Positions 1 to 64,000 of a stretch of DNA of 64,000 nucleotides are shown piece by piece; positions within the stretch are counted from its first letter, which is position 1; every line of letters begins with the position of its first letter. The notes under the pieces were generated by a model, which was not told the DNA's origin, searched no databases, and was given only the letters and a program-made list of their open reading frames with translations. Source of the stretch: Variovorax sp. HW608 (GTDB lineage: Bacteria; Pseudomonadota; Gammaproteobacteria; Burkholderiales; Burkholderiaceae_C). Position numbers and translations under genes: made by a program. The stretch lies in the NCBI RefSeq assembly GCF_900090195.1, contig NZ_LT607803.1, forward strand, positions 682,001-746,000, read 5' to 3'.

Positions 1-770
1 GCTTGCCTGCACTCGGCATGCTGCGCCGCCCCCGGCTGTGCGCAGTTCTTGTTCACGCATACCGCACGCGCGATGAACGAATAGCTGCCGCACGCTGCGA
101 TCGGACTGCCCTGCCGGATGTGCGGGGCCGGGTGCGAAGGAACGGCACCCGGGACAGCCCGGGGCCGGGCCGGCGTGGCCTTCTGGATATCGCGATCGGC
201 TTCAGTCGCCACGACGTCCGTGCCATCGGGAACCGCACCGGTCGCGGCCGGCTTCGGCTGCGCGCGCCGTACCTGTTCATCCTGCGGCGTTGCCGGCGGC
301 GCGATCGATGCGCTCGCATTCGGGGCGGGGAACACCGTTTCGATGCTGGAGCGATCGGGCAGCCCGACCGGACCGGCATCGCTCACGCGCAGCCTGTTCC
401 ATGCGACGAAGGCGAGGAACATCAGCAGCGGCGGCACCAGGACGAGCAGCAGCACGCTGCGCAGTGCCTGGAGGTCCGAGAACTCGGGCTTGTCGGAAGA
501 CTTCGTGTGCGTCGCGGCCTTCTCGCCGGACTGCTCGTCGTCCGCCTCGTCCCTATCCAGGCCCGCGCCCTCGTCGGAAGGCAGGAGCGAGCCGCCGCAG
601 GCGCGGCAACGCGTGGCCCCTCTGCGGTTGAGGGTCTGGCAGAAGCCGCATGTGGCAAAGACCGAATCCTTGGGGTGAAGCAGCATCTCGACCAGATCAC
701 CGAGCTGCGCGTAGGCGACGGACGGCGCCGCCGATGGCCAGATGGAATTCGCGGAGGTAACGAGCTGCAT
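1..770 (-). CDS. Zinc-ribbon, single-pass membrane protein (C-terminus beyond window)
   Basis: The frame opens at an ATG at 768-770 and runs without a stop off the left edge, giving at least 256 residues. A strong ribosome binding site, AAAGGAG, lies just upstream. Residues 41-58 hold two CxxC pairs (C41, C44, C55, C58) in the pattern CGFC...CRAC, a zinc-ribbon knuckle. A charged linker follows, then one hydrophobic segment at about residues 105-123. The rest is a Pro/Ala-rich tail predicted to lie outside the cytoplasm, with several Cys near the edge of the window. This resembles zinc-ribbon membrane proteins of unknown role. I do not recognise the family and infer no function. Confidence 0.7.
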   Translation of the reverse strand, partial: MQLVTSANSIWPSAAPSVAYAQLGDLVEMLLHPKDSVFATCGFCQTLNRRGATRCRACGGSLLPSDEGAGLDRDEADDEQSGEKAATHTKSSDKPEFSDLQALRSVLLLVLVPPLLMFLAFVAWNRLRVSDAGPVGLPDRSSIETVFPAPNASASIAPPATPQDEQVRRAQPKPAATGAVPDGTDVVATEADRDIQKATPARPRAVPGAVPSHPAPHIRQGSPIAACGSYSFIARAVCVNKNCAQPGAAQHAECRQ

Positions 771-1076
771 GCTGGACTCCTTTGCTTGCGGCCTCAGCCT
801 CGACCCGCGCACGCCGCCGGTCGATGGCGGCCACGTGCGCGTCAAAACAACTCTTGTCGATGCAACACCAGGGCGTGCTTGTAAGACTGCGCCTGTATCA
901 GCATGCCAAAAACACTGAAGCGGCGAACGCTACGAACCGTCACGCTGGTGTCGAAAAGCATCCGCTGCCGTTGCGAGGAAGGCGCAGGAATCGGCAGTCC
1001 AGGCCAGCCGGCTGGACATCATCGGGGAGCGAGGGGTTGATGCCGACCTCGACGTGCCGGCGGCCGCGGCCTGTGA
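771..1076. other. Intergenic stretch, nothing recognised
   Basis: About 300 bases lie between two genes, the left one reading leftwards and the right one ending here. They should hold the promoter of the zinc-ribbon gene. The open frames in this stretch have no family resemblance, and I see no clear terminator or repeat. Confidence 0.4.
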
Positions 1077-1532
1077 TCAGCGCGTCTTCAGCACCGTGAA
1101 GTCGAGATAGGCGGTCGGCGCGAAGCTCTCGCCTGCCTCCTCCGTCCCGCTGCGCCGCTCGGGCGCCGAGGGCACGAATTCCATGAAGTCGGTGGCCGGG
1201 AAGGCGACATCGTAGCGCGCCTGTGCGCGCTGCTGCGCCTGGCGCTCGCGCGACTTCTCGCGCAGGCGGGCGAGGTCGGCACGCACCTCGGCGAGCGTGC
1301 GCATGGGCTTTTCTTCAGGAGCTTGCACCTTGGCTGGCGGCGCAGCGACGACGGGCTGTTCGACGGCGGGCAGCGCCTGCCGCGCTACCACCACCGACGC
1401 GGGCTTCTCCACCTGCCGGGCCTTGACGGGCACCACGGCCAGCGCAGGCGATGCGACCGGTTGCAGAGGCCGCACCGCCGGGCGCCGGGCCGGCTTGGGC
1501 TTCGCGAACACAGGCCTGTTGAGGAAAGCCAT
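1077..1532 (-). CDS. Hypothetical protein, basic and Ala/Pro-rich
   Basis: A frame of 151 residues if it starts at MAFLNRP, whose ATG (1530-1532) is preceded by AAGGA at good spacing. An in-frame ATG at 1583 (MEASQPF) would add 17 plausible residues but has no Shine-Dalgarno sequence. The N-terminal half is rich in Lys, Arg, Pro, Ala and Val. Around residues 70-100 is a charged, probably helical stretch (LAEVRADLARLREKSRERQ). The C-terminus reads TAYLDFTVLKTR. No signal peptide, membrane segment or known domain is visible. Function unknown. Confidence 0.55.
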   Translation of the reverse strand: MAFLNRPVFAKPKPARRPAVRPLQPVASPALAVVPVKARQVEKPASVVVARQALPAVEQPVVAAPPAKVQAPEEKPMRTLAEVRADLARLREKSRERQAQQRAQARYDVAFPATDFMEFVPSAPERRSGTEEAGESFAPTAYLDFTVLKTR

Positions 1533-1889
1533 GATTTCCTTGAAGTGGCGCTGGAACGTTCCGAAAGGCTGGGATGCTTCCATGGTGGCGTGCGGTCCGG
1601 GAGTTTCGGGCGATTGTGCTGTTACACAGACTGAATGCAAATGAGTTACAGGATCTCGCGCACCTCGATCCGCGCAAAAATGCACGGACCTTCGGGTCAA
1701 TTCCCCCTTTTCGCTTTAGTCATTAGTTTTAATTTCCGAATTTGCACTGAAGCAGTCCGCTAAATCTTCGTGAAATACGTCGCGGGCACACTACGTGCTG
1801 CCTCGAGCGGCATGCCATTGCCGATCCGGGCATGCGAGTATTCAAATCTGAAATTTCCTGCGTCGGGCTGCGAACCGAAGAAATCCCTC
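1533..1889. other. Divergent intergenic region
   Basis: This stretch separates the leftward hypothetical gene from the rightward response regulator. It includes an AT-rich patch at about 1700-1760, in contrast to the GC-rich surroundings, so promoters for one or both genes probably lie there. No convincing operator or RNA gene is visible. Confidence 0.4.
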
Positions 1890-2501
1890 ATGAGCATTTA
1901 CGTCATCGATGACCACCCCCTGATGCGCGACGCCGTCTCGATGGTGCTGCGGCGCGTCCGTCCTGCCGCCAACATCGTCGAGCTCGATCGCCTTTCGAGG
2001 CTCCCGAGCGCCATCGGCAAGCACGGCGCCCCGACCCTGTTCTGCCTCGACCTGAACCTTCCGGACGCCAGCGGCTGCTCGGGCGTCGTCACGCTCAAAG
2101 AAGAGTTTTCGGATGTTCCGCTCGCGGTCTACTCCGCGTCGCCGGCGGAAGACATGGAGCAGCTCTGCCTCGCGAGCGGCGCCGACGTCTACATCGACAA
2201 GGCCACCGGCTCGTCGAAGCTCGCCGATTCGCTGCGCGCCCTGCTCTCGGAGGACACCGACAGCGACGGCGACGAAGCCGAAGTCGCCGAGGGCGCCTCG
2301 GCCGGCAAGCTGACCCGCCGGCAGGTGCAACTCGTCGAGTGCATCGCGCGCGGTTACGGCAATCGCGAGATCGCCGAACACCTGCAGGTCAGCGAGCACA
2401 CGATCAAGGTCCACATGTACCGCCTGTTCAAGCGCATCGGCGTCACGAGCCGCACGCAGGCGCTGCACTACGCGCGGACCCACGGCCTGCTCAAGCATTG
2501 A
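1890..2501 (+). CDS. NarL/FixJ-family response regulator
   Basis: A 203-residue two-domain transcription factor. The N-terminal receiver has the acidic pair D7-D8 (VIDDHP), a phospho-acceptor aspartate at about D54 (CLDLNLPD) and the conserved lysine at about K104 (YIDKATG). The C-terminal LuxR-type helix-turn-helix, about residues 140-200, reads LTRRQVQLVECIARGYGNRE then HTIKVHMYRLFKRIGV. I chose the ATG at 1890 because the receiver fold begins directly there. The longer open frame upstream lacks coding character. No sensor kinase gene is adjacent, so it is an orphan regulator here. Its target genes cannot be read from the sequence. Confidence 0.88.
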   Translation: MSIYVIDDHPLMRDAVSMVLRRVRPAANIVELDRLSRLPSAIGKHGAPTLFCLDLNLPDASGCSGVVTLKEEFSDVPLAVYSASPAEDMEQLCLASGADVYIDKATGSSKLADSLRALLSEDTDSDGDEAEVAEGASAGKLTRRQVQLVECIARGYGNREIAEHLQVSEHTIKVHMYRLFKRIGVTSRTQALHYARTHGLLKH

Positions 2502-2507
2502 GGCCCC

Positions 2508-2525
2508 GAGGGCCGCACGGCCCTC
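2508..2525. terminator. Palindrome between convergent genes
   Basis: An 8-bp perfect inverted repeat (GAGGGCCG, two-base centre CA, CGGCCCTC) lies between the 3' ends of the response regulator and the LytM lipoprotein gene and overlaps the stop codon of the latter. It could form a hairpin on either transcript. There is no T-run, so its role as a terminator is uncertain. Confidence 0.35.
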
Positions 2526-3243
2526 AAGGCGCCGGCGGCTGCGCCTTGAGGTAGGGCATCGGATCGACCGCATTGCCCTTGCGCCGGATCTCGAAGTGAA
2601 GCTGGGTGGCATTCGAATCCGAGCTGCCCATCTCGGCGATCTGCTGGCCGGGCTTCACCTGCTCGTTCTCGCGCACGAGGATCTTGCGGTTGTGCGCGTA
2701 GGCCGTGATGAACTCGTCGTCGTGTTTCACCATCACGAGGTTGCCCCAGCCGCGAAGCTTCGAGCCCACATACACGACGCGACCGCCGGCCGCCGCGACG
2801 ACCGGGTCGCCCGCATTGCCGCGAATGTCGATGCCCTTGTTGGTGCCGCCGTTGAAGCGCCCGGTGACCTGTCCCGAAGCCGGCCAGAGGAAGGTCCCCG
2901 CCGCTCTGCCCGGCGACGGCGAAGCCGCGACCCTGGGCTCTTTCGAAGTGCCGGATTTGCCTGCGGCCGCGGACCGGGCCGCACTGCTCTTTCGTTTCGG
3001 ATCGGACTGCTTCGCGCGCGGCTTCGGGGTCTCGGCGTCCGCCGAGGCGTCGGCCTTTGCGGCCTGTGGCTCCGCGCGCGAACGCGGAGGCTCCTTCGGC
3101 GACGTGCCGCACGCCACGACCAGCGTGCAGATCAACGCGCCGAAGCCGGCGCGAAGACCCGAAGCGACGTTTGAACGGTTGAGGATATGGGCGAACTGAC
3201 CCGTGCGGGTCGATGGCCGGATGGCCCGAACTCTCTCTTGCAT
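2524..3243 (-). CDS. NlpD-like lipoprotein with degenerate LytM (M23) domain
   Basis: A 239-residue envelope protein. A lipobox (VVAC, Cys45) follows a hydrophobic stretch, so the mature protein is probably lipid-anchored. A low-complexity linker rich in Ala, Lys and Pro covers about residues 46-110. The M23/LytM domain spans about 118-232. The catalytic zinc site looks broken: the usual HxxxD is NKGID (His replaced by N135, Asp139 kept), and the HxH motif is QLH (Q214, H216). This pattern matches NlpD/EnvC-type amidase activators, which bind but do not cut peptidoglycan. Unlike classical NlpD it has no LysM domain. It ends close to the convergent response-regulator gene. The start has no clear ribosome site and an n-region longer than usual, so the true N-terminus may be shorter. 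Confidence 0.78.
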   Translation of the reverse strand: MQERVRAIRPSTRTGQFAHILNRSNVASGLRAGFGALICTLVVACGTSPKEPPRSRAEPQAAKADASADAETPKPRAKQSDPKRKSSAARSAAAGKSGTSKEPRVAASPSPGRAAGTFLWPASGQVTGRFNGGTNKGIDIRGNAGDPVVAAAGGRVVYVGSKLRGWGNLVMVKHDDEFITAYAHNRKILVRENEQVKPGQQIAEMGSSDSNATQLHFEIRRKGNAVDPMPYLKAQPPAP

Positions 3244-3280
3244 GTCACGCTACTGTACCGGCCCGCGCGATCGGCACGGT

Positions 3281-3868
3281 TCAGGTTTCACGCTTCGTGT
3301 CGGACGGCGGCCTGGCGGCCTTCGCCGCCGCATCCGCGCGGACCCAGTAGAACTCCTTGCGCACGGTCGCCGGGCCCACGCGCAAGGTGCGGCGCGATGC
3401 CGCAGGCGGTGTGGAGCGAATCACCCCCGCAGCCTCGCAATAAAGGGGCAGGCCCGCCGGCGTGCGGCGATGCGCTTCGAGCAGTTCGCGCAGCGGCACG
3501 CGGATGCTTTCGATCGATCGCGGCGACGAGCGCACCCTCACGAATTCGCGCGTGACGATCAGCTTGCTCGCGGCCTGGAACTCGTCAGAGTCCCTCTCGC
3601 CGAGCGTCTTCCACGTGGCCTCGATGGCCGGCGCCATCATCACCGAGTCGGGCGTCGGATAGCCGCGAAGCTGTGCGCTGTTCGCTGCGGCAAGGCAGGC
3701 CAACACATGCGGCGTGAGCTCGATGGTGACGGATCCCGGCCCCGTGGCGCCGTCCGCGCGGACTTCGATGACCGCCTTTCGCGCCGTGCTGCGCGCCCGC
3801 TCGGCATGCATGGCGCGCGCCCTGCGCCGCCGGGCCCTGACCTGCGCGAAAGCCGCAAGCCCTGCCAT
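3281..3868 (-). CDS. Hypothetical protein
   Basis: A frame of 195 residues from the ATG at 3866-3868. The same frame stays open upstream and includes a TTG at 3926-3928 followed by residues of coding-like character (GHELFAIKFVAAATPM), so the real start may lie upstream. After the N-terminus comes a very basic patch (QVRARRRRARAMH), then a soluble domain with no recognised motif. No lipobox or metal-binding cluster is seen. It lies upstream of and in the same direction as the LytM lipoprotein, 37 bases apart, so the two could share a transcript. Function unknown. Confidence 0.5.
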   Translation of the reverse strand: MAGLAAFAQVRARRRRARAMHAERARSTARKAVIEVRADGATGPGSVTIELTPHVLACLAAANSAQLRGYPTPDSVMMAPAIEATWKTLGERDSDEFQAASKLIVTREFVRVRSSPRSIESIRVPLRELLEAHRRTPAGLPLYCEAAGVIRSTPPAASRRTLRVGPATVRKEFYWVRADAAAKAARPPSDTKRET

Positions 3869-4531
3869 CGGCGTGGCGGCCGCGACGAACTTGATGGCGA
3901 AGAGTTCGTGTCCTGAAAGGATTACCAAGAGGCCCCCGGGCAGTCGAAGCGGTGGGCCGCAGAAGAGAAGTCGGACATCGGGGAGGTGGCGCGTTCGCAA
4001 GTCGTCGTACGCAGATTTACCAGAGATACGGTCATTTTTGACCCAATGAGGTGATCGCCAAGTGGGCGCAGTATCGCTGAGGGCCAGCAGGCCCTCAACA
4101 GGGCTACGCCCTACGCGCCTTGCCGCGCAGCGAGTGAGGCCGGCAAGATCCAAGAGCCGCCGTCACGTTGTGGGCAAGCGAGCTTGCTGTGTTGAGCGTC
4201 GCCGTGCCTCGGGCTCTCGTACCGAGCGCAAGGCAGGTGAACAGATGATTGGTAGCGATGACTTCAGGCAAGACCCGCACGGGTGGGCGCCCAAGGCCAG
4301 AGGACGATTCCGCACATCGCAGCCTGAACGCCGTGAGTTCAAAGCCGCCCCCGAGCACATCTCGCAGCAACCGCGAGGCTGCGCCCATCGCTCGCTCGAT
4401 AAGAATCGCTGCAGGGCCGGCGCCAGGTCGTCCGGCGGCTCGAGGCAGAGTTCATCGAGTGTGCCGATCCGGCGGTGACGTTCGTGCCTCGCTGGCGATG
4501 CGAAACGCAAGCGCTGGAAATAGCGGTTGAG
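3869..4531. other. 660-base stretch without a recognised gene
   Basis: Between the hypothetical gene and the GntR regulator lie about 660 bases. Overlapping open frames occur on both strands, for example a leftward one ending at 4104 with the phrase NHLFTCLALGTRARG, but none has a ribosome site or a family I recognise. Codon use is irregular. It could be remnant coding DNA from an old insertion. I find no terminal inverted repeats or transposase motif to support that. Confidence 0.35.
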
Positions 4532-5218
4532 CTATTCCAGGAGTGCGCGGCGCACGTCCTCCTGCAGGCTCCGCAGGTGGGTGCGCATGGCCCCGCGTGC
4601 CCGCTCCGGATCACGGGCGCGCAAGGCCTCGACAATCATGCCGTGCTCGTCATGGTTCTCGCGCTGCCTGTGCAAGGGGCTGTGCAGGCGGAAGAGCCGC
4701 GCGTTCACACGCAGTTCCTCAACCAGCCGCGGGAACACCACGTTGCCACTGGCGTTGGCAATCACCGAGTGGAAGCGGTCGTCGAAATGGAAGTGTTCGA
4801 TCTCGCTGTGCTCGCCGGAATGCAGCGCCCGGATGTCCCTCTCCAGCTCGTCGATCTGCGCGTCCGTGATCTTGGCCACGGCGAGCGCAATGCACTCGCA
4901 TTCAATGACCTCGCGCGCCCGCATGCAGTCGAAATACTCCTTGGTCCCCAGGGCGCGAACCGCATAGGAGCGCGCGTCGCGGCGCACCAGAAGCCCTTCG
5001 CCGGCCAAGCGCACCAGGGCCTCGCGCATGGGCGTGCGGGAGATGCGCAACTCCTCGGCCAGCCGCGCCTCCTGCAGGGGACTGCCTGCCGATATCTGGC
5101 GATCCAGGATCAGCGTGCGCAACCGGTCGTAGGCCTGCTCTGCAAGGCTGGCCGATCGCACCTCCAGCGGCGCGATGGTGATGGTGGCGGGTTGCGCCGG
5201 ACTGGGAAGGCTTGGCAT
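4532..5218 (-). CDS. GntR-family transcriptional regulator, FCD (FadR) subgroup
   Basis: A 228-residue regulator starting at the ATG at 5216-5218 (MPSLPSPAQ). The winged helix covers about residues 25-85, with LAEELRISRTPMREALVRL as the recognition region. The C-terminal FCD ligand-binding domain, about residues 95-220, contains the acid/His positions that usually hold a metal (FHFDDRFHSVI and ENHDEHGMIVEAL). FCD regulators typically sense small carboxylates or amino acids and repress catabolic genes. It sits at the end of the leftward hydrolase/permease/binding-protein/lyase run. The GTATAC element at 9332-9354 fits the operator style of this subgroup. Ligand unknown. Confidence 0.88.
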   Translation of the reverse strand: MPSLPSPAQPATITIAPLEVRSASLAEQAYDRLRTLILDRQISAGSPLQEARLAEELRISRTPMREALVRLAGEGLLVRRDARSYAVRALGTKEYFDCMRAREVIECECIALAVAKITDAQIDELERDIRALHSGEHSEIEHFHFDDRFHSVIANASGNVVFPRLVEELRVNARLFRLHSPLHRQRENHDEHGMIVEALRARDPERARGAMRTHLRSLQEDVRRALLE

Positions 5219-5285
5219 GCGAAGGTAAGCGAAGGGACGAGAGCGGCAAAAGCTTATCAGGCCCGCGCGGCGCCTACGGCCGTCA

Positions 5286-6740
5286 TCACAGCCATTTCTG
5301 CAGCGGATTGCCCGCATTGGGGGGGCGCGGCCGCAGGCAAGGCAGAAATGCGCCGCTGCCGGGCGCCGCCTGGAACTCGCCGTCCTTCCAGACGATACGC
5401 CCGCGCGACACGGTCACGCCCGGCCAGGCCCGCAGCTTCATGCCCTCGTAGGGCGTGTAGTCGGCTGCGTGGTGGAGCATCGAGTTGTCGATGGTCCTTT
5501 CCTCACCATCGGGGAACACGTCCCAGATCACCAGGTCGGCGTCGCTGCCCACCGCGATCGTGCCCTTGCGCGGGTAGAGTCCATACAGGCGCGCCGCATT
5601 GGTGGCGGTGAGCTCGACAAAGCGGTGCACATCGATGCGGCCAGCGAGCACGCCTTCGCTCATCAGCAGCGGCAGCCGGGTTTCCACGCCGGGGATGCCG
5701 TTGGGGATGCGGTCGAAGGAGGCATCCTTGCCGGCCACCCGCTTGCCATCGGGTCCGTTCATGTTGAAGGGCGCATGGTCGGACGAGACGATGGTGAACA
5801 GGCCACTGGCGAGCCCGTTCCAGATGAAGGGCTGGTTCGCCTTGTCGCGCGGCGGCGGGCTGCAGATGCAGCGCGCGCCGTGCATCGGATCCTCGTGGTC
5901 GATGCCCAGGTCCTCGGCGCTCAGGAAGAGGTACTGCGGGCAGGTCTCTGCATGGATGGACAGGCCACGACCGCGCGCCCAATGGATCTGCTCCACCGCC
6001 TCGCGCCCGGACACGTGGACGATCAGGATGGGCGTGTCCACGAGTTCCGCCAGCGCGATCGCGCGATGCGTCGCCTCGCGCTCCACCGCCATGGGCCGAG
6101 AGCTCGCGTGGTAGCGCGGCGCGGTGAGGCCGGCGTCGAGCAACTGCTCGGTGAGCCATGCGATGCAATCGCTGTTCTCCGCGTGGATCATGGTCATTGC
6201 CCCGTGCTTGCGCGCGGCGGCCAGGACCTCGATGACCTGCCGGTCGTTCAGCTTCATGTCGTCGTACGTCATGTAGATCTTGAAGGAGGTGTAGCCCTTC
6301 TCGATCAACGACGGCAGTTCGCGCTGGGTGACGTCGCGCGTGGCGTCCGACACGATCAGATGGAACGCATAGTCGATCACCGCCTTGCCTTCCGCGCGGC
6401 GGTGGTAGTCGTCCACCGCCTCATGGAGGCTGTGGCCGCGCTGCTGCGCGGCGAATGGCAGCACCGTGGTCGTGCCGCCGCAGGCCGCCGAGCGGGTGCC
6501 GGTGTAGAAGTCGTCGGCAAAGCGCGACCCGTCGCTGGTGGGCTGGTCGAAGTGGCAGTGGCCATCGACGCCGCCGGGCGTCACCAGCCGGCCGCCGGCA
6601 TCGAGTTCGCGCTCCGCCTGGCCTTCGAGGCCCTGGGCAATGGCGCAGATGCGCCCGTCGCGCACGCCGATGTCGGCACGGTAGCGGTCGCCGACTGTAG
6701 CGATGTCCGCGTTGCGGATGATCAGGTCGTAGCTGCTCAT
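5286..6740 (-). CDS. Dihydropyrimidinase / D-hydantoinase family cyclic amidohydrolase
   Basis: A 484-residue cytosolic TIM-barrel metal hydrolase of the kind that opens cyclic amides such as dihydropyrimidines or hydantoins. The start is the ATG at 6738-6740. Binuclear-metal ligands are visible: H61 and H63 (DGHCHF), the lysine likely to be carboxylated K154 (SFKIYMTYDD), H186 (MIHAEN), a second His in HAETCPQYL, and Asp in SSDHAPF. It begins 10 bases after the permease stop, so the two are co-transcribed. A second enzyme of this family is encoded at 14984-16435 in the canonical pyrimidine operon. The gene context here (ABC permease, DapA-like lyase, amine oxidase fusion) suggests a substrate other than dihydrouracil. 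That is inference. Confidence 0.85.
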   Translation of the reverse strand: MSSYDLIIRNADIATVGDRYRADIGVRDGRICAIAQGLEGQAERELDAGGRLVTPGGVDGHCHFDQPTSDGSRFADDFYTGTRSAACGGTTTVLPFAAQQRGHSLHEAVDDYHRRAEGKAVIDYAFHLIVSDATRDVTQRELPSLIEKGYTSFKIYMTYDDMKLNDRQVIEVLAAARKHGAMTMIHAENSDCIAWLTEQLLDAGLTAPRYHASSRPMAVEREATHRAIALAELVDTPILIVHVSGREAVEQIHWARGRGLSIHAETCPQYLFLSAEDLGIDHEDPMHGARCICSPPPRDKANQPFIWNGLASGLFTIVSSDHAPFNMNGPDGKRVAGKDASFDRIPNGIPGVETRLPLLMSEGVLAGRIDVHRFVELTATNAARLYGLYPRKGTIAVGSDADLVIWDVFPDGEERTIDNSMLHHAADYTPYEGMKLRAWPGVTVSRGRIVWKDGEFQAAPGSGAFLPCLRPRPPNAGNPLQKWL

Positions 6741-6750
6741 GGCCAATCCT

Positions 6751-7473
6751 TCATCGCTGCTCGAGCGCGGTCTCGATCGGCGCGGAAACCGGCTCGCTGG
6801 AGCTTCCGTAGGCACGGCCGTAGTGGCGCTCGATGCGCCGCTGGACGAAGTCCCAGGCACTGGTCATCAGCAAGTAGTAGACGGCAGCGACAAGGAAGAG
6901 CTCGAGCACCATGAACTTTTCCTGGATCAGCACCTGCGTGCGCCGCAGCAGCTCTTCCATCGAGATCACCGAAGTGATGGAGGTGGTCTTGAGCAGCCCG
7001 TTGATGCTGTTGCCCAGCGTCGGCACGATCAGTCGCATGGCCTGCGGCAGGATGATGTAGCGCATGGTCTGGGCACTGCTGAAGCCCACCGCGCGGGCCG
7101 CGTTGGTCTGGCCGACCGGTATCGACTGGATGCCGGCGCGGATGATCTCCGCCAGGTAGGCGGCTTCGTTGAGGATCAGCCCCAGCAGCGCCGACTCGAT
7201 CACCGACAGCTTCACGCCCAGCTGGGGCAGGCCGGTGTAGATGATGATGAGCTGCACCAGGAGCGGCGTGCCGCGGAACACCCAGATGTAGAAGTGCGCC
7301 GGCCCCGAGAGCCATCGATGGCTGGACAGGCGGGCCAGCGCGAGCGCGCAGCCGACTACCAGCCCGCCCGCGATGGCCGCCAGCGTGAGCCACAGCGTGG
7401 TCACGGCGCCGCTCAGCAGATAGGGGTTGAACAGGTAGTCGGCGAACCCCGACCAGCTCCAGCCTTGTCCCAT
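6751..7473 (-). CDS. Polar amino-acid-type ABC transporter permease (HisM/GlnP family)
   Basis: A 240-residue inner-membrane permease with about five hydrophobic segments. The EAA loop that docks the ATPase is clear (EAAYLAEIIRAGIQSIPVGQ). It belongs to the HisMQ/GlnP class importing amino acids or related small organic acids and works with the periplasmic binding protein encoded just upstream at 7506-8336. Members usually act as hetero- or homodimers with a separate ATPase. No intact ATPase gene lies in this module, so the permease must borrow one from elsewhere or the importer is not functional. The gene precedes the cyclic amidohydrolase by 10 bases. Confidence 0.88.
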   Translation of the reverse strand: MGQGWSWSGFADYLFNPYLLSGAVTTLWLTLAAIAGGLVVGCALALARLSSHRWLSGPAHFYIWVFRGTPLLVQLIIIYTGLPQLGVKLSVIESALLGLILNEAAYLAEIIRAGIQSIPVGQTNAARAVGFSSAQTMRYIILPQAMRLIVPTLGNSINGLLKTTSITSVISMEELLRRTQVLIQEKFMVLELFLVAAVYYLLMTSAWDFVQRRIERHYGRAYGSSSEPVSAPIETALEQR

Positions 7474-7505
7474 GGAAACTCCTGGCGATGCGGATGGCGG
7501 GGCGC

Positions 7506-8336
7506 TCAGCCCGCCGGGCCTTTCACGGCGACGGCGCCGTCGATGGCCTTGACGCCGTACTGGTCGAACAGCTTCTGGAAGCTGCCATCGGCCTTCATGT
7601 CGTTGAGCACCTTGGCCATGGCGTCGGCGAGCTCACGGTTCTTGGTGGCCAGCGCGACGGGCGTCGGGAAGAGGCCGTGCAGCACACGCTCGAACTCGCC
7701 GCGCTTCTGGTATTCGGCGCCGGTGGAGTCGATCGAGAGCGCCACATCGACCTGCCCCGCGCGCAGCGCCTGGAAGGCCATCGCGAAGTTCTCGAAGGTG
7801 CGGATGGTCAGCCCCTTCAGGCCCTTGTCGGTGAGCTGCTTGTCGAGCTCTCGCGCCTTGCGCTCCTCGAAGCCGCCGATCTCCACGCCGATGCTCTTGC
7901 CCGACAGGTCCTCCGGCTTGGCGATCTTCAGCGGGTTGCCGCGCGTGGTGCTGATGCTGATGGCCTGGTCTTCGTAGATCAGCATTTGCATGAGCTTGGC
8001 GCGCTCCTCGGTGTAGAAGATGCCGGTGTTGATCACGTCCCAGCGGCCGGCCTGAAGGCCCGGGATCATGGCCGAGAACTCGATGCGCACGTACTCGGGC
8101 GTGAGGCACAGGCGCTTGGCGATGGCCTCGCCCAACTCGACCCGCATGCCCTTGAGCGCACCGGTCTGGTCGACGAACTGCATCGGCGGCAAGGTCGGAT
8201 TGACGGACATCACGAGCGTGCCCTTCTTGACCAGCGCTGAATCGGGCACCGGCGACTTGCAGGCCTGCGCCTGCGCGCTGCCTGCGCCAAGGAGGAAGAG
8301 GACCGAGGCCGACGCCAGGGCGGGGAGCAGTTTCAT
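7506..8336 (-). CDS. Periplasmic substrate-binding protein, ABC family 3
   Basis: A 276-residue family 3 solute-binding protein. A Sec signal peptide occupies residues 1-23 (MKLLPALASASVLFLLGAGS then AQA for cleavage). The mature part has the bilobal family pattern: GTLVMSVNPTLPPMQF at the start of lobe 1, the hinge segment AGRWDVINTGI, and AGQVDVALSIDSTG in lobe 2. Such proteins bind polar amino acids, opines or small carboxylates and deliver them to a HisM-type permease, here encoded 32 bases downstream. It follows the lyase gene by 58 bases in the same direction, so the run from 9291 to 5286 is probably one transcript. Confidence 0.87.
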   Translation of the reverse strand: MKLLPALASASVLFLLGAGSAQAQACKSPVPDSALVKKGTLVMSVNPTLPPMQFVDQTGALKGMRVELGEAIAKRLCLTPEYVRIEFSAMIPGLQAGRWDVINTGIFYTEERAKLMQMLIYEDQAISISTTRGNPLKIAKPEDLSGKSIGVEIGGFEERKARELDKQLTDKGLKGLTIRTFENFAMAFQALRAGQVDVALSIDSTGAEYQKRGEFERVLHGLFPTPVALATKNRELADAMAKVLNDMKADGSFQKLFDQYGVKAIDGAVAVKGPAG

Positions 8337-8394
8337 GGTGAGTCCTTCGGGGAAGTGAACGAGGCGGCGAGAGGGAAGCGAAAGGTTCTGGGGC

Positions 8395-9291
8395 CTAGGC
8401 GCGGATCGAGTCGATCAGCTCCAGGCGCTCGAGCTCGCGGCGCAGGTCGGCCGCATCGGCATCGGGCAGCGGCAGGCGCGGCGCGCGCGGCTTGCCCACC
8501 GGCAGGCCCATCATCGACAGGCCGTCCTTGGAGGCGGCCACGTAGCGGTGGCCGCCGACCCAGCGGACGATCGGCAGCATCTTCTTGTAGAGCGCGAGCG
8601 CCGCGGGCATGTCGTGCTCGTCGGCGACCAGCTCGAACAGGCGCGCCGACATCTTCGGGATGAGGTTCGAGCACACGGCCACCCAGCCCTGCGCGCCGAG
8701 CCAGAAGGATTCGTAACCGAGGATGCCGGCGAAGACCGTCATGCGGTCGCCGCACAGCTCGATGATGTCGCGCACCCGTGTCACTTCGAGTGTCGACTCC
8801 TTGATGTAGCGGCAGTTGTCGATGCGCGAGAGGCGCGCGACCAGCTCGGGTTGCAGGTCCACGTTGGCCGTTGCGGGGTTGTTGTAGACCATGATCGGGA
8901 TGCCGATGGCCTCGCCTACCTTGCGATAGTGCTCGAACAACTCGTCTTCGGTGGGCGTGCTGTAGAAGGGCGGAATGATCATCACGCCGTCGGCCCCCAT
9001 GGCCTCGGCTTCGCGGCTCAGCCGCACGCATTCGTCGGTCCACTCCGCGCCCGTGCCGATCAGCACGGGCACGCGTTTTGCGGCGGTATCGATACAGGTT
9101 TCGATCACCCGTTGGCGCTCCTCGGGCGTGAGCGACAGGAACTCTCCAGTGCTTCCCAAGGGGATCAGTCCGTGAATTCCCTCCCGGATCTGCCAATCGA
9201 CCAGCTTCTTGAGCGCCGGCACGTCGACGTGCTTGCCGTCCGCGGTCATGGGGGTGATGAGCACCGTATAGGTGCCTCGGAACGCTGTCAT
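8395..9291 (-). CDS. DapA/NAL-family class I aldolase or lyase
   Basis: A 298-residue protein of the dihydrodipicolinate synthase / N-acetylneuraminate lyase family. The Schiff-base lysine (RYIKEST), the proton-relay tyrosine (VYNNPATA) and the GSTGEF substrate-carboxylate loop are all present. The family includes DapA, sugar-acid aldolases, and the pyrroline-hydroxy-carboxylate deaminase of trans-4-hydroxyproline catabolism. That last role is worth considering because a D-amino-acid/opine-type oxidoreductase is divergently encoded at 9397, as in hydroxyproline gene clusters. No hydroxyproline epimerase or semialdehyde dehydrogenase is present in the window, so the substrate stays open. Start ATG at 9289-9291, next to the operator-like element. 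Confidence 0.85.
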   Translation of the reverse strand: MTAFRGTYTVLITPMTADGKHVDVPALKKLVDWQIREGIHGLIPLGSTGEFLSLTPEERQRVIETCIDTAAKRVPVLIGTGAEWTDECVRLSREAEAMGADGVMIIPPFYSTPTEDELFEHYRKVGEAIGIPIMVYNNPATANVDLQPELVARLSRIDNCRYIKESTLEVTRVRDIIELCGDRMTVFAGILGYESFWLGAQGWVAVCSNLIPKMSARLFELVADEHDMPAALALYKKMLPIVRWVGGHRYVAASKDGLSMMGLPVGKPRAPRLPLPDADAADLRRELERLELIDSIRA

Positions 9292-9331
9292 CGGGCAGTC
9301 CTGGCTGAAAAATGGGATGGCGATTGGTTCG

Positions 9332-9354
9332 GTATACGTGTAGTATACGTATAC
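9332..9354. promoter_or_regulatory. Triple GTATAC element, candidate FCD-regulator operator
   Basis: Three copies of the self-complementary hexamer GTATAC lie at 9332-9337, 9343-9348 and 9349-9354. The last two abut to form a perfect 12-bp palindrome. The element sits in the 105-base divergent region between the lyase gene (start 9291) and the oxidoreductase fusion (start 9397). GT(N2)AC-type palindromes suit FadR-subgroup GntR proteins, and such a regulator is encoded at 4532-5218. Binding is inferred. Confidence 0.65.
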
Positions 9355-9396
9355 ATTCAAACCCGTCAACGATCTTTTCTTGTCGTTTTTCAGCCC

Positions 9397-12345
9397 ATGC
9401 GCGCCCGACTCACGCACCCATCGATCGCCGCCAGCGGACGACCCATCCGCTTCTGGTACGACGGCCAGCCGGTGGACGGACTGGACGGCGAGACCATTGC
9501 GGCGTCGCTTGCCGCCGCGGGCATCCGGCAGATGCGCCACACGCGCAGCGGCGAACGGCGCGGCCTCTACTGCGGGATGGGCGCCTGCTTCGATTGCCTG
9601 GTGACGGTGGACGGGCGCGCCAGCCAGCGCGCCTGCCTGACCAAGGCCGCCGAGGGCCTGCAGGTCCGCTCGGCCATGCCGGCCGGAACGGCGACCGACC
9701 CGCTGCGCCCGTTGACGCCGGACGCGGGAACAGAGCCCAGCCGGCAGGACGTGGACGTCCTGGTGGTGGGGGCGGGCCCGGCCGGGCTTTCCGCGGCGCT
9801 CGCCGCGGCTCGCTCGGGGGCGAAGGTGCTGCTGCTGGACGAACGTCCGCAGCCCGGTGGCCAGTTCTACAAGCCGCTGGCACCTTCGCACGAGGCGACC
9901 GGGCCCCTCGATCGCCAGTTCGCCGCCGGCCTGGCGCTGGAATATCAGGTGCGGCAGGCCGGCGTGCGCATCGAGCAAGGCGCCCAGGTCTGGGCGGCCT
10001 TCTCGCCGCGCGAGATCGGCGCACTCGTCGACGGCCGCGCACACGTCATCGGCTGCAGCCAGTTGGTCATCGCCCCGGGCGCCTACGAACGCCCGGTGCC
10101 CTTCCCCGGCTGGACGCTGCCGGGCGTCATGACCACGGGGGCCGGCCAGACATTGGCGCGGGCCTATCGCGTCGCCCCTGGCCAGCGGGTGCTGGTCGCG
10201 GGCAATGGCCCGCTGAACCTGCAGCTGGCCGCCGAGCTGCTGGCGGGCGGCGCGCAGGTGGTGGCGGTCCTGGAGTCGGCACCGCGGCCCACGGCGCGGC
10301 AATGGCGGGCCATGTTGACGGCGGCACGCACCGCGCCCGACCTGCTGCGCGACGGCCATCGCTACCTGCGCCAGCTTCGCGCCCGTGGCGTGCCGGTGCT
10401 GTGGGGCTGCGCCGTGACCCGCGCCGAAGGCCACGACGGCGTGGAGTGCGTGCATGCAGCGCTGCTCGATGCACACGGCCGCCCCTTGCCTTCCGGCACC
10501 CGGCGTTTCGATGTCGACACGCTGTGCCTGGGCTACGGCTTCATTCCCTCTACCGAGCTGGCACGCATGCTCGGCTGCGAGCACCGGCTGGCGCAGCGCC
10601 ACCTTGGCTACCTCGCCACCGTCACGCAGGATGATGGCGCCAGCAGCCTGCCAGGCGTCTATGTGGTGGGCGACGGGGCCGACATGGGCGGCTCGCGCGT
10701 GGCCCTGGCACGCGGGACGCTCGCCGGCACGGCGGCCGCGCGCAACCTGGGGCGACGCGCACCCGAACCCACCGAGGCGGTGGCGCTGCTGCGGCGCGCC
10801 TCGAGCTTCCAGCAGGCGCTTTGGACGATCTACCAGGCGCCGCCGGTGTCGCTTTCCTGCATGTCGGACGAAACGGTGCTCTGTCGCTGCGAGGAGATCT
10901 CCTTCGGCTCGGTGCGCGAGCAGATCCGTGCGGGTCGCGACACGCTGGCCGCACTCAAGCGCAACACGCGGCTGGGCATGGGGCGCTGCCAGGGCCGCTA
11001 CTGTGCGGTCACCGCCGCGCGGCTGGTGGGCGAGATGACCGGGCAACCGCCCGGCGTGGAGCAGTACCTTGCCCCCCGCCCGCCGGCCAAGCCAGTCCCG
11101 GCCGGCGCGCTGGGCTTCGAGAAGCCCGAATGGGGTGGCCACAGGCCGGCCATCACGCCCAACCTGGCGCGGCCAGTCTCGGTGCCCCCCCTGGAAAGCA
11201 ACCTGCAGACCGAGGTGCTGGTGATCGGCGCCGGCGTGCTTGGCTCCTGCCTGGGCTACTACCTCTCTCAAGCGGGCATGGATGTGACGGTGGTCGACCG
11301 CGACGACCTCAACCTGCAGGCCTCCGGCGCCAACGCGGGAAGCCTTCACGTGCAGCTGCTGTCCTTCGACTTTGGCTCGCGCGCGCAGGAAGGCGGCGGT
11401 CCCGCCGCAGCCACGCTGCCCCTGGGTCCGATGTCCGTGCGCCTGTGGCAACAGATCGAGGACGACTGCGGCGAGGACCTGGAAATCAAGATCACAGGCG
11501 GCCTCATGGTCGCCGACAGCGATGAAGGCATGCGCTTCCTGCAGGCCAAGGCAGCACTGGAGCGCAGCCACGGCATCGACGCGCAAGTCATCGACGGTGC
11601 CGAGCTGCGGCGTCTCGCGCCCGCTCTGTCCGCCCAGCTCCTCGGCGCGGAGCTATGCCCCTTGGAAGGCAAGATCAACCCGCTGCGCGCCACCTACGCC
11701 GTGGCCCGCCGCGCGCAGGAGCAAGGCGCCCGTATGCTGCGCGGCTGCGACGTGCAGGTCATCGAGCGGCTGCCGGGCAACGCTGCCGGCTTCAATGTAC
11801 GCACTTCGCGCGGCACCATCCGCGCCGGGCGCGTTATCAACGCGAGCGGCGCGTGGTCCAGCACCGTGGGCGACATGCTGGGTGTGAAGATCCCGGTCAA
11901 GGGCGCGCCCCTGCAGATGATCGTGACCGAGCCGGCGCCGGCCTTGGTCGATCATCTGATCGCGCATGCCAATCGGCACTTGAGCCTCAAGCAGGCGGCG
12001 AGCGGCGCGCTGCTGGTCGGCGGCGGCTGGACCGCGGCCTTCGATGAGTCCATGCGTCTCAACCGCGCCGAGCGCGCGAGCATCGAGGGCAACCTCTGGG
12101 TGGCCCGCCAGGTGCTGCCCGCCATCGCCGGCCTGCACATCGTGCGCTGCTGGGCGGGCATGAACGTGAACATCGACGGCGCGCCGATCCTGGGCGAAGT
12201 GCCGGGCCTGCCCGGCTTCTACAACGCCGTCACATCCAACGGCTACACGCTCGCGCCGATCACCGCGCGTCTCGTGACGGACCTCATCACACGCGGGCGC
12301 ACCGAGATCGACATCACGCCCTTCCTGATCGACCGTTTCCTCTGA
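9397..12345 (+). CDS. Three-part FAD/[2Fe-2S] amino-acid dehydrogenase fusion (HcnABC/OoxAB-like)
   Basis: A 982-residue protein joining modules that are usually separate subunits of cyanide synthase, opine oxidase or D-hydroxyproline dehydrogenase. Residues 1-90: a small [2Fe-2S] domain with C59, C64, C67 and C80 (LYCGMGACFDC). Residues 118-480: an FAD/NAD(P)-type flavoprotein with GAGPAG at 125-130. Residues 490-545: a BFD-like [2Fe-2S] segment with C496, C498, C531 and C536. Residues 600-982: a DAO-type flavoenzyme with GAGVLG at 611-616. The expected reaction is oxidation of a secondary or D-amino acid to an imine, with electrons passed to a membrane acceptor. The start is the first ATG inside the domain, at 9397. 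The M20 hydrolase follows after 5 bases. I read no stop or frameshift between modules. Confidence 0.85.
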   Translation: MRARLTHPSIAASGRPIRFWYDGQPVDGLDGETIAASLAAAGIRQMRHTRSGERRGLYCGMGACFDCLVTVDGRASQRACLTKAAEGLQVRSAMPAGTATDPLRPLTPDAGTEPSRQDVDVLVVGAGPAGLSAALAAARSGAKVLLLDERPQPGGQFYKPLAPSHEATGPLDRQFAAGLALEYQVRQAGVRIEQGAQVWAAFSPREIGALVDGRAHVIGCSQLVIAPGAYERPVPFPGWTLPGVMTTGAGQTLARAYRVAPGQRVLVAGNGPLNLQLAAELLAGGAQVVAVLESAPRPTARQWRAMLTAARTAPDLLRDGHRYLRQLRARGVPVLWGCAVTRAEGHDGVECVHAALLDAHGRPLPSGTRRFDVDTLCLGYGFIPSTELARMLGCEHRLAQRHLGYLATVTQDDGASSLPGVYVVGDGADMGGSRVALARGTLAGTAAARNLGRRAPEPTEAVALLRRASSFQQALWTIYQAPPVSLSCMSDETVLCRCEEISFGSVREQIRAGRDTLAALKRNTRLGMGRCQGRYCAVTAARLVGEMTGQPPGVEQYLAPRPPAKPVPAGALGFEKPEWGGHRPAITPNLARPVSVPPLESNLQTEVLVIGAGVLGSCLGYYLSQAGMDVTVVDRDDLNLQASGANAGSLHVQLLSFDFGSRAQEGGGPAAATLPLGPMSVRLWQQIEDDCGEDLEIKITGGLMVADSDEGMRFLQAKAALERSHGIDAQVIDGAELRRLAPALSAQLLGAELCPLEGKINPLRATYAVARRAQEQGARMLRGCDVQVIERLPGNAAGFNVRTSRGTIRAGRVINASGAWSSTVGDMLGVKIPVKGAPLQMIVTEPAPALVDHLIAHANRHLSLKQAASGALLVGGGWTAAFDESMRLNRAERASIEGNLWVARQVLPAIAGLHIVRCWAGMNVNIDGAPILGEVPGLPGFYNAVTSNGYTLAPITARLVTDLITRGRTEIDITPFLIDRFL

Positions 12346-12350
12346 AAGCC

Positions 12351-13601
12351 ATGACCGACACCTCCGCCGCAAAGGCCATCCTGCGCCAATTCATCGAAGC
12401 GCATTTCGACGAGCAGGTTCAGACCCTCGCCCGCCTGGTGCAATGCCCGTCCGACAACCCACCGGGCGACTGCGCACCGCATGCCAATCTCACAGCCGGC
12501 CTGCTCGGGGCCATGGGCTTCGAGGTCGAGCGCCATCCCGTGCCGCCGGAAGTGGCTGCGCAGCACGGCATGCGCAGCGTACTCAACCTGATCGTGCGCG
12601 AACGCTTCGGCGAAGGCGGACCTGTCGTGGCGCTCAATGCCCACGGCGACGTGGTGCCCCCCGGCGAGGGCTGGAGCACCGACCCTTACGGCGGCGAAGT
12701 GCGGGACGGCTGGCTCTACGGCCGTGGCGCCGCGGTGTCGAAGTCCGACTTCACCACCTACGCCTTCGCAATGCGTGCGCTCAAGCAAGCTGCCGCCGAA
12801 GGCGTGCCCCTGTCGGGCAGCCTCGAGCTGCACCTGACCTACGACGAGGAAACCGGCGGCATGACCGGTCCGGGCTGGATCCTGTCCCAAGGCCTGAGCC
12901 GGCCCGACTATGTGCTGTCCGCCGCCTTTTCACACCATGTGGTGGTCGCGCACAACGGCTGCCTGCATCTGGAGGTGACGCTGCGAGGCAAGTCCGCGCA
13001 CGCGGCGCGCCCCGACACCGGCCATGACGCGATAGAGGCCGCCGCCACGCTGCTGCCCGCCCTGTACCGCCACCGCGACGCGCTGGCCGGTCGGCCCTCG
13101 CAGACGCCGGGCATCACGCATCCGACCTTGGTGGTCGGCCTGATCGAAGGCGGGATCAACACCAACGTCGTGGCCGACCGCCTCAGCCTGCGCATCGACC
13201 GGCGCATCGTGCCAGAGGAATCGCCCGAGGCTGTGGAAGCCGAGCTGCATGAAGTCATCGAGTCGGCCTGCCGCGGCCTGCCGGGCATCACCGTCGACAT
13301 CCGCCGCATCCTGCTGGCGCGGCCCTTTGCGCCGGCACCCGGCGCGGCGGAACTGGCCGAGCTCATGTGCAGCGAAGCCAGCGCGGTGATGGGCAAGCAG
13401 GTCACGCCGATCGGTGTGCCGCTGTACACCGATGCGCGCCTGTACAGCGAGGCCGGCATTCCCACCGTGATGTACGGCGCCGGCCCCGAGTCGCTGCTCG
13501 AGGCAAACGGCCACCGGGCCGACGAGCGCGTTCCACTGGCCGAACTGCGGCAGGCCACGCAGGTCGTCGCCAACACCCTTCTCAGACTCTTGCAACGCTG
13601 A
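12351..13601 (+). CDS. M20-family metallohydrolase (ArgE/DapE/ACY1-like)
   Basis: A 416-residue amidohydrolase-type protein of the M20 family, which removes acyl or aminoacyl groups from amino acids. Visible ligands: H98 and D100 (LNAHGDVVPPG), the catalytic E166-E167 pair (YDEETGG) and a late His (NGHRADE). The bridging metal Asp normally found in GRGAxD is replaced: the motif reads GRGAAVSKSD, with Val at 129. That would weaken or change metal binding unless D133 substitutes. The dimerisation lid is intact (LRGKSAHAARPDTGHDA). It sits 5 bases after the oxidoreductase fusion in the same operon, suggesting that it releases or processes the amino acid that the fusion oxidises. Confidence 0.83.
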   Translation: MTDTSAAKAILRQFIEAHFDEQVQTLARLVQCPSDNPPGDCAPHANLTAGLLGAMGFEVERHPVPPEVAAQHGMRSVLNLIVRERFGEGGPVVALNAHGDVVPPGEGWSTDPYGGEVRDGWLYGRGAAVSKSDFTTYAFAMRALKQAAAEGVPLSGSLELHLTYDEETGGMTGPGWILSQGLSRPDYVLSAAFSHHVVVAHNGCLHLEVTLRGKSAHAARPDTGHDAIEAAATLLPALYRHRDALAGRPSQTPGITHPTLVVGLIEGGINTNVVADRLSLRIDRRIVPEESPEAVEAELHEVIESACRGLPGITVDIRRILLARPFAPAPGAAELAELMCSEASAVMGKQVTPIGVPLYTDARLYSEAGIPTVMYGAGPESLLEANGHRADERVPLAELRQATQVVANTLLRLLQR

Positions 13602-13622
13602 AGGCAGCCAGGGAAACCAAAC

Positions 13623-13703
13623 CAGCTCTCGGGTGGTCAGCAGCAGCGCGTGGCCATCGCACGTGCGCTGGCGATGAATCCGATCGCCATGCTCGACGCT
13701 CGT
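13623..13703 (+). pseudogene. ABC-transporter ATPase remnant
   Basis: Twenty-seven in-frame codons encode the core of an ABC ATPase: the signature LSGGQQQRVAIARALA followed by a Walker B-like IAMLDA. Nothing before or after matches the family. The Walker A region, D-loop and switch His are absent. It lies between the stop of the M20 gene and the stop of the convergent ureidopropionase gene. It is most likely the scar of the polar amino-acid ABC ATPase that once completed the importer encoded at 6751-8336. Confidence 0.8.
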
Positions 13704-13707
13704 ACAA

Positions 13708-14970
13708 CTATCCTGCCACGCCGGCGCGTTCAAGCATGGCGTGCAGCAGCACGTTGCAACCGGCCTTGATGTGCTCGGGCTTGGCGTCCTCGATTTCGTT
13801 GTGGCTGATGCCGTCCTTGCATGGGATGAAGATCATTCCGGTCGGTGCCAGGCGCGCCATATAGACGGCGTCGTGGCCGGCGCCTGAAACCGCGCGCATG
13901 TTGCTGTAGCCGAGTTTTTCCGCCGCGCGCGCAACTGCGTCCACACACTCTGCATGGAAGCGCTGCGCCGGATAGCCCGATACCTGGTCAATCCGGATGG
14001 ACAGGCCGGTCTCGCCGCTCAGCCTGGCAGCCACGGTGCGAATGTCGGCGTCCATGGCGTCGCACAGTTCGTCGCTGGCATTGCGCAGGTCGATCGAGAA
14101 CTTGACCTGGCCCGGAATCACGTTGCGGCTGTTCGGATGCACCTGCACCATGCCGACGGTGCCGCGGCCGTGCGGCGGGTGGCGATGCGCGCAGGCCACC
14201 ACCTCCTGCATCAGCCGGGACGCGACCTGCAGTGCATCCTTGCGCAGTGCCATCGGTGTCGGGCCGGCGTGCGCTTCCATGCCGATGACGGTGCAGTCGT
14301 ACCAGCGAATGCCCAGGACGCCGGTCACCACGCCGATGGTCTTGTCGTTGTCCTCGAGCACCGGCCCCTGCTCGATGTGGGTTTCGAAGTACGCGCCGAT
14401 CGGGTGGGCGCCAGGTTCCTCGGTGCCGAGGTAGCCGATGCGCTCGAGCTCGCCCCTGACCGTCTTGCCCTCGGTATCGGTGGCTGCATAGGCATGGTCG
14501 AGCGTGAAGGCCTTGGCGAACACGCCCGAACCCATCATCACCGGAACGAAGCGCGAGCCCTCTTCGTTGGTCCAGAAGGCCACTTCGATCGGCGCCTCGG
14601 TTTCGATGCCGTGGTCGTTCAGGGTGCGCACCACCTCGATGCCGGCCAGCACGCCGTAGTTGCCGTCGAACTTGCCGCCGGTGGGCTGGGTGTCGATGTG
14701 GCTGCCGGTGACGATGGGCGGCAGGCTGTTGTCGCGGCCCGGGCGGCGCATGAAGACATTGCCGATCTTGTCGATCCTCACGGTCATGCCGGCCTCGCGC
14801 GCCCAGCCGGTGACCAGGTCGCGACCCTGCTTGTCCAGGTCGGTCAGCGTCAGGCGGCACACGCCGCCTTTGGGGGTAGCGCCAATTCGGGCCAATTCCA
14901 TCAGCGAGGCCCACAGTCGCTCGCCATCGATGCGCAGTTGGTGGATGGCCGTGGCCGTGTTCGTGTCCAT
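13708..14970 (-). CDS. hyuC: Beta-ureidopropionase / N-carbamoyl amino acid amidohydrolase
   Basis: A 420-residue M20-type amidase that removes the carbamoyl group from N-carbamoyl-beta-alanine, the third step of reductive pyrimidine breakdown. Metal-site segments are present: TGSHIDTQPTGGKFDGNYG, TNEEGSRF, EAHAGPTPM and the late SHNEIED. The start is the ATG at 14968-14970 after GAGGACTCCC. It lies 13 bases after the dihydropyrimidinase gene at the end of the preT-preA-permease-hydA-hyuC run. The family also contains allantoate and hydantoin-derived carbamoylase enzymes. The operon makes the pyrimidine role the best reading. Confidence 0.88.
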   Translation of the reverse strand: MDTNTATAIHQLRIDGERLWASLMELARIGATPKGGVCRLTLTDLDKQGRDLVTGWAREAGMTVRIDKIGNVFMRRPGRDNSLPPIVTGSHIDTQPTGGKFDGNYGVLAGIEVVRTLNDHGIETEAPIEVAFWTNEEGSRFVPVMMGSGVFAKAFTLDHAYAATDTEGKTVRGELERIGYLGTEEPGAHPIGAYFETHIEQGPVLEDNDKTIGVVTGVLGIRWYDCTVIGMEAHAGPTPMALRKDALQVASRLMQEVVACAHRHPPHGRGTVGMVQVHPNSRNVIPGQVKFSIDLRNASDELCDAMDADIRTVAARLSGETGLSIRIDQVSGYPAQRFHAECVDAVARAAEKLGYSNMRAVSGAGHDAVYMARLAPTGMIFIPCKDGISHNEIEDAKPEHIKAGCNVLLHAMLERAGVAG

Positions 14971-14983
14971 GGGAGTCCTCTGT

Positions 14984-17975
<2,992 letters not shown>

Positions 17976-18100
17976 GGTTTTGTTTCCTGGTGATTCCAGT
18001 GGGGTTGCGGCTCGGTGATCAGGGGCCATTGGAGTACCTTCGCGCAGCAGCGCTTCGGTATTCGCCTTCGGAGCGGCCGGGCGGCTCATGCGGTGGGTTC

Positions 18101-19423
18101 TCAGGCCGTGCTGGCCGCCTCGGTGTTCACGCGCATCGGGTTATTGGGGTGGGTGGTCCAGTTGGCGTATTCGCCGCTGACGCGAAGGCCGGTGCGCTTG
18201 TCGATTTCGCCGGCCGCGAGCGAGCGCATCGTGATGGTGTTGGGTACCGGGCAGATCGACACGCAGAGGTTGCAGCCGACGCACTCCTCCTCCTTGACCT
18301 CGAAGTGGCGCTTGCCGTCCCTGGTGGCCGTGATCGCCTGGTGCGAGGTGTCCTCGCACACCACGTGGCAGCGGCCGCACTGGATGCACGAGTCCTGGTT
18401 GATGACTGCCTTGTCGATGTGGTTCAGGTTGAGCGACTTCCAGTCCTTGACGGTCCCGACCGCGGCGCCGCGGAATTCTTCGATCGAGCGCAAGCCCTGC
18501 TGGTCCATGAAGTTGGACAGGCCGTCGCACATGTCCTGCACGATCCTGAAGCCGTAGACCATGGCGGCCGTGCAGACTTGCACCGTGCCGCACCCCAGCG
18601 CGATGAACTCGGCCGCGTCACGCCAGGTGGTGACGCCACCGATGCCTGATATGGGCAGGCCGGCGGTGGTCGGATCGCGCGCGATCTCGGCCACCATGTT
18701 GAGCGCGATCGGCTTGACCGCCGGACCGCAGTAGCCCCCGTGCGAGCCCCAGCCGTCGGTGCTCGGGCTCATGACCATGCGATCGAGGTCGACGCCCATC
18801 ACCGAGTTGATGGTGTTGATCAGCGACACCGCATCGGCGCCGCCGGCCTTGGCCGCACGCGCGGGGTAGCGCACGTCGGTGATGTTGGGCGTGAGTTTGA
18901 CGATGGTCGGCAAGGTCGAGTAGTGCTTGCACCACTCGGTGACGCGCTGGATGTACTCGGGTACCTGGCCGACGGCAGCGCCCATGCCGCGCTCGCTCAT
19001 GCCGTGCGGACAGCCGAAGTTCAGCTCGATGCCGTCGGCGCCCACGTCTTCGACCATCGGGAGGATGCGCTTCCAGGACTCCTCCACCACCGGGACCATC
19101 AAGGACACCACCATGGCGCGATCGGGCCAGTTGCGCTTGACGCGCCGGATCTCGTCCAGGTTGGTGCGCAGCGGCCGATCGGTGATCAGCTCGATGTTGT
19201 TCAGACCGATGACACGGCGATCCTGCGACATGAGCGTCGAATAGCGCGGCCCGTTGACGTTGACCACCGCCGGGTCTTCACCCAGCGTCTTCCAGACCAC
19301 GCCGCCCCAGCCCGCCTCGAAGGCGCGGGTGACGTTGATTTCCTTGTCGGTGGGCGGCGCCGACGCGAGCCAGAACGGGTTCGGGCTCTTGATGCCCACG
19401 AAGTCGGTGCGCAGATCAGCCAT
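18101..19423 (-). CDS. preA: NAD-dependent dihydropyrimidine dehydrogenase, PreA subunit
   Basis: A 440-residue FMN/iron-sulfur subunit that reduces uracil and thymine to the dihydro forms, the first step of the reductive pathway. The N-terminal TIM barrel resembles dihydroorotate dehydrogenase and has the active-site cysteine loop NFGCPHGMSERGMG. The C-terminal ferredoxin domain has two [4Fe-4S] motifs, CIQCGRCHVVC and CVGCNLCVSICP. The start is the ATG at 19421-19423 (MADLRTDF), which overlaps the preT stop by 8 bases, implying translational coupling with its partner. The NCS1 permease follows downstream. Confidence 0.93.
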   Translation of the reverse strand: MADLRTDFVGIKSPNPFWLASAPPTDKEINVTRAFEAGWGGVVWKTLGEDPAVVNVNGPRYSTLMSQDRRVIGLNNIELITDRPLRTNLDEIRRVKRNWPDRAMVVSLMVPVVEESWKRILPMVEDVGADGIELNFGCPHGMSERGMGAAVGQVPEYIQRVTEWCKHYSTLPTIVKLTPNITDVRYPARAAKAGGADAVSLINTINSVMGVDLDRMVMSPSTDGWGSHGGYCGPAVKPIALNMVAEIARDPTTAGLPISGIGGVTTWRDAAEFIALGCGTVQVCTAAMVYGFRIVQDMCDGLSNFMDQQGLRSIEEFRGAAVGTVKDWKSLNLNHIDKAVINQDSCIQCGRCHVVCEDTSHQAITATRDGKRHFEVKEEECVGCNLCVSICPVPNTITMRSLAAGEIDKRTGLRVSGEYANWTTHPNNPMRVNTEAASTA

Positions 19424-20813
19424 GCTGGGTCTCCAGGGTCCGTTGGGATTGAGCCGCTGCAGCAGGATTGCGCAGCGCCAGATCGATGGACACGGCAGAA
19501 CGCTTGCCATGTTCGACCGCTTCCACGGTCAGGTCGCGCCCACCGTGGCGGCAGTCGCCGCCAGCCCAGACGCGGGCGAGGCTGGTCCGGCCGTCTTCAT
19601 CGGTGAGAATGCGCCCTCCCTTGAGTTCGATGGCCGCGCCAGCGGACTCGGCGACATAGGTCTGGCCGATCGCCCTGAGCACCATGTCGGCTTCGAGCGT
19701 GAAGCACTCGCCGGTCTCGACCAGCTTGCCTTCCTTCATCGCGGTGGCCGCAAAGCGCATGCCGCGCAGCACGCCGCCTTCGCTCATGACTTCCTTGGGT
19801 GCGGCCCAGTGGCGGATCGTCACGCCGTGGGTCTGCGCCCAGCGTTGCTCGACGGTTGAAGCCGACATGGATTCGGGCCCGCGCCGGTAGACGATGGTCA
19901 CGTGCTCGGCGCCGAGCAGGCGCGACTGCACCGCTGCGTCCACGGCGGTCATGCCGCCACCGATGACGACCACGCTCCGTCCCACCGGCACCTCGGCCGG
20001 ACTGGCGGCTTGGCGCAGTTCGGCAATGAACTCCACGGCATCGCGCAGGCCGGGAACCTGCGGCTCGGCAATGCCAAGTGCATTGACGCCCACGAGGCCC
20101 ATGCCCAGGAACACGGCGTCGAACCGGACGAGCAGGCTGTCGAGCGTGAAGTCGCGTCCCAGTTGCTGGCCGTTGTGGACCTCGATGCCGCCGATCGACA
20201 GCAGCCACTCGACTTCCCGCTGCGCGAAGTCGCCGGCCGTCTTGTAGGTGGCCAGGCCGTACTCGTTCAGCCCGCCAAGCTTGGGGCGGGCGTCGAACAG
20301 CGCAACTGAATGGCCCCGGCGCGCCAGCCCATGGGCACAGGCCAGCCCCGCCGGGCCCGCCCCGACCACTGCAATGCGCAAGCCCGTCGAAGCCGCGCGC
20401 GTGAAGAGCGGCGCACCCGGATTGGCGAAGTAGGCATCGGTGGCATAGCGCTGCAGCGCGCCGATCTCCACCGGCTTCTCCTCGTTGGTGTTGCGCACGC
20501 AGGCCTGCTCGCACAGCACCTCGGTGGGGCACACACGGGCGCACATTCCGCCGAGCGGGTTGGCCTCGAGGATCGCGCGTGCCGAGCCGCGGTTGTTGTC
20601 CTGGGCAATGCGCTGGATGAAGGTGGGGATGTCGATGCCCGTCGGGCAGGCCGCGGTGCAGGGTGCGTCAAAGCAGTAGTAGCAGCGCTCGGCCTCGATC
20701 AGCGCCTGGGCGCGCTTCAAGGGCGGATGGGCATCGCCGAAGTTCGTGGCGTAGTCGGCCAGATTCAGGCGAGCGGCGTGAATGCCGCAGGTGCGGGTGG
20801 AGGGTGTCTCCAT
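19416..20813 (-). CDS. preT: NAD-dependent dihydropyrimidine dehydrogenase, PreT subunit
   Basis: A 465-residue FAD/[4Fe-4S] protein that passes electrons from NAD(P)H to PreA. The N-terminal glutamate-synthase-type ferredoxin region holds the Cys sets CYYCFDAPC, CARVCP and CEQAC. Two Rossmann motifs follow: VVGAGPAGLACAHGLARRG for FAD and VVIGGGMTAVDAA for the nicotinamide nucleotide. The start is the ATG at 20811-20813 (METPSTRT), preceded by AAGGAG. An ATG 36 bases upstream has weaker support. It is the first gene of the pyrimidine operon and faces the TetR regulator across 243 bases with two operator-like palindromes. Confidence 0.92.
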   Translation of the reverse strand: METPSTRTCGIHAARLNLADYATNFGDAHPPLKRAQALIEAERCYYCFDAPCTAACPTGIDIPTFIQRIAQDNNRGSARAILEANPLGGMCARVCPTEVLCEQACVRNTNEEKPVEIGALQRYATDAYFANPGAPLFTRAASTGLRIAVVGAGPAGLACAHGLARRGHSVALFDARPKLGGLNEYGLATYKTAGDFAQREVEWLLSIGGIEVHNGQQLGRDFTLDSLLVRFDAVFLGMGLVGVNALGIAEPQVPGLRDAVEFIAELRQAASPAEVPVGRSVVVIGGGMTAVDAAVQSRLLGAEHVTIVYRRGPESMSASTVEQRWAQTHGVTIRHWAAPKEVMSEGGVLRGMRFAATAMKEGKLVETGECFTLEADMVLRAIGQTYVAESAGAAIELKGGRILTDEDGRTSLARVWAGGDCRHGGRDLTVEAVEHGKRSAVSIDLALRNPAAAAQSQRTLETQHG

Positions 20814-20989
20814 GGGGCTTCTCCTTGTGGCGGTCTCAGCAAGACTCATGCCGAAGCGCTGGCGATGGCCCGGTTCTCACCTTGGCGGGCGTCAGCCCGG
20901 CGCGGGCTCCCGGACCTTGATTTCCTTGGTACTCCGATTCGCATGGCTTGCTTCCTTTTGTCTGAAGTTGATGCGTGGAAGCGGGAAAA

Positions 20990-21023
20990 TTTACTATCCA
21001 GAAAAGATTTACTGGATAGTAAA
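20990..21023. promoter_or_regulatory. Tandem operator-like palindromes upstream of the TetR and preT genes
   Basis: Two 16-base half-palindromic sites lie 18 bases apart: 20990-21005 (TTTACTATCC followed by AGAAAA) and 21008-21023 (TTTACTGGATAGTAAA, arms TTTACT/AGTAAA). Read together, 20990-21001 and 21012-21023 form a perfect 12-bp inverted repeat. The size and layout resemble RutR-type operators. They lie 34 bases before the start of the TetR gene, suggesting autoregulation and control of preT. Confidence 0.7.
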
Positions 21024-21056
21024 AACCCTTGTGACGGAACCAAGGACAATCACGTC

Positions 21057-21749
21057 ATGAGCACTTCCTCCACACGTGGGTCTGCCTCCCCTCGTCGCAA
21101 TCGAGCCACCGTTGCCGACCCGCGCGTCGCGCCGCGCGCGCCGCGGGCTGCGCGCCTGCGCAAGCAGGAGCTGATCCTGCTGGAAGCCGAGCGTCAGTTC
21201 GCTCGCTTCGGCTTCGAGGGTGTGTCGCTGGATAGCATCGCTGCCGAGCTCGGCATCAGTCGTCAGAACATGCTGTACTACTTCTCAAGCAAGGACGAGC
21301 TGTACGTCGCCGTGCTTGACGCCGTGCTGGAGTCCTGGCTCGCCAGCATGGACGTGATGGCCAGGAAGAACGATCCCGAGACCGCGATCAGCAGCTACAT
21401 CAGCGCCAAGCTGTGCTTCTCGCGGGACCGTCCCAGTGGCTCGGCCGTCTTTACCCGCGAGATCATGGCCGGTGCGCCGCGTTATGCCGACAAGTTGGCC
21501 CAACGTGTGATTCCCAAACTTCGCGCCGACGTGCGAGCGTTTGAACGATGGGCACGGCAAGGGCTCATCGAGAAGGTCGATTTCACCCACCTGATGTTCG
21601 TCATCTGGTCGGCCACCCAGGCCTACGCGGACCTGGCACCCCAGTTCGCGCTGTTTGTCGGCAAGCAGCGCCTGGACGATGGCGACTTTGCGGCAGCCCA
21701 TGCGTTGATCACCAACTTGGTGACGCGAAGTTTGAGGAAGATGGCCTGA
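21057..21749 (+). CDS. TetR-family regulator, RutR-like
   Basis: A 230-residue regulator. The N-terminal helix-turn-helix, about residues 35-85, reads FEGVSLDSIAAELGISRQNM and then LYYFSSKDELY, as in RutR. The C-terminal half has the RutR-type ligand domain with the segment FTREIMAGAPRYADKL. RutR proteins sense uracil or thymine and repress pyrimidine-use genes. Divergent position from preT supports the same role here. The N-terminal tail of about 30 residues is basic and longer than usual. The start is the ATG at 21057, with AAGGA about ten bases before it. Confidence 0.87.
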   Translation: MSTSSTRGSASPRRNRATVADPRVAPRAPRAARLRKQELILLEAERQFARFGFEGVSLDSIAAELGISRQNMLYYFSSKDELYVAVLDAVLESWLASMDVMARKNDPETAISSYISAKLCFSRDRPSGSAVFTREIMAGAPRYADKLAQRVIPKLRADVRAFERWARQGLIEKVDFTHLMFVIWSATQAYADLAPQFALFVGKQRLDDGDFAAAHALITNLVTRSLRKMA

Positions 21750-21774
21750 GTATTGGTGGACGCCTGGAAGAAGA

Positions 21775-22791
21775 CTAGATCCGGCGTCTCCACTCGGAGG
21801 GAGTCTCCTGGAACTGGCTGATGAACCAGCGGGTGAACGAGCTGAGTTGGCCATAGCCGAGCAGTTCGGCCACGCGCGTCAGGCTGTGCTCGGGCTGGGC
21901 CATATAGCGCAACGCCAGGTCGCGCCGGACCTCGTTGACCAGCTCTGAAAAAGCAACTCGGTCCGCAGACAACTGGCGCTGCAAGGTCCGAACGTGCAGC
22001 CCCAAGCCCTGTGCGACCTGCTCGATCGACGTCCGTCCCAGCGGAAGTTGCACGTACAGGACCTTCCGTACGGTTTGTGCGAGGCTGTCCTCCCCCGCGT
22101 CGCCGGGTACGTCGACGAGGCGCCGCGCGTAGGCGGCAAGGACGGGGTCGGCCAGCGCGTTCGGGCGGTCGAGGTCGGCCGTCGCGCAGACGATGCCGTT
22201 GAACTCGCTGCCAAATTTCAATCTGCAGTCGAAGAGTTGCCGGTGCCGATGGATGTCGGCCGGAGCGGCATGGCGGAAGTTGACGCTCTGAGGGTTCCAG
22301 CGCTGGCCGGGCAAGTCGGCGCAGAGGCGGAACAGGACACCGAGCGCGAGTTCGGTTGCCTGGCGCGAACGCGCCGCTGCGGGTCCGACCAACTCCTCGC
22401 GGATTGCCGTGGACTTGCCGGTTTCGACCATGGCCAGCGCAAGCGTGCCGCCCACCAGTTGCCGGCTGTGGATCAGTGTCTGAAGCACGGCACGCAAGCT
22501 GGGCAAGTGGGTCAGCAAGAGGCTGAGCGCTCCCAGATCGGAAAGCCGCCTGGCCTGCGCCATCCGCAAGCCGAAGTCGGCAAGTCCACTGGCCTCTGCC
22601 GACTCCTCCAGCAACTGCAGCGCAGCGGCCAAAGGGATGCGCTGCTCCGGGTCGACCAGCATCCGGCGAGACAGCCCGGCCCGACGCAGCAGCGGCTGCG
22701 GGTTGAGTCCCGCGGCATCGGCGACTTCGAAATAGTGGGCCAGCGCCGCAGCGCGAATGTGCCGCTGGGCATGGATGCCGGTCGCATTCAT
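21775..22791 (-). CDS. AraC-family regulator with N-terminal Arabinose_bd-type domain
   Basis: A 338-residue regulator of the OruR/ArgR-like subgroup. The N-terminal ligand domain covers about residues 20-210. The C-terminal double helix-turn-helix, about 235-335, includes SIEQVAQGLGLHVRTLQRQL and HSLTRVAELLGYGQLSSFTR. The start is the ATG at 22789-22791 after AGGAC. It converges with the RutR-like gene, 25 bases apart. To its right is a decayed amidohydrolase gene. Its target is not evident and may have been lost with that gene. Confidence 0.87.
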   Translation of the reverse strand: MNATGIHAQRHIRAAALAHYFEVADAAGLNPQPLLRRAGLSRRMLVDPEQRIPLAAALQLLEESAEASGLADFGLRMAQARRLSDLGALSLLLTHLPSLRAVLQTLIHSRQLVGGTLALAMVETGKSTAIREELVGPAAARSRQATELALGVLFRLCADLPGQRWNPQSVNFRHAAPADIHRHRQLFDCRLKFGSEFNGIVCATADLDRPNALADPVLAAYARRLVDVPGDAGEDSLAQTVRKVLYVQLPLGRTSIEQVAQGLGLHVRTLQRQLSADRVAFSELVNEVRRDLALRYMAQPEHSLTRVAELLGYGQLSSFTRWFISQFQETPSEWRRRI

Positions 22792-23095
22792 CAAGAGTCC
22801 TAAAAGAGAATAGAGTCTGCCCCAATGCCTGTCGCTAAGTGCTTGACTCAAACCGGCTTTTCGGAAGCCATCACATCGCTGAAAGTTTGCCCCGCAATTC
22901 ACGGCCCCTAGCCCGCAACGGCGTCTTCAGTTGAAGCACACGCCTGGCATTTGCAAGGAGTTCTGCGGCGCTTGGCGGCGTCTCACTTTTGCCGCGCAAG
23001 CATACGGCTCACCTCGAAATGCAACGCTTGACCCGAAGCGCGCGCGAGCGCGGCTGCTCGCTCCAGGAGGCGGCGATCGTCCTCGATCCCCAGGC
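22792..23095. other. Intergenic region before the broken amidohydrolase
   Basis: About 300 bases separate the AraC gene from the start of the amidohydrolase pseudogene. They should contain the promoters of both divergent genes. I see no clear operator, RNA gene or further coding sequence. Confidence 0.4.
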
Positions 23096-23731
23096 ATGAG
23101 CAAAAGCGAGGTCACGCTGCCCATGATCAACAGGCGACATTTTCATCGCGGACTTGCGGCCGCGGCCCTCGGTGCCTCAGGACTCCTGGGCGCATGCGCC
23201 AGTGCGACGCGAAGCTACGGCGGCGCGCGTTCGATGGCGTCGTTCACCTGGGCGTCAACCTGCGCGCCATGAGCCAAAGCGAGCTCTCGGTCTTCCATCA
23301 GGAGATGGAGATGGTGATGAAGCGCGGCATCCCGCGCGCCATTCACACGGGCCAGTCACCGCCGAACATCAACGACGCCCACGACTACGAGCGGCGCGGC
23401 TATCTTGGGCCGGACCTGCTGATCGCCCACTACGCGGTCGGCGACGAGCAGGATCTTGCGGCCATGGCCCGAACGCGCACGCCGCTGAGCTTCTCGACCT
23501 ACTCGGACCTGCGTCTGGCGCGGGCCGGTGACGCGCGGTCAGCGCTCATGATGATGCGCAAGGCGGGCCTGTGTCGATACCGTCATGGTCGACGGTCGCA
23601 TCCTCAAGCGCGGTGGCAAGCTGGTCGCCTTCGACGTCGAGCGCATCGTGGCGCAGGCCGGCGGCTCGGCCCGGCGGCTGCGCAGCGCCGCTGGCGGACG
23701 CCTGGCCATGCCGACATGCCAAGGCTGCTAG
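23096..23731 (+). pseudogene. Broken Tat-exported amidohydrolase
   Basis: Three coding pieces in shifting frames belong to one ancestral metal-dependent amidohydrolase. Piece 1 (from the ATG at 23096) has a twin-arginine lipoprotein-like leader, RRHFHRG followed by LLGACAS. Piece 2 (about 23236-23555) carries barrel strands with metal-ligand-like His, AIHTGQSPPN and LLIAHYAVGD. Piece 3 (about 23570-23731) is the C-terminal end, TVMVDGRILKRGGKLVAFD, ending at TAG 23729-23731. The first metal strand (HxH) and the segment between pieces 2 and 3 are missing, so both deletion and frameshift have occurred. The AraC gene to the left may have been its regulator. Confidence 0.8.
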
Positions 23732-24443
23732 TTCCGCGCCGGGCGAAGGGGCACGCGGCGCCCCTTCTTGATCGCATCGCTTCGCACCCAATCGGTCAGG
23801 GCCTCGGCGAACCCCTCGGCCGCCGGCGAGATCACGCGGCGCACGGGCCGATAAAGGCAGACCTCACGCATCACCTCGGGATCGATCACGCGGCGCTTCA
23901 CGAGCCCCCAGCGCTGCTCGGCCCAGATGCCGACATAGGCCGGCGACAGCGTGGCCGCGAGGCCTTCGGCCGCTATGCCGAGCGCCGTGGAGATGTTGTC
24001 GACCACGTCGATCGGCACGATGCGCTCGTCTTCCGGCAGGTTCAGGCGCATCTGCGCAACGCTGCGTTCGTGATCCCGGCCGGCGGTCACGAGCGGCTGG
24101 TGGCGAAGATCGCTCCAGCGCAACTGTCGCTTCTTCGCAAGCGGGTGATCGGGCGCGCACCAACGCACCCAGGGGCTCTCGAAGACGCTGGTACGGGCTA
24201 CATCTTCGCTGGTGGGACGATCGGGCCCGATCGCCAGGTCGACGTCGCCCTGTGCCACCAGATCGACGAGCCGTTCGACCGCGGCATCCCGGATGCGAAC
24301 CACCACCTTGGGCCGATGCTGTGTGTAGCGACGAACGAGGGGCGGCAGGATGGCACTCGCGATCACCATCGGAGCCGCGATGCGAACCAGCCCCGCGGCA
24401 CGGTCCCGCACGTCGGCTGCGTGCACTTCCGCCAAACACCGAG
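23728..24443 (-). pseudogene. LysR-family regulator lacking its DNA-binding domain
   Basis: The frame encodes the whole LysR substrate-binding domain, from GLVRIAAPMVIASAILPPLV to the end, including ESPWVRWCAPDHPLAK and AAEGLAATLSPAYVG. The N-terminal winged helix and linker helix are absent. The coding match begins near 24440, at LAEVHAADVRDRA, where it meets a different truncated frame (24444-24673). The junction is abrupt and no insertion element remains. Without the helix-turn-helix it cannot act as a regulator. It converges with the amidohydrolase pseudogene, overlapping by 4 bases. Confidence 0.8.
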
Positions 24444-24673
24444 GTTTTCCCGTTCGCGGTGACTTCAAATCGGATCGTGTCGCCGGGCTGTGGATGCGGA
24501 TCGCAGCACCCCTTCAGGATCAGCTCACCCGAGACCATGTGTAGGGGATCCACCGTGTTGGCCTGGAGGATTGAGTTGGCCGCCTGCTCCTGGTTCTGGG
24601 CGTTGAACTCAAGTTGCTGGATTCCAAGCCCCGTGGCGCCACCGACCGCTGCGCCAGCGACGATACCCGCCAA
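24444..24673 (-). pseudogene. Truncated hypothetical gene, 3' end lost at LysR junction
   Basis: About 75 codons of coding-like sequence begin at or before a TTG at 24671-24673. They start with a Gly/Ala-rich segment (GIVAGAAVGGATGLG) and continue to TIRFEVTANGKTSVFG, where the frame passes into out-of-frame LysR sequence. A Gly-rich hydrophobic start followed by a short beta-rich domain suggests a small envelope protein. I do not recognise it. The gene to the right (24743-25579) reads in the same direction, so this may have been the second gene of an operon. Confidence 0.5.
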
Positions 24674-24742
24674 CGGGTCATAGACTCGAACGGTAAAAAG
24701 GGCTGATTCTGCAGCGCCGCCGACCGGCCGGTCTTGGGCCGA

Positions 24743-25579
24743 TTAGAGCCCCTCGTATTTTCCGTCTTCATCGACATAGAGTAGGCTCGTCAGGTACCAG
24801 CGACCATCCGCCCTTTTCAGATGAAACTCATGGTCGCGCGCCATGACAAGGGACCCGACCTTCTTCGTGTGGCGAGTTCGGACCAGACTCGCATCGTCCG
24901 TGGTCGCGACATCAACAATCGCCTCTCGTTCGCTGTCGTGTGAAGAGTCACTGCCAAAGCTGATTGGTTGGTGAACCTGACCCGGCGGGCAGTACTTCCG
25001 CGATAGTTCGGCATAGGCGGCTTCGGCGGCGTCGATGCCTGCGATCGCATCACGCTCACTCATCAGGTGCGAGTATCGATTCCAGGCGTCGTAGTCCGAA
25101 ATGAAGGCTCTGACGAGATCTTCCGGCCCCATGCTTTCTACAGAAGCCGAGCTCAGCCTGAACGCGGGCCAGGTCGGGTCTTGGATCTGCGATGCAGCAC
25201 TGGGCCGCTTCTCAGCAGCCTTCCCCCAGATGGAAATCGTTCCTTCGAAATGACCAGGCTCAGTTGCCGCAACCCGGATTTGAGAAGGAATGACGCTCTT
25301 GCCCTCGTACTCGGGCGTTGCCGCGTAGCGGGTGGCTTTCCCGTCGCGAACCAGTTGCCTGACGATGCCCTGGTCGAGTTGTTCCTTGAGTCCGAGCGCG
25401 AACGCAGGAACGTAGACGACGTTCGGCGGGATGTCCTCGCCACCGAAAGCAGCCGGCAGGAGCAGCAGTTTTCGCAACTCGCCCTTGGCGTGGAGAGCTT
25501 CTGCTTTTGCCCTCGAATCGACATGCCGAAAGTCCGGACCTGACGCGGGGGTGCGGCGTCGATTAAACCAACCAAACAT
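24743..25579 (-). CDS. Hypothetical protein, DUF-type
   Basis: A 278-residue protein. Two consecutive ATGs (25580-25582 and 25577-25579) follow GAGGAG; the second has the better spacing. The N-terminal 25 residues are basic with aromatics (FGWFNRRR). The middle part is a soluble domain with VVYVPAFALGLKEQLDQGIV. The last 70 residues, ending LKRADGRWYLTSLLYVDEDG, look like a small beta-sheet domain of the NTF2/Imm type. No catalytic motif is visible. Base composition is less GC-rich than neighbouring metabolic genes, which hints at later acquisition. Function unknown. Confidence 0.6.
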   Translation of the reverse strand: MFGWFNRRRTPASGPDFRHVDSRAKAEALHAKGELRKLLLLPAAFGGEDIPPNVVYVPAFALGLKEQLDQGIVRQLVRDGKATRYAATPEYEGKSVIPSQIRVAATEPGHFEGTISIWGKAAEKRPSAASQIQDPTWPAFRLSSASVESMGPEDLVRAFISDYDAWNRYSHLMSERDAIAGIDAAEAAYAELSRKYCPPGQVHQPISFGSDSSHDSEREAIVDVATTDDASLVRTRHTKKVGSLVMARDHEFHLKRADGRWYLTSLLYVDEDGKYEGL

Positions 25580-25658
25580 CATCTTCTCCTCGAATTTGTT
25601 CTGACTGCGGCAGGAAGGCCCGCCCGATGAAGCAGTTCCACCTCAAGGCTCAAACTCG

Positions 25659-25865
25659 CTAAAGGTTGCTCTCGTGAAGAAGGCAATGCTTTGGCCGGGG
25701 CTCTTTGAAAAGCACCTTCTCTCGGTCGTTTAGCTTGTACCGAACCAACGGATCGGCGTTTGAACCTCGAGGAATGGCCAGAATGGGGTAGCTGTCGGCC
25801 ACCCCCTCCGAATGCGCCGGAAGCGAGATGAGACAAAGGGCGAGGGTAAGAGACGCACGATTCAT
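25659..25865 (-). CDS. Small secreted protein, 68 residues
   Basis: A short gene with a clear signal peptide, MNRASLTLALCLISLPAHS, followed by about 48 mature residues rich in charged and basic positions (YKLNDREKVLFKEPRPKH). AAAGAG precedes the ATG at 25863-25865. The frame is open upstream into the SMI1-like fragment, with no stop between them. The C-terminus may be truncated. No family recognised. Confidence 0.45.
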   Translation of the reverse strand: MNRASLTLALCLISLPAHSEGVADSYPILAIPRGSNADPLVRYKLNDREKVLFKEPRPKHCLLHESNL

Positions 25866-26114
25866 GAACTCTTTAACGTTTGACGGCGAGGCGGAACAGA
25901 GATCGAGGAGCCAGCCTCCATCGTGCCAGCCGAGCAACACTCGAAGGTCATCTGGCAATTGGTCGCCTTCTGCAAGGGTGCTGGCGAGCGCATCCAGTCC
26001 CGCAGCCTGCGCTGGCGGTCCAAGCGTCGCATGCACTTCGCCAGGGAGAGCGTGCTCGAGGTTGGACAGAACTGCCATCAGTTCGGCTCTCGCATCGTTG
26101 TTCGTTTCGCTCAC
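25866..26114 (-). pseudogene. SMI1/KNR4-like domain fragment
   Basis: From a GTG at 26112-26114 (SETNNDARAELMAVL) the frame encodes the first 70 to 80 residues of an SMI1/KNR4-type domain: a helix, then LGPPAQAAGLDALASTL, then the hallmark LPDDLRVLLGWHDGG. The rest of the domain, normally another 70 or more residues, is missing. The frame runs directly into the signal peptide of the next small gene. SMI1/KNR4 proteins often act as immunity proteins of polymorphic toxins. With no toxin gene nearby, this looks like an orphan remnant. Confidence 0.6.
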
Positions 26115-26131
26115 GGTGGCCGCGGTGCTGC

Positions 26132-26329
26132 CTACCGCGGCGACGACCATCGGACCGTGAGTATGCACGCCGGCTGGATGCCAAAGGCGCGATGAAACAC
26201 GCCCGGGCCCCATATGACGAAGTCACCATGGCGGCGCAAGGTATGCGAGAGGGTGTCCTGCGGTACGAAGTCGGCGCCCATCGAGAACTCAATCCTGAAC
26301 TCGCTGGTTGGGCTCACCAGGACCGACAT
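26132..26329 (-). CDS. Short cupin-like protein
   Basis: A 65-residue frame from the ATG at 26327-26329, preceded by GGGAGGA. It has the second half of a small cupin: HGDFVIWGPGVFHRAFG, with a conserved Pro-Gly-x-x-His, then the strand PACILTVRWSS. Only one conserved His motif is visible, so metal binding is uncertain. It lies downstream of the LysR gene and may be a complete single-motif cupin or a truncated larger protein. A longer frame using a TTG overlapping the LysR stop exists but lacks a ribosome site. Confidence 0.5.
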   Translation of the reverse strand: MSVLVSPTSEFRIEFSMGADFVPQDTLSHTLRRHGDFVIWGPGVFHRAFGIQPACILTVRWSSPR

Positions 26330-26484
26330 CGTCCTCCCCTCGTTCAACGGCTTGGATTCGCCATTCGGATTTCCCGCCGGCCCAGTCGAACATCGGCCGA
26401 GGCGAGCATTGAGGCCTTCCTCGAATTCCGCCGCGAGATCTGTGCGGATCACATGGGTCGGCGCGTCGCGTAGCGGCCGCGCAT

Positions 26485-27390
26485 TCAAGGAGCGCGAGGT
26501 GCTTCGTGGCGATTGAACTCTCCGGCGGCCCAGTCAATGAAGGCACGTACGCGTGGCGACAGCTGACGGCTGCGGGCATAGAGCAGCGACACCGGGGCTG
26601 AGGGCGGCGGCGTGTCCGCGAGGATTTCGACGAGGCGGCCGCTTCGCAGATCTTCCTCGACGTGAAAGCGCGGCACCTGGGCGAGGCCAAGACCGAGACG
26701 AATGCTCGCCAGGTAGCTCTCGGTGCCCGTTACCGTGAGCACGCCGCAAAGCGAGAGGGACTGCAGTTCCTTGCCCCTCTGGAACTCGAGCGGCGTCACC
26801 TGTCCCGTGGTGATCGAGCGCAGCCCGATGACGCGGTGTCCGCCCAGGTCGTCGATCCCGACCGGCGTGCCGAACTTCTCCAGGTAGGCCGGCGTGGCAC
26901 AGGTCAGCCGTTGCAGGGTAGCGACCTGGCGCGCGGCCAGTTCACTGTCGCGCAACTGCCCCCAGCGCAGCGCGCAGTCGACACCTTCCTGCACGAGGTC
27001 CACCCAGCGGTCGCTTTCGCTCATCGCGATCTGGATGCCCGGGTAGCGCTCGAAGAAGCCGGGCAGGCCCGGCAGCAGGAAATGGCGCGCCAGCGTGCCC
27101 TGGACCTCGATGCGCAACTGCCCCTTGGGCTGGACACCCTTGAAGGCGCCTTCCGCGTCTTCCACGTCGTCGAGGATGCGCAGGCAGCGCTGGTGGAAGG
27201 CCTCGCCGTCCAGCGTGGGCCGCACGACGCGTGTCGTCCGCTGCAGCAGCCTCACGCCGAGACGCGCTTCCAGCTCCGCGATCACCTTGGTCGCCGTGGA
27301 GCGCGGGATCTCCATGTCATTGGCGGCCAGCGTGAAGCTGCGCCGCTCCACGATGCGGGCAAACAGGCGCATTGCGTCAAAACGATCCAT
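26485..27390 (-). CDS. LysR-family transcriptional regulator
   Basis: A 301-residue regulator with an intact winged helix, about residues 1-60 (DAMRLFARIVERRSFTLAA then IPRSTATKVIAELEARLG), and a substrate domain, about 90-295. It belongs to the large CrgA/AaeR-like subgroup often paired with divergent short-chain dehydrogenases or quinone reductases. It is divergent from two SDR genes at 27522 and 28281. An 8-bp inverted repeat sits in the shared 131-base promoter. The effector is unknown. Confidence 0.9.
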   Translation of the reverse strand: MDRFDAMRLFARIVERRSFTLAANDMEIPRSTATKVIAELEARLGVRLLQRTTRVVRPTLDGEAFHQRCLRILDDVEDAEGAFKGVQPKGQLRIEVQGTLARHFLLPGLPGFFERYPGIQIAMSESDRWVDLVQEGVDCALRWGQLRDSELAARQVATLQRLTCATPAYLEKFGTPVGIDDLGGHRVIGLRSITTGQVTPLEFQRGKELQSLSLCGVLTVTGTESYLASIRLGLGLAQVPRFHVEEDLRSGRLVEILADTPPPSAPVSLLYARSRQLSPRVRAFIDWAAGEFNRHEAPRAP

Positions 27391-27433
27391 GGAGCCTCCG
27401 GGTGCTTTGTTCGTTCCTGGTAAACAGTGCTGT

Positions 27434-27469
27434 GCAATTCGGACTGATTATCTCTGGAGCGCGAATTGC
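27434..27469. promoter_or_regulatory. Inverted repeat in LysR/SDR divergent promoter
   Basis: Perfect 8-bp arms, GCAATTCG at 27434-27441 and CGAATTGC at 27462-27469, are separated by 20 bases. They are centred between the LysR start (27390) and the SDR start (27522). This is a good candidate for the site through which the LysR protein controls both directions. Not tested. Confidence 0.55.
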
Positions 27470-27521
27470 GATAGTTGCTCCACACCGCAAGCACGCGGTG
27501 CAACTTCAAGGAGCAAACGCC

Positions 27522-28259
27522 ATGAGTACCCACCAGAAAGTCGCCATCGTTACCGGCGCATCCCGCGGCATCGGAGCCGCCATCTCCGAACGTCTCGCCC
27601 GGGACGGTTTCACCGTCGCCCTCAACTTCGCGGGCAAGGCCGCCGAAGCCGAGCAGCTCGTCCGCAAGATCGAAGCCGCGGGCGGGCGCGCCATCACCGC
27701 GCAGGCCGACGTGAGCGACCCGGCCGCCGTGGTCCGGATGTTCGATGCCGCGGAGGCGGCATTCGGGGGTGTGGACGTGCTGGTCAACAACGCCGGCATC
27801 ATGAAGCTGGCCTCGCTGGCCGACAGCCACGACGCGCTCTTCGACAGCCAGGTCGCCGTCAACCTCAAGGGCACCTTCAACACGCTGCGCCAGGCCGCGC
27901 GGCGCCTGCGCGACGGCGGCCGCATCGTCAACCTCTCGACCAGCGTGGTCGGACTGAAGCCCGAAACCTACGGTGTCTACGCTGCCACCAAGGCCGCCGT
28001 CGAGACGATGACCGCGATCCTTGCGAAGGAACTGCGCGGCCGCTCGATCACGGTCAATGCCGTGGCGCCAGGCCCGACCGCAACGGATCTGTTCCTGAAC
28101 GGCAAGTCGGACGAACTGATTGCCCGCCTCGCCAAGGCGAATCCGCTGGAGCGTCTCGGCACTCCGGCCGACATCGCCAGCGCCGTCGCCTTTCTCGCCG
28201 GTCCCGACGGCGCCTGGATCAACGGCCAGGTGCTGCGTGCGAACGGCGGCATGGTCTGA
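27522..28259 (+). CDS. Short-chain dehydrogenase/reductase (classical SDR)
   Basis: A 245-residue NAD(P)-dependent oxidoreductase. Cofactor motif TGASRGIG near the N-terminus, NNAG in the central sheet, and catalytic Ser plus YAATK downstream. The family length is normal. AAGGAG precedes the ATG at 27522. It is followed after 21 bases by a second SDR, so the two form an operon. The divergent LysR gene is the likely regulator. The substrate is not predictable; the sequence is of the FabG/3-oxoacyl-type group often involved in redox stress or aldehyde reduction. Confidence 0.9.
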   Translation: MSTHQKVAIVTGASRGIGAAISERLARDGFTVALNFAGKAAEAEQLVRKIEAAGGRAITAQADVSDPAAVVRMFDAAEAAFGGVDVLVNNAGIMKLASLADSHDALFDSQVAVNLKGTFNTLRQAARRLRDGGRIVNLSTSVVGLKPETYGVYAATKAAVETMTAILAKELRGRSITVNAVAPGPTATDLFLNGKSDELIARLAKANPLERLGTPADIASAVAFLAGPDGAWINGQVLRANGGMV

Positions 28260-28280
28260 GTCTGCATCCAGGAGAACATC

Positions 28281-29168
28281 ATGAGCAAGGTCATCCTCAT
28301 CACCGGCGCTTCGAGCGGCTTCGGCCGTCTGACCGCCGAAGCCCTCGCGCGGGCCGGTCACACCGTCTACGGCTCCATGCGCGATGTCGCGGGGCGCAAC
28401 GCCAGGAACGCGGCGGCCATGGCCGCCATCGCGGGCAGTGATATCCGCCCGATCGAACTGGACGTGCAGTCCGACAGTTCGGCGGAGTCCGCCGTCGCGA
28501 AGATCATCGCCCAGAGCGGCCGCATCGACGTGCTGGTGCACAACGCCGGTCACATGATGTTCGGGCCGGCCGAGAGCTTCACGCCCGAGCAGTTCGCTCA
28601 GCAATACGACGTGAACGTCCTCGGCACCCAGCGTGTCAACCGGGCGGCATTGCCGCACATGCGCACCGCGCGCCGAGGCCTGCTGGTCTGGGTGTCGAGT
28701 TCGAGCGTGGCCGGGGGTACGCCGCCTTATCTGGCGCCGTACTTCGCTGCCAAGGCTGCGATGGACGCACTGGCGGTGCAGTACGCCCGCGAACTCGCGC
28801 GCTGGGGCATCGAAACCAGCATCGTCGTCCCAGGGGCCTTCACCAAGGGCACCAACCACTTTGCCAATGCCGGTCAACCTGCCGATGCTGCGCGGCTTGC
28901 CCAGTACGAGGCCGACGGGCCGTACAAGGGCTTCGGCGCCCAGGTCCAGAAGGCCTTTGCCGAGATCGTGCCGGAAGATGCCGACGTTCAGGGCGTCGCG
29001 GACCGCATCGTCGACATCGTCGACGCGCCGGCAGGGGAACGGCCGTTCCGGGTCACCTACGACCCGACGCAGGACGGCGCCGACGTGAGCTTCGCGGTCG
29101 TGGATCGCATTCGGGCCGAGATGCTGCATCGCGTGGGACTGGGTGACCTTCTGAAGGCTGTGGTCTGA
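28281..29168 (+). CDS. Short-chain dehydrogenase/reductase, extended C-terminus
   Basis: A 295-residue SDR with TGASSGFG for cofactor binding, HNAG in place of NNAG, a Ser triplet (WVSSSSVAGG) and the catalytic YFAAK. The C-terminal 90 residues are longer than in a minimal SDR and resemble 17-beta-hydroxysteroid-dehydrogenase-like enzymes. A ribosome site (CAGGAG) precedes the ATG. It is the second gene of the operon with the preceding SDR. Specific function unknown. Confidence 0.88.
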   Translation: MSKVILITGASSGFGRLTAEALARAGHTVYGSMRDVAGRNARNAAAMAAIAGSDIRPIELDVQSDSSAESAVAKIIAQSGRIDVLVHNAGHMMFGPAESFTPEQFAQQYDVNVLGTQRVNRAALPHMRTARRGLLVWVSSSSVAGGTPPYLAPYFAAKAAMDALAVQYARELARWGIETSIVVPGAFTKGTNHFANAGQPADAARLAQYEADGPYKGFGAQVQKAFAEIVPEDADVQGVADRIVDIVDAPAGERPFRVTYDPTQDGADVSFAVVDRIRAEMLHRVGLGDLLKAVV

Positions 29169-29438
29169 GAGAGGGCCAGACCGCGCCCGGAAGCGACATC
29201 CGCTGTCCTGATTACGTCGCCTCAAAGCTGCCGGTCGAACCCGCACGCAGGCACGCCCGTTAGAGGCCCCGCAGCGGAAGGCACACATCGGCGGGCAGCA
29301 CTCAGGGCGAATGTGGCGCGGAGCACGACTTGAGACCGTGCAGGCTCACCCCACCGGGAGCCCATCGTGCAAGCCATCGGCCGGCAGCCCCAGCGGGCGC
29401 CGGATGGCGCACCGCTTCACTACGAGCGCCCCCGCGCG

Positions 29439-30005
29439 CTACTTTGTGACATTCCCTGTTCCCCGCCACGGCTTGACTCTTGGCAGCCAGCGCCGGACAT
29501 TGGCGCAGAATTCTTTGTATTCGTCGCCGAACTCAGCGCGCAGAGTTGGCTCTTCGTAGGCCAGAACGAAAATGTGGAAGCCTAGCCAGACAACCATGCC
29601 GTACTCGAGCACGCCGACGCTGCCGAAGAGCAGTCCCTGCCCGAAGATCAGAGAGACAACGGCCACGTACATAGGATTGCGTACGTAGCGGTAGAGCCCG
29701 GTGACAACCAGGTGCTTAGGCGGAGCGATCGGAGCCGGCGTGCCCAGGCCTTGAATCGCAAAGCGCGCGAACGAATCCAGCAGAACGGGAAGGCCCAAGG
29801 CGATCAGCACCGCTCCGACTACGCGAAACGGAAGAAAGCCGAGTAACGGCGGCGACACGTGCCATCGCGTGAACGTCCACGGGACGTAAACCGCGAGCGT
29901 CCCCGGGGCCAACACCAGGAAGACAACTGATCCGGCAATGGCGGCAACGCGGCGCATGGAGAGCTGTTTCATTCTATGCGTTTGCGCCGGCGACTGCTTC
30001 CCCAT
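29439..30005 (-). CDS. Isoprenylcysteine carboxyl methyltransferase-like membrane protein
   Basis: A 188-residue membrane protein of the ICMT/phospholipid-methyltransferase-like family. At least four hydrophobic segments are seen, including GSVVFLVLAPGTLAVYVPW and VVGAVLIALGLPVLL. The family signature GLYRYVRNPMYVAV and the C-terminal EEPTLRAEFGDEYKEF, which form the SAM-binding pocket, are both intact. The start is the ATG at 30003-30005 after AAAGG. Bacterial members methylate lipids or small molecules, but the substrate is unknown. The 270 bases to its left hold no recognised gene. Confidence 0.82.
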   Translation of the reverse strand: MGKQSPAQTHRMKQLSMRRVAAIAGSVVFLVLAPGTLAVYVPWTFTRWHVSPPLLGFLPFRVVGAVLIALGLPVLLDSFARFAIQGLGTPAPIAPPKHLVVTGLYRYVRNPMYVAVVSLIFGQGLLFGSVGVLEYGMVVWLGFHIFVLAYEEPTLRAEFGDEYKEFCANVRRWLPRVKPWRGTGNVTK

Positions 30006-30222
30006 CGCTCGGCCTTTACAGCTCACATCGCCAACGTGACGTACGGCCGATGGTCGCAGTCCGCGTCGTGAGCGACTCGTCCCGAGGAGATGCCTCGTCA
30101 TCCGTACGGCGCGCCGCGGGCTTCCCAGGAGCGCAGCCAGTGGCGACCTGCGTCGCGCACGCAGTAGCCCGTGCCGCTCGGTGGCGGTATGCTGGAGCAA
30201 GATGCGCTCACAGGAGTTGGCG

Positions 30223-30474
30223 ATGCTCTATACCTACGTCAGCGAGGACGAAGACCAAGACCCGGTCGGTCCGTCCAATGCTCTTGAGTTGTTCAGTCGG
30301 GCGGCTGTGGAGGTCGGGCTCATCCGAGCCGGCGACCCGCTCGACCAGAACCTGGTCGATTTCGCCATGCTGGTTGTGCACATGTGCGCGGCGATCGGAG
30401 ACAACTACATGCAGCCCGAGAACCCGGGGGAGTCGGTTGGGGATCGCATCCGAGGTGATCTTCGCGCGCAGTAA
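30223..30474 (+). CDS. Small conserved-looking hypothetical protein
   Basis: An acidic protein of 83 residues (MLYTYVSEDEDQDPVG). The ATG at 30223 is preceded by AGGAG at ideal spacing. An upstream in-frame ATG is less well supported. It seems to be one helical domain with an Asp/Glu-rich N-terminus and no signal peptide. No family recognised. The 190 bases downstream hold no gene. Confidence 0.5.
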   Translation: MLYTYVSEDEDQDPVGPSNALELFSRAAVEVGLIRAGDPLDQNLVDFAMLVVHMCAAIGDNYMQPENPGESVGDRIRGDLRAQ

Positions 30475-30665
30475 GCGGGCCCCCTGCGTTTCTCTCCGTT
30501 TCTTCGTACGTAGGGGTGCGCCCAAACGCGCGAAGATTCTTCTTTGATACCGGCCGCATCGAAGGGAAGCAGCCGCTCAAAAACGTTGCCGATAACCGGC
30601 CGAGCCACGAAGTGCCGCTGTTGAGGGTCCCGTGTTCTTCGGCGGGTTAGAGCGCGTTTTCGATG

Positions 30666-31451
30666 TCACTTGTCAGTCGCTCCGCGCAGTCCCGCTCTTT
30701 GAACCGCCGCCTTGACTAGTCCTTCGGATTTCGCGGCCTCAATATACTTTCGCACATACGCCATGCCGGGCTCCCGGCCCTTCGGGAGTGCTATGGCAAC
30801 TTCGTCCACACCAATCCGACCATCAAGAACCCGGGAGCCGGGCAACTTATCCGACAACTCGAACAGGTTTGCCTTATTGGCGGCGAAGACATCCGCCTTT
30901 CCGGACTTCAGCATTTCCTCCCCGGCGGAAACACTCGGACTTGCGATCACCGTGGCATTCTTTATTGTGCGCACCAGAAATGCGTTCACGGACCCGCCCT
31001 GCGGCGCACCGATGCGAGTTCCCGGTTGATCCACCGCGTCGATGGTCAAGATAGGAGAGCCGGCGGGAACCAGGTAGCCGTGCTCGATGACGAGAAAAGG
31101 TGCGGTGAAATTCAAGACACTTTCGCGCTCCGGGCTTGGTCCAAAAAAGGTGAGGTCCCACTCGCCGGACTTCAGGCCGCCCATGATGGCCCCTGGGGAG
31201 GGATACACCACGGGCTCGAATGGAACCCCAATGCGCCGGGCAAGTTCCTTTCCCAGATCGAACCCAACCCCCTTCGACTCGTCCGTCGTGGCTCCGCGAA
31301 TGATGGACGCGGGCGCCCCGACATAGAGCGCTACACGGAGCTTGCCGGTTGGGGCCAGAGCCTGTCGCAATTCCTGACTAGGTGCGATACCCGCGCAACC
31401 TGCAATGAGAAGTCCAAATACCGCAGCAGTAAGCCAAGGGATCGTTCTCAT
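30666..31451 (-). CDS. Orphan substrate-binding lipoprotein, ABC family 3
   Basis: A 261-residue solute-binding protein. The lipobox LIAGC near residue 19 marks a lipoprotein rather than a soluble periplasmic protein. The fold is recognisable: GKLRVALYVGAP at the start of lobe 1, GFDLGKELARRIGVPFEPV, and the family-typical SGEWDLTFFGPSPER. No permease or ATPase lies beside it, so its partner must be elsewhere, or it serves as a sensor or chemoreceptor ligand binder. The region is less GC-rich than average here, which suggests transfer. Confidence 0.82.
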   Translation of the reverse strand: MRTIPWLTAAVFGLLIAGCAGIAPSQELRQALAPTGKLRVALYVGAPASIIRGATTDESKGVGFDLGKELARRIGVPFEPVVYPSPGAIMGGLKSGEWDLTFFGPSPERESVLNFTAPFLVIEHGYLVPAGSPILTIDAVDQPGTRIGAPQGGSVNAFLVRTIKNATVIASPSVSAGEEMLKSGKADVFAANKANLFELSDKLPGSRVLDGRIGVDEVAIALPKGREPGMAYVRKYIEAAKSEGLVKAAVQRAGLRGATDK

Positions 31452-31748
31452 TGCATCCTCCGCAGATGTTACGGTTGCTCTCTAACGGTCGGACATGAGC
31501 GGCACGCTCGCCCTTCGTGTTCGCAACAATCCAAGAATTCAGGTCGGCAAGCTTAGCAACGTTCTGCGCGCAAACGGAGCGTCTCGCGGACCCTGCTGTG
31601 GGTCTGGCTCGCCGCGCACGCGCAACGATTGGCCCAGCTTGCGCGCGCTCTGCTCTTAAACACATCGGCGTGCGCATGCTTGCCAGCGCCCTCGTGCAGA
31701 CGATCCCGCGGCTTCCGGTGATTCGCTTCGCGACCGCCCAGGCAGTCA
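31452..31748. other. Intergenic region, no gene seen
   Basis: About 300 bases separate the binding-lipoprotein start from the GMC oxidoreductase stop. Irregular codon use in all frames and no ribosome site indicate non-coding DNA. It should contain the promoter of the lipoprotein gene. No terminator with a T-run is evident. Confidence 0.4.
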
Positions 31749-33380
31749 TCACGCAGCTTTGCGCCGCACGGCGGCATCCTTGGCCGGGATGTACGACATC
31801 GCGCGTTCCGCCAGCGCGGTGATGGTCAGGCTTGGGTTCACGCCAAGGTTGGCGCCGAGCATCGAGCCATCGACCACATAGAGGTTCCTGTAGTTGAACA
31901 CGCGGTTCTGCGGGTCGATCACGCCATGCTCGGGACTTTTCGCGATTGCGCAGCCGCCCATGCAATGCGCGGTGAGGGGTACGTTCAGCAGGATCTCGCT
32001 GATCGTCGTCACCGGCAGGCCGCCGAACGTCTTCGCCATCTTCTCGGTGAATGCATTGGCTTGCGGGATGTAGGTCGGAATCGGTTGCCCTTCGCTGGAC
32101 AGCAGCTTGCCGAACGGCCACCACCAGTGGCGCTTCAGGCGCATGCGCAGCGAGGCGTCCAGCGTCTGCATCACCAGGAAGATCAAGGTTCGCCGCGCGG
32201 ATCCGATCGGGTTTGCCACCCGTAGAAAAGACAGCGGGTGCCGCAGTGCCGCCCACAGCCAGGTGAAGATGCGCGTCCAGCCGGCCTTGCCGCCGACCAT
32301 GAGGGTCATCAGCAGGCCCATGGCGTCGGAGCCCCTGGTGTAGCGCGTGGCCTCGATGTGGGTGTGCTCGTCGATGTAGATGGACGAGCCGATGGCAACG
32401 CCGCCGGACATGTCCACGTCTTTACCCGGGAAGCGCACGCCGAGGATGGACTCGGAATTGGTGCGCACGCGGTTGCCGAGGTCGTCGGAGACGTTGGGCA
32501 GCGAGCCGCCCTGCTTGAGGCGAAACAGCAGTTCCATCGTTCCGAGCGAGGAGCCGCTGAACACGACGTTGCGCGCACGCCAGGTGCGGCGCCGCTTGGC
32601 GAACCAGGCCGTCGAGCGCTCGGTGGTGACCTCGTAGCCCTCGCTGCCGTCGGCCTTGCCGCGCAGCGGGCGCACGTCGACGACCTTGGTCTGCTCGTGG
32701 ATCTTCGCCCCGCGCTTCTCGGCGAAATACAGGTAGTTCTTGTCGAGCGAGTTCTTGGCGTTGTGCTTGCAGCCGGTCATGCAGCCGCCGCAGGCGGTGC
32801 AGGTGGCGCGTTCCGGGCCCACGCCGCCGAAGTAGGGATCGGGATAGGTCTTGCCGCCGGGCTCGCCCTCGGGCGGAAAGAAAGTGGCGACGCGGGTGGG
32901 TCTGAAGGTGTGGCCGACACCGGCGGCCTCACCCATCTTCTTCAGCATGTGATCCGCGGGGCCGTAGAGCTTGTTGTCGGTCACGCCGAGCATGCGCTCG
33001 GCTTGCGCGTAGTGCTGCGGCATCTCGCGCTTCCAGTCGGCGGCGCCGGCCCAGGAGCCCTCGTCCCAGACGTGCTCCGGCGGAACCAGCAGGGTGTTGG
33101 CATAGGTGATCGAGCCGCCGCCCACGGCGTTGCCGCAGATGATCATGACGTGGCGGAAGGGCCGCAGATTGAAGAAGCCTTGCAGGCCCAGGCCGGGGCG
33201 CCAGATCCAGCGGCGATAGTTCCAGTTGGTCTTTGGGAAGTCCTCGGCTTTCCAGCGTTTGCCCATCTCCATCACGGCGACGGAATAGCCCTTCTCCGCG
33301 AGTCGGCAGGCGGACACGCTGCCGCCGAAGCCGGAGCCAACGATGAGATAGTCGAAGTCGAATTCGCCACGCGAAGTCAT
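31749..33380 (-). CDS. GMC-family oxidoreductase (cholesterol-oxidase-like)
   Basis: A 543-residue FAD enzyme expected to oxidise an alcohol to a ketone or aldehyde. The FAD motif is VGSGFGGSVSACRLAEKG at the N-terminus. The NAVGGGSITYAN and C-terminal LTAHCMGGCAIA segments carry the family's substrate-side residues, and the C-terminal VDGSMLGANLGVNPSLTI closes the FAD site. A Cys-rich stretch, CTACGGCMTGC, is typical of this bacterial steroid-oxidase-like branch. It overlaps the esterase start by 4 bases, so the two genes are coupled. With the esterase and Baeyer-Villiger enzyme it forms a plausible alicyclic alcohol/ketone degradation set. Confidence 0.87.
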   Translation of the reverse strand: MTSRGEFDFDYLIVGSGFGGSVSACRLAEKGYSVAVMEMGKRWKAEDFPKTNWNYRRWIWRPGLGLQGFFNLRPFRHVMIICGNAVGGGSITYANTLLVPPEHVWDEGSWAGAADWKREMPQHYAQAERMLGVTDNKLYGPADHMLKKMGEAAGVGHTFRPTRVATFFPPEGEPGGKTYPDPYFGGVGPERATCTACGGCMTGCKHNAKNSLDKNYLYFAEKRGAKIHEQTKVVDVRPLRGKADGSEGYEVTTERSTAWFAKRRRTWRARNVVFSGSSLGTMELLFRLKQGGSLPNVSDDLGNRVRTNSESILGVRFPGKDVDMSGGVAIGSSIYIDEHTHIEATRYTRGSDAMGLLMTLMVGGKAGWTRIFTWLWAALRHPLSFLRVANPIGSARRTLIFLVMQTLDASLRMRLKRHWWWPFGKLLSSEGQPIPTYIPQANAFTEKMAKTFGGLPVTTISEILLNVPLTAHCMGGCAIAKSPEHGVIDPQNRVFNYRNLYVVDGSMLGANLGVNPSLTITALAERAMSYIPAKDAAVRRKAA

Positions 33381-34294
33381 GGGCTGTCCTCAAGTTCCCG
33401 CGGCGCGGGGGTGAATCTTCGTTCGATGAATTGGCCGGCGGTGCGGATCGAATCGTCCGCTTCGTGCAGCACGCCGGCGTGCAACTGGAACACGTGGCCG
33501 ACGCCGTCGTAGCAGTGCAGTTCGACCGTGCCTCCCGTCGCATTGAGCCGCCGTGCGAGACGCTCGGCATCGGACAGCAGTATTTCCTCGGAGCCGACGT
33601 GGATCAGCACCGGCGGCAGGCCGCGCAGATCCGCGAAGAGCGGCGAGCAGCCCGAATCGTCGGCGCGCGCGGTGCCGCGATAGGCGTCGGCGCACCAGCG
33701 CAGCCAGGCGGGCTTGAGCATGGCGTCGCGCGCCGCGTGCGTGCGGATCGTTTCGCCGGACAGGCTCAGGTCGGTCCATGGCGACAACAGGATCAGCGCG
33801 GCGGGCGGCGGCAAGCCGGCCTGGCGGATCGCGATGGCGGTGGCCAGCGCCAGTCCGCCGCCGGCCGAATCGCCGGCGATCACGAGCCGGGACGGATCCT
33901 GAGCGGCGGCGAGCAGTGCGCCGTACACGGCCAAGGCATCTTTCAGCGCCACAGGACTGGCGTGCTCCGGCGCCAGTCGGTATTCCGGCAGCCAGACCTG
34001 CGCCTTGGCAGCCTGTCCAAGCCAGGCGGCCAGCTTGGTGTGGCTGTGTGCGCTACCGACCACGTAGCCGCCGCCGTGCAGGTACAGCACACCGCGCCCG
34101 GGGTCGACCTTTGCCGGAACGATCCGTGTCGCCGCGACGCCGGCGATGGCCTGGCGCTGCGCCTTGTATCGGCGCGGACCGAGCAGGATCAGCCCGACCG
34201 TATCGATCCAGCGCCGCTGCAGCCACGCCGGCACGCCCGGCGACATCGCCGGCCGCACCAGCAGCCGCACCAGCCAGAACAGGAAGCGCTTCAT
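33377..34294 (-). CDS. HSL-type alpha/beta hydrolase (esterase/lactonase)
   Basis: A 305-residue esterase of the hormone-sensitive-lipase family. The oxyanion motif LHGGGYVVGSA and the nucleophile elbow GDSAGGGLALA are intact; the catalytic Asp and His are expected in the segments SEEILLSDAERL and GVGHVFQLH. A short hydrophobic N-terminus may anchor it to the membrane. It overlaps the GMC gene by 4 bases and starts 27 bases after the monooxygenase stop. The expected role is hydrolysis of the ester or lactone made by the Baeyer-Villiger enzyme. Confidence 0.9.
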   Translation of the reverse strand: MKRFLFWLVRLLVRPAMSPGVPAWLQRRWIDTVGLILLGPRRYKAQRQAIAGVAATRIVPAKVDPGRGVLYLHGGGYVVGSAHSHTKLAAWLGQAAKAQVWLPEYRLAPEHASPVALKDALAVYGALLAAAQDPSRLVIAGDSAGGGLALATAIAIRQAGLPPPAALILLSPWTDLSLSGETIRTHAARDAMLKPAWLRWCADAYRGTARADDSGCSPLFADLRGLPPVLIHVGSEEILLSDAERLARRLNATGGTVELHCYDGVGHVFQLHAGVLHEADDSIRTAGQFIERRFTPAPRELEDSP

Positions 34295-34321
34295 GACCAG
34301 TCCGCCCGGTCTGGTTGGCGC

Positions 34322-35803
34322 CTAAGCCGCCACCGCGGTGTACTCGTCGAGCTTCATGCGCCGCGTGCGCTTGCGGTACTCAAAGGTGAAGCCCGGCCAG
34401 TTGTTGGTGTTCTTGCCAGTCGCGGTTTGGTACCAGCTGGTGCAACCGGCGGCCCACACCGTCTTCTTCATGCGCTCCTGCACTTCGCTGTTGAAGTCGT
34501 TTAGCACGTTGCCGCGCACGTCGAGGTAGCGCAATTGCCTGCCTCGCAGCGTCTTCACCGCGTCCACGATGTAGTTGAACTGGCTTTCCAACATGTACAC
34601 GATCGAGCTGTGGCCCAGGTTGGTGTTGGGGCCATAGAGCATGTACAGGTTCGGAAAGCCGCTGACGGTGAGCCCGAGGTAGGCCTCGGCACCCTCCTTC
34701 CAGGCCTGCTTGAGCGTCTTGCCGCCCAGCCCCTGGATCTCCATCGGCGCGAGGAAGTCGGTCGCGGCGAAACCGGTGCCGTAGACAATGGCGTCCACTT
34801 CACGCACCTTGCCGTCCGAGGTACGAATGCCGTTCGGCAGCACTTCGGCGATGTCCTCGCCGATCACTTCCACGTTCGGCCGCACCAGCGCCTTGTACCA
34901 GTGGTTGGAGATCAGGATGCGCTTGCAGCCGATCGGGTAGTCCGGCGTCAGGCGGTGGCGGAACTTGTTGTTCTTGACGATCGAGCGGATGTGCTTCTGG
35001 AAGAGGTGCTCGACGATCGCCATTTCGTTGATGGTGTTGGTGAAGCCGAGCTGGCGAAACTCGTGGAAGCTGTATTGCCAGGCGCGATCCAGCGTCTGCA
35101 GCAGCGGCAGCTTGCGAAACAGCGTCTTTTCCAGCGGCGGATATTCCTTGTCCGGCTTGGGCAGCACGTAGGGTGCGGAGCGCTGGTAGAGGTCGAGGTG
35201 TGCCACCAGCGGCGCGATCTCCGGCACGAACTGGATCGCGCTGGCGCCGCTGCCGATCACGGCGACGCGCTTGCCGGCGAGGTCGTAGCCGTGGTCCCAG
35301 CGCGCCGAGTGGAAGGCCTTGCCCTCGAACGTATCCAGGCCCTTGAGCTTCGGATACGCCGGACGGTTGAGCTGGCCGACGGCCGACACCAGTACGTTCG
35401 CCTCGTGCGTCTCGCCGCCGGCAGTGCGCAGGCGCCAGACGCCGCGCGCCTGGTCGAAGTCCGCGCCGGCGATCTCGCTGTTGAAGCGGATGTGTGGGCG
35501 GATACCGTACTTGTCCGCGCAATGGCGCAGGTACTGGTAGATCTCGTCGGCCTTGCCGTAACGGTTGGCCCAGCCGCGATCCTGCTCGAACGAGAAAGAA
35601 TACAGGTGCGAGGGCACGTCGCAGGCCGCGCCCGGATAGCTGTTGTCGCGCCAGACGCCGCCGACGTCGGCGGCCTTCTCGAACAGGGTGAAGTTTTCGA
35701 AACCCGCCTGCATGAGCCTGATCGCGAGGCCCAGACCGCCGAAACCCGTGCCGATGATGGCAATGGTCGGGGAAGCCGCCTTGCCGCTCGCGTTTTTGCC
35801 CAT
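34322..35803 (-). CDS. Baeyer-Villiger-type flavin monooxygenase
   Basis: A 493-residue FAD/NADPH monooxygenase that inserts oxygen beside a ketone. The FAD motif GTGFGG is at residues 18-23. The Baeyer-Villiger fingerprint FxGxxxHxxxW is exact (FEGKAFHSARW, residues 159-169). The NADPH motif GSGASA follows at about 184. The start is the ATG at 35801-35803; the longer frame has no support. It is the first gene of the leftward monooxygenase-esterase-GMC operon and is divergent from an AraC regulator by 131 bases. The true substrate could be a cyclic, linear or steroid ketone. Confidence 0.9.
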   Translation of the reverse strand: MGKNASGKAASPTIAIIGTGFGGLGLAIRLMQAGFENFTLFEKAADVGGVWRDNSYPGAACDVPSHLYSFSFEQDRGWANRYGKADEIYQYLRHCADKYGIRPHIRFNSEIAGADFDQARGVWRLRTAGGETHEANVLVSAVGQLNRPAYPKLKGLDTFEGKAFHSARWDHGYDLAGKRVAVIGSGASAIQFVPEIAPLVAHLDLYQRSAPYVLPKPDKEYPPLEKTLFRKLPLLQTLDRAWQYSFHEFRQLGFTNTINEMAIVEHLFQKHIRSIVKNNKFRHRLTPDYPIGCKRILISNHWYKALVRPNVEVIGEDIAEVLPNGIRTSDGKVREVDAIVYGTGFAATDFLAPMEIQGLGGKTLKQAWKEGAEAYLGLTVSGFPNLYMLYGPNTNLGHSSIVYMLESQFNYIVDAVKTLRGRQLRYLDVRGNVLNDFNSEVQERMKKTVWAAGCTSWYQTATGKNTNNWPGFTFEYRKRTRRMKLDEYTAVAA

Positions 35804-35934
35804 ATCGAGTGTCTCCGTTGTCGCTGTTGATGAGGGTGGTGTAGGGAAAATGGTAGGGACGACCGGACTGAAACATCCTGCTGGACTAGGACAAAATATC
35901 GTTGTTCGAGGACAGTCGTTCTCGGGGAACATCT

Positions 35935-36963
35935 ATGCCGTCATGGAGCTTTGCCCGCAGCGTGACCAGCATGCGTCTGATGGCGGAATTCGCCGCCGAC
36001 CACGGGCTACCGATGCGCCGCAGTCTTGCCGGCACGGGCGTGCGCGAAGCGCAGCTGGCCGACCCTTCGGTACTGGTCAGCGGCGAGCAGGAACTGCGTG
36101 CCGTTCGCAACATCGTCGAGAGCCTTGGTCCGATGCCGGCGCTGGGTCTGCAGGCGGGCACCCGCTATCACTTCACGGCTTTCGGCGTGCTGGGCTTCGC
36201 CATCGTCAGCAGTCGCAGTGCGCGCAGCGCGCTGGACGTGGCGCTGAGGTACTTCAACCTGACATTCGCCTTCACGCGCTTCGTTGTCGCCGACACCGCC
36301 TTCGAGACGACAGTGACCGTGGAAGACTCCGAGGTGCCGCAGGATCTGCGCCAATTCGTGGTCGAGCGCGATATTGCAGCGTTGCTGACCGTGCAGCGCG
36401 ATTTGTTTTCCGCCGAGCCGATCCTCAAGCAGCTGCATCTGCGCTTTGCGCCCCCGGCGCAAGCCGAGCGCTATGAGCAGTTCTTCGGCCTGGAACCGGT
36501 ATTCGGCGCCGCATCCAATCTCGCCTTGCTGGACCGCGCGCGCATGCAGCAACCGCTCGCGCAGGCCAATGAGTTGGCGCTGCGCGCCGCAGAGGACCAG
36601 TGCCGCCGCCTGCTGGACGGGCGCAAGGAACGCAGCGGTCTGGCCGGCGCCGTGCGCGATCAGTTCATTGCCTCAACCACGCAGATGCCGACGATGGAAA
36701 CCGTTGCCGCCCATCTTCGAATGACGCCGCGCACCTTGCGACGGCGTCTGTTCGACGAGGGCACGACCTTCATCGAGCTGCGGGACGAGGTGCGCATGAC
36801 GTTGGCCGACGAGTTGCTGTCCGGTCCGCGTCTTTCAATCGAGCAGATCGCTGAACGGCTGGGCTACGCCGAGCCCACGAGCTTTATCAATGCCTTCAAA
36901 CGCTGGCGCGGCTCCACGCCGCACTCGTTCCGCCTGACCGCGCGCCTTTTAGAAAAAGTTTGA
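35935..36963 (+). CDS. AraC-family regulator of the Baeyer-Villiger operon
   Basis: A 342-residue regulator with an N-terminal Arabinose_bd-type domain (about residues 20-200) and a C-terminal AraC DNA-binding domain (about 240-335, with TMETVAAHLRMTPRTLRRRL and LSIEQIAERLGYAEPTSF). The start is the ATG at 35935 after GGGGA. It is divergent from the monooxygenase operon, the standard position for an AraC activator responding to the operon substrate. Target and inducer are inferred from position. Confidence 0.88.
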   Translation: MPSWSFARSVTSMRLMAEFAADHGLPMRRSLAGTGVREAQLADPSVLVSGEQELRAVRNIVESLGPMPALGLQAGTRYHFTAFGVLGFAIVSSRSARSALDVALRYFNLTFAFTRFVVADTAFETTVTVEDSEVPQDLRQFVVERDIAALLTVQRDLFSAEPILKQLHLRFAPPAQAERYEQFFGLEPVFGAASNLALLDRARMQQPLAQANELALRAAEDQCRRLLDGRKERSGLAGAVRDQFIASTTQMPTMETVAAHLRMTPRTLRRRLFDEGTTFIELRDEVRMTLADELLSGPRLSIEQIAERLGYAEPTSFINAFKRWRGSTPHSFRLTARLLEKV

Positions 36964-37187
36964 TGCACGTCAAAGTGGGATCGCAGACCCGTATAGGGAT
37001 GTCGCGAAATGAAAAACACCTGTCGTCAATAGAAAAACGACACCTGAGTCCCGGGCCTTAGCCTTCGACTGCGCTCAACGCGTATTTCAGACCCACACAG
37101 GAGACGACGTGAAACCCATGCATTGCTCGACACCCGCCGCTTGCGGCCTTGCCGCCCACCCGAACCCGAGCCACTGAGGATTGCGAC

Positions 37188-38084
37188 ATGCGAGTAGAAC
37201 CACTGACGGCCAGCATCGGCGCCGAACTCATCGGCGTGAACCTGGCACATGCCGCGCATGACGACGGCCTTTTCAACGAGATGCGTTCGCTGCTGATCGA
37301 GCACAAGGTGCTGTTCCTGCGCGACCAGGACATCAGCCGGTCCGACCACGTGGCCTTTGCCCGGCGCTTCGGAGAGCTCGAGGATCACCCGGTGGCGGGG
37401 AGCCATCCGGAGCACCCGGGCCTGGTGCAGATCTACAAGAACCCAGACCAGCCACTCGACCGCTACGAGAACGCCTGGCACACCGACGCCACCTGGCGCG
37501 AGAGGCCGCCGCTGGGCTGCGTGCTGCGATGCGTGGAATGCCCGCCCGTCGGCGGCGACACCATCTGGGCGAACATGGTCCTGGCGTATGAACGTCTGCC
37601 GCAGCACGTCAAGAGCGAGATCGCCGGCCTGCGCGCGCGCCACAGCATCGAGTCCACCTTCGGCGCTGCCATGCCGATCGAAAGACGGCTGGCGCTCAAG
37701 GCCCAGTACCCGGACCCGGAGCACCCGGTGGTGCGCCTGCATCCGGAAACCGGCGAGAAGGTGCTGTTCGTCAACGCCTTCACCACGCACTTCACCAACT
37801 TCCATACGCCCGAGCGCGTGCGCTTCGGCCAGGACTACAGCCCCGGTGCGGCCGATCTCCTGCGCTACCTGATCAGCCAGGCCTTCATCCCCGAGTACCA
37901 GGTGCGCTGGCGCTGGAAGCCGAACAGCATGGCGATCTGGGACAACCGCAGCACCCAGCACTACGCAGTGATGGACTACGCCCCTTGCCACCGCAAGATG
38001 GAGCGGGCCGGCATCGTCGGCGACAAGCCCTATGGCGTGGGCGAGAAGCCTGCCCGTGTGCAAGAAGCGGCGCTCGCCGTCTGA
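37188..38084 (+). CDS. TauD/TfdA-family Fe(II)/2-oxoglutarate dioxygenase
   Basis: A 298-residue non-haem iron dioxygenase that couples 2-oxoglutarate decarboxylation to substrate hydroxylation. The facial triad is H98, D100 (WHTDATW) and H258 (STQHYAV). The 2-oxoglutarate-binding Arg is R269 (CHRKMERAG). Length and layout are normal. The BKACE-family gene follows after 23 bases, so the two are an operon. Members act on taurine, phenoxyacetates, sulfonates and others; the BKACE partner suggests a substrate that ends as a beta-keto acid. Confidence 0.9.
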   Translation: MRVEPLTASIGAELIGVNLAHAAHDDGLFNEMRSLLIEHKVLFLRDQDISRSDHVAFARRFGELEDHPVAGSHPEHPGLVQIYKNPDQPLDRYENAWHTDATWRERPPLGCVLRCVECPPVGGDTIWANMVLAYERLPQHVKSEIAGLRARHSIESTFGAAMPIERRLALKAQYPDPEHPVVRLHPETGEKVLFVNAFTTHFTNFHTPERVRFGQDYSPGAADLLRYLISQAFIPEYQVRWRWKPNSMAIWDNRSTQHYAVMDYAPCHRKMERAGIVGDKPYGVGEKPARVQEAALAV

Positions 38085-38107
38085 CTCAGACCATTCAGGA
38101 GAACGAC

Positions 38108-39160
38108 ATGAACTTCATCGATGGATCGCTGTTCGTCGAGAACATGCACAAGCTGGTGATCACCGCCGCGCCCTACGGGCCCGAGTGGCTGCCGTCCGAT
38201 TTCCCCGAGGACATCCCGGTGTCGATGGACGCCCAGATCCAGAAGGCGGTGGACTGCTACAACGCCGGCGCCACCGTGCTGCACGTCCACGTGCGCGAAG
38301 AGGACGGCAAGGGCTCCAAGCGCCTGTCCAAGTTCAACCAGTTGCTGGCCGGCATCCGCAAGGCCTGCCCCGAGATGATCCTGCAGGTGGGAGGCTCGAT
38401 CTCGTTCGCGCCGGAAAGCGAGGGCGACGCGGCCAGGTGGCTGTCCGATGACACCCGCCACATGCTGGCGGAGCTGAAGCCGACGCCCGACCAGGTGACG
38501 ATTGCCATCAACACCAACCAGATGAACGTCGTCGAGCAAATGACGGCCGCGGACGTGGCCGGCACCTCGCTGGCCCAGCCCGAGATGACCAAGGCCTACC
38601 GCGAAATGACCATCCCGGCCGGTCCGGGCTGGGTCGAAGAGCACATCCGCCGGCTGACCGCCAACGGCATCCAGACCCACTTCCAGCTGGCCGGCATCTC
38701 GCAGCTGGAGACCGTCGAGCGCATGATGCGGCGCGGCGTCGCCAATGTGCCCTTGATCCTGACCTGGGTGGCCATCGGCGGCGGCTTCGAAGCGCCGAAT
38801 CTGTACAACCTGGCCAATTTCGTGCGCGCCTGTCCGGACAACTCCGTTCTGACGCTCGAAACCTCCATGCGCAACGTCCTGCCGCTGAACATGATGGCCA
38901 TCGCACTCGGTCTGCACGTGCGCTGCGGCATCGAGGACAACATCTGGAACCAGCGCCAGACCGCGAAGACGACCACCGTCGAGCAGATCGAGCAGTTGGT
39001 GCGCATCGCCCGGGAGTTCGGCCGCGAGGTCGCCAACGGCAAGGAGGCGCGGCAGATCTACAGGATCGGCACCTTCTACGAGAACGCCGACGAGACACTG
39101 GCCCAAAACGGCTTCGCGCCCAATCGCAAGCCGAGGCAGCCCGCAGTCGCGAGCAGATAG
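38108..39160 (+). CDS. BKACE-family (DUF849) beta-keto acid cleavage enzyme
   Basis: A 350-residue zinc TIM-barrel enzyme of the 3-keto-5-aminohexanoate cleavage family. These condense a beta-keto acid with acetyl-CoA to give acetoacetate and a new CoA ester. The metal motif HVHVRE and the family's N-terminal TAAPYGPEW segment are visible, as are the strands with THFQLAGISQLETVERM and LETSMRNVLP. It is somewhat longer than the founding lysine-fermentation enzyme. Substrates in this family range from dehydrocarnitine to beta-ketoglutarate. AGGAG precedes the ATG at 38108. Pairing with a TauD dioxygenase is notable. Confidence 0.87.
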   Translation: MNFIDGSLFVENMHKLVITAAPYGPEWLPSDFPEDIPVSMDAQIQKAVDCYNAGATVLHVHVREEDGKGSKRLSKFNQLLAGIRKACPEMILQVGGSISFAPESEGDAARWLSDDTRHMLAELKPTPDQVTIAINTNQMNVVEQMTAADVAGTSLAQPEMTKAYREMTIPAGPGWVEEHIRRLTANGIQTHFQLAGISQLETVERMMRRGVANVPLILTWVAIGGGFEAPNLYNLANFVRACPDNSVLTLETSMRNVLPLNMMAIALGLHVRCGIEDNIWNQRQTAKTTTVEQIEQLVRIAREFGREVANGKEARQIYRIGTFYENADETLAQNGFAPNRKPRQPAVASR

Positions 39161-39241
39161 ACGCAGGCAAGACGGCATGCTGCGACACGCAGGCCGCTCA
39201 GCGGGGCAATTCAGGCCAGCCGAGCTCTCCGGGCCGCTGGG

Positions 39242-39619
39242 TCACTTGGGCGGTTTCTTCGGTGACCTGCGAGCGGCCTCCAACGCCGCTGCCTTCTCGG
39301 CATGCTTCTGTGCGCGGGACATTCGCGCCTTCGGCTTCTTGACGTCGTGCGCTTCCTTCGCGGCCTTCGGCGTTTCCTTGGGCTCGGCGTGATGCGTCCG
39401 CACCAACCGGTCGATGGCCTTGGGCCTGGGTTGCAGCGCCTCTGCATGGCGCTCTTCCCGCTGCTCCTTCAGCAGCCGGCGTTCTTCGATCAGGACCAAC
39501 TCGGCCTTCGACGGCTGCTGGTCCGCGCCGGGGGCGTTGCTGTGTCTCATCATGGCGCGATGAAGCGCCTGGCCGTTCCTCGAAATCCGCTTGGTCAGCG
39601 TTGCAGTACGAATCGGCAT
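39242..39619 (-). CDS. Hypothetical charged protein, Lys/Arg/Ala-rich
   Basis: A 125-residue very basic protein beginning MPIRTATLTKRISRNG. GAGGAG lies about nine bases before the ATG. The central part is charged and helical (ELVLIEERRLLKEQREERH), and the C-terminal third is a Lys/Ala-rich tail (KAAKEAHDVKKPKARMSRAQ). No domain or signal peptide is visible. It may bind nucleic acid, but that is only suggested by charge. Confidence 0.5.
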   Translation of the reverse strand: MPIRTATLTKRISRNGQALHRAMMRHSNAPGADQQPSKAELVLIEERRLLKEQREERHAEALQPRPKAIDRLVRTHHAEPKETPKAAKEAHDVKKPKARMSRAQKHAEKAAALEAARRSPKKPPK

Positions 39620-39652
39620 TTTTGCGGCTCCTCGTGATGGGGGCGAAGGCTA

Positions 39653-39847
39653 CTTTAGGCAAAGCCGGCACTGAAAGCTAGGGGGCCGGGTAGTCCGACT
39701 CGATTGAGCCAGCGGCATGAACACACGCGGCTTGCCCGGGATGTTGGCGCCCAGGTACCAGGAGTTGCAGCTGAGGAACACCGTCTGCGCAGCGACCGCG
39801 TTGACATGCGCGACCCAGGCGCTTTCGGCCTCGTCGGTGGCCTCGAT
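39653..39847 (-). pseudogene. C-terminal remnant of a second Baeyer-Villiger monooxygenase
   Basis: About 55 codons encode the end of a cyclohexanone-monooxygenase-type protein: AWVAHVNAVAAQTVF, then CNSWYLGANIPGKPRVFMP, the conserved final helix and strand of that subfamily. A TGA lies just before this piece and nothing of the FAD or NADPH domains is present. The last residues before the stop have drifted. This differs from the intact enzyme at 34322-35803, so a second gene has been lost here, next to an SDR that may have been its partner. Confidence 0.8.
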
Positions 39848-40028
39848 TCAACCTGCAAGCGGCCCGCATTTTGCGCTCGTCTCTTTCGCGCATGTGCCCC
39901 GCGATGTGACCTGTTACAGGCCCATGCCTCCAATTGAGGATGCGGGTCACGCTCGACAGCTATATTCCCTTGCATTCGACGGCTTGGTCGTCTACTCCTC
40001 TTTCGCAGCCATCACACCGAGGTGCTCC

Positions 40029-40868
40029 ATGACACAGCGACTGCAAGGCAGGGTGGCGATCGTCACCGGCGCGGCAAGCGGCATCGGCGAGTCCATCGCG
40101 CGGCGATTCGTGGCCGACGGCGCGCAGCTCGTGGCGGCCGACATACAGGACACACGCGGCCAGGCACTCGTCTCCTCGCTCGGCGGCGAAGCTTCATTTC
40201 GCCACTGCGATGTCAGCAGCGAGTCCGACATCAGCGATCTGGTCGCGCATGCGGTCAAGCGCTTCGGCCGCGTGGATGTGATGATCAATAACGCTGGCAG
40301 CGTCGGCCCGACGGGCCCCATCGAAAGCGTCGACACCGCGGCATTCGATGCAACGCTCGGCGTCCTGTTGCGCAGCGTCTTTCTCGGCATCAAGCATGTG
40401 GCACCGATCATGAAGCGCCAGGGCAGCGGCAGCATCGTGAGCACTGCCAGCGTGGCTGGCCTGCGCACCGGCCTCGGCCCTCATACCTACAGCGCCGCCA
40501 AGGCTGCCGTGATCCACCTGACGCGCAGCGTGGCGATGGAGCTGGGAGAAAGCGGGGTGCGCGTGAACTGCATTTGCCCCGGCGCTATCGCAACGCCCAT
40601 CTTCGGCAAGGCCTTCGGGCTCGACCCCGAAGCCGCTGACCGCGCGGTGCCATTGATGAAACAGGTGCTGGCTACAGCGCAGCCGCTGCGGCGAGCCGGA
40701 CTTCCGGAAGACATCGCCAATGCAGCCGCCTGGTTGGCCAGCGACGAATCGAGCTTCGTCAACGGGCATGCGCTGGTCGTCGACGGCGGCGTCACAGGCG
40801 GAAGGATGTGGAGCGAGGTGCTGCAGCGCCGCGAAATGCTGCAGGTCGCGATGAACAACCTGGCATAG
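40029..40868 (+). CDS. Short-chain dehydrogenase/reductase
   Basis: A 279-residue NAD(P)-dependent SDR with TGAASGIG, NNAG, a catalytic Ser in STASVAG and YSAAK. The segment GLPEDIANAAAWLASDESSF and the final VDGGVTGG are typical of the 3-alpha-hydroxysteroid / cyclohexanol dehydrogenase-like branch. The start is the ATG at 40029 after GAGGTG. Lying beside a remnant of a cyclohexanone-type monooxygenase suggests the pair once acted on a cyclic alcohol and its ketone. Confidence 0.88.
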   Translation: MTQRLQGRVAIVTGAASGIGESIARRFVADGAQLVAADIQDTRGQALVSSLGGEASFRHCDVSSESDISDLVAHAVKRFGRVDVMINNAGSVGPTGPIESVDTAAFDATLGVLLRSVFLGIKHVAPIMKRQGSGSIVSTASVAGLRTGLGPHTYSAAKAAVIHLTRSVAMELGESGVRVNCICPGAIATPIFGKAFGLDPEAADRAVPLMKQVLATAQPLRRAGLPEDIANAAAWLASDESSFVNGHALVVDGGVTGGRMWSEVLQRREMLQVAMNNLA

Positions 40869-40998
40869 GGGCAGGAAGGGATCCGAGCCCGAGGAGCGCT
40901 CCATACGCAGCCTGCACGTGTCTCGAGGTCTTCGTCGACCAGGATTGCCGTGAGTTCTACCGACGGCTGAGAAGGGCGGGATTCGGATGAGGCAGGGG

Positions 40999-41502
40999 CT
41001 ACTTGAGTTCGTGAAAGTTCGTCTCGATCCAGACCCTGCCGTCCTCATTGAGGGCAAAGGTGAGCGCCTTTTCCTTCGACAGCCGCCCGGCCCGGATGTC
41101 CTTCGAAAGCGGGTTCTCGCTTGACACGTCTTCTCGCCGACGGTTGTAGGTGTGCTCATGGCCGTCGTCGTCGAAGTAGGTGTAGGACACCGTGATGCCG
41201 TCGAGGTCTGCCAGCGGCTGGAGGAAAGCGATGAACCGCGATGCGCTGATGCCGTCGGCCTTGATGGCGTTCCAGTGCTCGAGGAGGACGGCGTTGGCCA
41301 CGCCGGGCTTCGCAGCCTCGCGGACCGCGTCCACGGGCGAGGTGCTGGGCCTCGCCGGAGCCGCGGCCTCCCGCGCCTGGCCGTTCTTGCGGAAGAAGTC
41401 GGCCACGATTTCCGAGAATGATCGTGTGTCCGGCCGAACCCTCTCCCGTGCTGGAACGGCGTCCAGGCTGTGTGGCAATGTACTCATGTCCGCACTGTCC
41501 AT
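40999..41502 (-). CDS. Hypothetical protein
   Basis: A 167-residue protein from the ATG at 41500-41502 (MDSADMSTLP), preceded by AGGGA. The N-terminal half is a linker. The C-terminal half from about residue 70 is a compact domain with FLQPLADLDGITVSYTYFD and ends in VWIETNFHELK, rich in beta strands. No signal peptide or catalytic motif. It is convergent with the SDR gene, with 130 bases between them. Function unknown. Confidence 0.6.
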   Translation of the reverse strand: MDSADMSTLPHSLDAVPARERVRPDTRSFSEIVADFFRKNGQAREAAAPARPSTSPVDAVREAAKPGVANAVLLEHWNAIKADGISASRFIAFLQPLADLDGITVSYTYFDDDGHEHTYNRRREDVSSENPLSKDIRAGRLSKEKALTFALNEDGRVWIETNFHELK

Positions 41503-41641
41503 GGCTTCCCTTTCAGGTGTTCGTTGAAAGCGCCGGCCGATCCTACTGCCGGGCGTGCGCTCATGGATGTTGCAGCGCGAGAACGCTCGTCGAAGCGTGA
41601 AGGAATTGGCTGGGTAACTCGCCATTGATCATGGCATTGCG

Positions 41642-42322
41642 TCATGCGCTCCCCACCAGAGCGTTGATTGCTCCACCAGCGATGCCGGTGACGATCACGA
41701 CCGATATGGCCGACTGCAGCAACATGAGCATCTTGGCGGTGCGCGTCAGTGGTAGCGCGTCGGTCGGGCTGAATGCGAAGTTGGTCGTAAAGCCGATGAA
41801 CAGGTAATCCGCATATTGCGGCGACCAGGAGGCATAGTGCGGCAGCGTGCTTCCGCGCTGTGGAAACAGGAATGCCCAAGGCTCGTCTTGTTGCGGGTCC
41901 TCCTCTACACCGGGAGGATCGACGATCCAGTACCAGATGGAAAAGATGAACATGTTGGAAACGCTCATCAACGCCGCGTCGATCAGAAGCGACGCGGCGG
42001 CCTGCCGCAACCCCCCGAGAACCTGCAGGAGCGAGATGACGTCCAACAGCAATGCCAGCGTGAAGTAGGCATTGGCCACGATGATCGTCCGGAACAGAGC
42101 ACGCTTGCGTCCAAGCAGCCAGAGCAGCGCGAGAAAGAGCAAGAGGCCGAATCGAAGCGCAAAGAAGGCTGGCACCAACACACCAAACGCGCTCGGCTCG
42201 AGTTTGCTCAAGGGACCCTCTCCTACGCTGTAGGAAATTCCCGCCTGCAATGCGGTCACAAGGAACATGACCAGCACCACCACCGCAAGCGAGGTGCCGC
42301 GTGCGCGAAGGAATCTCATCAT
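41642..42322 (-). CDS. Integral membrane protein with pore-like C-terminus
   Basis: A membrane protein of about 226 residues, starting at MMRFLRARG (42320-42322). Five or so hydrophobic segments are seen. Between the last two is a short loop, YLFIGFTTNFAFSPTDALPL, followed by a final helix with VIVTGIAGGAINAL. The arrangement of a re-entrant loop before a last helix resembles two-pore or ion-channel-like proteins. I would not assign selectivity: no canonical TVGYG filter is present. No partner gene is nearby. Confidence 0.65.
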   Translation of the reverse strand: MMRFLRARGTSLAVVVLVMFLVTALQAGISYSVGEGPLSKLEPSAFGVLVPAFFALRFGLLLFLALLWLLGRKRALFRTIIVANAYFTLALLLDVISLLQVLGGLRQAAASLLIDAALMSVSNMFIFSIWYWIVDPPGVEEDPQQDEPWAFLFPQRGSTLPHYASWSPQYADYLFIGFTTNFAFSPTDALPLTRTAKMLMLLQSAISVVIVTGIAGGAINALVGSA

Positions 42323-42658
42323 TGCTGCTTCAGCTGGGGCCGCGCGCTCCTGGGTCTCCGCGGTACGGCGGGGAGGCGGGCATGGCGAGGCCGATGGACA
42401 ACGATCTGGCACATGGATGGACCTCGGGGTCGGCAAACCTGCTGCCTTTTAGCGCCAGTTTCGTGTCACATCAAGAGCAGCGTCGTCCACCTGCGAGCCT
42501 CGGTGCGCGATGGACGGTCGGCGCAGCGGCGCGTGCAGGGCATTGCAGTTCCAGTCTTGAAAGACACGCTCGAAAGACCTAAAACGTTGCGCGAAGAATT
42601 TCGCGGCTGCTCGCGGGTCGCACGCAGCGCGCAGCGAGATCCATACAGGAGTTGAGCG
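42323..42658. other. Intergenic region before the phospholipase-like gene
   Basis: About 335 bases separate two divergent genes and should hold both promoters. Open frames here are in non-coding register. I see no clear operator or RNA structure. Confidence 0.4.
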
Positions 42659-44662
42659 ATGAGATCGAGGCTCGACGCGAAGGCACTGCCGCACCTGGTC
42701 GCGGTACTGATGGCTGCAATGCTGCCTCATGTTGCGCGGGCCTGGGTTTATCCGGAGCACCGGCAGCTTGCCCTGTCGGGCGTGCAGCGGCTGGATGGCG
42801 ATCGCCGGGCGGTGTTCGATGGGCTCTGGCAGGCCGCCCGTGCGGGCGACGAGCAACGCCTGTGCGCGGCCGGGGCGGAGCTTGATCAGGGAACCACCCC
42901 CTCGTGCATCGACTGGGCGGCACTGAGTGCGATAGCGGGCGATCACTCGTGCTCGAGCCAGGAGATGTTCGAGACGGCACGCGCCTCGCCGTGGATTCTG
43001 CAGGTCGCCGACGTCGCCGCACAGCTGAGAGAAGACCTGGCGCGCATCCCGGTGACGCCGCGAGCGGAGCTCACCGGCAGGGCCGCCGAAGTCGTGGAGG
43101 AGGCGCAGCGCCGGGTCTCGAGCGAGGCCACGCGCGCCCAGCGGATCAACGCGCTTCGCACGGCCGACATCCGGCTGGAGCGCGCCGACCCCGACTATGC
43201 GACACGTGCCGGATCGAACAACGCGCATTTCCTGCTCGCGCGCCCGACCACGGCGACCGACCTGAACGAGTACGCCGCGTTGACATTGCGTGCGGGCTCG
43301 GAGATCAACGCGATCGGCGTCTATTCCTATTTCCATCTCAGCGCTTTGCAGAAGGCCAGCCGGCTGGCCGGGGAGCCGCAATTGGCGCCCGGCGAGCGGG
43401 CCGCGCTCGCCCGCGCTGCACTGGCCGACGAAGCATTCGCCCAGCACTTCCTGCAGGACGTCTTCGCGGCGGGGCATATCGCGGGCACCTGGGGCGAACC
43501 TTCCCAGCGCCAGGGGACGCATGACTACTACAACCAGAACGGTCTTGAAGTCTTCACCTGGGCCGGCGGAAGCCGGTCCGTCGTGCTGATGGGAGATGCC
43601 AACATGCGTCCCGAGGACGTCGAGGTCGTGACCGTGACGATTCGAACCAGCCTGGAACAGGTGCTGGATGTCGCGTCCGGCAGACCGGGCCGGCTGGCCT
43701 TCAGGTACACGCCGGCGGCACCCGCCGCACCGGACGGGTTCGACGTCTGCCGCAACAGCCGGCTGCCGGCGCGCGATCCGGGGCTGAACGTATTGCCCGA
43801 GCAGCGGCCCTTCTTCGAGGCGACCCTGGACAAGACGCCGGTGCCGAGCCTCGGCCCCGGGTTCGGTGCCATGCCGCGCTTTCGCAGCGAAGTAGGACCG
43901 TTCGTCGGCTTGGCCGGCTCCATTGACGGTCGTGCCGTGGACGGGGGATTTGCGGCCTCGCAGACAGGTCGGGGCGCCGTTGCCGGGCTCGACCTGTCGG
44001 TCCGCGCGGGCTTCGGACTCGATGGCGTGATGAACGAAGCGGGGGATGGCCTGGTGTATGGCTCCATCGGGTTGCGCTCCGACGCGCCCTCGACCAACCG
44101 CTTCAACGACAACTTCCCTGGCGCGCTGGCAGGAAACCTCAGCGCCGCCATTCCTGCGCGCACGGGGGTCTCCTTCCGGATTCGCGCGCCCTACTACCTG
44201 ATCCCGGGCGACCTGCTGCTGCTGTCTCCGTTGTACCTGGTGGACCCTCAGGCCTACACGAAGATGGCGATCACGGCCGGCAACGGCGGCTTGCTCAGGT
44301 GGCAGTACGGATGGGCCACGCCGATCGGGCGCTTTCAGTTCGTGCTGGGGCGCGAATTGGGAGTCACGTTCTATGGCCAGCACGGCGACGATCAGCTCGT
44401 CGTCCCACGGGCCGAGCCGGCCGGGCAGGCCCGTGTCGTCGACTTCAAGTCCATCGCCTACGACATCCCGGTCTTCGAATATCGCCCCTATCGCGCCTTC
44501 TCGACCAACCAGAGCTCGTCGGTGGTGTTCCAGCTCTTCGTTGCCGCCGATGTGCCGCGAGGAGGCGTCACCGTGTTTCCCGTGGGCGCGCCCACGCCGG
44601 ACCTGCGTACCGTCTGGTCCGTTGGCCTGCGCCTTGTTTTCGACTGGCGCTACTACTATTGA
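42659..44662 (+). CDS. Zn-phospholipase-C-like secreted domain joined to probable outer-membrane beta-barrel
   Basis: A 667-residue exported protein. The signal peptide ends ARA, leaving Trp29 as the mature N-terminus, as in zinc phospholipases C and S1/P1 nucleases where this Trp binds zinc. Candidate further ligands follow in the helical part: H34, D94-H95, H190, H226, H263, D267 and H273 (AFAQHFLQDVFAAGHIAGTW), H288. From about residue 390 on the sequence is beta-rich with alternating strands and ends in an aromatic FDWRYYY, a usual end for outer-membrane barrels. AGGAG precedes the ATG. The lipoprotein hydrolase gene follows 28 bases later, so both probably act at the outer membrane. Confidence 0.72.
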   Translation: MRSRLDAKALPHLVAVLMAAMLPHVARAWVYPEHRQLALSGVQRLDGDRRAVFDGLWQAARAGDEQRLCAAGAELDQGTTPSCIDWAALSAIAGDHSCSSQEMFETARASPWILQVADVAAQLREDLARIPVTPRAELTGRAAEVVEEAQRRVSSEATRAQRINALRTADIRLERADPDYATRAGSNNAHFLLARPTTATDLNEYAALTLRAGSEINAIGVYSYFHLSALQKASRLAGEPQLAPGERAALARAALADEAFAQHFLQDVFAAGHIAGTWGEPSQRQGTHDYYNQNGLEVFTWAGGSRSVVLMGDANMRPEDVEVVTVTIRTSLEQVLDVASGRPGRLAFRYTPAAPAAPDGFDVCRNSRLPARDPGLNVLPEQRPFFEATLDKTPVPSLGPGFGAMPRFRSEVGPFVGLAGSIDGRAVDGGFAASQTGRGAVAGLDLSVRAGFGLDGVMNEAGDGLVYGSIGLRSDAPSTNRFNDNFPGALAGNLSAAIPARTGVSFRIRAPYYLIPGDLLLLSPLYLVDPQAYTKMAITAGNGGLLRWQYGWATPIGRFQFVLGRELGVTFYGQHGDDQLVVPRAEPAGQARVVDFKSIAYDIPVFEYRPYRAFSTNQSSSVVFQLFVAADVPRGGVTVFPVGAPTPDLRTVWSVGLRLVFDWRYYY

Positions 44663-44690
44663 GCGCCGGGCCTGCACAGAGGGGCTGTCC

Positions 44691-45812
44691 ATGATGTCGA
44701 GCCGCACCCGCGATGCACGCGCACGCCGCCTGGTGGGCAGCAACAACAGCTCGCTGGCCATCGCTGCATGCCTCCTGCTTTGCGGGTGCGCCACGAAGCC
44801 GCTCGTGCCCTATTCAACCGACACGCCTGCGCTCGCGCTGGTGCCTGCCGTGCAGGCGCAGGTGCAGGACAAGCGGGGCCGCTTCCGCGAGATCTATTGC
44901 GCCGTGCTGCAGGACCGCCAGCACGGGACCCCGGACTACCGGCCTTGCGAGGATGCCCTGACCCGGGTCGGCACCGAACCTGCAGGCACCGGCATGCCAG
45001 TGCGTCTGGGCCAGTCCGAGCGGCGCCTGCTTGCCGCAGTGGTTGCCGGCATCGGATACGAGTGCTTCGAGTCATGGCTCCAGGCGCCGGGCACCGTCAC
45101 GCAGATCGTTCGCAGGTCCGGCTATGACGCGACATTCCTCAGGGTCGATGCGCTATCGAGCTCCGCCAACAATGCGCGCCAGATCCGCGACGCCATCATG
45201 GCGATGCCGCCGGAAGCCGGCCCTCCACGCCTGGTGCTGATCGGCTATTCGAAGGGCGCTCCCGACATCCTGGAGGCGGTCGTCAGCTATCCTGAAATTC
45301 GCAGCCGCGTGGCGGCCGTGGTCAGCGCCGCAGGCGCCATCGGCGGATCGCCGCTCGCCAACGAGGCGGAGCAATACCAGGCCGACCTTCTGCGGCACTT
45401 TCCGGGCGCCACCTGCGCCTCGGGCGACGGCGGTGGCGTGAACAGCCTGCGCCCCGCGGTGCGCAAGGCCTGGCTTGAGCAGCACCCGCTGCCACGCGAG
45501 CTGCGCTACTACTCGCTTGCAACATTTCCGCATCCCGATCGCATCTCGTCGATCCTCATGCCGAGCTACAACAAGCTGGCGCGCATCGATGCCCGCAACG
45601 ACAGCCAGGTGATCTTCTATGACCAGCTGATTCCGGGCAGCGTCCTTCTGGGCTATGTGAATGCCGACCACTGGGCGCTTGCCGTGCCGATCGCGCGGAC
45701 CCACACCACGATCGGATCCCTGTTCACGACCCAGAACGCCTATCCGCGCGAGGCGCTCATGGAAGCACTGCTGCGCTTCATCGAAGAGGATATGACAACG
45801 CCCGCGCGGTAA
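44691..45812 (+). CDS. Lipoprotein alpha/beta hydrolase
   Basis: A 373-residue envelope protein. The lipobox ends at Cys33 (LLCGC). The nucleophile elbow is GYSKG with S187, in the order expected for an alpha/beta hydrolase (RLVLIGYSKGAPDILEAVV), and a late His in NADHWALAV may complete the triad. It follows the phospholipase-like gene by 28 bases in the same direction, so the two are probably an operon for lipid or ester processing at the envelope. Specificity is unknown. Confidence 0.72.
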   Translation: MMSSRTRDARARRLVGSNNSSLAIAACLLLCGCATKPLVPYSTDTPALALVPAVQAQVQDKRGRFREIYCAVLQDRQHGTPDYRPCEDALTRVGTEPAGTGMPVRLGQSERRLLAAVVAGIGYECFESWLQAPGTVTQIVRRSGYDATFLRVDALSSSANNARQIRDAIMAMPPEAGPPRLVLIGYSKGAPDILEAVVSYPEIRSRVAAVVSAAGAIGGSPLANEAEQYQADLLRHFPGATCASGDGGGVNSLRPAVRKAWLEQHPLPRELRYYSLATFPHPDRISSILMPSYNKLARIDARNDSQVIFYDQLIPGSVLLGYVNADHWALAVPIARTHTTIGSLFTTQNAYPREALMEALLRFIEEDMTTPAR

Positions 45813-46034
45813 AAGCAGGTGCATGCGGGCGTGCTCGGCAGGCATCGCCGCCTTTGGTCGTGCACCGTACTGACGACGCTGTCGGACCTGCTCGGCACGA
45901 AGTCAATCACGGAGTGACTTGCAGCCGGTTGCTCGTGTTTACGCGATCTTTGCAATCACTCCGTGCACGCGGCTTCCGGCAAGGGCGTTTGATTGGCACG
46001 GGGCGCAATTTGCCTCGCACAGGAGATTTCAAAC

Positions 46035-46451
46035 ATGCGCTCAAATCGCTCTTCGTTGGTCAAATTGGCTGCTCTCGGCTTCGTGGCCGCGGCGGCGCTT
46101 TCCGCCGCCGTCTCGGCGAGCGCCGGAACAAGCTGGTCAGTCGGCATCTCGGCGCCAGGCGTGGCGATCGGAGTGGCCGAGCCCGCAGTTCCTGTCTATT
46201 ACGAGCCGGCGCCGGTCTATTCGCGTCCGGCCCCCGTGTACTACCCACCCGCGCCGGTGTATTACCGCCCCGCGCCGCCCGTGGCCTATGTACCGGGCCG
46301 CGCCTACTACGAGCCCGGGTATCGCGCAGAGCGAGGGTTCTATCGTGCCGACTGGGACGGCGGTCGCCGTTGGGATCACCGCGATTGGGACCGTCGTGAC
46401 TGGGGACATGAGCGACACGAGGGCCGCCGCGGTTGGGGCGATCGCGACTGA
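46035..46451 (+). CDS. Small secreted Tyr/Pro-repeat protein
   Basis: A 138-residue exported protein. Signal peptide about residues 1-30, cleaved after SASA. The mature part has near-repeats of PVYYEPAPVYSRPAP type (about residues 50-85) and an Arg/Asp/Trp-rich tail (DWDGGRRWDHRDW). AGGAG precedes the ATG at 46035. Such proteins are common in Burkholderiales but have no assigned role; a surface or mineral-binding function is possible. Low-complexity tails make homology weak. Confidence 0.65.
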   Translation: MRSNRSSLVKLAALGFVAAAALSAAVSASAGTSWSVGISAPGVAIGVAEPAVPVYYEPAPVYSRPAPVYYPPAPVYYRPAPPVAYVPGRAYYEPGYRAERGFYRADWDGGRRWDHRDWDRRDWGHERHEGRRGWGDRD

Positions 46452-46515
46452 CAAGTTCCAGGTGGCGAAAGGGTAGCGCTACACTGCCAGCGCACCCCTT
46501 CGAGGCAAGCATCCG

Positions 46516-46848
46516 ATGCTGAAGCCATCCCTGCTCTCTGTCGTCGCATTGGCCTTCACCGGTTCCGCGAGCGCCGCCAGCAACTGCGACGACCTCCTGG
46601 CCCAGATCGACGCCAAGATTCGCGGCGCGGGCGTGATGCGCTTCACGCTCACCACCGTGCCGGCGGATGCCACGGTCAGTGGCAAGGTCGTCGGCACCTG
46701 CGAACGTGGCAGCAGGAAGATCGTCTACGAAGCGGAGGCCACCTCTGCCTCGCCCGCCTCGTCTCCCACTCCCCCGCGCAGCAACGACGGCATCCTGACC
46801 GAATGCAGGGACGGTTCGGTATCGATCGGCGGGGACTGCAGGAAGTGA
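46516..46848 (+). CDS. DUF1161-family periplasmic protein
   Basis: A 110-residue protein. The signal peptide (LLSVVALAFTGSASA) is followed by the DUF1161 core SNCDDLLAQIDAKIRGAGV and a strand pair ending VVGTCERGSRKIVY. One Cys pair could form a disulfide. A Ser/Pro linker and a short Cys-containing C-terminal tail follow. Function of the family is unknown. Its stop lies 4 bases before the convergent molybdoenzyme stop. Confidence 0.8.
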   Translation: MLKPSLLSVVALAFTGSASAASNCDDLLAQIDAKIRGAGVMRFTLTTVPADATVSGKVVGTCERGSRKIVYEAEATSASPASSPTPPRSNDGILTECRDGSVSIGGDCRK

Positions 46849-46852
46849 GCTG

Positions 46853-49105
46853 TCAAGCCAGCTTGAAAGGCAGTTCGCGCACGCGTTTGCCGGTGAGGGC
46901 CGCGACCGCGTTCGCGAACGCCGGCGCGAGCGGCGGCACGCCAGGCTCTCCCATGCCGGTGGGCGCGTCAGCGCTGGGAACGATGTGCACCGCGACCTGC
47001 GGCGCGTCGGTCATGCGGGGCACGACGAAGTCGCCGAAGTTGCTTTGCTGCACGATGCCGTCCTTCAGCGTGATGGCCGCTCCGGGCAGGCACATCGACA
47101 GGCCCATGACGGCGCCGCCCTGAACCTGCGCTTCCACGCTTCGTGGATTGACCGCGAGGTTGCAGTGCACGCCCGCCGTCACGTTGTGCAGGATGGGCGT
47201 GCCGTCTTTCACCGACGCTTCGACGACATACGCGACCACCGACTGGAAAGACTCGTGCACCGCCACGCCCCAGGCCCGGCCCGCTTCGAGTTGCTTCTTG
47301 CCGTAGCCGGATTTCTCAACCGCCAGTTCCAACGCCGCCTTGTGCCGCGGGTGCTGGTCGCCGATGAGCTTCATCCGATAGGCGACCGGGTCCTGTTTGG
47401 TGGTTCGAGCGATTTCGTCGATGAGCGTTTCCATGACGAACGCGGTGTGGGTCGAACCCACGCTGCGCCACCAGAGCACGGGCACGTTCACCTTGGGGTG
47501 ATGCACCGTGAGACGCATCGGAACCTCGTAGGGCTCCCTCATGCCTTCGACCGCGGTGCTGTCGATGCCATCCTTGACCATCATGGGCTCGAACATCGAA
47601 CCCGTGAGCAGCGACTGGCCGACGATCACGTGGTCCCATCCGAGCACCTTGCCCTCGTCGTCGAAACCGATCTTCGCGGTGTGAAGGTGGACCGGCCGGT
47701 AATAACCGCCCTTCATGTCGTCCTCGCGGCTCCACAGCGTGCGGATCGGCGCAGCGATGCCCGCTGCCTGCGCGGCCTTGACCACGGCGCAAGCCTCGGT
47801 CACGAAGTCGCTGGTCAAGAGGCCGCGGCGGCCGAAGCCTCCGCCCGCCATCTGCACGTTCACCTTGACGTTCTGAGGCGGCACGCCCAGGGTCTTCGCG
47901 GCCGCCATGCCGTCGATGCCCGGCATCTGCGTGCCCGTCCACACTTCGGCCTTGTCGCCCGTGAGGCTGACCGTGCAGTTCAGCGGCTCCATCGGCGCGT
48001 GGGCAAGGTAGGGAAACACGAACTCCGCGCTGATGGTGTGCGGCGCGGCGGCGAGCTTCGACACATCGGCGTCGTACTTGCGTGGGCCGGGTTTCGTCGC
48101 GAGCTCGCGGTATTGCGCGAGTTGCTTGACGCTATCGACCTTCTCGACGCTGCTGGTGTCCCATTCGAGCCTGAGCGCGTCGCGGCCTTGCTTGGCGCTC
48201 CAGTAGCCATCGGCGACCACGGCCACGCCTTCGCCGCCGCGGTCCACCGGAATGCGCAGCACAGCCTTCACGCCCTTGACGGACTTGGCCGCGCTGTCGT
48301 CCACCGCCTTGAGCCCGGCGGCGAACACCGGCGGATGGGCCACCACCGCGGTCAGCATGCCCGGCAAGCGCACGTCGATGCCATAGCTCTGGTGCCCGCT
48401 GGATTTGGCCTTTGCATCGAGTCGGCCGGTGGGGTGGCCGATGAGGCGGAACTCCTTCGGATCTTTGAGCGTCACCGCCTCGGGCACCGGTTGCTTCATC
48501 GCCGCCGCGGCCAGTTCGCCGTAGGTGAGCTGCTTGCCGCCCGGACCGATGACGACGCCGTTGCGCGTCTTGAGCGAAGAAGGGTTCACTTTCCATTGCG
48601 CCGCCGCCGCGCCGACGAGCATGGCACGGGTGCGCGCACCGAGCTCGCGGTACTGCGTGTAGGAATTCTTGATGGAGCTCGATCCGCCGGTGATGTGCAT
48701 GCCGAAAGCCGGATCGACATACGCCGGATCGTTGGTGCCATGAACGCTCTTGACCTTGGACCAGTCGGCGTCGAGTTCTTCGGCGAGGATCATCGGCAGC
48801 CCGGTTTGCACGCCCTGCCCGAAATCGAGCCGGTTGATGGTGACGGTGGTCGTGCCGTCACGGTCGATGCGCACGAAGGCTGTGGGCTGCTGCAGTGGCT
48901 TGAGGCCTGCAGGCTTGGCGTCCGGCGCGGTGGCGGTTTGCGCCGCTGCGGCCAGCGGGAAGACGCCGAGCGCGAAGCCGCTCACCGCCGTGAGCTTGAG
49001 AAAGCTGCGGCGTGGAAGGGCATGGGGTTGAACGGTTTCGTCCTCGCGCGTGATCAGCGAGCGCAGGTTGGCGGGCAGCTCGAAGGTGGCCTGATCGAAA
49101 TTCAT
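46853..49105 (-). CDS. Isoquinoline 1-oxidoreductase-type molybdopterin subunit (IorB-like)
   Basis: A 750-residue large subunit of a xanthine-dehydrogenase-family molybdoenzyme. The N-terminus carries a twin-arginine-like leader, PRRSFLKLTAVSG, so the complex is probably exported folded to the periplasm. Molybdopterin segments include the GGGFGRRG loop and the late GMGEPGVPPLAPA, where the catalytic Glu resides. The start is the ATG at 49103-49105. The iron-sulfur partner ends 14 bases upstream, making a two-gene operon. Members hydroxylate N-heteroaromatics or oxidise aldehydes; substrate unknown. moaA at 61605 contributes to its cofactor. Confidence 0.88.
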   Translation of the reverse strand: MNFDQATFELPANLRSLITREDETVQPHALPRRSFLKLTAVSGFALGVFPLAAAAQTATAPDAKPAGLKPLQQPTAFVRIDRDGTTTVTINRLDFGQGVQTGLPMILAEELDADWSKVKSVHGTNDPAYVDPAFGMHITGGSSSIKNSYTQYRELGARTRAMLVGAAAAQWKVNPSSLKTRNGVVIGPGGKQLTYGELAAAAMKQPVPEAVTLKDPKEFRLIGHPTGRLDAKAKSSGHQSYGIDVRLPGMLTAVVAHPPVFAAGLKAVDDSAAKSVKGVKAVLRIPVDRGGEGVAVVADGYWSAKQGRDALRLEWDTSSVEKVDSVKQLAQYRELATKPGPRKYDADVSKLAAAPHTISAEFVFPYLAHAPMEPLNCTVSLTGDKAEVWTGTQMPGIDGMAAAKTLGVPPQNVKVNVQMAGGGFGRRGLLTSDFVTEACAVVKAAQAAGIAAPIRTLWSREDDMKGGYYRPVHLHTAKIGFDDEGKVLGWDHVIVGQSLLTGSMFEPMMVKDGIDSTAVEGMREPYEVPMRLTVHHPKVNVPVLWWRSVGSTHTAFVMETLIDEIARTTKQDPVAYRMKLIGDQHPRHKAALELAVEKSGYGKKQLEAGRAWGVAVHESFQSVVAYVVEASVKDGTPILHNVTAGVHCNLAVNPRSVEAQVQGGAVMGLSMCLPGAAITLKDGIVQQSNFGDFVVPRMTDAPQVAVHIVPSADAPTGMGEPGVPPLAPAFANAVAALTGKRVRELPFKLA

Positions 49106-49119
49106 GTGCAGTCTCCCTT

Positions 49120-49593
49120 TCAGGCCAGTGCCTTGGCGGCGTCGGCCACAGCGGCGCGGATGCGCGCGTAGGTGCCGCATCGACAGATGTTGCCCGCCAT
49201 GGCGGAGTCGATGTCGGCATCGCTGGGCAGCTTGCCGGGCGCGACCGATTTCAGGAAGGCCGTGGCCGACATGATCTGGCCGCTCTGGCAGTAGCCGCAC
49301 TGCGCCACGTCGTGCTTGACCCAGGCGTCACGAACGGCCTTGCCGACTTTGTCGCTGCCATCGGTGACGGCTTCGATGGTCGTGATCTTCTGTCCTGCAG
49401 CGGCCGAGATCGGCGTCACGCAGGAGCGGATCGCCTGTCCGTTGAGATGCACGGTGCAGGCGCCGCACAGCGCAGCGCCGCACCCGAACTTGGTGCCCGT
49501 CATGCCGAGCGTGTCGCGCAGGGCCCAGAGAATGGGCGTGGCCGGATCGGCATCGACCTGCAGATCCTTGCCGTTGATGTTGAGGGTCGTCAT
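49120..49593 (-). CDS. Isoquinoline 1-oxidoreductase-type [2Fe-2S] subunit (IorA-like)
   Basis: A 157-residue small subunit carrying two [2Fe-2S] clusters. The plant-type cluster is [15 protein letters not shown] with a later Cys (RSCVTP). The second uses CGYCQSGQ and CRCGTY. It relays electrons from the molybdopterin subunit to an acceptor, often a cytochrome c. Here no separate cytochrome gene follows. Start ATG at 49591-49593. A TetR gene lies upstream in the same direction. Confidence 0.93.
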
Positions 49594-49603
49594 CGTAGGG
49601 GTC

Positions 49604-49633
49604 CGTTTAGATGAACAAATATTCGGTTAAACG
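49604..49633. promoter_or_regulatory. Short inverted repeat upstream of the IorA-like gene
   Basis: Six-base arms CGTTTA (49604-49609) and TAAACG (49628-49633) lie in the 76-base gap between the TetR stop and the iron-sulfur subunit start. This could be the operator of the adjacent TetR protein. Arms are short, so confidence is low. Confidence 0.3.
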
Positions 49634-49669
49634 ATAGACCTGTCCGTGCGTCCCGTCAAGCGAAGCGTC

Positions 49670-50242
49670 TCAGGCCTTGATGCCGTCCCAGCAGAGCCCG
49701 AAAGCGATCGCCAGATTGGCGTCGGTATGAGCGAGCGCGCCGGAGCGCAGAAGATTGGCGGTCTCGCGCACCGAGCCACCGAAGCTGTTGATCAGCAACA
49801 CGGTGGGGACATCCTTCAGGATCTGCTGCGCCTTGGCGGTCTCGAACAGATCGATCCAGTCCTTGATGAGCCGGGCTGACAGATGGCGGCTTTCTTCGCT
49901 GAACCAGGGCGAGTTGTAGTACTGCTCCACGAAAACCGCCTGCGCATAGTGCGTCAGGCGATGCTCGAGCAAGTTCTTCCACATATGGCGAAAGCGGCTT
50001 CGAAACGGTGCCTTCGGGTCGTCGCCTTGCATGAGGCTGGCGGTGGTCGCCGTCTTGGCCTGCTCGTAGAGCGCGACCATCAACTCTTCCTTCGACTTGA
50101 AGTAGACGTACAGCGTGCCCGTTGCGAGGCCCGCCTCGCGCGCGATGGCGGCCATGGTCAGGCCGCTCAGGCCGGTTTGCTCGACGAGCGTGAACGTGGC
50201 CTCTGCGATGGCGCGGAGTTTTTCGTCGTCCTTGAGTCTCAC
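49670..50242 (-). CDS. TetR-family transcriptional regulator
   Basis: A 190-residue regulator. It starts at a GTG (50240-50242, VRLKDDEKLRAIAEATF) preceded by AGGTG at good spacing; the longer frame upstream is not coding-like. The helix-turn-helix reads GLSGLTMAAIAREAGLATGT and then LYVYFKSKEELM. The rest is an alpha-helical ligand domain. It lies upstream of and in line with the molybdoenzyme genes, 76 bases away, and is the likely repressor of that pair. Ligand unknown. Confidence 0.87.
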   Translation of the reverse strand: MRLKDDEKLRAIAEATFTLVEQTGLSGLTMAAIAREAGLATGTLYVYFKSKEELMVALYEQAKTATTASLMQGDDPKAPFRSRFRHMWKNLLEHRLTHYAQAVFVEQYYNSPWFSEESRHLSARLIKDWIDLFETAKAQQILKDVPTVLLINSFGGSVRETANLLRSGALAHTDANLAIAFGLCWDGIKA

Positions 50243-50391
50243 GTCTACACCTGTTTCATGAAGCAGCGCTCCTGCCCGACCATACCTCAGGGAGGCTGCG
50301 TGGCGGCTCGTCCCTCCGTCAGCGACTTGCCATCGGCCCCGCCGACTCGGAGAATTCCTCCAAGCACAGCCCCTTGTGGCTCGCGGACACA

Positions 50392-52095
50392 ATGAACCCC
50401 GACGCCGCCCCTCCCGCCGCGCTGGTCGTCGACGACGAGCCAGTGACCCGCCTGATGGTGAAGCGGGCGCTGGAGAACCTCGGCTGTACGCCGGTTCTCG
50501 AGGCAACCGACGGCATCGCGGCGCAGAAGATCCTGCGCGAGCACCCCGAAGTCGCGCTGGTTCTGACGGACATCATGATGCCCCGCATGGACGGACTGGA
50601 GTTGCTTCGCTGGGGGCGCGAGGCGGTGCCTGACGCCATGTGGATCGTGCTTTCGGGCCTCGAAACCTTCGACTCGGCAGTGACCGCGATCCGGCTGGGC
50701 GCCTTCGACTTCCTGCCCAAGTCGCCGCATTCGGAAGAGATGGGTGTCGCGGTGCGCAACGCGCTGGAGCGGCGGCAACTGCTGGCCGAACGCGAGCGGC
50801 TGCATCGCGCGCTGCAGCGCAAGGTCCGCCAGCTGGAGGAAACCTCCGAGGTGCTGCGCCGCGACCTCGAGCGGGCGGAGGTGATCCAGCGCGCCCTGCT
50901 GCCTCGCAGCCCGCCGCCGATGGAGGGCTATTGCATCCAGGCGGTCTACCGGCCGGGCCAGCATGTCGGCGGCGACCTCTACGACGTGGTGCGCCTGGGC
51001 GAGCGGCATCTGGCCTTCTATCTGGCCGATGCCACCGGGCACGGGGTGACCTCGGCGATGCTCTCGGTGCTGTTCAAGCAGCGGCTGGTGCTGGTGGACC
51101 CGGCGACGGGCCTCGCGCTGCCGCCGGCCGAGGTGCTGGCCGCGGTCAATCGCTCGATCTGCGAGGCGCACGCCGCGCCGGGACTCTTCCTGACCGCCGT
51201 CTTCGGTTTGCTGGACACCTCGGACTCGAGCCTGACGCTGGCATCGGCGGGCCATCCGCCCGTGCTGCACACGCGCGACGGCCGGGAGACGCGCCTGGTC
51301 CGCCGCACGGGCCCCGCGCTCGGGCTGACGCAGGACGCGCATTTCGGCCAGGAGCGCCTGCAGCTCCTGGCGGGCGACCGGATCCTCCTCTACACCGACG
51401 GGCTCCTGCCCTCGGGCTCGGAGCGCGAACTGGAGCTGCTGCGGCAGGTGCTCGCCAGGCCGCTCGCGAGTGCGCAGGAAGTGATGGCGGATCTGCACCG
51501 CGAAGCGCCGGCGGGCGCGGATCGGGACGACGTGACCCTGCTGCTCATCGATGCGCACGCGGGCGCCTCCTGGTTCGACAACGGCGCCGAGACGACTGCC
51601 ATCCACACGCATGGCGCGCTGCGCCCCGAGGACGAAGTCGTGTTCTACGGCGAGACGGACCATGCCGCCTACCTGGCGCTGCGCGGCCGCGCCACCTGGA
51701 TGCACTGCGATGCCTTCCACGAAGCGGCGCTGACCGTGCTGGACGGCGGCCGACCCCTGGTGCTGGACCTGTCCGGGTGCGAGTACATGGACAGCACCTG
51801 TCTCGGCACGGTGCACGAACTGGTCGCCCGGAGTGGTGTGTCGCTCGCGGGCGTGGGTCCGGGCGTGCGCGGCCTCTTCGAGGAACTGAGCATGCAGCAG
51901 GTGCTGGCCGCGATCCGCGAGGACCTGCCCGCCGCGCCCGAACTCCACGCCTTGGGCGCAGGAAGCGATCAGGCCGCCACGCAGAAGCGGATCCTGCAGG
52001 CGCACGAGGCGCTCTCTTCGCTCAGCGAACGCAATCGCGAAGAGTTCAAGGACGTCGTCGATTCGCTGCGCGGCGAACAGGATGGGCCAGGATGA
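50392..52095 (+). CDS. Response regulator with PP2C phosphatase and C-terminal STAS-like domain
   Basis: A 567-residue signalling protein. Residues 1-125: receiver with VVDDEP, phospho-Asp in LVLTDIMMPRMDG and the lysine in FLPKSP. About 125-165: coiled coil with heptads (RALQRKVRQLEETSEVLRRD). About 165-395: SpoIIE/RsbU-type PP2C with GGDLYD, LADATGHG and DRDDVTLL metal residues. About 420-540: a STAS-like domain with LVLDLSGCEYMDSTCLGTV, where the Ser is the usual phosphorylation site. The order receiver-phosphatase-antagonist in one chain suggests self-contained partner switching. It overlaps the kinase gene by 4 bases (ATGA), so the two are coupled. Confidence 0.88.
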   Translation: MNPDAAPPAALVVDDEPVTRLMVKRALENLGCTPVLEATDGIAAQKILREHPEVALVLTDIMMPRMDGLELLRWGREAVPDAMWIVLSGLETFDSAVTAIRLGAFDFLPKSPHSEEMGVAVRNALERRQLLAERERLHRALQRKVRQLEETSEVLRRDLERAEVIQRALLPRSPPPMEGYCIQAVYRPGQHVGGDLYDVVRLGERHLAFYLADATGHGVTSAMLSVLFKQRLVLVDPATGLALPPAEVLAAVNRSICEAHAAPGLFLTAVFGLLDTSDSSLTLASAGHPPVLHTRDGRETRLVRRTGPALGLTQDAHFGQERLQLLAGDRILLYTDGLLPSGSERELELLRQVLARPLASAQEVMADLHREAPAGADRDDVTLLLIDAHAGASWFDNGAETTAIHTHGALRPEDEVVFYGETDHAAYLALRGRATWMHCDAFHEAALTVLDGGRPLVLDLSGCEYMDSTCLGTVHELVARSGVSLAGVGPGVRGLFEELSMQQVLAAIREDLPAAPELHALGAGSDQAATQKRILQAHEALSSLSERNREEFKDVVDSLRGEQDGPG

Positions 52096-54569
52096 CCCCA
52101 GCCATTCGCGTATTGCATCTCGAAGACGACCCGGCCGATGCGCAGCGCATCCGCAACGGATTGGCGGCCGATGACGTGAGCTTCGAGATCGTCTGGGTCC
52201 GCACGCGCAAGGACTTCGCCTCCGCGCTGCAGCAGCAAGCCTTCGACCTGGTGCTGATCGACGATGAAGCGGGCGGTGTCGAACTGCTGCAACAGGTGCG
52301 TCAGCAGCACGCGGAGATGCCCCTGATCATGATCACCGCACACCTCCTGAGCGAGCAAGAGGCGCTGGACTGCATGAAGGCCGGCGCGACCGACTACGTG
52401 CTCAAGGATCGCTTGCAGCGGCTCGGTTTCTCGATGCGGCGAGCCTGCGCCGAACGACAGCAGCGCACGGCCCTGCGACAAGCGGAAGACGAGCTGCGCG
52501 CCCTGAACGCCGACCTGGAGGCGCGCGTGCACCAGCGCACCGCCGAACTCGAAACCGCCAATGCGTTCCTGAACTCGGTCCTCTACCACATCCCCTATCA
52601 CATCATCGTCAAGAACGCCGACGACCTGAAGGTCGTGCGCGTCAACCGCAGCCTCGAGGAATTGACCGGCCGCAAGGAGGAGGAACTGCTGGGCAAGACG
52701 GTCCACGACTTCGTGAGCTCGAAGGAAGAGGCCGACTTCTTCACCGCCAAGGACAAGGAAGCCATCGCGCTGGGCCGCGAAGTGGACATTCCCGAAGAGC
52801 CCCTGCACGCACACGACGGCAGCGTGCGGGTCCTCCATGCGAAGAAGCTCCCGATCCACGACGAGTCCGGCCGGGCGCGCTACCTGCTGACCCTGTCGGA
52901 GGACGTGACGGAAAAGAAGCGGAAGGAGCGCGAGATCGAGCGGCTCAACGCGGCACTGGCGCAACGAAGCGCCGAGGTGGAGGCCGCCAACCGCGCCAAG
53001 AGCACCTTCCTGGCCACCATGAGCCACGAGATCCGGACGCCCATGAACGGCATGCTGGGCATGCTGGAGCTTCTGAGCCTGACCGAACTCGACGCCGAGC
53101 AGCGCGAGACGCTCGGGCTGGTGCGTGAATCGAGCCGGTCGCTGCTGCGCGTCATCGACGACATCCTCGACTTCTCGAAGATCGAGGCCGGCAAGCTGGA
53201 GGTGCGCCCCGAGGTCGTCTCGATCAAGCGCCTGATCGAGGAGGTGCACAGCATCTATCTCGGCAATGCCAGCAGCAAGGGACTGATCGTGCGGCGGATG
53301 GTGGATGCGCGCATCAGTCCGGCGCTCAGGGTCGATCCGGTGCGGCTGCGCCAGATCCTCAACAACTTCGTCAGCAACGCGATCAAGTTCACCTCCGAGG
53401 GCTGGATCGACATCAACGTGCAATGGCTGGGGCGTGCGGACGGACAGGAGCGCCTGCGCTTCGAAGTCAAGGACACCGGCATCGGCATCTCGCCCGAGGA
53501 CCAGGAGCGGCTGTTCCAGCCGTTCACCCAGGCGGTCGGCGAAGCGGCGCGCCGGCGGCCGAGCGGCACCGGGCTGGGGCTGGTCATCTCGCGGCAACTG
53601 GCGCAGTTGATGGGCGGCTCGATCCGCCTGGAAAGCGAGCAGGGCCGAGGCACGACGCTCACCCTGGAGCTGTCACTGCCCATTGCCGAGTTGCCGCCCG
53701 GCGGTGACGACGGGACCACGGGCGCGCACGCGGTCGACACCGCCACACGCCGCACGGCGCCCAGCCCGGCCGAGGCGGAGACGGAAGGAACCCTGGTGCT
53801 GCTGGTGGATGACCACCCGGTCAACCGCATGCTGCTGATGCGCCAGGTGCGGGCCCTCGGCTATGCCGCCCAGTGCGCCGCCGACGGCGTACAAGCCCTG
53901 GAGATGTGGAAGTCGGGCCGCTTCGGACTCGTCATCACCGATTGCCACATGCCGCACATGGACGGCTACGACCTCGCGCGCAGCATCCGCAGGCTGGAAC
54001 CCGGCGCGGATCGCGGCCGCGTGCCGATCATCGCCTGCACCGCGAATGCGCTGCAGGGCGAGGCCGAGTCCTGCCTCGCCGCCGGCATGGACGACTTCCT
54101 CGTCAAGCCGGTGGAACTGGCACAACTCAGCGAAAAGCTGGATCGATGGCTGCCGCTTGCAGGTGCCGGCGAGGCGCCCGCTGTGCCTGTAGACGCCAAG
54201 CGCGGCGACTCGCCCTCCTCCAGCCCGATCGACGAGGGGCTCTTGAGTGCGAAATGCGCGGGCGATGCGTCGATGGTGGCCGAGGTCATTGCGGCCTTCC
54301 GGCGGACCTGCGAGGACGACTCGACCGCGCTCAGGCAGGCGGTGAGGGCCGACGACGTGGCCCAGGTGACCCAGTTCGCCCACCGCATGGCGGGCGCCGG
54401 CAAGATGGTCGGTGCGCTCGCTTTCGCATCCGCATGCGAGGGCATCGAACGCGCCAGCCGCGCCGGCCAATGGACGGCGGTGATCGCCGGCATGTCGGCG
54501 TTCGAGCAGGAACTGGCGCGACTGGCCGCGTACTTCGAGCGCCACGCGCCGCAGCGGATGCTCTCCTGA
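52092..54569 (+). CDS. Hybrid sensor histidine kinase with receiver and Hpt domains
   Basis: An 825-residue cytosolic kinase with no membrane segment. Order: N-terminal receiver-like domain (residues 1-125, LHLEDDPADAQRI), coiled coil, PAS domain (about 160-280), HisKA with FLATMSHEIRTPMNGMLG, HATPase with NAIKF, DTGIGI and GTGLGL boxes, receiver with TDCHMPHMDG (about 580-700), and C-terminal Hpt with FAHRMAGAGKM. The multi-step phosphorelay is therefore in one protein. It is translated from an ATG inside the stop of the preceding phosphatase, its likely partner. The signal is unknown and must be cytoplasmic or delivered by another protein. Confidence 0.92.
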   Translation: MTPAIRVLHLEDDPADAQRIRNGLAADDVSFEIVWVRTRKDFASALQQQAFDLVLIDDEAGGVELLQQVRQQHAEMPLIMITAHLLSEQEALDCMKAGATDYVLKDRLQRLGFSMRRACAERQQRTALRQAEDELRALNADLEARVHQRTAELETANAFLNSVLYHIPYHIIVKNADDLKVVRVNRSLEELTGRKEEELLGKTVHDFVSSKEEADFFTAKDKEAIALGREVDIPEEPLHAHDGSVRVLHAKKLPIHDESGRARYLLTLSEDVTEKKRKEREIERLNAALAQRSAEVEAANRAKSTFLATMSHEIRTPMNGMLGMLELLSLTELDAEQRETLGLVRESSRSLLRVIDDILDFSKIEAGKLEVRPEVVSIKRLIEEVHSIYLGNASSKGLIVRRMVDARISPALRVDPVRLRQILNNFVSNAIKFTSEGWIDINVQWLGRADGQERLRFEVKDTGIGISPEDQERLFQPFTQAVGEAARRRPSGTGLGLVISRQLAQLMGGSIRLESEQGRGTTLTLELSLPIAELPPGGDDGTTGAHAVDTATRRTAPSPAEAETEGTLVLLVDDHPVNRMLLMRQVRALGYAAQCAADGVQALEMWKSGRFGLVITDCHMPHMDGYDLARSIRRLEPGADRGRVPIIACTANALQGEAESCLAAGMDDFLVKPVELAQLSEKLDRWLPLAGAGEAPAVPVDAKRGDSPSSSPIDEGLLSAKCAGDASMVAEVIAAFRRTCEDDSTALRQAVRADDVAQVTQFAHRMAGAGKMVGALAFASACEGIERASRAGQWTAVIAGMSAFEQELARLAAYFERHAPQRMLS

Positions 54570-54587
54570 TCCGCGCGGCAGAAGATC

Positions 54588-56324
54588 CTAATGCCCGGCG
54601 ACCCGCAATCCCGCGAGCACCACGAACGCGATGCCCAGAAGCACGGTCGTGCATTGCCAGAAGCGCACCGGGTTGCGCTCGATCAACGGAGACAGCCGGG
54701 GACGCAGAAACTCCTGCCCCGGCGTGCGCATGTCGAAGATGAACTCGGACACCACCTGCTGCCGCTTGGCCGGGTCGGGGTGCAGCGCCTTCTGCAGCAC
54801 CGCATCGATCCATTCGGGAAGGTCGGGGCGCAGATGCCGCACCGGCACGTAGCGAAGCCGATGGGCGTCGGCGCGCGTGCGCACGCGTGAGACGTTGAGC
54901 CCGTACGGCAACTGCGCGGTGAGCATGCGGTAGGTGATGACCGCGAGCGAGAACAGGTCCGACCGTGCGCTGCCGCCATGCCCGAAGAAATATTCGGGCG
55001 CGGTGTACTGCAGAGTCCCTTCGATCGCGAGCGCGCGGCTCTCGCGCGCGTTGTCGGCCAGGCCCGCCACATGGGTCGTCGCGAGGTCGATGATCTTCAC
55101 GGTGCCGCTGCGGTCGATCATCACGTTCTCGGGCCGGATGTCCTGGTGCAGCATCTCCTTGCCGTGCAGCGCCTGCAGGCCCTTGGCGAGCTGCTCGACG
55201 ATGCCGCGCACGCTGTCGAGCGCGGGGCGCGGGTGGTCGATCATCCATTGCGCGAGCGTCTGTCCGTCGACGTACTCCATCGCCACGTAGAGGTGGCTGC
55301 GCGGCCGCTCGATCGTGCTGGCCTTCAGCACGTGGATGCTGTCGACGCGGCGCGCGACCCACTCCTCGAGGACGAAGCGGTCCAGGTAGTCCGGGTCCTC
55401 GCGCAGGTCGACCGACGGCAGCTTCAACACCACCTGCTGCCCGGTGGCTTCATCCGTGGCCAGGTGCACATGGCTGCGCGAGCTCACATGCAGCTCCCGC
55501 ACCAGCGTGAAGCCCTCGAAGCGCGCGCGCTGCGCCAGCGGCGGTGCGATCGCGAGGCCTTCGCGCTGCATCTGCAGCTGCGCCACCTCGGCTTCGGGAA
55601 GCTCGTCGATGCGCAGCAGCTGCACCGTGCTGTCGTCGTCGCCGCCTTGCGTGCGGGCCAGCGCCGCGAGCATGCGGGCGGCTTCGTCGAGATCGTCGCC
55701 GCACTGCGCGAGCGCGTGGTGCACGGCAGGCGCATCGATGCAGGCGTAGGCGCCGTCGGTCGACAGCAGGTAGACCTCGCCGGCTTCGGCCTGCCAGCAC
55801 CTGTAGTCGATCTCGACATGGGGAGCGGCGCCCAGCGCGCGGCCAAGGTACGACTCCACCGACGACACATGCACGCGATGGTCTTCGGTGAGCTGCTCCA
55901 GCGCATTCGGATGCAGACGGTGGATGCGTGCATCGCCCACATGCAGCAGGTGCAGGTCGCGGCCCTTGAGGATCAGCGCGCTGAAGGTGCAGACATAGCC
56001 GCTGTCCCTGTCGAAGCGCGCATCGCTGCGCATCGTCTGCGCGTGCAGCCAGGAGTTGGTGGCGCTCAGCACGCGCTGTGCCGAGCGGCGCACCGACCAG
56101 GCATCGGAGGTGGCGTAGTAGTCGTCGAGAAAGCCGCGCACCGCTGCCGCGCTGGCGATCTGGCTCACGCGGCTGGAGCCGATGCCGTCCGCCAGCGCGA
56201 CCGCGATGCCCTTCGAGGACCGGAGCGTCCCCTGCGGCAGCATGGCGCCGTGGAAGTCCTGGTTGACCCCATCGCCTCCGGCCAGCGAGTGCTGGCCGAG
56301 CGTCACGCGCAGCGTCTTGGGCAA
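54588..56324 (-). CDS. PP2C phosphatase/Ser-Thr kinase fusion with C-terminal membrane anchor
   Basis: A 578-residue bifunctional protein. Residues 1-240 are a PP2C phosphatase with metal Asps in VNQDF (D23), ALADGIG (D46), HVGDARI (D131), STDGAY (D190) and GGDDDST. Residues 270-535 are a Ser/Thr kinase with K301 (VVLKLP), the alpha-C Glu at 320-321, catalytic D395 (HQDIRPEN) and D413. The Gly-rich loop is lost (RELHVSSRSH) and the DFG motif reads DLA, so kinase activity may be weak or atypical. One membrane helix ends the protein. It lies 7 bases after nirC in the nitrite operon, so it probably controls nitrite uptake or reduction. Confidence 0.87.
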   Translation of the reverse strand: MPKTLRVTLGQHSLAGGDGVNQDFHGAMLPQGTLRSSKGIAVALADGIGSSRVSQIASAAAVRGFLDDYYATSDAWSVRRSAQRVLSATNSWLHAQTMRSDARFDRDSGYVCTFSALILKGRDLHLLHVGDARIHRLHPNALEQLTEDHRVHVSSVESYLGRALGAAPHVEIDYRCWQAEAGEVYLLSTDGAYACIDAPAVHHALAQCGDDLDEAARMLAALARTQGGDDDSTVQLLRIDELPEAEVAQLQMQREGLAIAPPLAQRARFEGFTLVRELHVSSRSHVHLATDEATGQQVVLKLPSVDLREDPDYLDRFVLEEWVARRVDSIHVLKASTIERPRSHLYVAMEYVDGQTLAQWMIDHPRPALDSVRGIVEQLAKGLQALHGKEMLHQDIRPENVMIDRSGTVKIIDLATTHVAGLADNARESRALAIEGTLQYTAPEYFFGHGGSARSDLFSLAVITYRMLTAQLPYGLNVSRVRTRADAHRLRYVPVRHLRPDLPEWIDAVLQKALHPDPAKRQQVVSEFIFDMRTPGQEFLRPRLSPLIERNPVRFWQCTTVLLGIAFVVLAGLRVAGH

Positions 56325-56331
56325 ACCGCGC

Positions 56332-57144
56332 TCAGTTCACGACGCGCTTGGGCGCCGTCTTGTAGTGCGTCGCGTACAGGGTCGCGCCGACGAAGGTCAG
56401 GCCGCCGACCAGGTTGCCGAGCACCGTCGGGATCTCGTTCCAGATCAGGTAGTCCATCAGCGTGAACTTGCCGCCCAGCAGCAGGCCGCTGGGGAACAGG
56501 AACATGTTGACGACGGAGTGCTCGAAGCCCATGTAGAAGAAGATCATCACGGGCATCCACATGCCGATGGCCTTGCCGGACACCGTGGTGGACATCATCG
56601 CGGCGACCACGCCGCTCGACACCATCCAGTTGCACATCACGCCGCGGATGAACAGCGTCAGCATGCCGGCGGCGCCGAATGCGGCATAGCCCAGCGTGCG
56701 GCCTTCGCCGATGTGGCCGATCTTCTCGCCGACCGCATTGGGGGCCTGGCTGAAGCCGAAGGTGAAGATGATCGCCATGAACACCGCGACCGTGAGCGCA
56801 CCGGCGAAGTTGCCGACGAACACCAGGCCCCAGTTGCGAAAGCACCCGCGCCAGGTGGCGCCGGGCCGCTTGTCGAGCACCGCCAGCGGCACCAGCGTGA
56901 AGACGCCGGTCAGGAGGTCGAAGCCCATCAGGTACAGCATGATGAAGCCGACCGGGAACAGCATCGCACCGACCAGCGCGTTGCCGGTGTTCACCGTCAC
57001 GGTCACCGCGAAGGCCGCGGCCAGCGCCAGGATCGCACCGGCCATGTAGGCGCGGATCAGCGTGTCGCGCGTGGACATCAGCAGCTTGGATTCGCCGGCG
57101 TCGACCATCTTGGTCACGAATTCGGCGGGGGCGAGATAGGCCAT
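56332..57144 (-). CDS. nirC: Formate/nitrite transporter family channel (NirC-like)
   Basis: A 270-residue inner-membrane protein of the FocA/NirC family with six or more hydrophobic segments. Typical parts are the N-terminal MAYLAPAEFVTKMVDAG, the segment GNFAGALTVAVFMA and the late MGFEHSVVNMFLFP, which carries the pore His/Asn. The start is the ATG at 57142-57144. It lies between nirD and the phosphatase-kinase gene and would import or exchange nitrite for NirBD. Confidence 0.88.
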   Translation of the reverse strand: MAYLAPAEFVTKMVDAGESKLLMSTRDTLIRAYMAGAILALAAAFAVTVTVNTGNALVGAMLFPVGFIMLYLMGFDLLTGVFTLVPLAVLDKRPGATWRGCFRNWGLVFVGNFAGALTVAVFMAIIFTFGFSQAPNAVGEKIGHIGEGRTLGYAAFGAAGMLTLFIRGVMCNWMVSSGVVAAMMSTTVSGKAIGMWMPVMIFFYMGFEHSVVNMFLFPSGLLLGGKFTLMDYLIWNEIPTVLGNLVGGLTFVGATLYATHYKTAPKRVVN

Positions 57145-57178
57145 GGGAATTCCTTGAAGGACTTGAAGAAGAATCGGT

Positions 57179-57526
57179 TCAGGCGAGCGCGACCAGCACG
57201 CGCCCCTCCTGCACGCGCACCTCGTGGGCGCGCACCGAGTGCTCGGGCGCTTCGAGGCATTCACCGCTGCGCAGGTCGAAGTGGTTCTTGTAGAGCGGCG
57301 AGGCAACGACGATGCGCTCGCCGATGCTGCCCAGGAGGCCGCGCGAAAGCACGCTCGCGCCGGCCTTCGGGTCGACGTTGTCGATGGCGTAGAAGTCCTG
57401 CTCGCGGCCGACGCGGAAGATCGCGACATGCACGCCGTCGACGAGCGCGCAGACGCCGGTGTCGGGCAGGATGTCGCCTTCGGCGCACACGGCCGTCCAT
57501 TGGGAGGTTTCGGTGGTGGTGGTCAT
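57179..57526 (-). CDS. nirD: Nitrite reductase (NADH) small subunit
   Basis: A 115-residue Rieske-fold protein that lacks the Cys/His cluster ligands, as is usual in NirD. It keeps the fold landmarks GVHVAIFRVGREQDFYAIDN and SPLYKNHFDLRSGEC. The ATG at 57524-57526 is preceded by AGGAG. It follows nirB by 23 bases and assists the large subunit in six-electron reduction of nitrite to ammonium. Confidence 0.93.
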   Translation of the reverse strand: MTTTTETSQWTAVCAEGDILPDTGVCALVDGVHVAIFRVGREQDFYAIDNVDPKAGASVLSRGLLGSIGERIVVASPLYKNHFDLRSGECLEAPEHSVRAHEVRVQEGRVLVALA

Positions 57527-57549
57527 TTTTTGGATCTCCTCGTGTGGGT

Positions 57550-60060
57550 TCAGGCGACGGCGCGTTCTTCGGCGCGGGCGGGCCGGATCTGGCCGCGCTC
57601 CTGCACGAACACGATGTGCTCGTCCGGCTTCTCGCTGTTGACGAAGGAGCGGAAGCGCTGGCGCGTGACCGGGTCGTTCACCGCGGTCTTCCACTCGCAC
57701 TGGTAGGTGTCGACCACGTGCTGCATCTGCGCTTCGAGCTCGCCACCGATGCCGAGCGTGTCCTGGATCAGCACCCCCTTCAGGTAGTCGAGGCCGCCTT
57801 CGAGACTCTCGCGCCAGGTGCTGGTGCGCTGCAGCCTGTCGGCGGTGCGCACGTAGAACATCAGGAAGCGGTCGACGAGCCGGATGAGCCCGGCCTTGTC
57901 GAGGTCGGACGCGATCAGCTCGGCGTGGCGCGGCTTCATGCCGCCGTTGCCGCACACGTAGAGGTTCCAGCCCTTGTCGGTGGCGATGATGCCGACATCC
58001 TTGCCCTGTGCCTCGGCGCATTCGCGGGTGCAACCCGAGACGCCGAACTTGATCTTGTGCGGCGCGCGCAGGCCCTTGTAGCGGTTCTCCAGCTCTACCG
58101 CGAGGCCCACGCTGTCGTCCACGCCGTAGCGACACCAGGTCGAGCCGACGCAGCTCTTCACCGTGCGCAGCGACTTGCCGTAGGCATGGCCGGATTCGAA
58201 GCCGGCTGCGATCAGCTCCTCCCAGATCAGCGGCAACTGCTCCACGCGCGCGCCGAACAGGTCGACTCTCTGGCCGCCGGTGATCTTGGTGTAGAGGCCA
58301 TACTTCTTCGCCACCTGGCCGACCGCGATCAGCCCTTCGGGCGTGACTTCGCCGCCGGGCATGCGCGGCACGACCGAATAGGTTCCGTCCTTCTGGATGT
58401 TGCCGAGGAAGTAGTCGTTGCTGTCCTGCAGGCCGGCGAGGTCCTTCTTGAGCACGAACTCGTTCCAGCACGAGGCGAAGATGCTCGCGGCGGTCGGCTT
58501 GCAGATGTCGCAGCCGAGGCCCTTGCCGTGCCTGGCCAGCAAGTCGTCGAAGCTGCGGATCTCGCCCACCCGCACGAGGTGGTACAGCTCCTGGCGCGAA
58601 TAGGGGAAGTGCTCGCACAAGTGGTTGTCGACCGCCAGCCCACGCCTGGCCATCTCCGCCTTCATGACCTGCCCGACCAGCGGCACGCAGCCGCCACAGG
58701 TGGCGCCCGCCTTGGTGCAGGCCTTGAGCTCCGAAGTGGTGCATGCACCTTCGCCGACCGCCGCGCAGATCTGGCCCTTGGTGACGCTGTTGCACGAGCA
58801 GATCTGCGCGCTCTCGGGCAGCGAGTCGACGCCGAGGCCGGGCTTGGCCTTGCCGTCGCTCGACGGCAGGATCAGGAACTCGGGGTCGGCCGGGAGCTGG
58901 ATGCCGCCCCGCGCCATCTGCAGCAGCGTGCCGTATTCGGCCGCATCGCCGACCAGCACCGCGCCGAGCAGCTGCTTGCCGTCTTCGCTGACCACGATCT
59001 TCTTGTAGATGTTCCTGTGCTCGTTGACGTACTGGTAGGCGCGCGACTTGGGCGTCCTGCCGTGCGCGTCGCCGATGCTGGCCACGTCCACGCCCATCAG
59101 CTTGAGCTTGGTGCTCATGTCGGCGCCGGTGAAGGCGGCGTCGTCCTGGCCGGCGATGTGCTTGGCGGCCACGCGGGCCATGTCGTAGCCCGGTGCCACG
59201 AGGCCGAAGCTTTGATCGTTCCACGATGCGCATTCGCCGATGGCGTAGACGTCGCGGTCGCTGCTGCGGCAGTGGCTGTCGATCGCGACGCCGCCGCGCG
59301 GACCGACCGCCAGCACGCACTGGCGCGCGAGCTCGTCGCGCGGGCGGATGCCGGCGGAGAACACGATCATGTCGGTCTCCAGGTGCGTGCCATCCGCGAA
59401 GACCATGCGATGCCGCGCGGTCGCGCCGTCGACGATCTCGACCGTGTTGCGGCCGGTGTGCACATGCACGCCCAGCGACTCGATGCTGTTGCAGAGCGCC
59501 CGGCCGCCGCCTTCGTCGACCTGCACCGCCATGAGGCGCGGGGCGAACTCCACGACGTGGGTTGCGAGGCCCATGTCGCGCAGCGCCTTGGCGCATTCGA
59601 GGCCCAGCAGGCCGCCGCCCACGACCACGCCGCTCTTCGAGCGTGCACCGCAGGCTTTCATGGCCTCGAGGTCCTCGATGGTGCGGTAGACGAAGCAGTG
59701 CGGCCGGTCGCGGCCCGGAACCGGCGGCACGAAGGGGCTGGAGCCGGTCGCCAGCACCAGCTTGTCGTAGGCGATCACCTCGCCGTCGGCGGTGGTGACG
59801 GTGTTGTTGCGCCGCTCGATCGCCACTGCGCGGGCCGCCAGGCGCAGTGTGAAGCCGGTGCGCTCGAAGAAGCCGGGCTCGACCAGCGAGAGATCCTCGG
59901 CCGTCTTGCCGGAGAAGAACTCGGACAGGTGAACCCGGTCGTAGGCCGGGCGCGGCTCCTCGCACAGAACGGTCACCTCCGCCCCGGCGAGGCCGAGCTC
60001 GTGGAGCTGTTCGAGAAACTTGTGGCCCACCATGCCGTGGCCAATCACTGCGATTTTCAT
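57550..60060 (-). CDS. nirB: Assimilatory nitrite reductase (NADH) large subunit
   Basis: An 836-residue cytosolic enzyme reducing nitrite to ammonium. Order: FAD domain (VIGHGMVGHKF), NADH domain (VVVGGGLLGLECAKAL), BFD-like [2Fe-2S] domain (CSCNSVTKGQI and CGGCVP), then the sulfite/nitrite reductase halves with the sirohaem/[4Fe-4S] ligands in CVGSTWCRYG and CTRECAEAQGKD. The start is the ATG at 60058-60060. It is the first gene of nirB-nirD-nirC-phosphatase/kinase. A long upstream region with a candidate hairpin suggests control by antitermination, as in other nitrate-assimilation operons. Confidence 0.95.
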   Translation of the reverse strand: MKIAVIGHGMVGHKFLEQLHELGLAGAEVTVLCEEPRPAYDRVHLSEFFSGKTAEDLSLVEPGFFERTGFTLRLAARAVAIERRNNTVTTADGEVIAYDKLVLATGSSPFVPPVPGRDRPHCFVYRTIEDLEAMKACGARSKSGVVVGGGLLGLECAKALRDMGLATHVVEFAPRLMAVQVDEGGGRALCNSIESLGVHVHTGRNTVEIVDGATARHRMVFADGTHLETDMIVFSAGIRPRDELARQCVLAVGPRGGVAIDSHCRSSDRDVYAIGECASWNDQSFGLVAPGYDMARVAAKHIAGQDDAAFTGADMSTKLKLMGVDVASIGDAHGRTPKSRAYQYVNEHRNIYKKIVVSEDGKQLLGAVLVGDAAEYGTLLQMARGGIQLPADPEFLILPSSDGKAKPGLGVDSLPESAQICSCNSVTKGQICAAVGEGACTTSELKACTKAGATCGGCVPLVGQVMKAEMARRGLAVDNHLCEHFPYSRQELYHLVRVGEIRSFDDLLARHGKGLGCDICKPTAASIFASCWNEFVLKKDLAGLQDSNDYFLGNIQKDGTYSVVPRMPGGEVTPEGLIAVGQVAKKYGLYTKITGGQRVDLFGARVEQLPLIWEELIAAGFESGHAYGKSLRTVKSCVGSTWCRYGVDDSVGLAVELENRYKGLRAPHKIKFGVSGCTRECAEAQGKDVGIIATDKGWNLYVCGNGGMKPRHAELIASDLDKAGLIRLVDRFLMFYVRTADRLQRTSTWRESLEGGLDYLKGVLIQDTLGIGGELEAQMQHVVDTYQCEWKTAVNDPVTRQRFRSFVNSEKPDEHIVFVQERGQIRPARAEERAVA

Positions 60061-60106
60061 GTCGGATTCCTGCACGCGGCCGCTCTGCAGCGGGGTGCGG
60101 ACCACA

Positions 60107-60132
60107 GGAAAGAGGCTGCCTTGGAGACAGCC
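60107..60132 (-). promoter_or_regulatory. Candidate attenuator hairpin in nirB leader
   Basis: On the transcribed strand GGCTGTC, loop TCCAA, GGCAGCC (60114-60132) is followed by TCTTTCC, about 50 bases before the nirB start. A GC-rich hairpin followed by a short U-rich patch inside the leader fits the attenuators that NasT/NasR-type antiterminators overcome when nitrate or nitrite is present. The T-run is short, so this is a suggestion. The remaining 390 bases up to 60525 hold no recognised gene and should contain the nirB promoter. Confidence 0.38.
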
Positions 60133-60525
60133 GCAGTGGGCCCCCGCGCGGAACGGATGCGAATTGGGTTGGAACAGGCGAACGGGTGGCGTCGTTACCG
60201 GTCGTTCGCTCGAATCCCGCCGTCATTAGCGGAGGCACTGCAAAGATCCGCGGCAGCGGTGCCGGCGGAACAGTCAGGGAGAGCGAAGCAACGATCGTGC
60301 CTGGTTAGGATCCGAGGCCTTTTCAGAGGAGAAGCAGGCTGGATGCGGCTGCCATGAAGGCGCGTCACGCGCCGATGTGGCGCAGGACTCGCCGGGTTGG
60401 TGCGGACGGGCCATGCCTGGGCGCAGAGCGCCATTGTTTCCGGGCGTTGAACACTACTGTTCCAAATGCGCCGGTTTCGTCCGGGTAATTTGCCTCAAAC
60501 TCTCTTTCATCCTACGGAGGCAGCA

Positions 60526-60708
60526 ATGAATACGACATGGAACTTCATCTTGGTCGGCGCGGTGACCCTGGCGTGCGCCGCGGGAGTGATCGGCGGCGAG
60601 GCCGCAAAGGGCGAGTTGCGCCTTGCTGAGGCTGCCACGTCCATCAATGTGGGTTCCGCAACGCATTTGCTGACGGGAGCCGCGACCGCTGTCGCCTCCG
60701 CTCGATGA
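60526..60708 (+). CDS. Small exported or membrane protein, 60 residues
   Basis: A short frame with an excellent ribosome site (GGAGG, five bases before the ATG). One hydrophobic segment (FILVGAVTLACAAGVIGG) near the N-terminus could be a signal peptide or anchor. The rest is small-residue rich. No family recognised. A terminator-like hairpin lies about 100 bases downstream, supporting that this is a real, independently transcribed gene. Confidence 0.5.
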   Translation: MNTTWNFILVGAVTLACAAGVIGGEAAKGELRLAEAATSINVGSATHLLTGAATAVASAR

Positions 60709-60809
60709 CACATCGGGGTTTTTAAGCCTCCCCTAAGTCACGCGGCACAGACTGCTCCTCGGCAGCCCACTCTTCTCCTCCTCCTCCCTCCCTCGAAGGG
60801 CTGCTGTTG

Positions 60810-60829
60810 ACCCGCTCCGGCGGGTTTTT
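60810..60829 (+). terminator. Intrinsic terminator
   Basis: Stem ACCCGC, loop TCCG, GCGGGT, then a run of Ts to 60829. On the plus strand this ends the transcript of the 60-residue gene. It lies before the membrane hydrolase-like gene at 60935. Confidence 0.75.
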
Positions 60830-60934
60830 CTTTGCCCATCTGCTACCCGTTTCCGCAGGAGATATTCCGGACCATGCCAATATCGGCCCGGGCAGCCAGC
60901 ACCGAGCTTGGCCATCCTCGAAAAGGAGTCCCCG

Positions 60935-61618
60935 ATGTTCGCTGGTCACATGGGTGTCGGCCTGGCCCTGGGGCGCGCCGAGCGGCGGGTGAACGTGGGC
61001 GTGTTCATTGCCGCCGGGTTGCTGCTCGACCTGCTGCTGTGGCTCTTCGTGCTGCTGGGCTGGGAGACCGTCACGCTGCCCGCGGACTTCGCCCGCACGC
61101 ATCAGCCGGAATTCATCTTCCCCTACTCGCATGGATTGCTGGCCGCCGTCGGCTGGTCCGCCTTGGCGGGAGCGGCGGCGTTCGCCGCCTACGGTCGGCT
61201 CGGAGCCGCGAGGATGCGCATCGCCTCATTGGTGGCCGCAGCCGTCTTCTCGCACTGGCTGCTGGACGCGCTGGTTCACAGGCCCGAGATGCCGCTGGCC
61301 AGTCCCGGCTCGGCGACAGTGGGGGGCGGCCTTTGGCAGAACATGCCCATCGCCATGGCCGTCGAGGCCGCGATCGTGGTCGTCGGGCTTGGCCTGTTCC
61401 TTCGGGGATGCCGCTTGTCCCGGCGCAAACGGGCCGCGCTCGCCATGCTGTCGCTGATCGTCCTTGCCTTCACGGTCGTCGGCATGACCATGGCGCCGCC
61501 TCCGCCCTCCGCGCAGGCCATGGCCGCCAGTTCACTGGCGGTCCTTGTCCTGGTCTGCGCGCTGGCGGGTTGGCTGGCGAGGCCGCTCGGCGGACCATGG
61601 CCGACTACCCGCCGGTAA
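60935..61618 (+). CDS. Membrane protein, YdjM/LexA-regulated metal-dependent-hydrolase-like
   Basis: A 227-residue protein starting at MFAGHMGVGLALG after AAGGAG at good spacing. Several hydrophobic segments are seen. Conserved-looking residues are the N-terminal GHMG and FSHWLLDALVHRP in the middle, which resemble the His/Asp positions of YdjM-type membrane-bound predicted metal hydrolases. C-terminal residues overlap the convergent moaA end by 14 bases. Role unknown. Confidence 0.7.
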   Translation: MFAGHMGVGLALGRAERRVNVGVFIAAGLLLDLLLWLFVLLGWETVTLPADFARTHQPEFIFPYSHGLLAAVGWSALAGAAAFAAYGRLGAARMRIASLVAAAVFSHWLLDALVHRPEMPLASPGSATVGGGLWQNMPIAMAVEAAIVVVGLGLFLRGCRLSRRKRAALAMLSLIVLAFTVVGMTMAPPPPSAQAMAASSLAVLVLVCALAGWLARPLGGPWPTTRR

Positions 61619-62633
61619 CGGACATGTGACGCACGAGCCTGACCGGCAGGATGCGCCCCTCGAGCGAGAAGTCGTGGCCTTCGGGCTTGTGCGCGATGGC
61701 GCCGCCGATGGCCTGGTGCAGCCGCGCATCGCTCGCCCCGATGCGCATCAGCTCCCGGAGATCGACGCCGTCTTCATGGCCGAGGCAGGTATGGAGCATC
61801 CCCGCGGCCGTCACCCGCACGCGATTGCAGTCCCCGCAGAAGTGCCGGGTGAGCGGCGTGATGAAACCGAGCAGGCCACCGGTCTCTTCGACCCTGGCGT
61901 AGCGCGCCGGGCCGCCGCTGCGGTCTGCCACGTCAGAGAGGGTCCAGCGCCTGCCGATCTCGCGGCGCAGCGCGTCCAGGCGCAGGAACTGTTCCGACCG
62001 GTCGCAGCCGGTCTCGCCCAGGGGCATGGTTTCGATCAGGGTCAGGGTCATGCCGCGGCCGTGCGCGAACCCGATCAGCTCATGGATCTCCAGCTCGGTG
62101 ACGCCGCGCAAGGCCACGGCGTTGAGCTTCACGGCCATGCCCGCGTCCTGCGCCGCCTCGATGCCTTCCAGCACCTTGTCCAGCGCGCCGCCGCGCGTGA
62201 TCTGCGCGAAGCGTTGCGGGTCGAGCGTGTCGAGCGAAACGTTCACCCGCCGCACGCCGGCCGCCGCGAGGTCCTGCGCGAAGTGCGCCAGCCGCAGGCC
62301 GTTGGTCGTCAGGGTCAGCTCGTGCAGGGAGCCATCCGCGAGGCAGCCGGACAGCGACCGGAACAGCTCGATGACACCCTTGCGCACCAGGGGCTCGCCG
62401 CCGGTGATGCGCAGCTTTCTCACCCCGCGCGCCATGAAGAGCCGTGCGAGGCGGTCCAGCTCCTCGATCGTCAGCAGCTCCGGACTGGAATGAAACTGCA
62501 TGTCCTCCGACATGCAGTAGACGCAGCGCAGGTTGCAGCGGTCGGTCACCGACAGGCGCAGGTAGCTGATGCGCCGTTCGAAGCCGTCGACCAGAGGCGC
62601 CACCGGCGCGGTTCGGCGCAGGTCCATCAGCAT
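61605..62633 (-). CDS. moaA: GTP 3',8-cyclase, molybdenum cofactor biosynthesis
   Basis: A 342-residue radical SAM enzyme for the first step of molybdopterin synthesis. The N-terminal cluster motif is C33, C37, C40 (CNLRCVYC). The C-terminal [4Fe-4S] motif is CGDCNRVRVTAAG with a Cys in MLHTCLG. The C-terminal GG tail, essential in this family, is present (MSVTGG). The ATG at 62633 follows GAGGAG. It overlaps the reductase gene upstream by 7 bases, so the two are coupled. The cofactor would serve the IorAB-like enzyme and, presumably, a nitrate reductase encoded beyond the window. Confidence 0.94.
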   Translation of the reverse strand: MLMDLRRTAPVAPLVDGFERRISYLRLSVTDRCNLRCVYCMSEDMQFHSSPELLTIEELDRLARLFMARGVRKLRITGGEPLVRKGVIELFRSLSGCLADGSLHELTLTTNGLRLAHFAQDLAAAGVRRVNVSLDTLDPQRFAQITRGGALDKVLEGIEAAQDAGMAVKLNAVALRGVTELEIHELIGFAHGRGMTLTLIETMPLGETGCDRSEQFLRLDALRREIGRRWTLSDVADRSGGPARYARVEETGGLLGFITPLTRHFCGDCNRVRVTAAGMLHTCLGHEDGVDLRELMRIGASDARLHQAIGGAIAHKPEGHDFSLEGRILPVRLVRHMSVTGG

Positions 62634-63976
62634 GGAAGCTCCTCGCGCGCCGCCGCATAGAGATGCTCGAGCGACACGAACTTTTCCCTCGGCTTGCCGA
62701 GCGCGGCACCGCGTGCCACCTCGGCGGCGTCGATGCGCGCCCAGTCCTGGAAGTCGAGGTACTTCCCGATGTACTGCGCGGGCCTGCCTCCCGACAGGGG
62801 ATGTTCGGCCCTCGGCGTGCGATGCGCCAGGGCCGGCAGGTCGGCGAGCACCGCCTCGGCGGTTTCGTAGCTGCACGGGCGGTTGGTGCCTATGGTGCCC
62901 TGGGGTCCGCGCTTGCTCCAGCCGCACACGTAGAGGCCGCTCACCCGCTTGCCGCCGTCGACCACGCGACCGTTGAGATTGGCGTGCGTGCCCCGGTCCT
63001 CGTCGTAGGGCACGCCCTCGATCGACGAGGACCGGCGTCCGATGCTGGAGAACACCAGGCCGCATTCGAGCTCGACGGATTCCGGACCCGCCGGCCAGCC
63101 GCGCGGCCTCGCGAAGCGAATACGCTCGATCGACGCGGCGCCTTCGATGCCCTGCGGCTCCAGGTGAAAGCGCAAGACGCAGCGCTTGTCGTTGGCAGCG
63201 CGAACGCCTGCCAATCGCTCCAGCATCGCAATGGCCGCCGCTTTTTCCGCATCCGTTCCGGCGGGCGCCGCGAAGCTTTCGGCGCGAAGGTCGGCGGTGT
63301 CCAACAGCGTGTCGCATGAAGGCAGCGCGCCGATCTCGTGCAGTTCCTTGGGCGAGAAGCGGACATCCGAAGGACCGCGGCGCCCGACGATGCACACCTC
63401 ACGCACGCGGCTTCGGGCCAGGGCGTCCAGCGCCTGGGCCGCGATGTCGGTGCGGCGCAGCTCGTCCACGCTCTTGAGCAGGATGCGCGCCACGTCGAGC
63501 GAGACATTGCCCTGGCCGACGATCACCGCGCGTTCGCACGACAGGTCGAAGTGGCAGTCCTTCTGGTCCGGGTGGCCGTTGTACCAACCGACGAAATCGC
63601 TGGCCAGGTGGCTGCCGGGCAGGTCTTCGCCGGGGATGCCCATGGGCCGGCCCAGCGGCGCGCCGGTGGCCAGGATGACCGCGTGGTAGCTCGCCAGCAG
63701 CGCGTCGACCGACACGTCCGCGCCGAGCTCGACGCCGCCGACGAAGCGAAAGCCGGGCATCGACGCGATTCGGTCGAAGACGGCGGTCACCTGCTTGAGC
63801 CTGGGGTGGTCGGGCGCGACGCCGTAGCGCACGAGGCCATAGGGCACGGGCAGCCGCTCCAGCAGGTCGACGCGCATGGGCAGCGCCGAGCGCAGCAGGG
63901 CCTCGGCGGCGTAGAAGCCGCTGGGCCCCGCGCCCACGACCGCCACCCTGAACGGCGAGGCACCGGCATCGCTCAT
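62627..63976 (-). CDS. NADPH-ferredoxin/adrenodoxin reductase-type FAD protein (FprA-like)
   Basis: A 449-residue flavoprotein with VVGAGPSGFYAAEALL for FAD, VPYGLVRYGVAPDHP, VIVGQGNVSLDVARILL for NADPH, and the late GWSKRGPQGTIGTN that covers the FAD. This matches FprA/adrenodoxin reductases, which pass electrons from NADPH to a ferredoxin. Its place beside moaA and the nitrite operon suggests supply of reducing power for nitrate reductase, but this is inference. At its start an ATGA overlap hints at an upstream gene running off the window. Confidence 0.87.
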   Translation of the reverse strand: MSDAGASPFRVAVVGAGPSGFYAAEALLRSALPMRVDLLERLPVPYGLVRYGVAPDHPRLKQVTAVFDRIASMPGFRFVGGVELGADVSVDALLASYHAVILATGAPLGRPMGIPGEDLPGSHLASDFVGWYNGHPDQKDCHFDLSCERAVIVGQGNVSLDVARILLKSVDELRRTDIAAQALDALARSRVREVCIVGRRGPSDVRFSPKELHEIGALPSCDTLLDTADLRAESFAAPAGTDAEKAAAIAMLERLAGVRAANDKRCVLRFHLEPQGIEGAASIERIRFARPRGWPAGPESVELECGLVFSSIGRRSSSIEGVPYDEDRGTHANLNGRVVDGGKRVSGLYVCGWSKRGPQGTIGTNRPCSYETAEAVLADLPALAHRTPRAEHPLSGGRPAQYIGKYLDFQDWARIDAAEVARGAALGKPREKFVSLEHLYAAAREELPC

Positions 63977-64000
63977 CGGCCCAACTCCATGCGCCGCGCT
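63973..64000 (-). CDS. Possible 3' end of an upstream gene
   Basis: Eight codons (ARRMELGR) and a TGA overlap the ATG of the FprA-like gene as ATGA, the common coupling in this window. If real, it is the end of a gene to the right in the same operon. In comparable clusters that would be an assimilatory nitrate reductase, but nothing here shows that. Confidence 0.3.

What the first reader, a model, noticed from the sequence alone, without database searches (positions are those of the whole stretch)
4532..13601. Possible undescribed catabolic module: cyclic amidohydrolase, DapA-like lyase, oxidoreductase fusion and M20 hydrolase
Seen: a leftward lyase-binding protein-permease-hydantoinase run and a rightward fusion-M20 pair share one promoter region. 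A GntR/FCD gene sits at the far end. Known: DapA-family deaminase plus this dehydrogenase type occurs in hydroxyproline breakdown, but there is no epimerase and no semialdehyde dehydrogenase here, while a hydantoinase and a deacylase are added. Inference: the pathway opens a cyclic amide, releases an N-substituted amino acid, oxidises it to an imine and cleaves or deaminates the product.
Basis: partly seen in the sequence, partly recalled or inferred. Interest (0 to 1): 0.75.

Follow-up and report, generated by a model that had tools for sequence, protein, structure and literature searches.

The report
Regulated catabolic module with fused dehydrogenase
A set of seven soil-bacterium genes, kept together under one shared DNA switch in many related species, looks like an undescribed pathway that imports, unmasks, oxidises and splits an unusual amino compound, but the compound itself is not yet known.

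Summary
In detail: GntR/FCD, hydantoinase, permease, binding protein and DapA-like enzyme run leftward; a 982-aa Fer2+Pyr_redox+BFD+DAO fusion and an M20 hydrolase run rightward. All seven keep order and strand in 33 of 35 scorable named relatives. Their shared promoter carries AGTATACGTATAC in 37 of 37 loci, window included. In Aureimonas the counterparts of both arms form one co-directional run. The steadiest core is DapA-like enzyme, fused dehydrogenase and transporter; unmasking hydrolases vary (hydantoinase, PTE-like, M20, DUF3830), and one Variovorax lacks the module's hydantoinase and M20. The fusion is a one-chain form of the αβγ flavin dehydrogenases known for proline, D-hydroxyproline and opines. 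It is not the standard hydroxyproline pathway: the genome has three other clusters for that, with DapA paralogs 29-32% identical. Most likely it imports a masked amino compound, unmasks it, oxidises C-N to an imine, and lets the DapA lysine split that. Opine-lactam use is the nearest precedent. Substrate unknown; new variant of a known kind.

The parts
4532..5317 (-). GntR/FCD transcriptional regulator (261 aa ORF; true start may lie further in)
   Evidence: Pfam FCD 6.9e-24, GntR 8.6e-16; present at that end of the block in 35 of 35 scorable named relatives
5286..6740 (-). hydantoinase / dihydropyrimidinase-type cyclic amidohydrolase (484 aa)
   Evidence: NF009941 798.7 bits (cut-off 647), TIGR02033 535.4 (cut-off 393.25); GxDxHxH, HVS/T and SSDH motifs in 45 of 45 homologs (three rows are duplicate contigs), SxK lysine in all 45, HAE in 43 and HCE in 2
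6751..7473 (-). polar-amino-acid-type (PAAT) ABC permease (240 aa)
   Evidence: Pfam BPD_transp_1 4.2e-24; TIGR01726 105.3 bits, cut-off 42.2
7506..8336 (-). periplasmic binding protein, SBP family 3 (276 aa)
   Evidence: Pfam SBP_bac_3 3.5e-30
8395..9291 (-). DapA-fold Schiff-base enzyme (298 aa), motifs YNNPATANVD and KEST
   Evidence: Pfam DHDPS 4.4e-60; AF2 pLDDT 93.3, best PDB match 3na8; K164, Y136 and E50 invariant in 25 aligned homologs
9292..9396 (.). divergent promoter/operator region
   Evidence: 105 bp, 46.7% GC against 68.5% in the module; sigma-70-like hexamers TTGACG-16-TATACT on the - strand, a consensus match only
9332..9354 (.). likely operator: half site GTATAC at 9332 and palindrome GTATACGTATAC at 9343-9354
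   Evidence: AGTATACGTATAC in 37 of 37 loci (36 distinct sequences, window included), tandem arrangement in 35 of 37; only GTATACGTATAC in the window
9397..12345 (+). one-chain amine/imino-acid dehydrogenase: [2Fe-2S] (γ-like), FAD/BFD (α-like) and DAO (β-like) domains, 982 aa
   Evidence: Pfam; AF2 pLDDT 87.9, 1y56_A TMt 0.85 and 1y56_B TMt 0.88; Cys motifs in 48 of 48 homologs, three rows being duplicate contigs
12351..13601 (+). M20 ArgE/DapE-type hydrolase, probably an N-deacylase (416 aa)
   Evidence: Pfam Peptidase_M20 and M20_dimer; TIGR01910 204.6 bits, just below its cut-off 217.6

Best explanation
A substrate-inducible catabolic module for a masked amino compound, perhaps plant-derived. 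(1) A binding-protein/ABC system of the polar-amino-acid/opine type imports it. (2) The hydantoinase opens a cyclic amide (or an equivalent hydrolase unmasks the nitrogen) and the M20 enzyme removes an N-acyl or N-carbamoyl group. (3) The one-chain flavin/iron-sulfur dehydrogenase oxidises the C-N bond of the freed (probably secondary or D-) amino acid to a 2-imino acid and passes the electrons on, probably to the respiratory chain. (4) The lysine of the DapA-fold enzyme attacks that imine by transimination, releasing the amine fragment and leaving a 2-keto acid, or cleaving/dehydrating it, so that products enter central metabolism. (5) The GntR/FCD regulator controls both arms from one tandem GTATAC operator. 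Shown: gene content, synteny, promoter-element conservation, domain make-up and conserved catalytic motifs. Inferred: reaction order, the protein that binds the operator, transimination, direction of regulation and the substrate class.
For: Seven-gene order and strand kept in 33 of 35 scorable named relatives, flanks differing between groups. AGTATACGTATAC in 37 of 37 loci; GTATAC within 150 bp upstream of a module start in 9 of 13 loci from other groups. Counterparts of both arms in one co-directional run in Aureimonas, which has no M20; DapA-like gene directly before the fusion, same strand, in L124 and L125. Hydrolase slot varies: hydantoinase, PTE-like, M20, a second M20 type, DUF3830, or none recognised. 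The PTE-like alternative's best PDB relative is a 'phosphotriesterase-related protein'; PTER hydrolyses N-acetyltaurine (PMC11374699, abstract). The fusion folds like L-proline dehydrogenase α plus β and keeps both Cys motifs (48 of 48) and the RxW motif that PMC4575208 links to FMN. Schiff-base lysine of the DapA fold invariant in 25. Precedent, as proposed by the papers' authors: Ti-plasmid opine regions with lactam-opening hydantoinase genes (PMC10410297 section 13; PMC6733357 and PMC8554961 passages).
Against: No substrate, transcript or enzyme data. V. ginsengisoli keeps the core without the module's hydantoinase and M20, and L057 lacks the module M20, so the unmasking steps are dispensable. 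In pTiEU6 the proposed lactam-opening genes are hydantoinase/oxoprolinase A and B, a different family. L122, L125, L126 and L128 lack the operator hexamer near the starts tested. DapA relatives also occur without the fused dehydrogenase: 3 of the 15 loci (L102, L128, L129) and two plasmids, where CoA-transferase-type and acyl-CoA dehydrogenase genes lie near; so this enzyme need not always follow this dehydrogenase. The tree of DapA-fold proteins does not resolve its ancestry.
Confidence: 0.55

Rival explanations
1. Hydroxyproline-type variant: the fusion oxidises a D-hydroxyproline isomer (freed from an N-acyl or cyclic derivative) to a hydroxy-pyrroline carboxylate, which the DapA-like enzyme deaminates as in L-hydroxyproline breakdown.
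For: Same core kinds of enzyme (αβγ dehydrogenase, DapA-like deaminase, PAAT ABC). The DapA paralog of the genome's first Hyp-type cluster (L134) shares YNNP and KEST with the module enzyme.
Against: No racemase/epimerase in the window and no semialdehyde dehydrogenase in the module; the genome has three other clusters with proline-racemase-family genes and their own DapA paralogs, 29-32% identical to the module's. The presumed β-subunit gene of the L134 cluster was not hit by the fusion at E 1e-9, while its α and γ counterparts were.
Confidence: 0.13
2. Gamma-hydroxy amino acid pathway: the fusion oxidises a γ-hydroxy amino acid such as 4-hydroxyglutamate or homoserine (freed from lactone, lactam or N-acyl forms) to a γ-hydroxy-α-keto acid, and the DapA-like enzyme is a retro-aldolase giving pyruvate plus glyoxylate or formaldehyde.
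For: Products would need no dedicated semialdehyde dehydrogenase, and none is in the module. DapA-fold class I aldolases for such acids exist (recalled). The GSTGE loop has the Ser-Thr of E. coli NanA, not the Thr-Thr of DapA.
Against: A hydantoinase is not a typical lactonase (recalled); no aldolase-specific evidence; the dehydrogenases that PMC4575208 groups in this superfamily act on proline, D-hydroxyproline, opines or (HCN synthase) glycine (glycine recalled).
Confidence: 0.13
3. Accessory arm of pyrimidine or hydantoin use: hydantoinase plus M20 degrade a dihydropyrimidine or hydantoin, helped by the neighbouring pyrimidine operon.
For: The hydantoinase passes the dihydropyrimidinase cut-offs; a reductive pyrimidine operon abuts the module here; an aminotransferase and an aldehyde dehydrogenase gene resembling the β-alanine pair (resemblance recalled) flank 3 of 4 gammaproteobacterial loci of one family.
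Against: The pyrimidine operon has its own dihydropyrimidinase and N-carbamoylase (TIGR01879 425.7 bits), and its genes were not found in 40 related loci within the flanks held. The module M20 is ArgE/DapE-like. The conserved core (dehydrogenase, DapA-like enzyme, transporter) stays unexplained.
Confidence: 0.09
4. Two unrelated arms that merely share a promoter.
For: The divergent layout holds only in some groups.
Against: Same block in 33 of 35 loci with differing flanks, conserved shared promoter element, and one co-directional run in Aureimonas.
Confidence: 0.03

Closest known systems
Flavin-containing opine dehydrogenase (OdhABC; Nox/Oox) clusters with opine import, and Ti-plasmid opine regions with proposed lactam-opening hydantoinase genes
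   Same: ABC import, αβγ FAD/[2Fe-2S] dehydrogenase for an N-substituted amino acid (PMC4575208), and in some Ti plasmids a proposed ring-opening hydrolase (PMC10410297, PMC6733357, PMC8554961)
   Different: Here α, β and γ are one 982-aa chain; a DapA-fold enzyme and an M20 are added; the hydrolase is of the metal-dependent dihydropyrimidinase family, while pTiEU6 has a hydantoinase/oxoprolinase A and B pair
Bacterial L-hydroxyproline pathway (epimerase, D-HypDH, pyrroline-hydroxycarboxylate deaminase, semialdehyde dehydrogenase)
   Same: DapA-like enzyme plus αβγ-type dehydrogenase plus PAAT ABC transporter
   Different: No epimerase in the window, no semialdehyde dehydrogenase in the module; hydantoinase and M20 added; separate Hyp-type clusters exist in the same genome
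Archaeal L-proline dehydrogenase (PDB 1y56, chains A and B)
   Same: Close solved fold for both halves of the fusion; chain B is also the best sequence match in PDB
   Different: Two chains there, one here; 21 and 24% identity in the structural alignments
Reductive pyrimidine pathway / hydantoin use
   Same: A hydantoinase/dihydropyrimidinase and an M20 hydrolase
   Different: No dihydropyrimidine dehydrogenase in the module; the M20 is ArgE/DapE-like; a true pyrimidine operon is next door
PTER, N-acetyltaurine hydrolase
   Same: The PTE-like hydrolase that stands in for the hydantoinase in L101 has a 'phosphotriesterase-related protein' as best PDB relative (9efa)
   Different: Not present in the window; it shows only what chemistry can fill that slot

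Membership tests
L-hydroxyproline pathway | proline racemase-family epimerase in the cluster | tested here: not met
   PF05544 has four matches in the genome, none in the window
L-hydroxyproline pathway | α-ketoglutarate-semialdehyde dehydrogenase in the cluster | tested here: not met
   no aldehyde dehydrogenase among the seven genes
L-hydroxyproline pathway | DapA-like deaminase orthologous to that of known Hyp clusters | tested here: inconclusive
   29-32% identity to the three own Hyp-type paralogs; shares YNNP and KEST with one of them; the tree does not resolve the deep splits
αβγ flavin dehydrogenase superfamily (HCN synthase, D-HypDH, OpnDH, L-ProDH) | C-X4-C-X2-C-X11~12-C and C-X-C-Xn-C-X4-C clusters, two dinucleotide-binding motifs, RxW in the β part | tested here: met
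   48 of 48 homologs have both Cys motifs and at least two GxGxxG; R917 and W919 invariant in 25 rows. The gap in the second Cys motif is 32 residues here, against 15~20 stated in PMC4575208
αβγ flavin dehydrogenase superfamily | dehydrogenase activity with artificial acceptors; FAD/FMN content | not testable with these tools
   needs purified protein
αβγ flavin dehydrogenase superfamily | separate subunits | tested here: not met
   one open frame of 982 aa in the window and full-length fused frames in the named relatives with complete loci; a split relative exists in L108
Opine catabolic system | opine substrate | not testable with these tools
   needs growth or enzyme assays
Hydantoinase/dihydropyrimidinase | family score and metal-binding motifs | tested here: met
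   TIGR02033 535.4 bits, cut-off 393.25; motifs in 45 of 45 homologs
Hydantoinase/carbamoylase-type M20 (N-carbamoylase) | M20 of the TIGR01879 type | tested here: not met
   TIGR01879 (cut-off 204 bits) is not among the best 25 of 52 families for the module M20, the last of which has 62.5 bits; the neighbouring pyrimidine-operon M20 scores 425.7
DapA (dihydrodipicolinate synthase) | Arg138 and Thr44-Thr45 (roles recalled); family cut-off | tested here: not met
   the Arg138 position is Thr and the Thr44 position Ser; TIGR00674 201.6 bits, just under its cut-off 206.15

The most novel reading that the evidence does not exclude
An undescribed catabolic pathway of plant-associated bacteria in which a one-chain αβγ flavin dehydrogenase and a DapA-fold lysine enzyme act in tandem on an opine-like ketimine (dehydrogenation, then transimination to a pyruvyl Schiff base plus free amine), fed by interchangeable unmasking hydrolases. 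One specific version: the natural substrate is an N-substituted β-alanine or its cyclic dihydropyrimidine-like form, giving β-alanine and pyruvate. Hints are the dihydropyrimidinase family, the PTER-like substitute (PTER also hydrolyses N-acetyl-β-alanine, PMC13311154, passages seen), and neighbours resembling β-alanine aminotransferase and semialdehyde dehydrogenase (resemblance recalled) in 3 of 4 gammaproteobacterial loci, which belong to one family.
Probability: 0.2. Interest if true: 0.7.

Novelty: new variant of a known kind. Interest (0 to 1): 0.5.

Why it matters
It is a conserved catabolic unit with a clear core, a clear promoter element and a defined set of swap-in hydrolases, found in Variovorax, Azospirillum and Rhizobium among others; several of the plasmid records come from roots or agricultural soil. 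Finding its substrate would name a nutrient these bacteria take up, give functions to many genes now annotated only as 'dihydropyrimidinase', 'dapA' or 'FAD-dependent oxidoreductase' (for example Azospirillum genes annotated as lysine-biosynthesis dapA), and test whether DapA-fold enzymes generally take over imines made by αβγ flavin dehydrogenases.

Tried and rejected
Standard hydroxyproline pathway: rejected because the epimerase and semialdehyde dehydrogenase are absent and three other clusters in the genome fit it. Reductive pyrimidine pathway: the neighbouring operon already has its steps. Bona fide DapA: the Arg138 and Thr44 positions differ. RNA elements: no Rfam match at gathering threshold in 1-22000. 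Acyl-homoserine-lactone use (Variovorax is known for it, recalled): considered because lactonase/acylase-like hydrolases swap in the slot, but a three-term search gave one paper, seen only as a listing, and nothing in the sequence favours it. Tree of DapA-fold proteins: built, but deep branches are weak and long, so it is not used to argue ancestry. DUF3830: no paper holds the term and the best PDB sequence match has E 0.16. No description of the module was seen in paper searches; some listings were partial (25 of 480, 10 of 17, 10 of 99, 10 of 188) and the library is open-access only.
Full report
What is there. The window lies in a single-contig genome of 7.73 Mb. Leftward from 9291: a DHDPS/DapA-fold protein, a family-3 binding protein, one PAAT-type permease, a dihydropyrimidinase-type hydantoinase (start at 6740) and a GntR/FCD regulator. 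Rightward from 9397: a 982-aa protein with Fer2_4, Pyr_redox_2, Fer2_BFD and DAO domains, then an ArgE/DapE-type M20 hydrolase. Neighbours are an M23 peptidase and a response regulator further left and a reductive pyrimidine operon on the right (N-carbamoylase, dihydropyrimidinase, NCS1 permease, two dihydropyrimidine dehydrogenase-type subunits).

Is it a unit? The fused dehydrogenase is rare: full-length in 4 of 299 genomes sampled from the family, own genome included; in the own genus 2 of 4 have it. A scan of the named species-genome collection with an alignment of four fusions gave 40 loci: 27 labelled Variovorax, the rest Pseudacidovorax, Xenophilus, Polaromonas, Rhodoferax, Verminephrobacter and one unassigned proteobacterial MAG. 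The two peptide patterns used are strict, so distant fusions were missed. Five loci are cut inside the module or hold only part of it (L070, L071, L072, L076, L081). Of the other 35, 33 carry all seven genes in the same order and strands. The exceptions are L057, without M20, and L061 (V. ginsengisoli), without hydantoinase and M20. In L079 an apparent insertion-sequence gene sits between regulator and hydantoinase. Flanking genes fall into different sets between groups. An eighth gene, an ABC ATPase, follows 17-68 bp downstream in 21 of the 39 loci with sequence there. The window lacks it; the genome's nearest relative of that ATPase, 73% identical, sits beside another binding protein and two permeases.

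A conserved switch. The 105-bp divergent promoter holds GTATAC at 9332 and the palindrome GTATACGTATAC at 9343-9354, overlapping a sigma-70-like -10 box. AGTATACGTATAC is present in all 40 promoters of the window's group examined, window included. Three of these repeat the same contigs; without them 37 of 37 loci (36 distinct sequences) have it, and 35 have the upstream half site at the same spacing. It is the only GTATACGTATAC in 64 kb. In other groups GTATAC falls within 150 bp upstream of a module start in 9 of 13 loci scored, not in L122, L125, L126 or L128. The starts were listed after I had seen the hexamer positions, L121 was not scored because its start was not matched, and L156 and L162 are close relatives. 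In Azospirillum the two hexamers keep the 11-bp spacing. That the GntR/FCD protein binds there is inference.

The module elsewhere. Matches to the DapA-like protein at E <= 1e-70 or 1e-75 were found in 5 of 398 phylum genomes, 5 of 385 of the class of G679, 2 of 369 of the own class, 4 of 151 and 8 of 151 of two families; these samples overlap and some include the own genome. At E <= 1e-60, 17 of 72,556 plasmid records match, 12 of them Azospirillum, Rhizobium or Variovorax. Of the 15 loci compared, 11 have the fused dehydrogenase and 10 of these a GntR gene; L108 has it split; L102, L128 and L129 lack it. The transporter is PAAT-ABC or TRAP. The hydrolases change: hydantoinase (L103, L120-L122, L126, L127, Azospirillum, Aureimonas), PTE-like (L101, L109, L124), ArgE-type M20 (L125), a second M20 type (L101, L124, L127), DUF3830 (L101, L124, L126, L127, Azospirillum, Aureimonas), or none recognised with the queries used (L123). 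Hydantoinase and PTE-like were not seen together in these loci. In Aureimonas binding protein, permease, DapA-like gene, fusion, ATPase, hydantoinase and DUF3830 lie in one co-directional run. L108 has a split dehydrogenase with a 44% DapA relative and PAAT-type ABC genes. A second kind of cluster (L102, L128, L129, Thioclava L160, Comamonadaceae OTU4NAUVB1 L159) has the DapA relative without the fusion, near acyl-CoA dehydrogenase, MaoC and a second DapA-like gene, with a CoA-transferase gene in all but L159, where none is annotated.

What the parts do. The fusion keeps both iron-sulfur motifs in 48 of 48 homologs. Its AlphaFold model (25-sequence alignment, pLDDT 87.9) matches sarcosine oxidase chains first and both chains of L-proline dehydrogenase 1y56 (TM 0.85 and 0.88 by target length), with the flavin opine dehydrogenase 7fgp at rank 34. 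It reaches the cut-off of none of the best 25 of 139 NCBIfam families. PMC4575208 (abstract and sections 3 and 22 read) relates opine, D-hydroxyproline and archaeal proline dehydrogenases and HCN synthase, made of separate subunits. The DapA-fold model (pLDDT 93.3) is closest to 3na8, a 'putative dihydrodipicolinate synthetase' of Pseudomonas. It keeps the lysine and tyrosine of the Schiff-base site, but has Thr and Ser where DapA has Arg138 and Thr44 (residue roles recalled). The hydantoinase keeps its metal motifs. The M20 motifs searched were found in 40 of 40, counting DEEI for DEET/S in L125.

Why not hydroxyproline. The genome has four proline-racemase-family genes in three clusters, each with ABC transporter genes, an aldehyde dehydrogenase-like gene and a DapA paralog. 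Those paralogs are 29-32% identical to the module's over a joint alignment (32-34%). One shares YNNP and KEST with the module enzyme, which speaks for related imine chemistry. The tree is too weak to say more.

Are the hydrolases essential? V. ginsengisoli's genome has hydantoinase relatives of 67 and 50% and an M20 relative of 53%; control L068 has the module genes at 86% and 81% plus the 53% M20. L057's genome keeps the hydantoinase (84%) but has only a 54% M20. Pseudacidovorax NS331 (L076) gave 65% and 53%, but its contig starts inside the fusion and the assembly is a draft. So the core persists without them in at least one species, if that cluster is functional.

Interpretation. The simplest reading joins known chemistry: import, unmask, oxidise C-N, then use a DapA-type lysine on the imine. 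Authors of Ti-plasmid papers propose that hydantoinase-type genes open opine lactams: in pTiEU6 beside an ABC system for succinamopine (PMC6733357 passages), and in a region with transporter and dehydrogenase genes tentatively assigned to rideopine (PMC8554961 passage; PMC10410297 section 13). So 'works like opine-lactam catabolism' is fair, while 'is an opine pathway' is untested. The PTE-like substitute, nearest in PDB to a phosphotriesterase-related protein, and PTER's activity on N-acetyltaurine (PMC11374699 abstract) and N-acetyl-β-alanine (PMC13311154, title, abstract start and passages) suggest that the slot needs amide hydrolysis rather than hydantoin opening in particular. The substrate stays open.

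Noticed in passing
window 13708-20849 (-): Reductive pyrimidine operon (N-carbamoylase, dihydropyrimidinase, NCS1 permease, two dihydropyrimidine dehydrogenase-type subunits) abutting the module here; its genes were not found in the 40 related loci within the flanks held
   Followed up: partly
L134, L135, L136 (own genome, 1.18, 1.52 and 6.39 Mb): Three separate hydroxyproline-type clusters with proline-racemase-family genes; the DapA paralogs of the second and third are near-identical copies
   Followed up: partly
L102, L128, L129, L159, L160: A second cluster type: module-type DapA near acyl-CoA dehydrogenase, MaoC, a second DapA-like gene and mostly a CoA-transferase, with TRAP or ABC transporter genes, without the fused dehydrogenase
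   Followed up: partly
L101, L124, L126, L127, L128, L129, L156, L158, L162: DUF3830, a family without assigned function and without a paper in the library searched, recurs in these loci; likely a pathway protein
   Followed up: partly
L137 (own genome 0.86 Mb): Hydantoinase paralog (63%) next to a gene 55% identical to the arylmalonate decarboxylase/Asp-Glu racemase-like gene that neighbours the hydantoinase in L102
   Followed up: no
L138 (own genome 4.75 Mb): M20 paralog (53%) near an NCS1-like permease (31%) and an N-carbamoylase-like gene; possibly a purine/allantoin cluster (judged by eye)
   Followed up: no
L103, L120, L121: Class III aminotransferase plus an aldehyde dehydrogenase-like gene, resembling the β-alanine pair (recalled), flank the module in 3 of 4 gammaproteobacterial loci, all of one family
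   Followed up: partly
L156 and L162 (Azospirillum plasmids): The module DapA relative is annotated as lysine-biosynthesis dapA, probably a misannotation
   Followed up: no
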